Positions 1 through 35,896 of a DNA stretch of 35,896 bases are shown here, in pieces. The stretch is from Ignavibacteriae bacterium HGW-Ignavibacteriae-3 (GTDB taxonomy: Bacteria; Bacteroidota; Ignavibacteria; Ignavibacteriales; Melioribacteraceae). The stretch covers positions 1 to 35,896 of the forward strand of contig PGYS01000016.1 in the NCBI GenBank assembly GCA_002839795.1, written 5' to 3'. The position numbers were made by a program, and so were the translations under genes. Position 1 is the first letter of the stretch. Each line of letters starts with the position of its first letter. The notes beneath the pieces were generated by a model, which did not search any database, was not told the origin of the DNA, and saw only the letters and a program-made list of their open reading frames with translations.

Positions 1-1
1 A

Positions 2-94
2 AAGACATACGTTGAGCCGGGTGAATATACATTGGTACTTGAGGCGGAGCATATATTTTATAAAGTGAATGTTGAAAAGCCGGAGAGCAGATAA
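2..94 (+). CDS. 3' end of an unidentified gene (partial)
   Basis: The window opens inside an open frame that gives 30 residues (starting KTYVEPGEYTLVLEAE) and stops with TAA at 92-94. The PGEYTLVL pattern followed by a short polar tail is like the last beta-strand of secreted beta-propeller or sortilin-like (VPS10) hydrolases, which often end in 'pGxYtvxL'. That resemblance is weak evidence, so no product is named. The gene converges on the minus-strand gene at 192-452, with a long inverted repeat between them. Confidence 0.5.
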   Translation, partial: KTYVEPGEYTLVLEAEHIFYKVNVEKPESR

Positions 95-102
95 TTACAA
101 AA

Positions 103-180
103 ATAGAACGCGGATTATCATGATCGTTTATGATCTTCAATCATAACAAATCATATTCATCATAAAAATCCGTGTTCTAT
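103..180. repeat. Inverted repeat between convergent genes; possible bidirectional terminator or dispersed repeat
   Basis: Arms at 103-116 (ATAGAACGCGGATT) and 167-180 (AATCCGTGTTCTAT) are complementary over 14 positions with one mismatch. The span between them is rich in smaller ATCATGAT/ATGAT dyads. It lies between two genes that converge, where a terminator is expected. The right-arm word AATCCGTGTTCTAT reappears in near-identical form at 14940-14952 (AATCTGTGTTCTAT), so this is probably a member of a dispersed repeat family rather than a simple terminator. Confidence 0.55.
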
Positions 181-191
181 GATTTTCTGTT

Positions 192-452
192 TTATTGCTC
201 TATCTCCAGCTCAACCAGTTTGGATGAGACGCCCGGCAGTACAGAAAGCTTGCGCGCGATTTCCTGATTCTGCTCATCCGTCCCGACAATTTCTAATATC
301 AGCAATCCTGTATCTGAACAATTTTCCAGCACGCCGTCATGAATGCCGAGACGCGTTTTAATTAAACACCCCCATCCCGTCAGAATCTGCTGAACCCTAA
401 CCGCTTCCTCTTTTCTCTTTCCGATCAATATTAATAGTATGGATTTCTTCAT
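192..452 (-). CDS. Small ACT-like regulator, TM1266/iron-only hydrogenase regulator type
   Basis: The 86-residue protein begins MKKSILLILIGKRK and has an alternating strand-helix-strand layout: a first strand (4-11), a helix carrying VRVQQILTGWG, a central strand LLILEIVG, a helix with the words ARKLSVLPGV, and a last strand VSSKLVELEI. This matches the short ferredoxin-like ACT domain proteins related to TM1266, putative regulators sometimes found beside FeFe-hydrogenase maturation genes. No hydrogenase gene is in view, so that link is not supported here. A Shine-Dalgarno-like AAGGTG lies 5 bases before the ATG. It is probably a soluble dimeric ligand-sensing domain. The ligand cannot be told from sequence. 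It stands alone on the minus strand. Confidence 0.6.
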   Translation of the reverse strand: MKKSILLILIGKRKEEAVRVQQILTGWGCLIKTRLGIHDGVLENCSDTGLLILEIVGTDEQNQEIARKLSVLPGVSSKLVELEIEQ

Positions 453-557
453 AAAACACCTTAAATGTTGAGATTTCTACATTGAAATTAGATAAATGGA
501 TCTTTGTTAACAATGCCGCATAAAGGAAAATAATTATTGATAAACGATAATTATATC

Positions 558-586
558 TTGACAAACAGAATTTTGCGATTTATATT
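558..586 (+). promoter_or_regulatory. Strong sigma-70-like promoter for the DUF2975/YozG operon
   Basis: TTGACA at 558-563 is followed after exactly 17 bases by TATATT at 581-586. The predicted start of transcription is near 593, just ahead of the Shine-Dalgarno AAGGAG at 599-604 and the small frame at 613. Position, spacing and hexamers all fit a housekeeping promoter. Confidence 0.6.
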
Positions 587-612
587 GCTCTCAGCAAAAA
601 GGAGTAGGGTTT

Positions 613-669
613 ATGAAAGCATTAAAAGAAAACTTTTTAATTAAACAAGAAAACGATTTAACTGTGTGA
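613..669 (+). pseudogene. 18-residue remnant of a second DUF2975-like gene
   Basis: A frame with its own Shine-Dalgarno (AAGGAG at 599-604) encodes only MKALKENFLIKQENDLTV and stops with TGA at 667-669. Its last eight residues, KQENDLTV, are identical to the C-terminus of the full-length DUF2975 protein that ends at 1222. The DNA also matches (AACAAGAAAACGATTTAACTG at 645 against the same words ending in CCG at 1197), including the GTGTGAGG that supplies the next gene's ribosome site. The simplest reading is that a tandem DUF2975 copy lost its middle, leaving its start fused to its end. A translated leader peptide is an alternative reading. Confidence 0.6.
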
Positions 670-676
670 GGGGAAA

Positions 677-1222
677 ATGAAAAAGTCACTAATATATAAA
701 CTACCCTTCTTATTTGTCTGCGGGTATTTAGGTCTTTACTTTATCGTAGACATTTTAGCTATCATGTTCAATTCACATGTGGGAGAGACGCTTGCTCTTA
801 TCGCAAGCAATTTTAGACATACAGCTTTTACTGAAGAAGCTGTTGGAATTCCCGGGAAATGGCATTATCAAGCATTCTTGAATTATTTTAGCACGGCAAC
901 GCTACTCTTTTCATTTATATATTCATTTTATAACCTGTGGCAATTAACAAGAAATTTATCACGAAGTAAATTGATTATTTCCGAAAATGGATATCTATTA
1001 ACTCGCTTAGCCTTAGTATTAATTATGTACATGACTCATCTTAAAATTCTTAGAATCGGATGTTTATTGACTGATTCTTCATTTAAAATCGAAATACTAA
1101 TTGGCGGTATTCTAGGATTAATTTTTAATTTACAAATCATAATTGGAACCCTAATTTTTACTATAGGGAAAGTGATGATATATGCATCAGAAATTAAACA
1201 AGAAAACGATTTAACCGTGTGA
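677..1222 (+). CDS. DUF2975-type four-helix membrane protein
   Basis: The 181-residue protein has four hydrophobic segments, at about 8-32, 65-88, 105-125 and 138-170, and ends in ENDLTV, a tail typical of DUF2975 membrane proteins. These are usually encoded just upstream of a small Cro/CI-type YozG repressor, as here: the next gene begins 7 bases after this stop. The molecular role of the family is not established. Membrane-linked control of the neighbouring repressor is an inference from the recurrent pairing. A GAGGGG site at 668-673 precedes the ATG. The tail motif is duplicated in the tiny frame immediately upstream. Confidence 0.7.
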   Translation: MKKSLIYKLPFLFVCGYLGLYFIVDILAIMFNSHVGETLALIASNFRHTAFTEEAVGIPGKWHYQAFLNYFSTATLLFSFIYSFYNLWQLTRNLSRSKLIISENGYLLTRLALVLIMYMTHLKILRIGCLLTDSSFKIEILIGGILGLIFNLQIIIGTLIFTIGKVMIYASEIKQENDLTV

Positions 1223-1229
1223 GGACATT

Positions 1230-1445
1230 ATGATACGTGTGAATTTAGATGTGATGATGGCGAAAAGGAAAATGTCTCTCACGGAACTTGCCGAGAAGGT
1301 AGGCATAACAATGGCAAATCTTTCCGTGCTCAAAACTGAAAAGGCGCGGGCAATACGTTTTTCAACCCTAGAATCGATCTGCAAAGTTCTTGACTGCCAG
1401 CCGGGAGATATCCTGGAATTCATTCCGGATAAAAATCCTGAATAA
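1230..1445 (+). CDS. YozG-type Cro/CI helix-turn-helix regulator
   Basis: The 71-residue protein is one helix-turn-helix domain. MSLTELAEKVGITMANLSVLK forms the recognition unit (about residues 15-35) and FSTLESICKVLDCQPGDILEF the closing helices (about 44-64). This CxxxxDIL ending is characteristic of YozG/XRE small repressors. The ribosome site GAGGAC overlaps the end of the upstream DUF2975 gene, so the two are surely cotranscribed. It probably represses its own operon; the target operator is not identified. Confidence 0.82.
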   Translation: MIRVNLDVMMAKRKMSLTELAEKVGITMANLSVLKTEKARAIRFSTLESICKVLDCQPGDILEFIPDKNPE

Positions 1446-1455
1446 ATTAAATGTA

Positions 1456-1478
1456 GAGACAACCGGACCGGTCGTCTC
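1456..1478. repeat. Short palindrome, dispersed family (copy 1)
   Basis: GAGACAACCGG and CCGGTCGTCTC flank a single base and pair over 11 positions with one mismatch. The flank ATTAAATGTAGAGAC and the core recur at 12396-12428, just after another gene. It lies directly downstream of the YozG-type gene and could act as a transcript-stabilising or weak termination hairpin. Confidence 0.65.
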
Positions 1479-1491
1479 AAAATGATTGACG

Positions 1492-1519
1492 GTAGAGACG
1501 TTGCGCGCAACGTCTCTAC
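1492..1519. repeat. Perfect 28-base palindrome
   Basis: The stretch is its own exact reverse complement, with halves GTAGAGACGTTGCG and CGCAACGTCTCTAC. It shares the GTAGAGAC end with the palindromes at 1456 and 12406, so all three look like members of one REP-like family. No T-run follows, which argues against a classic terminator. Confidence 0.75.
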
Positions 1520-1587
1520 GAATTAAACATGTAACTTTTTAGCCTGCTCAAGTATCTAAACAGTATCAATCATAAAGGGATAGTAAT

Positions 1588-3321
1588 ATGAAAAAATTTA
1601 CGATGATGGTTTTGTTCGTTCTGTCAGTTTTCTCCCATTCCGTTCTTATAGCCCAAACCAAAGCAGAAAAAATCGATCAGCTCATTTCAAAATATAAAGA
1701 ATACCACTACTTCAACGGCAGCGCTCTCGTGGTTGATGATAATAAGCCGGTACTCAAAAAAGGTTACGGAATGGCAAATATGGAATGGAACATTCCCAAT
1801 ACCCCGGATACTAAATTCCGCTTGGGCTCCATCACCAAACAATTCACCTCCATGCTTATAATGCAGCTGGTGGAAAAGGGAAAAATCAAACTTGACGGGA
1901 AGCTAACCGATTACCTTCCTTACTATAGAGAAGATACCGGCGGTAAAGTTACTGTTCATATGCTTCTCAACCACACATCGGGGATTCCTAGTTATACAGA
2001 TCAATCCGCGTTTATGAAAGACGTCAGCAGGAAAAATTATAAGCCGGATGATTTTATTAAGGAATTCTGCAGCGGAGATCTTCAATTCGAGCCCGGAACA
2101 AAATGGGTTTATAACAACTCAGGATATTTTATTCTCGGCGCCATAATAGAACATGCCACTGGGATGACTTATGAGGAAGCATTAACAAAAAATATTCTTG
2201 AACCTCTCGGGTTGAAAAAAACCGGTTATGACAATTCCGATCCTATAATAGAAAAACGTGCCGCGGGTTATGAAAAAACCGCAACCGGATTTCGCAACAG
2301 CTCCTTTCTTGATATGTCCCTCCCTTACGCTGCGGGTTCAATGTATTCGACAGTGGAGGATCTGTATAAATGGGATAAAGCTCTTCATTCAGATAAATTA
2401 GTAACAAAAAAATCTCTGGAAAAAATATTCGACAGATCTTTTCTTATAGGAGGAACAGCTTATTACGGTTACGGCTGGACTATAGATCAAAAAGTAGAGG
2501 GAAGAGACACTCTGAAAGTTATAACTCACGGAGGAGGAATCAACGGGTTTAACACCATCAACTATATGATTCCAGCAAAAGGGCAATATGTTATACTGCT
2601 CTCAAATCTGGGACATGTGCCGCTAAGTGAAATGACGAATAAAATTATAGATATCCTTAACGGCAAGGAAGTAAAGATGCCCGCAAAATCTTTGGCCTAT
2701 CACCTTGCCGATATAATAAAAGACGATGGAATTGAAACCGCGGTCCAGCGCTTCAGTCAATTGAAGGACAACAAAGAACTGTTCATACTAAAAGAAAATG
2801 AGATGAACCAGCTGGGTTATTCGTATCTGGGTTTAAATCAGATTGATGAAGCCTTGGCGGTTTTCAAATTAAATGTCGAGGCCTTTCCAAAATCGGGTAA
2901 TGTATATGACAGTTACGGTGAAGCGCTTCTGAAAAAGGGAAATAAGGAAGAAGCAATATTTAATTACAAAAAAGCGGTTGAGCTGGATCCTCGGAATACC
3001 GGCGCAGTGAAGATATTAAAAGGTCTCGGCGTGAATGTGGAAGAGCCCAAAGAGGTAAAATTGACGGCGGAGGCACTTAAACAGTTCGTTGGAAAATATC
3101 AGCTCGCGCCCGGTTTTGTTTTAGAAATAACAGTCAATGGCGAACAGATCTACGCTCAGGCGACAGGACAGCCTGTTTTTGAAATTTTCCCTTCTAATGA
3201 AAATGAATTTTATCTTAAGGTCGTTAACGCGCAGATCAAATTCGTTAAAGAAAAAGGAATTGTTACACAATTGGTTCTGTTTCAAAATGGCCGTGAGATG
3301 CCGGCAAAGAAAATAGAATAA
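1588..3321 (+). CDS. Secreted serine hydrolase, beta-lactamase class C fold, with TPR and C-terminal DUF3471-like domain
   Basis: The 577-residue protein has a signal peptide (about 1-22, MKKFTMMVLFVLSVFSHSVL) and so acts in the periplasm or outside. The penicillin-recognising enzyme fold follows: SITK at 81-84 supplies the nucleophile Ser81 and Lys84, YNN at 175-177 the tyrosine motif, and HGG at 314-316 the third motif in place of KTG. That HGG form is usual in class C-like esterases and D-aminopeptidases rather than true beta-lactamases. A TPR unit sits at about 404-470 (the words AEFPKSGNVYDSYGEALLKKGN lie here), and a beta-rich tail at about 492-577 resembles DUF3471. The substrate is unknown; a peptide or ester hydrolase is more likely than antibiotic resistance. 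A hairpin terminator follows. Confidence 0.85.
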   Translation: MKKFTMMVLFVLSVFSHSVLIAQTKAEKIDQLISKYKEYHYFNGSALVVDDNKPVLKKGYGMANMEWNIPNTPDTKFRLGSITKQFTSMLIMQLVEKGKIKLDGKLTDYLPYYREDTGGKVTVHMLLNHTSGIPSYTDQSAFMKDVSRKNYKPDDFIKEFCSGDLQFEPGTKWVYNNSGYFILGAIIEHATGMTYEEALTKNILEPLGLKKTGYDNSDPIIEKRAAGYEKTATGFRNSSFLDMSLPYAAGSMYSTVEDLYKWDKALHSDKLVTKKSLEKIFDRSFLIGGTAYYGYGWTIDQKVEGRDTLKVITHGGGINGFNTINYMIPAKGQYVILLSNLGHVPLSEMTNKIIDILNGKEVKMPAKSLAYHLADIIKDDGIETAVQRFSQLKDNKELFILKENEMNQLGYSYLGLNQIDEALAVFKLNVEAFPKSGNVYDSYGEALLKKGNKEEAIFNYKKAVELDPRNTGAVKILKGLGVNVEEPKEVKLTAEALKQFVGKYQLAPGFVLEITVNGEQIYAQATGQPVFEIFPSNENEFYLKVVNAQIKFVKEKGIVTQLVLFQNGREMPAKKIE

Positions 3322-3346
3322 ATAAGTTTCTTAAACAGCATTTTTG

Positions 3347-3405
3347 GCAGTCGCACTTCGACTGACCCACCGAAAGCGGGTCGCTCAGTGTGACTGCTTT
3401 GTTTT
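3347..3405 (+). terminator. Probable rho-independent terminator after the serine hydrolase
   Basis: GCAGTCGCAC (3347-3356) pairs with GTGTGACTGC (3388-3397) apart from one mismatch, and an inner GACCC/GGGTC strengthens the stem. The stem is followed by TTTGTTTT (3398-3405). It begins 26 bases after the stop codon. The sequence is also similar in style to dispersed 'CTTCGACT...CTCAGTGTGACTG' repeats seen in environmental genomes, which is recollection rather than a search. Confidence 0.6.
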
Positions 3406-3497
3406 AAGCTATAATACTCATCTTATTAACAGGGACACAATCCCGACCCCTAAGTTCAAACCACTCTTAAAAGATTGACTTTCTTAAGAAAAATTAA

Positions 3498-3535
3498 TTT
3501 GCATAATTATGCATAAACATGTATAATTATGCCCC
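3498..3535. promoter_or_regulatory. Pair of ArgR operators (ARG boxes)
   Basis: Box 1 (3498-3515, TTTGCATAATTATGCATA) is centred on a 14-base perfect palindrome, TGCATAATTATGCA. Box 2 (3518-3535, CATGTATAATTATGCCCC) shares the same ATAATTAT core. The centres are 20 bases apart, two helical turns, matching the way the ArgR/AhrC hexamer binds paired 18-base boxes with a 2-3 base gap. The cognate regulator gene argR is the fourth gene of the operon. Binding is inferred, not shown. Confidence 0.7.
3499..3527 (+). promoter_or_regulatory. Promoter of the arginine operon
   Basis: TTGCAT at 3499-3504 and a perfect TATAAT at 3522-3527 are 17 bases apart. Transcription would begin near 3534, giving a leader of about 23 bases before argC. 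Both hexamers lie inside the two ARG boxes, so bound repressor would block RNA polymerase directly. Confidence 0.65.
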
Positions 3536-3556
3536 TAATTTATGAAAGTGTTGTAA

Positions 3557-4603
3557 ATGATAAATGTCGGTATAGTCGGCGCAGCGGGATATTCGGGAGC
3601 GGAATTAATAAAACTACTGCTCAACCATCCGGAGGCCGAGATATTAAAGCTTTTCGGCCACTCTTCCGCAGGAAACAGGATCGAAGATGTTTACATATCT
3701 CTCCGGGGAATGATCTCTTTGGAAATAGAAGCGTTTGATGAAACCGCGCTGAGCGGAATAGATTTACTGTTTGTAGCCCTGCCTTCCGGCAGTTCTATGA
3801 AGGTTATTGAAAAAGCTTGTGCGGCGGGTGTAAAAGTGATCGATCTCGGCGGTGACTTCAGACTGAATGATAAAGTTGTCTTTTCAAAATATTATAAACA
3901 TGAACATACAGCACCGGAATTATTAAACGAAGCGGTGTATGGACTCAGCGAGTGGAATGAAAATAAAATTGCATCTGCGCAATTGATAGCCAACCCAGGC
4001 TGTTATCCGACGAGCATTCTGCTGGCATTGATTCCTCTTTTAAAGAATAATCTCTTAAAAGATGAATTGATAAGCATTGTTTCATACAGCGGGACTTCGG
4101 GAGCCGGCAAATCTTCTAGCTCAAATATGATGTTCAGTGAAGTAAATGAAAGCGTGAGGGCGTATAAAGTCGGTGAACATCAGCATATACCGGAGATTAA
4201 ACAATATTTAAAACTATTCACTGGTGTTGAACATAAGTTCTCTTTTGTGCCCCATCTTCTTCCGGTAACAAGAGGAATTTATTCTACTATTCATGTAAAC
4301 TTGAAGGGTGGAGTGACCGAGGAATCAATCTCGGAAACATTTAAATCCTATTACGAAGATGCACCATTTATGAGAATGACATATCCGTCCATTCCAGAAA
4401 TGAAAGATGTTCTTCATACAAATTTTTGCGACATCGGTTTTAAATTATACGAAAATAATTCACTTGTTCTCTTTTCGACTATAGATAACCTTGTAAAGGG
4501 AGCAGCCGGACAGGCAATTCAAAACATGAACATTATGTTCGGTTTAGCGCAAACAGAAGGATTACTAAATTGTTCAAAGAAAAAGAAATTACAGACAATA
4601 TAA
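3557..4603 (+). CDS. argC: N-acetyl-gamma-glutamyl-phosphate reductase
   Basis: This enzyme makes the third step of arginine synthesis, NADPH-dependent reduction of N-acetylglutamyl phosphate to the semialdehyde, in the cytosol. The 348-residue protein has an N-terminal dinucleotide-binding fold starting MINVGIVGAAGYSGAEL (Gly-rich loop about 7-14) and the active-site signature ANPGCYPT with catalytic Cys149. The motif HTNFCDIG and the ending with NMN fit the family. Length is normal. It is the first gene after the ARG-box promoter and overlaps argJ by 34 bases, because its last few residues (CSKKKKLQTI) run past the argJ start. Its Shine-Dalgarno is poor (GAAAGTG). Confidence 0.95.
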   Translation: MINVGIVGAAGYSGAELIKLLLNHPEAEILKLFGHSSAGNRIEDVYISLRGMISLEIEAFDETALSGIDLLFVALPSGSSMKVIEKACAAGVKVIDLGGDFRLNDKVVFSKYYKHEHTAPELLNEAVYGLSEWNENKIASAQLIANPGCYPTSILLALIPLLKNNLLKDELISIVSYSGTSGAGKSSSSNMMFSEVNESVRAYKVGEHQHIPEIKQYLKLFTGVEHKFSFVPHLLPVTRGIYSTIHVNLKGGVTEESISETFKSYYEDAPFMRMTYPSIPEMKDVLHTNFCDIGFKLYENNSLVLFSTIDNLVKGAAGQAIQNMNIMFGLAQTEGLLNCSKKKKLQTI

Positions 4604-5790
4604 CATCATCTGTAAAAGTACCTCTCGGATTCAAAGCCGGAGGAATTCACTGTGGTATTAAAAAATTCAAAAAGGATCTGGCTTTAATAGTTTCAGAACT
4701 GCCGGCAAAAGCAGCGGCGGTTTTTACTTTAAATAAAGTTCAGGCGGCTCCGGTACTGGTAAGCAAAATGGTTCTGGGCAAAAGCCGGAGCCACAGAGCG
4801 ATTATTATAAATAGCGGAAATGCCAATGCGTGTACCGGTACAAGAGGGCATATCGACGCCGTAAGAATGATCAATGAAACCGCTGATGAACTTGGTGTAA
4901 GTGCGGACGAAGTTTTTGTTGCTTCAACGGGAGTGATAGGAGAAACTCTTCCAATTGATAAAATTATATCAGGTATTCGTTCAATTAACAATTCTTTAAG
5001 CGGGGTGGATTTCACAAGCGCCGTTGAGGCAATAATGACAACTGACACATTTGCAAAATCCTGTTCGTCAACATTTATAATAGACGGTGAAGAAGTTACA
5101 ATTTTCGGAATGGCAAAGGGATCCGGAATGATCCATCCCAATATGGCAACAATGCTTGGATTTGTAATGACCGATGCGGGAATTAATAAGAGTGTTTTTC
5201 AAACTCTTTTAAAAGATACAACAGACAGGACATTTAACAGAATAATAGTTGACGGCGATACAAGTACAAATGATCTGGTTATCGGCCTTGCAAACGGAGC
5301 TTCCGGTGCGTCAATTATTCCGCAATCCGAATCGTATCAGTTGTTTGAAGAAAAATTATTTGGAGTCCTGAAAAAGCTTGCGTTGGATATAGTAAGAGAC
5401 GGCGAGGGCGCAACAAAACTAATTGAGATCAAAGTGGAAGGCTCAAAATCAGATGATGACGCGGTTAAGGCGGCGCGGACGGTTGCCCTTTCCCCTCTTG
5501 TAAAGACAGCTATTCACGGTGAGGATGCAAACTGGGGAAGAATAATCGCGGCGGTGGGTTATTCGGGAATAGAATTTGATCCGGCAAAATTTGAAATCAT
5601 CATAAATGGTTTCCCAATTCTGAATCAAAATTATCTTGTAACTCTGTCTAATGAAGAAGCAAATAAATCATTGAAATCGGAGAATATTGAGCTGGTTATA
5701 AATTTAAATGGCGGAGAGGGAACGGCTACGTGCTGGACGTGTGATTTTTCCGAGGAATATGTAAAGATTAACGGAAGCTACAGAACGTGA
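4570..5790 (+). CDS. argJ: Glutamate N-acetyltransferase / ornithine acetyltransferase (ArgJ)
   Basis: ArgJ transfers the acetyl group from N-acetylornithine to glutamate, recycling it and closing the acetyl cycle. The 406-residue protein carries the autocleavage and active-site segment KGSGMIHPNMATML. Thr194 would be the nucleophile that is freed when the precursor splits into alpha and beta chains. The oxyanion-hole segment STGVIGE lies at 119-125. Start: TTG at 4570, chosen because GAAGGA sits 7 bases upstream and the protein then aligns with family length; no ATG fits as well. Whether it is also able to use acetyl-CoA (bifunctional) cannot be read from this sequence. No argA or argE is in view. 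Confidence 0.93.
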   Translation: MFKEKEITDNITSSVKVPLGFKAGGIHCGIKKFKKDLALIVSELPAKAAAVFTLNKVQAAPVLVSKMVLGKSRSHRAIIINSGNANACTGTRGHIDAVRMINETADELGVSADEVFVASTGVIGETLPIDKIISGIRSINNSLSGVDFTSAVEAIMTTDTFAKSCSSTFIIDGEEVTIFGMAKGSGMIHPNMATMLGFVMTDAGINKSVFQTLLKDTTDRTFNRIIVDGDTSTNDLVIGLANGASGASIIPQSESYQLFEEKLFGVLKKLALDIVRDGEGATKLIEIKVEGSKSDDDAVKAARTVALSPLVKTAIHGEDANWGRIIAAVGYSGIEFDPAKFEIIINGFPILNQNYLVTLSNEEANKSLKSENIELVINLNGGEGTATCWTCDFSEEYVKINGSYRT

Positions 5791-6635
5791 CAAAGCCCGT
5801 TATCAGAAAAGAAGATGTGCTCATTGAAGCGCTTCCGTACATTCAGCAGTTTGAGGAAAAAACCTTCGTAATAAAATACGGCGGCGCGGTAATGGAAGAT
5901 GAACAGCTGAAATTTTCGGTCGCCCAGGATGTAACGCTTCTCAGGAAGATCGGAATTAACGTAGTAGTTGTTCACGGCGGAGGGAAGGAAATTACCTCCC
6001 TCTCATCAAGATTGAATATTGAAACAAAATTCGTTGACGGACAGCGTTACACGGACGAGGCAACGAGAGATGTAGTTCAAATGGTTCTTGCCGGGTCGAT
6101 TAATAAAGATATTGTACGGCGCATAAATATGCACGGTGGACGCGCGGTAGGATTCAGCGGAATTGATGCCGGTTTTGTTAAGGTTAAAAAATATAATAAA
6201 ACTGATCTGGGTCTGGTGGGAGACATTGTGGATGTAAATCCACTGCTTATTAAAAATCTGCTCAGGGAGAAATATCTTCCCGTGATTGCCCCAATAGGAA
6301 TTGACGAAATTGGAACAGTATATAATGTGAATGCGGATATCGCAGCCGGCGCGATTGCGGGCGCTCTGGATGCGTCTAAACTTGTCTACCTAACGGATAC
6401 TGAAGGAGTTAAATCAAAGGACGGGTTAATTCGCCATTTAACAAAAGAGGATACGGAAAAACATATCATCGAAGGTACCATCAGCGGCGGAATGATTCCT
6501 AAAGTGGAATCGGCATTAACGGCGCTGGAGTCGGGCGTTCAGAAAGTTCATATAATTGACGGAAGAGTTGAACATGCGCTTCTTCTTGAAATATTTACAA
6601 AAGAGGGAATCGGAACGGAAATAGTTTCCGAATAA
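5787..6635 (+). CDS. argB: Acetylglutamate kinase
   Basis: ArgB phosphorylates N-acetylglutamate with ATP and is commonly the arginine-inhibited step. The 282-residue protein shows the amino-acid-kinase fold: KYGG at 30-33, with Lys30 for phosphate transfer; VVVHGGGKEI at 60-69; and a C-terminal part with NVNADIAAGAIAGAL and GGMIPKVESAL for nucleotide binding. The extended N-terminal helix (about 8-22) is the kind found in arginine-sensitive hexameric forms, so feedback inhibition is plausible. The GTG start at 5787 overlaps the argJ stop in the sequence GTGA, indicating translational coupling. Confidence 0.94.
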   Translation: MTKPVIRKEDVLIEALPYIQQFEEKTFVIKYGGAVMEDEQLKFSVAQDVTLLRKIGINVVVVHGGGKEITSLSSRLNIETKFVDGQRYTDEATRDVVQMVLAGSINKDIVRRINMHGGRAVGFSGIDAGFVKVKKYNKTDLGLVGDIVDVNPLLIKNLLREKYLPVIAPIGIDEIGTVYNVNADIAAGAIAGALDASKLVYLTDTEGVKSKDGLIRHLTKEDTEKHIIEGTISGGMIPKVESALTALESGVQKVHIIDGRVEHALLLEIFTKEGIGTEIVSE

Positions 6636-6649
6636 ATTTTAATCAACAG

Positions 6650-6666
6650 TCTCTTGACATAAGAGA
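6650..6666 (+). promoter_or_regulatory. Small hairpin touching the argR ribosome-binding site
   Basis: TCTCTT (6650-6655) and AAGAGA (6661-6666) form a six-pair stem around the loop GACAT. The right arm runs into the Shine-Dalgarno GAGAGG of argR (6665-6670), so folding could limit argR translation relative to the rest of the operon. This is structure read by eye. Confidence 0.35.
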
Positions 6667-6675
6667 GAGGAAACA

Positions 6676-7137
6676 ATGAAAAAGAAAGTGGAAGATATTC
6701 ACAAGAGGCATTCAGTTCTAAAGGAAATTATCTCAACTGATGAAATCTTTAATCAGACTCAGCTGGTAAAATCCCTGAAGCAGAAAGGAATAAAATCTAC
6801 CCAGGCAACGCTTTCACGCGATCTCAGCGAACTTGGCGTTGTGCGCGTTCCGACTGCTAACGGATTGGTTTATAAATTGAGCGCAACCGGAGACGAGATT
6901 ACATTGAAATACCGTGTTGCTGAAGAAATTATTTCAATTCATAAGAATGAGACTTTGATTGTAATAAAAACCTATCCGGGCAGAGCTCAGGGCGTTGCCG
7001 TTTTTCTCGACAGACAAAGTGATATCGGGATTCTCGGAACAATAGGCGGAGATGATACAATTATTGTTATTCCGCAATCTATAAAAAAAATCAAAAAAAT
7101 AATCGAACAGATAAAAATAACGTTAGGAATAAATTGA
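6676..7137 (+). CDS. argR: Arginine repressor ArgR
   Basis: ArgR is the arginine-responsive hexameric repressor that binds ARG boxes. The 153-residue protein has an N-terminal winged helix with the recognition signature [16 protein letters not shown] (43-58). The C-terminal arginine-binding domain has [12 protein letters not shown] (121-132), where the paired Asp of the GDDT motif contact arginine. Family length is normal. It is embedded between argB and argG and so is transcribed from the promoter it is expected to repress. The start is at ATG 6676 behind GAGAGG; the stop overlaps the argG start in TGATG. Confidence 0.93.
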
Positions 7138-8384
7138 TGAAAAAAAATAAAATTGTAGTCGCCTACTCCGGCGGGCTCGATACTTCGGTAATGGTTAAAT
7201 GGCTGAAGGATAATTACGACGCGGAGATAATAACATTTACCGGAAATCTCGGCCAGACGAAAGAACTGGTGGGACTGGAAGAAAAGGCAATCAACTCGGG
7301 CGCTTCAAAAGTATATATAGAAGATCTTACTAAAGAATTTCTGGAGGAATATGCTTTCCCGGCGTTAAGGGCGGGCGCAATGTACGAAGAAGCATATCCG
7401 ATGGCCTGTTCGCTGGGAAGACCTCTATTGGCAAAAACGCTTGTGGAAATTGCAAGAAAAGAAGGCGCTAATATGGTGGCTCACGGCTGCACCGGAAAAG
7501 GAAATGATCAGGTCCGCTTCGAAGTCTCTGTTGGAGCTCTGGCTCCCGATCTGAAAAACCTTGCGCCTCTAAGGACGTGGGAATTTAAAAGCCGCGAGGA
7601 GGAGATTGAATATTGCAGGAAACATAATATTCCCGTCACCGCCTCGAAAGAAAATCCTTATTCAATTGATGATAACATATGGGGAACGGCAATTGAGTGC
7701 GGAGTGCTGGAAGATCCTATGGTCGAACCGCCGGCGGATGCGTATCTGCATACAGTAGCCCCCGAAAACGCGCCGGATAAATTCGAAGAAGTCTCAATCT
7801 TATTTGAGAAAGGAAATCCGGTTGCCGTAAACGGGAAATATTTTGACAGTGTTTCATTGGTTATGCTGGTCAATGAAATCGGAGGACGTCATGGAATCGG
7901 AAGAATTGATCTTATTGAAAACAGGCTGGTTGGAATCAAATCGCGCGAGGTTTATGAAACTCCCGGCGCAAGCATTTTACATTTCGCGCATAAAGAGCTG
8001 GAAAGACTGACCCTTGAAAAATCCGTTGCCCATTATAAAAATTTAGTCGCTCAGGAATATTCAAATCTTATTTATAACGGATTATGGTTCTCCCCGCTGA
8101 GGGAAGCGCTTCAGGCCTTCATTGATAAAACTCAGGAGCGGGTAACGGGAATTGTGAAACTGAAACTTTATAAAGGCACAATACGAATTACAGGAAGATC
8201 ATCCGCCTATTCCCTTTATGATCCGGCACTTGCAACTTACACGGCAGAAGACCAATTTGACCATGCGGCTTCCGAGGGATTTATAAAAATCTACGGATTG
8301 GGTCTTAAGACTTACAGCCGTGTAGAAGAGAGAGTTGCGGCCGAAAATAAAAAATTGAGACTAGCCAATGGCACTTTGGGATAG
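7137..8384 (+). CDS. argG: Argininosuccinate synthase
   Basis: ArgG joins citrulline and aspartate using ATP to give argininosuccinate. The 415-residue protein begins [17 protein letters not shown] with the PP-loop ATP pyrophosphatase motif SGGLDTS. It also has the citrulline/aspartate-binding words [15 protein letters not shown] and the conserved [12 protein letters not shown]. Start: ATG 7137, which overlaps the argR stop as TGATG and has AGGA eight bases upstream. A TTG at 7134 would add one residue and is less likely. It overlaps argH by 17 bases. Confidence 0.95.
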
Positions 8385-9765
8385 CAGATTTAAAAAATCG
8401 CTTGCGGACGTTGCGCTTAAATTTTCATCGTCGATTGATATCGACGGAAGATTTTACAATGAAGATATTGACGGAAGCAAAGCGCATGTGCAGATGCTGA
8501 TGAAGCAAAGAATAATTTCTGCAGGTGACGGCAAAGCTATCTTAAAAGCACTTGAAGAGATCAGAAAAGACATTACTTCAGGAAAGATTAAATTTTCCTG
8601 GAGAGATGAAGATATTCATTCACTGGTAGAGGGCCAACTTGTTAGAAAGCTCGGCGAGCGCGGCCCGGCTGGTTTCGCAGCCGAAGCTGGCAAGCGGCTG
8701 CACACTGCACGATCGCGGAACGACCAGGTGGCGCTCGACGAGCGATTGTACATGAGAAAGGAACTTGTTCAGCTGGTGAAACTCACGCGCACGCTCCAGA
8801 AAACACTGCTGAAAAAAGCCGTTCAGTACAAGGACACGGTAATCCCGGGATACACACATCTTCAGCGCGCCCAGCCGTTAATGTTTGCGCATCATCTCAT
8901 CGCGTATATCTCAATGCTTAATCGCGACGTTGAAAGACTTGCCGACTGCACCAAACGCGCAAACATTTCGCCCCTCGGGGCGGCCGCGCTCGCCGGCACC
9001 ACACTCAACATTGACCGGTACTATTCCGCCAAACTTCTTAAAATGAACGGCATAATCGAAAACTCTCTTGATGCCGTAAGCGACCGGGACGTAATGATCG
9101 AACTTATAAGCGCATGTTCAATAATTATGATGCATCTCAGCCGTCTCAGCGAGGAACTGGTATTGTGGAATTCACAGGAATTCTCATTTGCGCAATTTGA
9201 CGATTCATTTTCTACCGGAAGCAGTCTTATGCCCCAGAAAAAAAATCCGGATATCGCAGAATTGATAAGAGGAAAAGTCGGACGTGTTTACGGATCCCTC
9301 TTCGGACTTCTTACAATTATGAAGGCCCTGCCGCTCGCTTACAACAGAGATATGCAGGAAGATAAAGTTCATTTTCTGGATGCGCTTGATACGACAAAAG
9401 ATTGTCTGCATCTGGCCTCAGAACTTCTGAAAAACACAAAATTCAAAAAAGACAGATTTGAAAAAGAACTCGACGGAGATCTTCTCCTCTCAACGGATCT
9501 GGTCGATTATCTCGTCCGCAGAAACGTCCCATTCAGAAAAGCTCACAATATAGTCGGAAATGTTGTTGCTCTTTGTGTTGAGAAAAACAAAAAATTAAAT
9601 GGGTTAACTCTCAAGGAGTACAAAAAATTCTCCCCCGAATTCGAAAAGGATGTTTTCAATCTGCTAACGGCAAGAGCCAGCGTAAAAAATAAAAAATCTC
9701 AGGGAAGCACTTCATATGTTGAAGTGCAAAAACAGATTAATTTCTGGAAAAAGAAATTATCCTGA
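8368..9765 (+). CDS. argH: Argininosuccinate lyase
   Basis: ArgH splits argininosuccinate to arginine and fumarate. The 465-residue protein belongs to the fumarase/aspartase superfamily: [11 protein letters not shown] at about 110-120, [11 protein letters not shown] at about 163-173 (region of the catalytic His), and the signature [12 protein letters not shown] at about 284-295 on the mobile loop with the catalytic Ser. The ATG at 8368 lies inside argG. Oddity: the codons of residues about 92-131 are markedly GC-rich, and this segment holds an extra RGPAGFAAE stretch before HTARSRND compared with typical ArgH. It is the last gene of the operon. Confidence 0.94.
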
Positions 9766-10199
9766 CAAGTTCAGCATTCCTCCTGCATCAATTTTTATTA
9801 TCCTTCCAACTATAATTAATTAGTTTCGTCTAACGATTGCGGAATATTAAAGAGCGGTGGACTAATAAAGATGATTTTAAAGTCCTCGCCTAGAAACTTG
9901 TGCATGAATACAATCGTTTTTTGGGCAATTGATTCTGTAAGAAGCGCCGACTATAAAATTTTAAAGATAAAGTGATAATTATTAACGGGCGGCATCATAC
10001 ATCCCGTTTTCATTCATTTCGTCCGGACCCGGACTCAGCGGATATAAATGGGAATGAAAAGTCGGTACCGGATGGACCTTGACGGTGGAATTAATTCTGA
10101 GTCGATTTTTTCTTTAATTCCCATGCTCTTATTCTTGCTCTTGCTCCTAAACTTATTTTATATTTAGAAAAACAATAATTAATAAAAACGAGGGATTTA
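9766..10199. other. Intergenic region of 434 bases with an inverted repeat and a degenerate short repeat
   Basis: No gene is recognised on either strand. TTTTCATTC (10009-10017) and GAATGAAAA (10052-10060) form an outer stem, with GTCCGG and CCGGAC inside, so the stretch could fold into one structured element. Positions about 10124-10148 hold a degenerate hexamer run, TCTTATTCTTGCTCTTGCTC. The tail 10150-10199 is AT-rich and may contain the promoter of the ABC transporter. No clear terminator follows argH. Confidence 0.5.
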
Positions 10200-11138
10200 A
10201 TGCACGCACTCGAAGGTAAAAATCTTACCAAGACTTTTGACAAAATTGTCGCGGTGGATAATGCATCATTCGAAGTGCCGGAGGGTTCAATATTCGGACT
10301 CATAGGGCGGAACGGCGCCGGCAAAACGACTACTATAAGAATGATGATGAATATCTATCTCCCCGATTCAGGCGAGGTCATTTTACGCGGAACGAAAGTG
10401 GGGCAGGATTTTAAAAATCAGGTCGGCTACCTGCCTGAAGAACGCGGTCTTTATAAAAAAATGAAAGTAAACGACATCATTTATTATTTTGCGGAATTAA
10501 AAGGCAAAACCGGAAGAGATGTACATAAAAAAGCCGATGAATATCTAAAACGGTTTGATCTTTACGACAGGCGCTTATCCAAGATAGAAGATCTCTCAAA
10601 AGGCAATCAGCAGAAGGTTCAGTTCATCGCCACAATTTTACACGATCCCGAATTTATAATTCTGGACGAGCCCTTCTCTGGACTTGATCCGATCAATACT
10701 AATCTGCTGAGAGAAATTATCATGGAGATGAAGCAGAGAGGCAAGGTCATTATTTTCTCAACACACCTCATGGATTTTGCGGAGAAGATGTGCGATCATA
10801 TTGTAATGATAGACCATGGAAAAATTATTATGAAAGGCGCGCTTGCCCAGGTTAAATCCAAATACGCGCAAAGAAATATCAGTCTCACTTATGACGGCGA
10901 CATCTCATTCCTTCAGTCAGATCCTATGATCGAAAAAATTTCGAATTACGGCAACACAACCGGAATACGTCTGAAGGATGCAAACAGTTCTCAGCAGCTT
11001 TTAAGAATGCTGCTTGACCGTAATGTAACAATTAAGAAATTTGACGCTAACGATATTTCCCTGCAGGAAATATTTATTGAACTTGCCGGCCTTGAAGATG
11101 AAGGGAAAAACGGCAGGAAGGAGGTGCGCAATGTTTAA
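10200..11138 (+). CDS. ABC transporter ATP-binding protein, NatA-like
   Basis: The 312-residue ATPase powers the ABC-2 permease encoded next. Walker A GRNGAGKT lies at 36-43, the signature LSKGNQQK at 132-139, Walker B FIILDEP at 152-158 and the switch His at 189 (STHL). Residues 220-312 form the C-terminal DUF4162-like domain found in this subfamily. NatA/NatB pairs export sodium or other small molecules; the substrate here is unknown, and drug or lipid export is also possible. It overlaps the permease gene by 8 bases, so the two are translated together. Confidence 0.85.
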   Translation: MHALEGKNLTKTFDKIVAVDNASFEVPEGSIFGLIGRNGAGKTTTIRMMMNIYLPDSGEVILRGTKVGQDFKNQVGYLPEERGLYKKMKVNDIIYYFAELKGKTGRDVHKKADEYLKRFDLYDRRLSKIEDLSKGNQQKVQFIATILHDPEFIILDEPFSGLDPINTNLLREIIMEMKQRGKVIIFSTHLMDFAEKMCDHIVMIDHGKIIMKGALAQVKSKYAQRNISLTYDGDISFLQSDPMIEKISNYGNTTGIRLKDANSSQQLLRMLLDRNVTIKKFDANDISLQEIFIELAGLEDEGKNGRKEVRNV

Positions 11139-12393
11139 TTACCGTGTACTCGCGCTGATTAAAAGGGAATTGAAAGAAAAAATCCTCTCAAAGACTTTTA
11201 TCATAATGACAATTCTAATGCCTCTGATAATGTTCGGCGGTATTGGCATTCAGATGCTGCTCAGGGGCGATGAAGGCAAATCCAATGTTGCGGTAGTTTC
11301 CGAATCCCGGGTGCTTACTGAATCTATTCAAAAGGAACTTCTTTCGGCCGATTTTATGAAGGCGGGCAATTATACATTCAGCTTCTATACTCAAAACAAA
11401 GAGGAACTTAAAAGCTTTCTTGATAAGAGCAAACCGAATCTTCTTGAAGGAACATTAACGGGAGTAATCTTTATTCCGGCATCCGCTATGGAAGATAAGA
11501 AGATTGACTTTTATTCAAAGACGCCTACAAATTTAAACCTTACCCGCAGACTTGACGGGTACATAAACAAGGTTCTTGTAAATAACTATTTCAGCAATAA
11601 ATCTCTTTCGGCCGATGAGCTGGAATTCGCGAGAAAGGGAATTGACTTCAGCGGGTTTAAAATTACCAAGGAAGAAAAAATTGAGCAAGAGGGATTCGGA
11701 AATCTTATCCTCTCTATTATTTTTTCATTCCTCCTGTATTTAAGTCTTCTGTTAAGCGGACAATTGCTTTTGCAGTCAGTTATTGAGGAGAAGAGCAACA
11801 GGATCGTCGAGGTGATTTTGTCTTCGGTAAGTCCTAAAGAGTTGATGGTAGGAAAAATTCTCGGCTCGGCCGTAACGGCATTGCTGCAGATGATTATCTG
11901 GCTCTCACCCATTATTCTTGTCATATCAACAACGCTGTTTATGCTTCCGGCCGAATTAACTTTCAGTATTACTCTGGGTCATATAGCTTTTCTGTTAACA
12001 AATTTTACACTGGGATTAATTGTCTTTCTGAGTTTGTTTGGAATGGTCGGTTCGATCTTCGATAACCCACAGGATGCTCAATCCGGAATGTGGCCGATAA
12101 TGATTCTTATCATGGTTCCGTTTTTCATAGCTATCTCTATGATGGAAAATCCTAACAGTCCGATCGCTAATATCGCATCGCTCCTTCCTTTTTCATCTAT
12201 TCTGATAATGCCTGTTAAGATGACTGTGGTTGAAGTTCCGCTCTGGCAGCTGATTCTCTGTCTTGCGATAAATACTGCGACTATTTTTGTTGTCTTTCCA
12301 ATTGCCGGCAAAATTTATCGTGTTGGAATATTGATTACAGGCAAGAAACCAAAATGGTCGGAAGTAATTAAATGGCTCAAATATAAATACTAA
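11131..12393 (+). CDS. ABC-2 type permease, NatB-like
   Basis: The 420-residue inner-membrane protein begins MFNYRVLALIKRELKEKILSK, has one transmembrane segment at about 24-46, a large extracytoplasmic segment (about 50-195), and five or six further membrane segments to the C-terminus. This is the NatB/ABC-2 layout. Start: ATG 11131 behind a near-perfect Shine-Dalgarno AAGGAGGTG (11118-11126). The frame is open upstream to 11041 but that part overlaps the ATPase and lacks a ribosome site. The segment VIEEKSNRIVEVILSSVSP is typical of ABC-2 permeases. A short palindrome follows the stop. Confidence 0.82.
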   Translation: MFNYRVLALIKRELKEKILSKTFIIMTILMPLIMFGGIGIQMLLRGDEGKSNVAVVSESRVLTESIQKELLSADFMKAGNYTFSFYTQNKEELKSFLDKSKPNLLEGTLTGVIFIPASAMEDKKIDFYSKTPTNLNLTRRLDGYINKVLVNNYFSNKSLSADELEFARKGIDFSGFKITKEEKIEQEGFGNLILSIIFSFLLYLSLLLSGQLLLQSVIEEKSNRIVEVILSSVSPKELMVGKILGSAVTALLQMIIWLSPIILVISTTLFMLPAELTFSITLGHIAFLLTNFTLGLIVFLSLFGMVGSIFDNPQDAQSGMWPIMILIMVPFFIAISMMENPNSPIANIASLLPFSSILIMPVKMTVVEVPLWQLILCLAINTATIFVVFPIAGKIYRVGILITGKKPKWSEVIKWLKYKY

Positions 12394-12405
12394 TAATTAA
12401 ATGTA

Positions 12406-12428
12406 GAGACGACCCGATTGGTCGTCTC
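12406..12428. repeat. Short palindrome, dispersed family (copy 2)
   Basis: GAGACGACC (12406-12414) and GGTCGTCTC (12420-12428) pair perfectly over nine bases around CGATT. The flank ATTAAATGTAGAGAC is the same as at 1456. It sits 13 bases after the permease stop. The preceding and following AT-rich bases (TTTTAATAATT) could give weak termination. Confidence 0.65.
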
Positions 12429-12459
12429 GCTTTTAATAATTAAATGAATGTATTTTTTT

Positions 12460-12780
12460 ATGAATGAAAATGAACTATACCCCTCCCTTGTAGAAAAACT
12501 TCACAAGGATTTTTCTCTGGAAAAAGATTCTCTCCCGGCGGTAAGCGATCTTTCCCTCATCAGAGAACATCTCATCAATAAAGTAACGGAATTGATTTCA
12601 AGGGATTATGACCGTTTTTTGAATAATCTTTACCGCATCGATGTAAACGAAAAAAAAGTCAGCGAGATTCTTCACGCTAAGGACAGAACAACCATTCCTG
12701 AAAGACTCGCCGATCTGATAATAGAACGCCAGATGCAGCGTGTTAAAACACAAATACTATACCGCCAGGGCAAGTTTTAG
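12460..12780 (+). CDS. Small conserved-looking protein of unknown function
   Basis: The 106-residue, highly charged soluble protein starts MNENELYPSLVEKLHKDFSL. It has no signal peptide or membrane segment and is predicted all-helical, with a central SRDYDRFLNNLYRIDV and a closing helix IPERLADLIIERQMQRVKT. I recall similar short hypothetical proteins in Bacteroidota, but cannot name a family. Start: ATG at 12460 is preferred over ATG 12448 on codon fit; neither has a good ribosome site. It lies after the ABC genes, but the palindrome between them suggests a separate unit. Confidence 0.6.
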   Translation: MNENELYPSLVEKLHKDFSLEKDSLPAVSDLSLIREHLINKVTELISRDYDRFLNNLYRIDVNEKKVSEILHAKDRTTIPERLADLIIERQMQRVKTQILYRQGKF

Positions 12781-12944
12781 TTTCTAATTAATTAAATCCC
12801 TCTTTTAAGCCGCGACAATTCTCACTATTTTTGAGTCGTATTTTTAGCACCTATGAAAATTATTGAATGTGTCATTGCGATCCGGCTCGGGCGGGAGAAA
12901 CAGTCACGCTGCCAGAAGTTTTTATTTTAAAAAGGCGATATGAA

Positions 12945-13874
12945 ATGGCAAAAAAATTTTTCAAAAAATATCCTATAATTGATTATTTCGCTATAATTAT
13001 AGGCGCGGCTCTTATGGCGATCGGCATCGGCGTGTTTCTGGTTGATGCTAAAGTAGTACCCGGCGGCGTGAGCGGTCTCGCTATGGCGATCCATTACCTC
13101 ACCGGACTTTCAGTAGGTATGCTCATCTGGATATTCAATATTCCTCTTTTTTTATGGGGATTGAAAGAACTGGGCAAACAATTCGGTATGCGCACGTTTG
13201 TTGGTTTTACTTTCAACTCATTCTTTATAGATCTTTTTCGCGGAGATATTCCCGGATTAAATTATATCCGTCTTCAGGATTCAGCTACAATACAGGATCT
13301 TTATAAAAATGATTTTCTTTTCTTGATCTTGATAGGGTCTGTATTAATCGGCGTGGGACTCGGAATCATTTTCAAGTTCAAGGGATCAACGGCAGGATCG
13401 GATATAGTCGCCTCAATACTGCATAAACGCTTCGGTATAAAACCGGGACAGGCGATAATGTTCACCGATTTTTTTGTAATTGCTCTGGCGGGAGTAATCA
13501 TAGAATTAAAACATCTCTCTCCGGACAGGCCGGCGCTTGTGCTAACATTTTACGCGCTCTTTCTTTTATTCATCTCATCCAAATTAATAGATGTTATAAT
13601 AGACGGATTCGATTACGCCCGCGCGGCATACATCGTCTCCGATAAATTCGCGGAAATCGCCGAGGCCATTAAGAATGATCTGGGACGGGGTATAACAGCC
13701 GTAAATACGCGCGGCGTTTATAAAAATATTGAACGCGAAATGCTTATGACGGTTGTTCCGTTACGCGAAGTAACAAAACTTGTCGATGTCGTAAAAGAAA
13801 TTGATCCACACGCCTTCGTTATAATCAACAATGTTCACGAAGTTCTCGGAGAGGGATTTAGGCGGAGGATATGA
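12945..13874 (+). CDS. YitT-family membrane protein (DUF161/DUF2179)
   Basis: The 309-residue protein has five or six hydrophobic segments in the first two-thirds (for example IGAALMAIGIGVFLVDAKVV and LIGSVLIGVGLGIIFKF). A soluble DUF2179-type domain at about 215-309 contains RGITAVNTRGVYKNIER and VPLREVTKLVDVVKEIDPHAF. This is the YitT family, of unproven function, in some species linked to membrane or cysteine-related traits. Start: ATG 12945 with AAGG eight to ten bases upstream. The frame is open to 12867, but that region looks like repeat-derived noncoding sequence, including GTCATTGCGA. Confidence 0.85.
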   Translation: MAKKFFKKYPIIDYFAIIIGAALMAIGIGVFLVDAKVVPGGVSGLAMAIHYLTGLSVGMLIWIFNIPLFLWGLKELGKQFGMRTFVGFTFNSFFIDLFRGDIPGLNYIRLQDSATIQDLYKNDFLFLILIGSVLIGVGLGIIFKFKGSTAGSDIVASILHKRFGIKPGQAIMFTDFFVIALAGVIIELKHLSPDRPALVLTFYALFLLFISSKLIDVIIDGFDYARAAYIVSDKFAEIAEAIKNDLGRGITAVNTRGVYKNIEREMLMTVVPLREVTKLVDVVKEIDPHAFVIINNVHEVLGEGFRRRI

Positions 13875-13890
13875 TTCTAGGAAACTAGAA
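13875..13890 (+). promoter_or_regulatory. GAAA-tetraloop hairpin next to the methyltransferase ribosome site
   Basis: TTCTAG (13875-13880) and CTAGAA (13885-13890) form a perfect six-base stem closed by GAAA, a stable GNRA tetraloop. It starts right after the YitT stop codon. The right arm overlaps the AGAAGGA Shine-Dalgarno of the methyltransferase gene (start 13901), so it could tune its translation. Coincidence is possible given the short stem. Confidence 0.4.
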
Positions 13891-13900
13891 GGAATTTGAA

Positions 13901-14899
13901 ATGGCTTCTACAAATGATTATCTAAAACCGGAGGAAATCCGCGCTCTCGCGAGCTCGTTCCAGCGTAGCAGAATGCTTTTAACTGCATTTGAACTTGACA
14001 TCTTTACAATACTCGATAAACATATGCTCCATTCCAAAGATGTCGCGGAGAAGATTCATGCCGATGAACGCGCTACGGACCGTCTGATGAACGCGCTTGT
14101 TGCTCTGGGATTTCTACGTAAAGTGAAGGGGAAGTTCTATAATACTGAGGGCGCGTCTCAATTTTTGGTTAAAGGCAAATCGGAATTTATGGGAAACCTT
14201 TTTCACACGATAGGTTTGTGGAGTACATGGAGTTCCCTGACCGAATCGGTTAAATCGGGAACTTCGGCAGCAGAGAGAAAGCCCTCTCCGCAGGGTATTA
14301 ACTGGCTCGAATCATTTATCGGGGCGATGCATTACAGGGGAGTTAAAGAGGCAAAGATTACTGCTTTGCTTTTGGATTTTTCAAGTGTAAAACGCATCCT
14401 GGACGTAGGCGGCGGCTCCGGCGCTTTCGCGATGGAGTTCATTAAAAAAAATCCGAATATGACTGCTGTCATCTTCGACCTTCCGGATGTAATTCCAATT
14501 ACAAACCGTTATGTTGAGATGGAAAAAATGAATGATAAAATTTCTTTTTTAAGTGGAGATTATCTCGCCGACGATTTCGGTACAGATTACGACCTTATTT
14601 TTCTCTCAGCGATTGTTCATATAAACGGCCTTGAGGAAAATAATCTGCTGATAAAAAAATGTTATGATTCATTGAACAACGGCGGACAAATAGTAATAAA
14701 AGACTGGGTAATGAATGAAGATAGGACGGAGCCGGAAAGCGGAGCATTCTTTGCGCTTAATATGCTTGTGGGAACGGAGAATGGAGACACTTACACAGAG
14801 ACTGAGATGAGAAAATGGTTCGCGAATGCGGGAATAAATAAAGTCGAGCGAAAAGATACGAGTTTCGGCTCTTCCCTGATGATTGGTTATAAAGAGTAA
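13901..14899 (+). CDS. SAM-dependent O-methyltransferase, plant COMT / AcsOMT-type fold
   Basis: The 332-residue protein has an N-terminal helical dimerisation and winged-helix part (about 10-90, with RATDRLMNALVALGFLRKV) and a Rossmann methyltransferase domain. SAM motif I, ILDVGGGSGAF, is at 166-176, and the acidic FDLPDVI is at 192-198. The segment SAIVHINGLEENN holds the His in the place of the catalytic His in this family. Such enzymes methylate hydroxyls of small aromatic or quinone-like molecules; the acceptor cannot be inferred. It follows the YitT gene by 26 bases and may be in one operon. Length is normal. Confidence 0.82.
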   Translation: MASTNDYLKPEEIRALASSFQRSRMLLTAFELDIFTILDKHMLHSKDVAEKIHADERATDRLMNALVALGFLRKVKGKFYNTEGASQFLVKGKSEFMGNLFHTIGLWSTWSSLTESVKSGTSAAERKPSPQGINWLESFIGAMHYRGVKEAKITALLLDFSSVKRILDVGGGSGAFAMEFIKKNPNMTAVIFDLPDVIPITNRYVEMEKMNDKISFLSGDYLADDFGTDYDLIFLSAIVHINGLEENNLLIKKCYDSLNNGGQIVIKDWVMNEDRTEPESGAFFALNMLVGTENGDTYTETEMRKWFANAGINKVERKDTSFGSSLMIGYKE

Positions 14900-14910
14900 T
14901 TTGATATGAA

Positions 14911-14952
14911 AATCCGTGGAAATCCGTTACATCCGTTAAATCTGTGTTCTAT
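14911..14952 (+). repeat. Tandem 'AATCCGT' repeat element
   Basis: Three imperfect units, AATCCGTGGA, AATCCGTTAC and ATCCGTTAAA, are followed by TCTGTGTTCTAT. The last part matches the right arm of the inverted repeat at 103-180 (AATCCGTGTTCTAT). It lies between the methyltransferase stop and the lipoprotein start, and makes the long 5' extension of the lipoprotein frame. Confidence 0.6.
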
Positions 14953-14983
14953 TGGGAAGCAATTAGAGTTGTTGAAACCAAAT

Positions 14984-15997
14984 ATGAAACCACTATTGTT
15001 GCTGATCGGTTTTATTTTACTAACGGGGTGTTCCCCTAAAAAAGATATTCAGGAAACACTTAAGAATAAATTTGATGTGCTCATCATTTCAAAAGATCTC
15101 TCTATTCAGCCGGTCAACATTGAAGAGAACCACCTTAAAGAAATTTTAATTCTCCTCCATTATAATTTCGCCGACGATAAAATAAAAGAACATTTCAGTA
15201 TGACAGACGATCAATACAAATCCGCCATTAATGATCTTTATGGAAACGGACTGATCAAAAAAACGCCTGAGGATAAATTCGTTCCATCATGCATGGTGAT
15301 TAATCTTGACGACGGGAATGAACTTAAGAAAACAGCAGATTCACTCGGGCGAGAAATGAGTCTGATAGGGATTGACCGTCTTGATAAAATTAAAGAGGCA
15401 TATTCTAAAATACCGGCATTCAAAAATATCCCTTTCGGGGATGTCTCGCTTTTTATGATCGGGAATGTTGTATTTAATTATTTTCAAATGCCTTTTATAG
15501 AAGAACAGTTTCTGAGAGCCGAGGCGCCCCGCCGAGGCGAAAATCTTTATTATCTTGCGTTGATAGAAAACGACAGCAAAAACGGCGCTGAACCTTTCGG
15601 GATATTTGTTAACCGGTTTCAAAACCACGGAAATTATACCGCAGCATATTATGGAAACGGACATGCCGCGAATGATTCAATTTTTACAAGAACGCAAATT
15701 AACCGTCTTCTAAAAGAACAAAGCCCACTTTTCCCCTTTATAGGAAAATCCGATCAGAAAAAACTTAAAGACCTTGCCGCAATTATTACTCCAGATATAA
15801 TCAGCTATCTCGAAAGAAACAGAACTCTCTATGTGAAATTGTATCTTAATTCGGTTTATAAAGACCAGACTTCCTTCCGCGAGTGGTTTGTATGGTATTA
15901 CCAGTTCATTATTGCGCAAACCAACAGAACGCTGATTGAAAAAAGCATTATTAAGTTTCCTGCCGGCACAAAATCAGAGTTCGTGCTTGCCAGATAG
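14984..15997 (+). CDS. Lipoprotein with a winged-helix-like N-terminal domain, unknown function
   Basis: The 337-residue precursor starts MKPLLLLIGFILLTGCSPKK, a signal with lipobox LLTGC, so Cys16 becomes the lipidated N-terminus of a periplasm-facing protein. Residues about 50-106 read as a winged-helix-like unit, with the segment HFSMTDDQYKSAINDLYGNG and GLIKK followed by a short wing. The middle and C-terminal parts (for example IPFGDVSLFMIGNVVFNYF) are not recognised. Start: ATG 14984, which gives the normal signal peptide. The upstream in-frame ATG at 14906 would add 26 residues translated from the AATCCGT repeat, and is rejected. No good Shine-Dalgarno is seen. Confidence 0.7.
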   Translation: MKPLLLLIGFILLTGCSPKKDIQETLKNKFDVLIISKDLSIQPVNIEENHLKEILILLHYNFADDKIKEHFSMTDDQYKSAINDLYGNGLIKKTPEDKFVPSCMVINLDDGNELKKTADSLGREMSLIGIDRLDKIKEAYSKIPAFKNIPFGDVSLFMIGNVVFNYFQMPFIEEQFLRAEAPRRGENLYYLALIENDSKNGAEPFGIFVNRFQNHGNYTAAYYGNGHAANDSIFTRTQINRLLKEQSPLFPFIGKSDQKKLKDLAAIITPDIISYLERNRTLYVKLYLNSVYKDQTSFREWFVWYYQFIIAQTNRTLIEKSIIKFPAGTKSEFVLAR

Positions 15998-16169
15998 GCT
16001 CTGTTTAATAACATATTCTTATTAATTCATTTTTATTAAGTTCAAATAGACAAAATCCTTTCTATAATAATTTTAAAGCAGAACTGACAGGATTTGATAT
16101 AATAAGTTTCTTCTTCCGTGGTATAGACTCCATTGTTCAGCGGATTCAATAAATTAAAGGAGGAGAGAT

Positions 16170-16647
16170 ATGAACAGCTCTGTAACCGATCACCGAAAAT
16201 TATACCGTCTGCCATGGACACTTCCGGATAATGCCATTTCATGGCTTGAGCCCACCGCAATGTGCAATCTGTCCTGTGATGGATGTTACCGGTCGAATGA
16301 AAAAAACTCTCACAAAAGTATAGGGGATATTAAAAAAGAACTTGACGTATTTCAGCGGAAGAGAATAACAGATTGCATTTCAATTACCGGAGGCGGCCCG
16401 CTGCTTCATCCGGAAAACGTTGAAATTGTCAGAGAAATAAAATCGCGCGGATTAAAACCGATACTGAATACAAAGGGCAGCGCCCTCTCAGGCGGTTGAT
16501 TTTTCGGAAGACTGAAGACAAAGCATGTGCGACGGATGCACTGATATTACGGTCTATAACGGCCAACCGGTCTGGTCTTGCCGTCTTGAAGAGTTGATAC
16601 AATTCGGATCATTTTTAAGGACTGTTCCCGGGGACGGAAACGAATAA
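16170..16647 (+). pseudogene. Radical SAM gene broken by an internal deletion and frameshift
   Basis: The 5' part (16170-16499) encodes 109 residues with a good ribosome site (AAAGGAGGAGAG at 16156-16167) and the radical SAM cluster motif CNLSCDGC (Cys32, 36, 39). It continues with a glycine-rich SITGGGPLLHPENVE in the place of the usual GGDP/GGEP strand and stops at GG-TGA. Downstream in another frame (16525-16647) lies SMCDGCTDITVYNGQPVWSC with RLEELIQFGSFLRTV, then TAA. That is the kind of C-terminal Cys-rich end carried by these proteins, so about 200 central residues seem lost. The product would be inactive. The original substrate is unknown. Confidence 0.75.
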
Positions 16648-16765
16648 TCAGTAATTGAAGTATTTCTTGTCGACATTTTTTAACTTTACACTTTATTATT
16701 GTATTAACTTACCGGGAATTATTTATTTCCCCTCACTGTTAAATAATTAAAAGGGAACTGTGACA

Positions 16766-18094
16766 ATGCTTAACGGTAAAATTAAGCTCAAAGGAAAAAT
16801 TCAACTTAAAGTGCCAATCCAGGAATTTTTTGAATCGGCATCGGCATCGGGCATTCTGCTGATGATGATGGCGATACTTGCCCTTATAATCGCAAATTCC
16901 CCTATAAGTAAATATTATTTTGAGCTGCTTGAAACACATATCACGATTGGTGTGCCCTATATTACACTTGATAAGTCACTTCTCCACTGGATTAATGACG
17001 GCCTAATGGCGCTCTTTTTTCTTCTTGTCGGTATGGAGATCAAACGTGAACTTGTAATGGGGGTACTTTCCGATTTCAAATCCGCTATGCTTCCCATTAT
17101 CGCCGCATTCGGAGGGGCTGTCGTTCCCGCAATAATCTATTTAATCCTTAATAGCGGAACTCCATATGAACGCGGTTGGGGAATACCGATGGCCACGGAC
17201 ATAGCATTTGCCGTGGGAGTTCTGATGCTGCTTGGGAGCCGTATTCCGATGTGGGCTAAAATCTTTTTGACCGCACTTGCCGTCGCGGATGATTTAATGG
17301 CGGTTCTAATTATTGCCGCATTTTATACCAGCGAAATAAGCATGACTGCTCTTGAGATCGCAGCAGTTGCGGTGCTTGTTCTTGCCTTCTTAAACTGGAA
17401 AAATATAAACTCGATAGCAATTTATATTCTGGTTGGAATTGTGCTTTGGCTTGCAATCTTAAAATCCGGAATTCATGCGACAATAGCCGGTGTTATTCTT
17501 GGAATACTTATCCCGGTGAAAAATACACTGGATAAAAAAGAGCTTATTAACAATGCCCAAAAGGGAGTATCATTGTTAAGAGAGCATTTTAATGATGAAA
17601 AAAATGAATCAAGCGGGTTAAAAGTCTCCGCTCTAAATTATCTCGGCGATGTGGTAAAAAATTCGGAATCTCCACTCCTGCGCCTGGAGCACAAACTGCA
17701 GCCGTGGGTCGCCTTTCTCGTAGTGCCGCTATTCGCGTTCGCAAATTCAGGACTCATACTTAATGTAGACACAATTTCCGTAGCTTTCTCGTCCACTTTA
17801 AGCTGGGGAATAATTCTCGGTCTGTTCTTCGGGAAGCAGTTGGGAATATTTTTACCGTCTGTTCTTATTCTTAAGTATGGTAATATAGATGTTAAGTTCA
17901 ATAAACAGAACGTAATAATATTCTACGGTTTATCGATTCTGGGCGGAATCGGATTTACAATGTCTCTTTTTATCTCCGGCCTCGCTTTTGATAATCCTGC
18001 CTTTCTTGAAAACGCTAAGATCGGAATTATAGCTGTTTCATTGTTTAACGGGCTGCTCGGCTATTTTGTTCTGAAGTATTTTGTAAAGGAATAA
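16766..18094 (+). CDS. nhaA: Na+/H+ antiporter NhaA
   Basis: NhaA exchanges sodium (or lithium) for protons in the inner membrane and controls pH and salt tolerance. The 442-residue protein has about 11-12 membrane segments. Conserved residues are visible: ATDIAFA at 143-149 (Asp145, like E. coli Asp133) and LAVADDLMAV with Asp175-Asp176, the equivalents of the E. coli ion-binding Asp163-Asp164. The cytoplasmic loop around 255-305 is long and charged. Start: ATG 16766, with AAGGGA at the correct spacing; a GTG at 16760 is two codons upstream and too close to that site. It stands alone between pseudogene and PPK2 gene. Confidence 0.93.
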   Translation: MLNGKIKLKGKIQLKVPIQEFFESASASGILLMMMAILALIIANSPISKYYFELLETHITIGVPYITLDKSLLHWINDGLMALFFLLVGMEIKRELVMGVLSDFKSAMLPIIAAFGGAVVPAIIYLILNSGTPYERGWGIPMATDIAFAVGVLMLLGSRIPMWAKIFLTALAVADDLMAVLIIAAFYTSEISMTALEIAAVAVLVLAFLNWKNINSIAIYILVGIVLWLAILKSGIHATIAGVILGILIPVKNTLDKKELINNAQKGVSLLREHFNDEKNESSGLKVSALNYLGDVVKNSESPLLRLEHKLQPWVAFLVVPLFAFANSGLILNVDTISVAFSSTLSWGIILGLFFGKQLGIFLPSVLILKYGNIDVKFNKQNVIIFYGLSILGGIGFTMSLFISGLAFDNPAFLENAKIGIIAVSLFNGLLGYFVLKYFVKE

Positions 18095-18143
18095 TTTTTT
18101 AAGATAAAGATTCAGAAGGACGAATTAGAAATCGGTATTTCTA

Positions 18144-18161
18144 CGGCAGTTTTATCTGCCG
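18144..18161 (+). terminator. Weak hairpin after nhaA
   Basis: CGGCAG and CTGCCG pair perfectly around TTTTAT. No T-run follows, so it would be at best a weak terminator or an mRNA 3'-end stabiliser. It lies 50 bases downstream of the nhaA stop. Confidence 0.35.
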
Positions 18162-18243
18162 GCATGCGGATTTGCCCGAGAAGATAGTCTTTTGAGTTGT
18201 GACTAAACACATCTCGATTTTCATTAATTCAATCGGCTTAAAA

Positions 18244-19110
18244 ATGGACACGGAAAAATTCAGAGTTCATCAAGGGATTAAAATTGTTCTGTCTAAGATA
18301 GAAACCGGTTATACTGATGAAATCCACACTAAAAAAGAATCCAAAAAGCAGCTCGTAAAAAATATCAGAAAGATGTCCGAGCTTCAGGAGAAACTTTATG
18401 CTCATAATAAATATTCGCTGCTTATAATATTCCAGGCAATGGATGCAGCCGGCAAAGACAGCGCAATTAAACATGTTATGAGCGGACTTAATCCGCAGGG
18501 CACACAAGTCTTCAGCTTTAAACAACCCTCCACGGAAGAACTTGATCACGATTATTTATGGAGAACTAACAAGGCGCTGCCCGAGAGAGGACGTATCGGA
18601 ATATTCAACCGATCATATTATGAAGAAGTTCTGATTGTCAGGGTGCGTAATCTACTAAAAGTCCAGAAAATTCCGGCGCTTCGCATTACAGAAAATATCT
18701 GGAAAGAAAGGTTCACGCAGATCAACAATCTTGAAAGATATTTATTTGAAAACGGAACATATATCCTGAAATTCTTTCTGAATGTTTCCAAAAGGGAGCA
18801 GGCAAAAAGGTTTTTGAAAAGAATCGAAGATCCCGCAAAAAACTGGAAGTTTTCCGAGAGCGATCTGGCCGAACGTGATTACTGGAACGACTATATGAAA
18901 AGTTATGAGGAGGCAATAAACGCGACCAGTACGGATTATGCGCCCTGGCATATAATTCCGGCAGATAAAAAATGGTTTACGCGGCTTGCAATTTCAGAGA
19001 TAATAATTGAAACTCTGAACAGCATGGATATAAAATATCCGGAGGTAAGTGAGGAGCAGAAAAAAAATCTGGAGGCCTGCAAAGCCGAATTGTTGAAACA
19101 GGATTCATGA
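18244..19110 (+). CDS. Polyphosphate kinase 2 family protein (PPK2)
   Basis: PPK2 enzymes transfer phosphate between polyphosphate and nucleoside mono- or diphosphates. The 288-residue protein shows the P-loop-kinase core: MDAAGKDS at 66-73 (Walker A), GIFNRSYYEEV at 119-129 (Walker B/lid start), and the lid around RFLKRIEDPAKNWKFSESDL. This single-domain form is closest to the PPK2 group that acts on AMP or ADP. Start: ATG 18244 is chosen because family members begin near the KFRV motif; a GTG at 18199 would add 15 residues without clear support. Neither has a strong ribosome site. Confidence 0.85.
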   Translation: MDTEKFRVHQGIKIVLSKIETGYTDEIHTKKESKKQLVKNIRKMSELQEKLYAHNKYSLLIIFQAMDAAGKDSAIKHVMSGLNPQGTQVFSFKQPSTEELDHDYLWRTNKALPERGRIGIFNRSYYEEVLIVRVRNLLKVQKIPALRITENIWKERFTQINNLERYLFENGTYILKFFLNVSKREQAKRFLKRIEDPAKNWKFSESDLAERDYWNDYMKSYEEAINATSTDYAPWHIIPADKKWFTRLAISEIIIETLNSMDIKYPEVSEEQKKNLEACKAELLKQDS

Positions 19111-19174
19111 TTTTAAGCACCGGCCGAATGAGTGAATTTCTAAAAGCCGCCCGGGAAATTAAAAACATAATATT

Positions 19175-19393
19175 TTACTTCGTTAATTCTTCCTCAATAA
19201 GTTTTATCATCTCATCAAACTCTTTTTGAATGAACCCGGCACTTGCCCATTTTATCAGCCCGTCTTTTCCTATCACAAAATTCCTGGGAATATATTTGCC
19301 GGCAAAAAGGTTATATGTTTTTGAATCCGGATCCAGATACACGGGAAAAGTGTATTTGAACTGATTTATAAATAGTATCTCATAATTGGCCGT
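19175..19393 (-). pseudogene. 3' stump of a thioredoxin-like (TlpA/AhpC-TSA) gene
   Basis: On the minus strand the frame gives about 70 residues, with INQFKYTFPVYLDPDS, YNLFAGKYIPRNFVIGKDG and the segment FDEMIKLIEEELTK, then TAA at 19175-19177. This is the C-terminal half of a redoxin: the cis-Pro-like IPRNFVI strand and the final helix are visible. The N-terminal half with the CxxC motif is absent. The frame runs into the end of the GNAT gene (19366-19926), in a different frame, so a deletion or recombination has joined the two. The right limit is approximate. Confidence 0.65.
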
Positions 19394-19926
19394 GACCTGC
19401 TTCTCCGAGCCGCTTCTTCAAATCCCGCTTTTTCAAACGCGGAGGGAATTCCTGTCCAGGCAAATGCCGCCGGCACTTCGGCGGTGTATGGAACAGTGGG
19501 ATAACCTTCAAGTATTTTCACTTTTTTCTTTATACAGAATTTTATAACTCCTTTAAGCAGTTCTGAGGATAGGCCCATTCTTCTATATTCTTTTAAGATG
19601 AAAAAACAAGTTATAGACCACACGGGTTCATCGTCGATTTTTTTTAACACTCTGGATTTTTCCAGCCGTATAAATTTATCTCTCGGGGCTACCGCGCACC
19701 AGCCGACCGGCTGTTTTTTTATATATGCAATCAAACCAATCTGCTCTTTTTTCTTTACCAGATTCCTCATTGCTTTTTTATTGCCGGATCCCTTCAGTTT
19801 TTCAAATACGGAAGATTTCAGGCGCCAAGTCATACACCAGCACCCTCCGCACGCGCCTCCGGGACCGAAAAGAGTTTCAAAATCAGGCCATGTAGTTTCT
19901 GTTAAAGGTTTGAATTCGATTTTCAT
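19366..19926 (-). CDS. GNAT-family N-acetyltransferase
   Basis: The 186-residue cytosolic protein has the GNAT fold. Residues about 95-125 carry SITCFFILKEYRRMGLSSEL, in which the RRMGLS segment is the acetyl-CoA pyrophosphate loop (Q/RxxGxG/A). An unusual Cys-rich segment, FGPGGACGGCWCMTW, sits at 20-34 and is common to a GNAT subgroup with unknown substrate. The protein ends naturally with RPIMRYYL. It sits 7 bases after the histidine kinase in the same direction and may be translated from the same message. The substrate cannot be inferred. Confidence 0.82.
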   Translation of the reverse strand: MKIEFKPLTETTWPDFETLFGPGGACGGCWCMTWRLKSSVFEKLKGSGNKKAMRNLVKKKEQIGLIAYIKKQPVGWCAVAPRDKFIRLEKSRVLKKIDDEPVWSITCFFILKEYRRMGLSSELLKGVIKFCIKKKVKILEGYPTVPYTAEVPAAFAWTGIPSAFEKAGFEEAARRSRSRPIMRYYL

Positions 19927-19932
19927 GGGATA

Positions 19933-22497
19933 TTATTTCGGATTGGGAAAGGTTACCCTGAAAGTGGTTCCTTTATCTTTTGCGCTTACAACTTTGATTG
20001 TCGCGCCGTTCAGATCGCAGTATTTTTTTACCAGAGCAAGGCCTAATCCGTTTCCTTCATAATTTCTCGTATAACCCTTCTCTTCCCGAGTAAAAGGAGA
20101 ATATAAACTGGGCAGGAAATTCTCCGCAATTCCAATTCCGGTGTCGGATATATCTACATATGTTTGGTTTGAGGGATCGCGCCCTAATGAAATATCAACT
20201 TTTCCCCTGGAAGTGTATTTTAGAGCATTGTCAATAAGGTGATTGAATATTTGAATAACGGAATATTCATCCGCTTCAATGATTGCATTTTCACAGTTAT
20301 TGTAAAGACCGAAAAGAATTTTCTTTCTGTCAGCAATAATCTGAAAACTCCTGTGGGATTTTTGAAGAACATCCTTAAATAAATCAATTTTTTTCGCGCG
20401 GTATGAATAGGATCCGGTCTGAAGTTCGGACATATTGAGAATCAATTCCACCGTTCTCATTATCCTCTTGCCCTCCTCATCAATCACATCAAAAGCGTTC
20501 TTCATCTCGTCGTCAACTTTGTCCTGCAATTCCTCTTTCATTATTCCGGTAAAACTTAAAATCACATTCAAAGGAGTGCGGATTTCATGTGACATCTGAG
20601 CAAGAAAATCAGACTTCATGTTATCGGATTGTTCCGCATGTTCTTTTGCCTCAATAAGCGCTTCTTCTATTTTCTTTTTGTCGCTAATATCCTCAACTGT
20701 TCCTTCATAATACAACACAACGCCGTCGGAATCTTTAAAAGCTCGCGCACTTTCTCTTACGTAAATTGTAGTTCCGTCTTTTTTTCTCCATTGAGATTCA
20801 AAGCCGGAAATATTTCCCCTTTCGGTAATTTCTTTAAGAAATTTTAATCGGGTTTTCGGATCGGCATAAGATTCTTCCGCGGCCATACTGGAAATCTCCT
20901 CGAACGAATTGTAGCCGAAAATCCGAAGGAGGGTGGGATTCGCCATTAGAATTTTGCCTTCAGGCGTGGAGCGGTAAATTCCTATTGTAGCATTTTCATA
21001 AAGACCCCTGAAGCGCAATTCACTTTCGCGAAGCGCCTCCTCTGCTTTTTTTCTCTCTGTTATATCCTGCATGATTGACACAAAATATTTTATTTGTCCA
21101 AGAGAATCCTTTATTGGAGTTATGGTCATTTCTTCATCATATAATGTTCCGTCTTTTCTTTTGTGGACAATTTCACCGTGCCAGATGCTGCCGCCTGCGG
21201 CGGTGCTCCACATGTATTCATAAATTGCGTTTGGAAATGAATCTGCTTTTAAGATCGCCAGTTCATTTCCCATTAACTCATGAATCGTGTAGCCCGTGAG
21301 AAGTGTAAAAGCGGAGTTGCACCAGACAACCTTTCCGAGATTATCCATTATAACTATACTGTTAGCCGCAGCTTCAAGGGCATTACTCTGAACTTCAAGC
21401 TGATCCTCTACGGATTTCTGTTCTGTTATATCGATTACGAATCCCTCGAGCGCAATAAGTTCATCATCTATTTCAGAGAAAATTCCAACTCCCTGTTCCC
21501 AGACCCATTTTTCGTATCCGCCGGTTGTTTTAATTCTGTATACAAGCTGGTACGATTTCTTTTCCTCAATTGCTCTTAGAATCTGGTCAGAAACTTTTTT
21601 CTTATCCTCGGCATGTATCAAATCATAATAGGAGATAATTTTATTGTTAATTAGATCGCCCGATTTATATCCGGTAAGGGTCAGACATTTTTCGCTGACA
21701 AATTCGAATGACCATGTGCTTTCGCATTTGGTTCTGTAAACCATTCCGGGTAAATTTTGAATTAAGGTGTCAAGCTGCCGCCTGCTGCTTTGAAGAGCTT
21801 CTTCAACTCTGGTTGTTTTTCGCCATTCTTTTTCGAGATCGAGATTTGCTTTTTCAATTTTGCGTATGAAAGAAATTCGATTTTTTTCGAATCTGAAAAG
21901 AATGAACATTGTTATAAATGAAAAAACTAGTGTTAATCCGATAAGAATGAGTTGAACAATCCTAAAATCATACGTCTGAGATATGATGATAGATTTAATG
22001 TCATTTTCTATGCTTCTAGATTGTTCCTGAATGAGTCTAAATTGATCTTCCCATTTTTTCTTTAATACTGTATCCAATGTATTTCTGGAAAAACGGCAGG
22101 TTTCAATAGACATTGCCCTATAATCTCCAACTAGAACCTGAAGTTTTTGAACGCCCTCTTGCAAAACGAGACTTTGAAATTGAATGGGGATAATGTTCCT
22201 CTGCTCTTTTTGTTCAAGTATAATAGTTGCATCCCTCTCAACAAAGTCAAGCGATTCCATTCCCAAACTTATGTTTTCGGCAAAGGGTTCATCAAGATTT
22301 TTTGTGAATGCAAGGTGTGCCGCTAAAGAGTTTGCTTTGATATCAAAGATAGCATCAAGAAGGGAGGAATAAAGGAAATTTGTTCTTAAGCTCATAAATA
22401 TACTGAACAGGACTGTAATTGAGATTAATGCTCCTGCCCCGAGAATAAGAAAATAATTTCCCTTGCCGGATGAAGATATTTTTTCTTTGTGGCCCAT
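19933..22497 (-). CDS. Membrane sensor histidine kinase with three PAS domains
   Basis: The 854-residue protein senses a signal and autophosphorylates on His. Order: TM1 about 15-36, an extracytoplasmic helical part 37-179, TM2 about 180-202, coiled coil about 205-245, and three PAS/PAC units at about 245-365, 370-490 and 495-615, each ending in an EDI/QDI/DIT-type PAC. The HisKA domain has MSHEIRTPLN with phospho-acceptor His637. The HATPase domain has N-box NHLIDNALKYT (from Asn752), G1 DTGIGI (785-790) and G2 GNGLGLAL (815-822). No receiver domain and no neighbouring response regulator are present, so it is an orphan kinase. The PAS cofactor is not evident. Confidence 0.9.
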   Translation of the reverse strand: MGHKEKISSSGKGNYFLILGAGALISITVLFSIFMSLRTNFLYSSLLDAIFDIKANSLAAHLAFTKNLDEPFAENISLGMESLDFVERDATIILEQKEQRNIIPIQFQSLVLQEGVQKLQVLVGDYRAMSIETCRFSRNTLDTVLKKKWEDQFRLIQEQSRSIENDIKSIIISQTYDFRIVQLILIGLTLVFSFITMFILFRFEKNRISFIRKIEKANLDLEKEWRKTTRVEEALQSSRRQLDTLIQNLPGMVYRTKCESTWSFEFVSEKCLTLTGYKSGDLINNKIISYYDLIHAEDKKKVSDQILRAIEEKKSYQLVYRIKTTGGYEKWVWEQGVGIFSEIDDELIALEGFVIDITEQKSVEDQLEVQSNALEAAANSIVIMDNLGKVVWCNSAFTLLTGYTIHELMGNELAILKADSFPNAIYEYMWSTAAGGSIWHGEIVHKRKDGTLYDEEMTITPIKDSLGQIKYFVSIMQDITERKKAEEALRESELRFRGLYENATIGIYRSTPEGKILMANPTLLRIFGYNSFEEISSMAAEESYADPKTRLKFLKEITERGNISGFESQWRKKDGTTIYVRESARAFKDSDGVVLYYEGTVEDISDKKKIEEALIEAKEHAEQSDNMKSDFLAQMSHEIRTPLNVILSFTGIMKEELQDKVDDEMKNAFDVIDEEGKRIMRTVELILNMSELQTGSYSYRAKKIDLFKDVLQKSHRSFQIIADRKKILFGLYNNCENAIIEADEYSVIQIFNHLIDNALKYTSRGKVDISLGRDPSNQTYVDISDTGIGIAENFLPSLYSPFTREEKGYTRNYEGNGLGLALVKKYCDLNGATIKVVSAKDKGTTFRVTFPNPK

Positions 22498-22720
22498 AAA
22501 GAAATAATTATTGTGAGTTACATTATTAATTAATCTTAAATAATGCTTCCCCTCAAATTATGCTGAAAATCTTTAGCCGGCTGAATCAGTAATGCCTTAT
22601 CAGCAGTTTATCAAACACCCTGCAATAAAGCGGCAATGCGATTGGGAATTTAACTAAAAATTCGGTTATATAAAGCCAATTTTATTAAATTTAGCACTCA
22701 ACAAAACCAAGTTATGGAAA

Positions 22721-23857
22721 ATGAAAAAACCCTTAAGTGACCCGGTTATAAAATTTTTTGTCTCTTTAATCGGTTTATTTATTATCTGTTTTGTTTTAAA
22801 GGAATTGCAGCACATCTTCATTCCGCTGATAATAGCATACCTGCTGTTTTTCTTTTTTGAACCCCTGAATGAATTTTTCAAATCAAAAAAAATTCCCCTA
22901 ACAGTGATAATATTCATAGATCTGGTTTTAACTACGTCCCTTTTGTATGGGATTTCAAAGGTCATCATTGATAGATTTGTTGCTTTTAGCGTAAAATTCC
23001 CCCTGATTGAGTCCAAATTCAATTACATAATCAATTCTTATGTAAATTCATTCGGATTAAAAAACAAGCTTCTAACCCAATTTGATATTTCGAAAATTAT
23101 TCACTCGCTCGATATAGGAATATTGGCAAGCGGAGTTTTTTCTTCAACCCTAATGCTCATTGTTGCAGTTCTTCTTGTATTTTTCTTTTTCATCTTCATC
23201 AACACCGGCCACGATAAGATTGTTGAAGCCATCCGGATACGTTATGTTGAAAAGGAAGTCAAATCTTCAATCAAGAAAATAATGAAGGGGAAAAAAATAA
23301 AGACCGATGAAATTATTACGGGGCCGGAAACCGATTTTGAAACAATGACATTACAGCGCGAAGTGAAATTGAGAAAAACGATTAAAGACATCACCGAGCA
23401 GGTTCAGAAATATGTGGTTACAAAATTGCTAATTAGTCTGTCTCTGGGTTTAATCGTGGGTTTTATACTCTTGCTCTTTAAGATAGAGTTCTTTATAATC
23501 TGGGCAACGTTGGCTGTGCTTCTTAATTTCATTCCTAATGTAGGGTCCGTAATAGCTGTTATTCTTCCGACATTAATGGCCCTTGTTCAGTATGAATCCT
23601 TTGGATACGCCCTTATTCTTGCAGCTGTTTTGATTATAGTGCAGAATATTATCGGCAATATTATTGAACCGAAGATATTCGGAGACAGACTTGGATTAAA
23701 CCCGCTTGTAATTCTTCTTTCTCTTTTAGTATGGGGATATCTTTGGGGAATTGTTGGAATGTTTCTCGCAGTTCCGCTTACCGCAATCGGAAAAATAATA
23801 ATGTCCAATTCATCATCTAAGAATATGCGGTTTATGACCCGCTTAATGAGCAACTGA
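22721..23857 (+). CDS. AI-2E/PerM-family transporter
   Basis: The 378-residue inner-membrane protein has two N-terminal membrane segments (about 10-45), a third at about 62-82, one at about 140-160, then a long charged cytoplasmic stretch. Three to four C-terminal segments follow, with the family-specific signature FIPNVGSVIAVILPTLMALVQ, NIIEPKIFGDRLGLNPLVIL and VGMFLAVPLTA. Members range from AI-2 export to Na+/H+ or Na+ transport in halotolerant bacteria, so the substrate is unknown. Start: the ATG at 22721, with a weak GGAAA upstream. Confidence 0.85.
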   Translation: MKKPLSDPVIKFFVSLIGLFIICFVLKELQHIFIPLIIAYLLFFFFEPLNEFFKSKKIPLTVIIFIDLVLTTSLLYGISKVIIDRFVAFSVKFPLIESKFNYIINSYVNSFGLKNKLLTQFDISKIIHSLDIGILASGVFSSTLMLIVAVLLVFFFFIFINTGHDKIVEAIRIRYVEKEVKSSIKKIMKGKKIKTDEIITGPETDFETMTLQREVKLRKTIKDITEQVQKYVVTKLLISLSLGLIVGFILLLFKIEFFIIWATLAVLLNFIPNVGSVIAVILPTLMALVQYESFGYALILAAVLIIVQNIIGNIIEPKIFGDRLGLNPLVILLSLLVWGYLWGIVGMFLAVPLTAIGKIIMSNSSSKNMRFMTRLMSN

Positions 23858-23869
23858 TGTATTGTTTTG

Positions 23870-23884
23870 GCCCTTCGTGAGGGC
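23870..23884 (+). terminator. Short hairpin after the AI-2E-family gene
   Basis: GCCCT and AGGGC pair around TCGTG, 13 bases after the stop. It is followed by TTAAAA rather than a T-run, so it is a weak candidate. Confidence 0.35.
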
Positions 23885-24040
23885 TTAAAAACTATTAATA
23901 TTATCTGAAAACCAAGTTTTTAACAAACCTGGCCCAGTTTCTGGCATATTAATTTTGCTTATGCACCCTCGTTCCTTTTTTACTATATTTACCTCAGTTG
24001 AAAATTAATTGTTAAATAATAATCTAAGTAGAAGAGCAGT

Positions 24041-24480
24041 AGATGATTCATGTTGGGCAGTTGCTATCCAGGGAGTTTCTCCTTGAATAGAGGAAAGTCC
24101 GAACTCCGCAGAACAAAGTGCCGGGTAATTCCCGGGGTCTCCTATATGGAGACACGGAAAGTGCCGCAGAAAAAATACCGCCCCGAGCTTGTCTTAGGGT
24201 AAGGGTGAAAAGGCAGGGTAAGAGCCTACCGCGCCGATGGCAACATCGTCGGTCCCGCGATGAACGGGATCCCGCTATTGCGGGACATGGCAAACCCCAC
24301 TTGGTGCAAGGTCAAGCAGAAGGTTTTTCGTAGGGTTTTCCCTCGGACAAGGTTGTTCGCCTTGGACACCTTCGGGTAGACCGCTGGATCACGGCAGCAA
24401 TGACGTGGCGAGATAAATAACTGCTATCCTTTCGTTAAGGCGATTGGAAACAAAATTCGGCTTACAGACATGAATCATCT
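24041..24480 (+). ncRNA. rnpB: RNase P RNA (rnpB)
   Basis: This is the catalytic RNA of ribonuclease P, which matures tRNA 5' ends. The ends pair as helix P1: AGATGATTCATG (24041-24052) with CATGAATCATCT (24469-24480), twelve bases. The conserved P4-forming words are present: GAGGAAAGTCCG at 24090-24101 near the 5' side, and ATTCGGCTTACAG about 24455-24467 near the 3' side. Inner stems such as GGGATCCCGCTATTGCGGGAC fit P12-like and specificity-domain helices. The length of 440 bases is at the long end of the bacterial A-type range. A possible -35 (TTGAAA, 23998-24003) lies upstream. The recJ ribosome site begins 14 bases after its 3' end. Confidence 0.92.
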
Positions 24481-24503
24481 TGTGTTCTTCTTTGGAAGGT
24501 GCC

Positions 24504-26243
24504 ATGCAAGACAAACGCTGGAACTTAAAAGAAGCGCCCGATGAAAAATTAATACTTTCTCTGGCAGACAGTCTAAACGTTTCTAACATTCTCGCCACAC
24601 TTTTATTACAACGCGGCATAACAAATTTTTACGAGGCCAAAAATTTTTTCCGCCCCTCGCTTGATATACTCCACGATCCTTTCCTTATGAATGGAATGCA
24701 GGAAGCCACAGAACGCGTAATTTATGCACTCACTCATAATGAAAAAATTACAGTCTATGGTGATTATGATGTGGACGGAACCTGTTCGGCTGCTCTGATG
24801 TATTTGTTCCTTAAAGAACTTGGAGCTCAGGTTGATACTTATATTCCAAACCGGCTTACAGAGGGATATGGAGTTTCAATCTCAAGCATCGATATACTTA
24901 AAAAGCGAGGAACTAATTTAATTATCACTGTGGATTGCGGAATCACTGCCGTTGAAGAGATTGAACATGCAAATTCTTTAGGAATAGAAACTATAGTCTG
25001 CGATCACCATCAGTCTAAAGAAATAATTCCGAACGCGTATGCAGTGCTCGATCCTATTAAGCCCGGCTGCGATTATCCCTTTAAACATCTTTCCGGTGCT
25101 GGAGTGGGCTTCAAACTGGCCCGTGCCGTTGGCGAAAGAATCGGAAAAAAAGATTTGGCTTTAAAATTTGTCGATCTTGTTGCGCTTGCGGGCGCTGCCG
25201 ATATTGTTCCCCTGGTCGATGAGAATAGAGTGCTGGTAAAAGAAGGACTCGATCTGATTAATACTAATCCGCGGCCGGGTATTGTGGCGCTGTTGAAAAG
25301 CGCAAGAATGGAACCGGGAAATCTTAATGCAGGACAAATAGTTTTTACAATTGCCCCCAGAATTAATGCCGTAGGAAGACTTGGAGATGCAAATCGAGCG
25401 GTTGAACTTTTTACAACTTCCGATCCACAAAGGGCACTCGAACTCGCGCAAATTCTTGAAGATGAAAACACTGAACGAAGAAAAATTGATGAAATGACAT
25501 TTTCACATGCAATGCAGCTTGTTGATTCAGATATAAATATGGACTCCGACCTTGGAATTGTTCTCCATTATGCCGATTGGCATCCGGGCGTTATCGGTAT
25601 AGTGGCATCAAGACTGGTCGAAAAATTTCATCGTCCTGCCGTTATGCTGACCACAATTGACGGAGTGGCCAAAGGTTCCGCGAGGAGCATTCACGGATTC
25701 AATATATACGAAGCGCTTCAGAGCTGCGAAGATTTGCTCCTACAGTTCGGCGGACATGAAGCAGCCGCCGGGCTTGCAATAGAGATTGAAAATCTTCAGA
25801 AATTTAAAGAAAGATTTAACAAGGTACTCCACAAAAACATGACGGATGAAAATAAGGTCCATGAAATACATGTTGATACAAAAATTGCTTTCTCGGAAAT
25901 TACTCCTAAATTTTTACGAGTGCTAGATCAGTTCGCTCCGTTCGGCCCGGGTAATATGCGCCCGATGTTCATGAGCGAAAATGTTAGTCTGGTATATCCT
26001 CCCCGGATTGTGGGTACAAATCATATCGTTACAAGTTTGCGCCAAAATGGAACCGATAAAGTTTTTGATTCTATCGGATTTAATCTGGGTGCGTTCGCTT
26101 CGAAGATTGATAAAGAGAATAATTTGGTTGATATTGTCTATACAATAGAAACTATTCAAAAGGATGGAAAAACCTTTCCTCAGATACGGCTGAAAGATAT
26201 TCATGTAAAAGAAAATAATTTCGTTTCAAACGGAAAGCCTTAA
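24504..26243 (+). CDS. recJ: Single-stranded-DNA-specific exonuclease RecJ
   Basis: RecJ is a 5'-3' exonuclease on single-stranded DNA used in recombination and repair. The 579-residue protein has the DHH-family metal-binding motifs DYDVDGT (87-93), VDCGI (143-147) and DHH (167-169). The DHHA1 part carries SARSIHGFNIYEALQSC and LLQFGGHEAAAGLAIE, and a C-terminal OB-like domain follows. Start: ATG 24504, five bases after GGAAGG (24494-24499), in preference to the upstream in-frame ATG at 24480, which lies at the rnpB end. No terminator is seen between rnpB and recJ, so read-through or an internal promoter must supply transcription. Confidence 0.92.
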   Translation: MQDKRWNLKEAPDEKLILSLADSLNVSNILATLLLQRGITNFYEAKNFFRPSLDILHDPFLMNGMQEATERVIYALTHNEKITVYGDYDVDGTCSAALMYLFLKELGAQVDTYIPNRLTEGYGVSISSIDILKKRGTNLIITVDCGITAVEEIEHANSLGIETIVCDHHQSKEIIPNAYAVLDPIKPGCDYPFKHLSGAGVGFKLARAVGERIGKKDLALKFVDLVALAGAADIVPLVDENRVLVKEGLDLINTNPRPGIVALLKSARMEPGNLNAGQIVFTIAPRINAVGRLGDANRAVELFTTSDPQRALELAQILEDENTERRKIDEMTFSHAMQLVDSDINMDSDLGIVLHYADWHPGVIGIVASRLVEKFHRPAVMLTTIDGVAKGSARSIHGFNIYEALQSCEDLLLQFGGHEAAAGLAIEIENLQKFKERFNKVLHKNMTDENKVHEIHVDTKIAFSEITPKFLRVLDQFAPFGPGNMRPMFMSENVSLVYPPRIVGTNHIVTSLRQNGTDKVFDSIGFNLGAFASKIDKENNLVDIVYTIETIQKDGKTFPQIRLKDIHVKENNFVSNGKP

Positions 26244-26255
26244 AGGAGAATTTTT

Positions 26256-26981
26256 ATGTCGGGCCATTCCAAGTGGGCGACCATCAAAAGAAAAAAAGGA
26301 GCGTTGGACGCCAAGCGCGGGAAAATCTTTACAAGATTAATCAGGGAAATTACAATTTCAGCGCGCCAGGGCGGGGGCGATCCCGACGGTAATCCAAGAT
26401 TAAGACTTGCAATCGACAACGCCAAAGCCGCCAATATGCCGGCTGATAATATTGAAAGGGCAATTAAGAAAGCTACCGGCGAACTTGAGGGATCTCAGAT
26501 TTCCGAATTAATGTATGAAGGATACGGCCCTGGCGGAGTGGCAATGCTGATAGAAGTTGCTACCGATAATAAAAACAGAACAGTAGCCGAGATCAGGCAT
26601 CTGTTTAGCAAAGGATCCGGCAATATGGGAGAAACAGGTTCCGTAGCCTGGATGTTCGAACGCAAGGGAGTCATTACCGTTAAACGTGAAAGTATGAGCG
26701 AAGACCAGATGATGGAAATTATTTTGGAGGCGGGAGGAGAAGATCTGAATACAGAGGAGGATTTTTTTGAAATAACTACCACTCTCGAAAATTTTGAACC
26801 GGTTAGAAAGCAGTTGGTCGAAAAGGAATTAACCGTTGAGAATGCATCATTACAGTGGATTGCCAATAATACTACACCGGTTAAGGGAGATGAGGCTGAG
26901 AAATTTATGAAGCTCATTGAATCGATCGAAGAATGCGATGATGTTCAGAATGTTTTTTCAAACGCCGATATTATTGAGTAA
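26256..26981 (+). CDS. YebC/PmpR-family protein (TACO1-like)
   Basis: The 241-residue protein starts MSGHSKWATIKRKKGALDAK, the universal N-terminus of the family, and continues with GRGKIFTRLIREI-like words and the middle motif GYGPGGVAMLIEVATDNKNR, all typical. Family members act as transcriptional regulators or, in more recent work, relieve ribosome stalling at proline-rich sequences; which holds here is unknown. The gene is 12 bases after recJ behind AAGGAGAA, so it is in one operon with it. It is cytosolic and of normal length. Confidence 0.9.
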   Translation: MSGHSKWATIKRKKGALDAKRGKIFTRLIREITISARQGGGDPDGNPRLRLAIDNAKAANMPADNIERAIKKATGELEGSQISELMYEGYGPGGVAMLIEVATDNKNRTVAEIRHLFSKGSGNMGETGSVAWMFERKGVITVKRESMSEDQMMEIILEAGGEDLNTEEDFFEITTTLENFEPVRKQLVEKELTVENASLQWIANNTTPVKGDEAEKFMKLIESIEECDDVQNVFSNADIIE

Positions 26982-27007
26982 TATTTAGTTCATTGAATCA
27001 TTTTGAA

Positions 27008-27028
27008 CCCCGAGATTTTTAATCGGGG
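27008..27028. terminator. CCCCGA/TCGGGG hairpin after yebC
   Basis: CCCCGA (27008-27013) pairs perfectly with TCGGGG (27023-27028) around GATTTTTAA. It lies 26 bases after the yebC stop. The following bases are GGAGAAAAG, so it lacks the T-run of a classical terminator. The sequence from 27034 to 27080 (GATTTCTCAGTCGTTTCACT and on) has the look of a dispersed repeat. Confidence 0.4.
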
Positions 27029-27104
27029 GGAGAAAAGTAGTAAGATTTCTCAGTCGTTTCACTCCTTCGATATGACAAACATAATTTAATCTATCAAAAT
27101 ACAT

Positions 27105-27644
27105 ATGAGAATACTCGGCATAGACCCAGGTACAATTTTCACCGGATACGGAATAATTGATTTTGAAAACAACGAATTGAAATTTGTCTCCTCGGGTGTT
27201 GTCAAAATTCCCGCCACAAAAGAGATGCCCCCAAGACTCGAAGCAATTTACAATGAACTTGATAAGTTAATAATACAATACAAGCCGGATGAATTCGCGC
27301 TTGAGACAGCTTTTTTCGGCAAAAATGTTCAGTCCGCATTAAAAATCGGTTATGCGCGCGGAGTCTCAATGCTTGCGGCAATGCATCACGGGCTTTCGGT
27401 TAAAGAATACTCCCCCCGGGAAATAAAAAAATCCGTAGTTGGAAACGGCGCATCGACTAAAGATCAGGTTCAGTATATGATCAGGAAGCTTCTTGAAATC
27501 AGAAAAACCAAGATCAAATATGACGAGAGCGACGCTCTTGCGGTTGCAGTGTGCCACGCATTCAAGTCAAACTCGTTCTCCAAAAAAAGCAGAAACTGGA
27601 AAGAATTCATAAGAGAAAATCCCGATAGAATAATTGGTGCATAA
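27105..27644 (+). CDS. ruvC: Holliday junction endonuclease RuvC
   Basis: RuvC cuts Holliday junctions symmetrically, working with RuvAB. The 179-residue protein has the RNase H-like fold with all four catalytic acids in place: Asp7 (MRILGIDPGT), Glu67 (ALETAFF), and Asp140 and Asp143 (DESDALAVAVCH). The central KSVVGNGASTKDQVQYMI is typical. It is at the usual length. ruvA lies 930 bases downstream, after an unrelated envelope gene; ruvB is not in the window. It has no strong ribosome site. Confidence 0.93.
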   Translation: MRILGIDPGTIFTGYGIIDFENNELKFVSSGVVKIPATKEMPPRLEAIYNELDKLIIQYKPDEFALETAFFGKNVQSALKIGYARGVSMLAAMHHGLSVKEYSPREIKKSVVGNGASTKDQVQYMIRKLLEIRKTKIKYDESDALAVAVCHAFKSNSFSKKSRNWKEFIRENPDRIIGA

Positions 27645-27734
27645 ATTTATTGCTTGCAGTTTAATTAATTTAATGCAAAGTTATCGCGCGGAAACCACTT
27701 CATATATAATTCTTAAGTAAAAATGGGGTAGGCA

Positions 27735-28439
27735 ATGAAACGCTCAAAATTATTAATCGGCATCCTAATTATTTTCTTGTCGGCAAGTTCAATTTTCGCG
27801 CAGACAGAGCCGTTAAAATGTAATTCACAGGTTCAATTTCATCTTGTAAACGGCTACTCTCTTTCTTATCTGACAATGTTTAGCTCTTCGTCCGGCATTA
27901 GGCTTAAAGTCGATCTTGGTTTATTCGGGTCATCCAGTGATTCGGAACATACACAACGCTATTACAATGACCCTTCTGTTAATTCATCAACCGATGTTCA
28001 AAAGTATAAGGAAGATCAATCATCCAACTCACAGTTTATCAATGTGACCGTTAATTACCATTGGCTTGCTGAGTTGACAAAAGATTTGAAGTTATACCTT
28101 GGCGCCGGACCATTGATAAGATTAACACGGTACAGCAGTGAAAATACGCAGGACAGGAGCGCCACTTCTTACTACTCGGCCAGTAAATCAAACAATAAAA
28201 ATACAAATTCCTCGTTCGGATTAGGCGTGCAGGGAGTTGTGGGTATTGAATGTTCGGTAACGCAAAAATTATCACTGCTTGCGGAATTTAATCTGGATTG
28301 CACTTACAGCTGGGATCATAGAAGTTATAGTTCTCAAAGTCAGCCTGTAGTATTAAGCCGGACTGAATCCACATATGACGGTAATTCCTGGAACTACGCT
28401 TTAAATAATTTGAAAATAGGAATTGCATATAATTTCTAA
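27735..28439 (+). CDS. Outer-membrane beta-barrel-type protein, unknown function
   Basis: The 234-residue precursor has a signal peptide (MKRSKLLIGILIIFLSASSI, cleavage probably after IFAQ). It is followed by alternating polar/hydrophobic strands rich in Tyr, Ser and Asn, and ends with LKIGIAYNF, a terminal Phe that marks outer-membrane barrels. The segments VNYHWLAELTKDLKLYLGAG and KLSLLAEFNLDCTYSWD look like the strand pairs of small eight-stranded barrels. There are two Ser/Asn-rich hydrophilic stretches that would form external loops. The family is not recognised. Its position between ruvC and ruvA has no obvious functional reason. Confidence 0.7.
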   Translation: MKRSKLLIGILIIFLSASSIFAQTEPLKCNSQVQFHLVNGYSLSYLTMFSSSSGIRLKVDLGLFGSSSDSEHTQRYYNDPSVNSSTDVQKYKEDQSSNSQFINVTVNYHWLAELTKDLKLYLGAGPLIRLTRYSSENTQDRSATSYYSASKSNNKNTNSSFGLGVQGVVGIECSVTQKLSLLAEFNLDCTYSWDHRSYSSQSQPVVLSRTESTYDGNSWNYALNNLKIGIAYNF

Positions 28440-28452
28440 TCTTGCCTTTCAC

Positions 28453-28504
28453 ATCCGCAAGCTTTAGCTTTCAGCTATTATTTATAGAGCTAAGGTTTGC
28501 GGAT
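28453..28504 (+). terminator. Long hairpin downstream of the barrel gene
   Basis: ATCCGCAAGCTTTAGCT (28453-28469) and AGCTAAGGTTTGCGGAT (28488-28504) pair over 17 positions with two mismatches around an 18-base loop. It begins 14 bases after the stop codon. It is followed by TCATTTCC, moderately T-rich. It is a good candidate for termination of the barrel mRNA. Confidence 0.55.
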
Positions 28505-28517
28505 TCATTTCCTTATC

Positions 28518-28561
28518 TAAACACTAAATACTAAATACTATTTACTCAATACTAACTGCTA
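28518..28561. repeat. Degenerate ACTAAAT/ACTATTT tandem tract upstream of ruvA
   Basis: The words ACTAAATACTAAATACTATTT and the continuation with CAATACTAACTGCTAAC make six imperfect units of 7-8 bases on one strand. The tract ends 9 bases before the ruvA ATG. It may be slippage-derived. Any effect on ruvA expression is unproven. Confidence 0.5.
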
Positions 28562-28569
28562 ACAGACAA

Positions 28570-29157
28570 ATGATCGGTTACCTGCACGGAAAAATAATCT
28601 CGAAGAAACCAACTAAACTGTTGATAGATGTAAACGGGGTTGGTTATATAGTGAATATCTCAATCAGCACGTTTGAAAAGATTTCCGATAAAGAGGAAGT
28701 TTCCTTATTCACATATCTGAGTGTCCGCGAAGCGGCAATGGATCTGTTCGGATTCTATTCGATAGGCGAAAAGGAGATGTTTGAATTGCTGATAAGCGTT
28801 AGCGGAATAGGGCCTAAATCCGCGCAGAGTATTTTATCAGGGATACAGATCGAGGATCTTAAAGACGCTCTTAAAGGGGGAAATGTATCCAGATTAATTT
28901 CCATACCCGGGATAGGAAGAAAAACAGCCGAAAGAATGTTAATTGAATTGCGGGATAAGGTTGAATCTCTCGCCGAAAGTATTGACGGCATTTCGTTCGG
29001 ATCTTCTTCGGTGCGTGGCGATGCTATTACGGCATTGATAAATCTGGGATATAATCAGAAAGTCGCCGAAAGAGTGATCCGTTCGATAACGGATAAATCG
29101 CCGAGTATTGCAATTGAGGAGCTTATAAAAGAAGCGCTAGTAAATCTCAATAACTGA
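28570..29157 (+). CDS. ruvA: Holliday junction DNA helicase subunit RuvA
   Basis: RuvA binds the Holliday junction as a tetramer and guides the RuvB motor. The 195-residue protein has the three domains in order: an OB fold (about 1-62, starting MIGYLHGKIISKKPTKLLID), a double helix-hairpin-helix region with SGIGPKSAQSILS and PGIGRKTAERMLIEL, and a C-terminal RuvB-binding three-helix domain from about 145. Length is normal. There is no clear Shine-Dalgarno; the ATG follows the ACTAAAT tract directly. ruvB must lie elsewhere. Confidence 0.93.
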   Translation: MIGYLHGKIISKKPTKLLIDVNGVGYIVNISISTFEKISDKEEVSLFTYLSVREAAMDLFGFYSIGEKEMFELLISVSGIGPKSAQSILSGIQIEDLKDALKGGNVSRLISIPGIGRKTAERMLIELRDKVESLAESIDGISFGSSSVRGDAITALINLGYNQKVAERVIRSITDKSPSIAIEELIKEALVNLNN

Positions 29158-29200
29158 ATCCCTCTCCCGGATAGAAGAGGGATCCGCAATTTCTGCAACA

Positions 29201-31270
29201 CTAATCGTTAATCCTGAATTTTTTGTCGCCGGTTAACTCTTTGCCGAAATATTTTTTGTAGAGTTCAAGATATTTTTTCTGCAGTTCAGGTGATACTTTT
29301 TTGCCGTCAATCACCATTTCATCTTTTGATAGAGTGAAATCCTCTAATTCGTCACGATCGTTCAGCAGCTTATCTTTAACCATTTCACTCTTTGCTGCAT
29401 GAATGAAGTCTTTTAATTTTTTCATCTCTACTTTCAGATTGGCCATGTTTCCTTTTAAATCTTCCATGCTCTTCTTAAAAGCATCACTGCCGGGCCCGTT
29501 CTTTTTCATCTCCTCTTTAAACCGCTCCATTTCCTCTTTAAATTCTTTATTCTCAAAGCTCCATTTTTCCATTTCTTTTTTGAACTTTTTACTCCACTCT
29601 TTCATTGACTCCCGGAACTCTTCCTTATTAAAAGACGAATCGGTGCAATCATTATTAAATTTTCTAAAGTCCATTTTTGGAATATGAACAGGCGGAATCT
29701 TTAAATGGCGGCCGGACAGGCCCATTTGAACTTTCCTCTCAACATCCCTCATGATTTTATTAATTTGGGCTGTATCCACGTCCGGAATTTCAATGTGGAC
29801 GTCAGGGATTTCAACATCGAAATCTAAATCATGGCCAAAGTCAAATTCATGTGTACCTCTGAATTTTTTCATTTTCTCCCTTAAATGTTTCATCTTTTCA
29901 CTGTGTTTTTTCATGCTCTCACGGTACTCTTTCATTGATGAATCGTATTCATTGAGACGTTCGTCGGCCATTTTTTCATATTTCGATAAATCTTCCGCGT
30001 CAACTTTATCTCCGTCGATATATAATTCGGCTAACTTGCCATCGTTAAAAGTGGCCTTATATTTTTTATTGTATTCAGGGAATTTAAGAATACGCCTTCC
30101 CTTTTTAATGAAAGTTGTATCGGATATTATCCCGCCGTCATTACCTATTTCATGAATTTCTGTGTCAGAGTTTATGAGAGAGACCGGATTTACAAATGAG
30201 GAATGTTTAATGGCCGGGGAATATTCCTTCGCCGACGAGTTAGAATATAAAGATGCGGCAAAGATCATAACAAGAAGAATTCCGAATGCCGCGAATTTTA
30301 ATCCATACGATATATTTTTGTTGTTAGAGTTCATTCTATTTATCCTCCTGAATAATTCATTTTTTCTTCCTATGGCTGCAAGAGCGAGTCCGTTCTCTTC
30401 AAGAGCAATCTGCTGAAGATTATATAGTGCTTTAAAATAAATCAGAGAACCGCCGCATAAATTTAAAGTCATATCATCGCAGCAATTCTCTCTTTCACTC
30501 CTGATAGTTGACGATATCCACCAGACCACCGGATGGTAGAAAAAGATAGTCTCAATAAATGCCTGGTACAGATTTATGAGAAAATCGTAACGCTTTATGT
30601 GGGCCAGTTCGTGAATAATAATTGCTTCTACCTGTTCCGGAGGAAGCCCGCTCAGCATTCCTGCCGGCAGCAGAATTACAGGCTTTAAGAAACCAATCGT
30701 AACGGGAGTTTTCACTTTAAACGACTCATATAATCTTACAAGCCGGTTAAAATTCATTTTTCGCGACAACGCGTCAATTCTCTTAATCCAGTATTCATCG
30801 GCAAATTCTCTTGCGCTTTTTCTTAGTCTCCGGACATATAAAACTCCGCCAAGAAACCGTAGTGAAAAAATGAAGAAGCCCGCAAACCACATCATTACAA
30901 TGAGAGATATATTGTGATCAAAGTATGATTTCAATGCTGACGCAATATCAAAACCCGGTTCAGGATTTATCCCGGATGGATGCATGGCAGTGTCAGATGC
31001 GGAATATGTGTTTGTGACAGGAGAACCCGTCTCTGTAAGTTCAGGGCCAGAAGTGTAAACGTAAATAAAAGTGAAAAGCGAAACGCCGAACATCAGCAGT
31101 AAAGCCGATGAAGAAAGTTTGTAGCGTAATTGTGAATTATTTCCACGGATCATTAACAATATAGAACCAAGTAAAATTGCGATTACTGTTCCCTGCCAGA
31201 TTGAGTGGAAAATTGTCCACCCTATAGCGCTTATCAATTCTTTAGGGATTAATTCGTTAATGAAGTTCAT
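29201..31270 (-). CDS. M56-family (BlaR1-type) membrane metallopeptidase with a long charged C-terminal tail
   Basis: The 689-residue protein has four N-terminal membrane segments (about 13-40, 55-73, 120-145 and 323-342) and a cytoplasmic-side M56 zinc-protease domain with HELAH at 220-224 and a conserved HPVVWW, then SERENCCDD around 259-266. In BlaR1 the C-terminal periplasmic part is a penicillin-binding sensor. Here residues 350-689 have no SxxK or KTG motif. Instead they form a Lys/Glu-rich helical stretch (with the words KEFKEEMERFKEEMKK and RESMKKHSEKMKHLREKMKK) and an Asp/Val/Ile-rich piece. The gene's ATG overlaps the blaI-like stop as ATGA. It probably cleaves the BlaI-like repressor. 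The signal is unknown. Confidence 0.8.
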   Translation of the reverse strand: MNFINELIPKELISAIGWTIFHSIWQGTVIAILLGSILLMIRGNNSQLRYKLSSSALLLMFGVSLFTFIYVYTSGPELTETGSPVTNTYSASDTAMHPSGINPEPGFDIASALKSYFDHNISLIVMMWFAGFFIFSLRFLGGVLYVRRLRKSAREFADEYWIKRIDALSRKMNFNRLVRLYESFKVKTPVTIGFLKPVILLPAGMLSGLPPEQVEAIIIHELAHIKRYDFLINLYQAFIETIFFYHPVVWWISSTIRSERENCCDDMTLNLCGGSLIYFKALYNLQQIALEENGLALAAIGRKNELFRRINRMNSNNKNISYGLKFAAFGILLVMIFAASLYSNSSAKEYSPAIKHSSFVNPVSLINSDTEIHEIGNDGGIISDTTFIKKGRRILKFPEYNKKYKATFNDGKLAELYIDGDKVDAEDLSKYEKMADERLNEYDSSMKEYRESMKKHSEKMKHLREKMKKFRGTHEFDFGHDLDFDVEIPDVHIEIPDVDTAQINKIMRDVERKVQMGLSGRHLKIPPVHIPKMDFRKFNNDCTDSSFNKEEFRESMKEWSKKFKKEMEKWSFENKEFKEEMERFKEEMKKNGPGSDAFKKSMEDLKGNMANLKVEMKKLKDFIHAAKSEMVKDKLLNDRDELEDFTLSKDEMVIDGKKVSPELQKKYLELYKKYFGKELTGDKKFRIND

Positions 31271-31650
31271 TTTCTTTCCTTCTCAATTTGATTCAACAAT
31301 TCTTTTATTTTTGTGAGCTCTTCCTTAGAAGGATTTGAATTTCCGAGAGCATGCAGTACAAGATTTGCGGCGGAACCGCTGAACGCGGTCTCAAGAAGTT
31401 TATCAAGCAGTAATTTCTGAATATCGTCCTTATTAATTGCGGCTTTATACACATGGCTTCTTTCATTTTCATTGCGCTCAACAAGATTTTTTTCAAACAT
31501 TATCTGGAGCATTTTTAAAGTTGTTGTATAGCCTGTTTCTTTTTTTTCATTTAACTTTTCATTGACCGCTTTAACGGTAGACGCACCGCCTTCCCATAAT
31601 ATCTGAAGAATTTCAAGTTCGGAGTCCGTCGGTTTCTGTTTCTTCGCCAT
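31267..31650 (-). CDS. BlaI/MecI/CopY-family transcriptional repressor
   Basis: The 127-residue protein starts MAKKQKPTDSELEILQILWE, has the winged helix of the BlaI family (TVKAVNEKLNEKKETGYTTTL) and a C-terminal dimerisation helix bundle. It is the partner of the M56 peptidase it overlaps by four bases (ATGA). Start: ATG 31650 behind a GAGGGTG ribosome site. The frame is open to 31689, but the extra 13 residues lie outside the family and lack a good ribosome site. A perfect palindrome upstream is a candidate for the operator. The controlled genes may be only this pair. Confidence 0.88.
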   Translation of the reverse strand: MAKKQKPTDSELEILQILWEGGASTVKAVNEKLNEKKETGYTTTLKMLQIMFEKNLVERNENERSHVYKAAINKDDIQKLLLDKLLETAFSGSAANLVLHALGNSNPSKEELTKIKELLNQIEKERK

Positions 31651-31693
31651 TCCACACCCTCTTGTTTTTCTGATACTTCTGACGCGCATCCTT

Positions 31694-31709
31694 TACGAAA
31701 AGTTTCGTA
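31694..31709. promoter_or_regulatory. Candidate BlaI-type operator
   Basis: TACGAAA and TTTCGTA are exact inverted repeats around AG. The TAC/GTA half-site ends are like those of BlaI/MecI operators. It lies 44 bases upstream of the repressor ATG, in the expected place, and 110 bases upstream of the divergent threonine synthase. No second copy is seen in the intergenic region. Confidence 0.5.
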
Positions 31710-31818
31710 GTTCCCCAAAAATATATTTAGCTTTAGTAATATAAAGGGGGTTTTTCTTTACAAAATGGAGATATGGATTTATTTTGACCGGGGTTCTTTA
31801 ATTAATAGGGAAAAATGA

Positions 31819-32985
31819 ATGAGCTATTTTACACATCTTGAATGCGGTTATTGCGGAAAAATTTGCGATAAAAACAAGATCTGGAATTTATGTCCCGGCT
31901 GCGGGAAACCGTTATTGGCGAGATATGACTTAGAATCTGCACGGAAAGAATTCACAAAAGATAAATTGAAAAACAGGCAATCGACTCTATGGCGTTATAA
32001 AGAAATGCTTCCGGTATTGGATTCAAAGTTCTGTTTATCATTGGGAGAAGGATTCACCCCGTTATTAAAAGCCGCTCGTCTGGGAAAAGAAATTGGGATG
32101 CGAAATATTTTTATTAAAGACGAGGGACTTAATCCCACAACATCATTCAAAGCGCGCGGATTATGTCTTGCCATCTCCAAGGCAAATGAATTCGGCATAA
32201 AGGAAGTCTCAATCCCCTCGGCGGGAAATGCCGCCGGCGCTATGAGCGCTTACGCCGCTCTTGCGGGAATGAAATCATTTGTCTTTATGCCTAAGGATGT
32301 ACCAAAGCCGTTTATTAACGAATGCAAAGCTCTGGGCGCGGAAGTAACTTTGGTTGACGGTCTGATTAATGATTGCGGAAAACTGGCCGCGGAAGGTGTT
32401 AAAAAATTCGGCAGATTCGATGTCTCCACTTTGAAAGAACCTTACAGAATAGAAGGAAAAAAAACAATGGGGTATGAAATTGCGGAGCAGACAAACTGGA
32501 ATTTGCCGGACGTGATAATTTATCCAACCGGCGGCGGAACGGGATTGATCGGAATGTGGAAAGCGTTTGATGAGATGGAAAAACTAGGATGGATTGGCTC
32601 GAAACGTCCAAGGATGGTTGCGGTTCAGTCAAAGGGATGCGCGCCAATGGTAAAAGCATTTGAAGACGGAAAAGAATTTGCGGAAATGTGGGAAGGCGCT
32701 AAAACTATTGCAGACGGCCTGCGCGTTCCCGCCGCTGTGGGAGATTTTCTGATTCTCCGCGCATTGAGAGAAAGCAATGGAACCGCTGTTGCGGTAAGTG
32801 ACGAAGATATTATCGATTCTGCCAACGTAATATGCAGGAAAGAGGGAATCTTCGCTGCTCCTGAGGGAGGCGCTACTTTAGCTGCATTGAAAAAATTATT
32901 GAAAGCCGGATGGGTAAAAAATGATGAGTCGGTAGTTCTCTTCAATACCGGCAGCGGACATAAATATTATCAATTGTGGAAATGA
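31819..32985 (+). CDS. thrC: Threonine synthase, PLP-dependent
   Basis: This enzyme converts O-phosphohomoserine to threonine. The 388-residue protein is the fold-type II PLP form: a Zn-ribbon-like N-terminus with CxxC pairs (Cys9/Cys12 and Cys25/Cys28), the PLP Lys111 in NPTTSFKARG, the SAGNAAGAM phosphate-binding stretch and the glycine-rich YPTGGGTG. The zinc-ribbon-bearing variety is widespread in bacteria and archaea. A related PLP enzyme such as cysteate synthase cannot be ruled out by eye. The ribosome site AGGG lies 9 bases upstream of the ATG. No other threonine gene is adjacent. Confidence 0.85.
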   Translation: MSYFTHLECGYCGKICDKNKIWNLCPGCGKPLLARYDLESARKEFTKDKLKNRQSTLWRYKEMLPVLDSKFCLSLGEGFTPLLKAARLGKEIGMRNIFIKDEGLNPTTSFKARGLCLAISKANEFGIKEVSIPSAGNAAGAMSAYAALAGMKSFVFMPKDVPKPFINECKALGAEVTLVDGLINDCGKLAAEGVKKFGRFDVSTLKEPYRIEGKKTMGYEIAEQTNWNLPDVIIYPTGGGTGLIGMWKAFDEMEKLGWIGSKRPRMVAVQSKGCAPMVKAFEDGKEFAEMWEGAKTIADGLRVPAAVGDFLILRALRESNGTAVAVSDEDIIDSANVICRKEGIFAAPEGGATLAALKKLLKAGWVKNDESVVLFNTGSGHKYYQLWK

Positions 32986-32988
32986 AAT

Positions 32989-34113
32989 TTATTTTTTTAG
33001 AATCGATGAGTTGTAATAATCAATAAATTTTTTAACATAAGGCGAATCGCTAAAATATGCATGAATGAGAACCGGACGGTCCATCTCGCCGATTTTTTCG
33101 GCAAGCTTCGCCAACCTGGTTTTTCCGCTTGTCCGTTCTGTTAAAGGATAGTAATGCAGGGGAATATCAAAAGTGCTGCACAACTTCGTTTCCTTGTTTG
33201 TCCATGATGTATCTGCGGGGTCCTCCGGATTAAAAAGGGAAACAATGTTCTTAAATGACCCGTTTAATATATAACCCACAAATTCATCGTCCGTAGGAAA
33301 AGGTGTAACATACACCCCTTCTTCTAATTTAATTATTTCACCCCTTTCAAATTTTCCCAGCTCCTCTATTGATCTTGAATTCAGATTCGATGCGATTTTT
33401 GCCGAACTATTTGTGATTTCAATAATCCGTTTGGCAAGATTAACACGGTCTTTTCCCAAATAACAGTGAACAAAATATTTGCCCCGTGCGCTTTGGCTAA
33501 GAGCCCTTAATTCATTAAGAGCTCCTTCGTTGGAGCTTATCCAGGGAAGCATGGGAATGTTGATAAGTTCTATGCCGACTCTTTCGCAGGCCTCTATCTC
33601 GTCTTTCAAAAGTTTTGGTTCGAATGGTACGACAGCTTCGTGCAGAAGACTAATTACAGCGGTAAAATTATTCTTCTTTAATTCCCGCAATTCATACTCA
33701 TCGGGATATTGACCAAAGACGAACTCTGTGCCGTCATTTTTAACCACGGCAGTATTTTTAATATCAGCCTGAATTAATTTAGGGTTAACCCAGAGCCATA
33801 CCGAAAATCCCGAAAGAGCAGCTAATACAAAAAAAACAAGAAATTTTTTGAAGTATCCTTCTGATAAGACCAGAAGCCGTGTTACGAAAAGAGCCGAAAT
33901 GAAGGAAATGATTACTAAGCCGACTATGATTCCTTTAACTAAAAGATCCTGATCAGATTGCGCCCAATTATGTTCTGCGGCATAATTTATAGCCCACCGG
34001 ACAGGCCCGATTAGTGTGAGAGTGCCTAAAAAATATCCGAGCGAAAGCCAGGACAACAGTAAATAAAATATGCTCTTAATATTAATTTCAAAAAATCTTT
34101 TACCAAATCCCAT
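32989..34113 (-). CDS. Membrane protein with tandem dual-specificity-phosphatase-like domains, second one degenerate
   Basis: The 374-residue protein has three membrane segments at about 14-37, 60-82 and 90-109, then two similar cytosol- or periplasm-facing domains. Domain 1 (about 128-235) has GKYFVHCYLGKDRVNLAKR, a full HCx5R signature with Cys217 and Arg223, the phosphatase loop of protein tyrosine/dual-specificity phosphatases; Asp in the FEP/LPW loop region may be the acid. Domain 2 (about 265-374) has VLIHAYFSDSPYVKKF in the same place, where the Cys is Ala352 and the Arg is absent. Start: ATG 34113, with AGAAGGA six bases upstream, preferred to ATG 34137. Substrate could be a phospholipid, inositol phosphate or protein. 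Confidence 0.75.
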   Translation of the reverse strand: MGFGKRFFEINIKSIFYLLLSWLSLGYFLGTLTLIGPVRWAINYAAEHNWAQSDQDLLVKGIIVGLVIISFISALFVTRLLVLSEGYFKKFLVFFVLAALSGFSVWLWVNPKLIQADIKNTAVVKNDGTEFVFGQYPDEYELRELKKNNFTAVISLLHEAVVPFEPKLLKDEIEACERVGIELINIPMLPWISSNEGALNELRALSQSARGKYFVHCYLGKDRVNLAKRIIEITNSSAKIASNLNSRSIEELGKFERGEIIKLEEGVYVTPFPTDDEFVGYILNGSFKNIVSLFNPEDPADTSWTNKETKLCSTFDIPLHYYPLTERTSGKTRLAKLAEKIGEMDRPVLIHAYFSDSPYVKKFIDYYNSSILKK

Positions 34114-34411
34114 CAGCTGTCCTTCTAATTTCGTCATTAAGTTTTAAGATATAATAAAAATAATAAATAGATTGTTAGTATGACAGAATGATTTCTTTTA
34201 ATTTATAATTTTAAAAGATGACCAACGCAGTGAATTTTAATTACGAACCTCCGGGAAAGAGAAGATAGGTTTCGCTGCGGAAGTTTTAATGAAAGAGGGG
34301 TTTTGGGTTAACGTGCATGGTTGATTCAAAAAAACATACTTAATGCTGTGCGGGGTTAATTTTATTTGAGGTAAAATTTTCAGTTCTTAACGATCAACTC
34401 GACATTCTCAA
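34114..34411. other. AT-rich spacer without a recognised gene
   Basis: This 298-base spacer lies between the anti-sigma gene and the phosphatase-like gene, both on the minus strand. I see no conserved reading frame, tRNA or strong terminator. The promoter for the phosphatase-like gene should lie in 34138-34200, which is very AT-rich. Confidence 0.4.
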
Positions 34412-34663
34412 TTATTCATTCAGTCCCAGGCATTCCATTAATCTGTTATGCGCGTCTTCGGAAATTGTAACGTTATATTTTTTATAGAACTCGATTGTAG
34501 TCTCAACAGATTTGAAATAATGGTTGCAGTTATCGCATTCCTCAATATGTTTCTTTATAAGAAGGCAGTTCGGCGATTCAAGTTCCTCCCCCAGATTATC
34601 GCAAATGTGAGCCATCACATCTTTACAAACCGGTTTTTCATTGTCCATATTTAAATCTCTCAT
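34412..34663 (-). CDS. Anti-sigma factor with zinc-binding ZAS motif
   Basis: The 83-residue protein holds HIEECDNC at about 39-46, the HxxxCxxC zinc-binding anti-sigma motif, with a further Cys near the N-terminus (VCKDVMAHI). No membrane segment is present, so it would be a soluble, possibly redox-sensitive, inhibitor of the ECF sigma factor encoded just upstream. The gene overlaps the sigma gene by 26 bases from ATG 34663. An in-frame ATG at 34648 with GAGAG upstream is a realistic alternative that shortens it by five residues. Confidence 0.75.
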   Translation of the reverse strand: MRDLNMDNEKPVCKDVMAHICDNLGEELESPNCLLIKKHIEECDNCNHYFKSVETTIEFYKKYNVTISEDAHNRLMECLGLNE

Positions 34664-35204
34664 TTAGTTCGTCTCTTAAAAATGCCCGCGCGCGGTGCAA
34701 TCTGGATTTTACGGCGGCCACAGTTAAATCGACCGCTTTCGCGGTTTCTTCCGTTGATAAACCTTCAACATCTCTCAGCATAAAAACAACCCTGTAATCT
34801 GCCGGCAGTTTTCCTATTGCTATGTCAAGAAATTCCCTCAGCTCATTGTTCTCTGCAATTTTATCAGGAGTAACTTTCCAGTCGGCAATACTTTTTTCGT
34901 CGATTACGGCGCTCTCGTCTTCAAAAGAGGTAAACTCATGTTTGCCTTGTGAACGCGCGAGCATAAGACAGTGATTTGATACAACCCGGTACAGCCATGT
35001 CGAAAGTTTTGACTGACCGCTGAACTGCTTTATGTTCTTCACCATGCTCAGAAATGTTTCCTGCATGGTATGCTCGGCTTTTTCTTTATTCCGGCAGATC
35101 TTAAATGAAAAATTATAAACAGTCTGTTCGTAAAGTTTTACCAGCTCTGCTAATGCTTTCTTGTTTCCGTTCTGCGCTTCTTCAATAAGTCTGAGTTCAT
35201 TCAT
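34638..35204 (-). CDS. ECF-type RNA polymerase sigma factor
   Basis: The 188-residue protein has sigma region 2 at about 20-90 (ALAELVKLYEQTVYNFSFKI, then STWLYRVVSNHC) and region 4 at about 128-180, with LPADYRVVFMLRDVEGLSTE and the helix-turn-helix AAVKSRLHRARAFLRDEL. This is the group IV (extracytoplasmic function) layout. It is transcribed with a partner anti-sigma of the ZAS type. The regulon and the signal are not evident from the sequence. It follows the DNA glycosylase gene by 23 bases, in the same direction. Confidence 0.9.
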   Translation of the reverse strand: MNELRLIEEAQNGNKKALAELVKLYEQTVYNFSFKICRNKEKAEHTMQETFLSMVKNIKQFSGQSKLSTWLYRVVSNHCLMLARSQGKHEFTSFEDESAVIDEKSIADWKVTPDKIAENNELREFLDIAIGKLPADYRVVFMLRDVEGLSTEETAKAVDLTVAAVKSRLHRARAFLRDELNERFKYGQ

Positions 35205-35227
35205 TCGGTTTGATGCTCTGTTTGGAA

Positions 35228-35851
35228 TTAGGATTCATTTTTTGTGTCCAGACTTCTCCATAGATAAAGGCTTGCAATGGAGCGGTATGGAGGCCATTTG
35301 TTTTTTAAAGCTATCGAATTAACTTTTTTCTCGTCGGGCATATTTTTCAAGTCGTAATTTAACATAATGGCTTTACGAATACCAAGGTCGCCGACCGGAA
35401 GTACATTAATTCTTCCGAGTGTGAACATCAGAAACATGTGGGCGGTCCAATTTCCTATTCCCTTTACTTTCGTCAGCTCTGCAATTACTTCATCATCAGA
35501 TTTTGCAGATAGTCCGGCAAGTTTTATTTCACCAAGAATAATTTTATTCGAAAGATCCTTTACATATTTGACTTTTGCGTTTGATAAGCCGAGAGAGCGT
35601 AAAACCGAGTCATCGGTTTTAAGAATTGTTTCCGGCGTCGGATCATTATTGAAATAACTGTTAAATTTCATCTTTATCGCATCTGCGGCGTACATTGACA
35701 GCTGCTGTCCGATTATCGACCCCAACAAAAGATTAAAATATCTGCGCCGTTTTGTTAAATTGATAATGCCGATGTTTTTTATTATTCTTGAGAGCACTTT
35801 ATCATGTTTCGATAGATGTTTGACGGCATTTTTTATTTCACTATTTGGCAT
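35228..35851 (-). CDS. DNA-3-methyladenine glycosylase II (AlkA-type, HhH-GPD)
   Basis: The 207-residue protein removes alkylated bases from DNA. It has the helix-hairpin-helix LTKVKGIGNWTAHMFLMF at 126-143 and the following Gly/Pro-rich loop with catalytic Asp155 in LPVGDLGIRKA. The N-terminal segment SIIGQQLSMYAADAI at 45-59 is typical of the superfamily. The final WPPYRSIASLYLWRSLD matches the AlkA/MAG group. There is no C-terminal iron-sulphur cluster. It is shorter than E. coli AlkA because it lacks the N-terminal beta domain. It is the first gene of a possible unit with the ECF pair. Confidence 0.85.
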   Translation of the reverse strand: MPNSEIKNAVKHLSKHDKVLSRIIKNIGIINLTKRRRYFNLLLGSIIGQQLSMYAADAIKMKFNSYFNNDPTPETILKTDDSVLRSLGLSNAKVKYVKDLSNKIILGEIKLAGLSAKSDDEVIAELTKVKGIGNWTAHMFLMFTLGRINVLPVGDLGIRKAIMLNYDLKNMPDEKKVNSIALKNKWPPYRSIASLYLWRSLDTKNES

Positions 35852-35896
35852 TGAATGACCTCAAAAGATAACCGTTAATGGAAAATCAACTATTAA

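Follow-up and report, generated by a model that had tools for sequence, protein, structure and literature searches.

The gene and its neighbours

The window, by which we mean the whole 35,896-nucleotide stretch of DNA analysed here, carries a reverse-strand gene for a membrane protein with two tandem phosphatase-like domains, D1 and D2 (Table 1). The longest reading of this open reading frame (32989..34137 (-)) encodes 382 amino acids, and residues are numbered here on that reading; subtracting 8 gives the numbering of the preliminary description, in which our Cys225 is Cys217. The start chosen in that description, at 34113 (Met9), is the likelier one, since the homologues L002 and L003 begin exactly at the residue matching Met9 and a ribosome-binding-like AAGGA lies upstream of its ATG.

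One neighbour of the gene is a convergent threonine synthase gene, and on the other side lies an ECF sigma factor/zf-HC2 pair. This pair is outside the locus that is conserved in relatives, and a functional coupling of the phosphatase to it was rejected as the relatives give it no support. Elsewhere in the window, at 29201-31689, a BlaR1-type M56 peptidase is encoded beside a BlaI/CopY-type repressor; for the peptidase protein's C-terminal half, the only matches are weak and coiled-coil-like.

Table 1. Positions in the window of the tandem phosphatase gene, its parts and its upstream neighbours
Feature	Position	Strand	Extent or residues	Evidence or remark
Tandem DSP-like membrane phosphatase gene	32989..34113	(-)	374 aa	Open reading frame and homologue starts
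N-terminal membrane anchor, three hydrophobic segments	33784..34113	(-)	9-118	Hydropathy, charge pattern, model helices
Domain 1 (D1), predicted DSP/DUF442 fold, candidate active phosphatase	33364..33756	(-)	128-258	Model pLDDT 75.8, Z 12.2 to 3gxg
D1 P-loop	33445..33468	(-)	H224-C225-Y-L-G-K-D-R231	Sequence; conserved in homologues
Domain 2 (D2), same predicted fold as D1, without Cys/Arg	32992..33351	(-)	263-382	Z 11.0 to 3gxh; homology to D1
ECF sigma factor and zf-HC2 protein	34412..35204	(-)		Upstream neighbours on the same strand, 275-298 bp away

Membrane anchor and domain organisation

Three membrane helices had been proposed to precede the phosphatase domains, and this agrees both with the three hydrophobic stretches seen in hydropathy analysis (at about residues 20-45, 62-90 and 95-118) and with the three helices of the full-length model (3-55, 60-90 and 95-117). 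Across nine homologues, positive charge is found in the N-terminus and in the loop between segments 2 and 3, the first loop being mostly neutral or negative. By the positive-inside rule, this N-in/C-out charge pattern would place the phosphatase domains in the periplasm.

The CX5R P-loop following a His is present in D1 and absent from D2. The D1 loop reads HCYLGKDR, with Cys225 and Arg231, and the D2 loop reads H359-A360-Y-F-S-D-S-P, with Ala in place of Cys and no Arg, exactly the intact and dead sites that had been pointed out from the sequence. The two domains are nevertheless homologous: their profile comparison (hhalign) gives a score of 37.4 (E 5e-6), where the best of 100 column-shuffled controls scores 18.4 and the reversed profile 14.1. 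Single-domain relatives from the same class match D1 and D2 much more strongly (scores of 117.9 and 94.5), which points to an ancestor with one domain that was later duplicated. The third domain found in some relatives aligns to D2 (score 34.4, maximum shuffle 16.6), and the same shuffle-controlled comparison gave no tie of it to D1.

Predicted fold and family assignment

The full-length model (AlphaFold2, two sequences) is poor, with a pLDDT of 57.9 and a pTM of 0.38, and for this reason TIM barrels and kinases stand side by side among its whole-chain Foldseek matches; we set these aside and used domain-level matches only. D1 modelled alone (pTM 0.73) has its best match in 3gxg_A, with an rmsd of 2.6 Å over 112 aligned residues, and lower matches include PRL-1, KAP, LSF2 and TpbA (Z 9.8 for TpbA). 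D2, which within the full-length model has a pLDDT of about 70-84 in most blocks, best matches 3gxh_B (rmsd 2.8 Å, 119 residues aligned). The domain models were built on shallow alignments, and since the alignment used for D1 contained D2 rows, the fold results for the two domains depend in part on each other. On these models both domains are predicted to have the DSP/DUF442 fold of the Cys-based DSP/PTP superfamily, so that structure prediction returns the phosphatase fold that the preliminary description had assumed, in the form of the DUF442 phosphatase 3gxg/3gxh. The hhalign score above the shuffles, the shared predicted fold and the invariance of H224, R231 and N233 among homologues together argue that the live/dead tandem does not arise by chance, and the original reading of one live and one dead domain can be retained, with the motif intact in D1 and lost in D2 and the fold a matter of prediction.

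Sequence libraries gave little to add to this. Pfam returned no family at cut-off and no DUF442 match, and its HTH_19 and DUF5337 matches were rejected as below cut-off. The sole NCBIfam match of note was Blh (NF040641; residues 139-235, E 4e-4, 19.3 bits vs a cut-off of 625), so that neither library assigns the protein to DUF442 at its curated cut-off. Searching PDB sequences with the single protein returned noise only, and profile searches of the same set gave sub-significant matches, of D1 to the glucan phosphatase LSF2 and the DUF442 protein 3gxg, and of D2 to NMA1982 (2f46), all of them proteins of the kind to be expected.

Homologues and constraint

Homologues are rare, being found in about 2-7% of sampled genomes across the phylum (10 of 395, three of them marginal), the class (10 of 391) and the order (11 of 164, with one match, G447, in an unrelated-looking open reading frame). 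Among near relatives 6 of 57 genomes have one, counting the window's own, and a scan of genome contigs found one partial relative (L008). No relative was found in plasmids, phages or viral contigs, and a mobile-element origin is therefore unsupported.

In the 11-row homologue alignment H224, R231 and N233 are invariant and D2 lacks its Cys in every row. HCYLGxDR is retained in nine of the rows, and also in G635. Cys225 is replaced only in G033 (by Ser) and G041 (by Glu), and these two group together with full support; the expectation that homologues keep the Cys-Arg pair of D1 thus holds for most of them and fails in this clade. The number of domains varies, with a third one, also without a CX5R motif, in G424, G427, G478, G033, G041 and G635, and a single domain with an intact motif in G407, G210 and G559. 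The G011 homologue (L004:942-2103) is split into two overlapping frames, which could be a real disruption or an assembly error.

Purifying selection is seen between G002 and G004, where dN/dS is 0.01 in D1, 0.11 in D2 and 0.13 in the membrane part; in the Cys-less pair G033/G041, where dS is near saturation, it is 0.33 for D1 and 0.14 for D2. Given that most other dS values are also close to saturation, only the ranking is usable. Judged by that ranking of coding-sequence change, there is no decay of D2, and the constraint on D1 appears to be relaxed in the proteins that have lost its Cys.

Genomic context in relatives

In nine relatives (G002, G004, G011, G177, G407, G424, G427, G478 and G635) the phosphatase gene lies inside a conserved locus, the core of which comprises a stand-alone receiver protein, a HEAT-repeat membrane protein and a GT2 synthase closest to PgaC/IcaA. 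Most of the loci also contain a gene for a YaiO outer-membrane barrel and one for a membrane-anchored protein of roughly 385 amino acids, scanned copies of which have no match in Pfam or NCBIfam, and some encode a sulfatase-fold enzyme of phosphoglycerol-transferase type. From its gene content, this set looks like a locus for exopolysaccharide synthesis and export, and our literature search found no description of such a receiver/HEAT/GT2/YaiO locus. Loci are located at L027:2111-9492, L032:5087-14459, L036:2007-6197 and L086:78-4959, and the roughly 385-aa protein is encoded at L027:7051-8217, L028:11578-12744, L035:10696-11850 and L086:3811-4959.

The association between phosphatase and locus is usual, not strict. 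G428 has a phosphatase fragment adjoining the YaiO gene, and in the congener G007 (L040:9847-12662) the locus is intact, and YaiO and the other usual neighbour have no phosphatase gene between them. The phosphatase gene of the window's own genome is not in a YaiO-type locus: this genome, which is 96% complete, has no homologue of YaiO, the HEAT protein or the roughly 385-aa protein, and its nearest GT2 is distant, at only 26% identity. G033 and G041 also lack the HEAT protein, the roughly 385-aa protein and a close GT2.

Proposed function and alternatives

The reading that we favour, and to which we give slightly better than even chances, is that of an inner-membrane, periplasmic tandem DSP/DUF442 protein with a live D1 and a pseudophosphatase D2, which in most relatives controls the exopolysaccharide machinery. 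The three-helix anchor would hold both domains at the periplasmic side of the inner membrane. D1 most likely works as a Cys-based phosphatase, which would remove phosphate with Cys225 as the nucleophile and Arg231 binding the phosphate, and D2, as a retained pseudophosphatase, may scaffold D1, bind a partner or act as a sensor. The target might be a periplasmic protein, dephosphorylated as TpbA does for TpbB, or the phosphate-modified polymer itself; the second option is a speculation that draws on the sulfatase-fold phosphotransferase encoded in some of the loci. The protein probably helps to control a surface sugar polymer.

It is not assured that D1 turns over substrate at all. Its general-acid loop (PMLPWISSN) has no visible Asp, and there is no conserved Asp in PMLPW-S-N of the homologues; the conserved Glu of PFE is a possible alternative to it. 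Val follows the P-loop Arg where Ser or Thr is usual. With the Asp missing and this Val in place, D1 may have slow turnover or serve for binding. Both domains might then be non-catalytic, with D1 a PRL-like phosphate-binding sensor or adaptor that binds a phosphorylated partner with little turnover; PRL phosphatases are among its fold matches, and H224, R231 and N233 are invariant even in the Cys-less G033 and G041. NMA1982, a related enzyme, works slowly, and a binding role has been suggested for it by its authors (PMC10716126), which makes a sensor role for D1 a serious rival. We nonetheless consider it rather unlikely, given that Cys225 is present in all homologues outside one clade, distant single-domain ones included, and that the D1 dN/dS of the Cys-bearing G002/G004 is so far below that of the Cys-less pair, allowing for the near-saturated dS of the latter.

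The favoured reading of a live D1 beside a dead D2 could also be extended, such that an undescribed family of periplasmic phosphatase/pseudophosphatase proteins regulates the YaiO-type machine, the dead domain or domains serving to sense, and the live domain to edit, the polymer or its phosphate modification, but we regard this fuller scheme as doubtful.

A lipid or envelope substrate had been suggested on the basis of the membrane anchor. The envelope part of this suggestion fits the predicted periplasmic location and the usual linkage to an exopolysaccharide-type locus, whereas a phospholipid substrate finds no support. It is improbable that D1 is an inner-membrane phosphatase acting on phospholipids or lipid carriers: Pfam, NCBIfam and PDB sequence/profile searches gave no PTPMT1- or PTEN-like match and the nearest folds are DUF442 and small DSPs, even if the protein is membrane-anchored and some linked loci have the phosphoglycerol-transferase-type sulfatase-fold enzyme, whose donor would be a phospholipid. 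The sole notable NCBIfam match, far below cut-off, brings to mind a sulfur transferase that handles persulfides, as does the DUF442 domain of Blh (a bifunctional sulfur transferase/dioxygenase), but this is very improbable for a domain with a full CX5R motif in the GKDR spelling and a conserved neighbourhood in which sulfur-oxidation genes were not recognised.

Comparison with known systems

Neither the fold nor the live/dead principle is new in itself. The pairing of live and dead phosphatase domains is known mainly from eukaryotes, where receptor PTPs such as CD45 and LAR combine a membrane anchor with an active D1 and an inactive D2. Their domains are classical PTP domains, cytoplasmic and attached to a single membrane helix, whereas those described here are small DSP/DUF442 domains that are predicted to be periplasmic, and the arrangement is convergent.

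The best predicted fold is shared with small Cys-based DSP-like domains, namely 3gxg/3gxh from Shewanella putrefaciens and NMA1982 (2f46). These DUF442 phosphatases are single-domain proteins, whereas the present protein has a membrane anchor and a tandem dead copy. NMA1982 further has a CX4R motif and a putative general-acid Asp71 (PMC10716126), in contrast with the CX5R motif of D1 and its lack of a clear Asp. A bacterial tandem of PTP-fold domains is also found in PhyAmm of Mitsuokella multacida, with PTP-like phytase repeats of differing activities, of which D1 is described as active with broad specificity (PMC3981807); it belongs to the phytase subfamily, and the part of that account used here makes no mention of a Cys-less repeat.

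The functional precedent is TpbA of Pseudomonas aeruginosa, a DUSP of the periplasm that dephosphorylates TpbB and in this way limits exopolysaccharide and biofilm (PMC4409338), and the likeness extends to the DSP fold, to the periplasmic location (predicted here) and to the exopolysaccharide tie. The single DSP domain of TpbA carries HCKHGNNR and Asp105, and the tandem, the three-helix anchor and the YaiO locus are lacking there. The combination of a DUF442-like tandem, a three-helix anchor, a predicted periplasmic location and a YaiO-type locus was absent from the family libraries and literature searched. It takes the live/dead pairing into another phosphatase subfamily and, as predicted, to the outer side of the bacterial inner membrane, where its usual link is with a little-studied polymer export locus. 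The natural series of single live, live plus dead, live plus two dead and entirely Cys-less proteins lets the contribution of a pseudophosphatase domain be tested directly.
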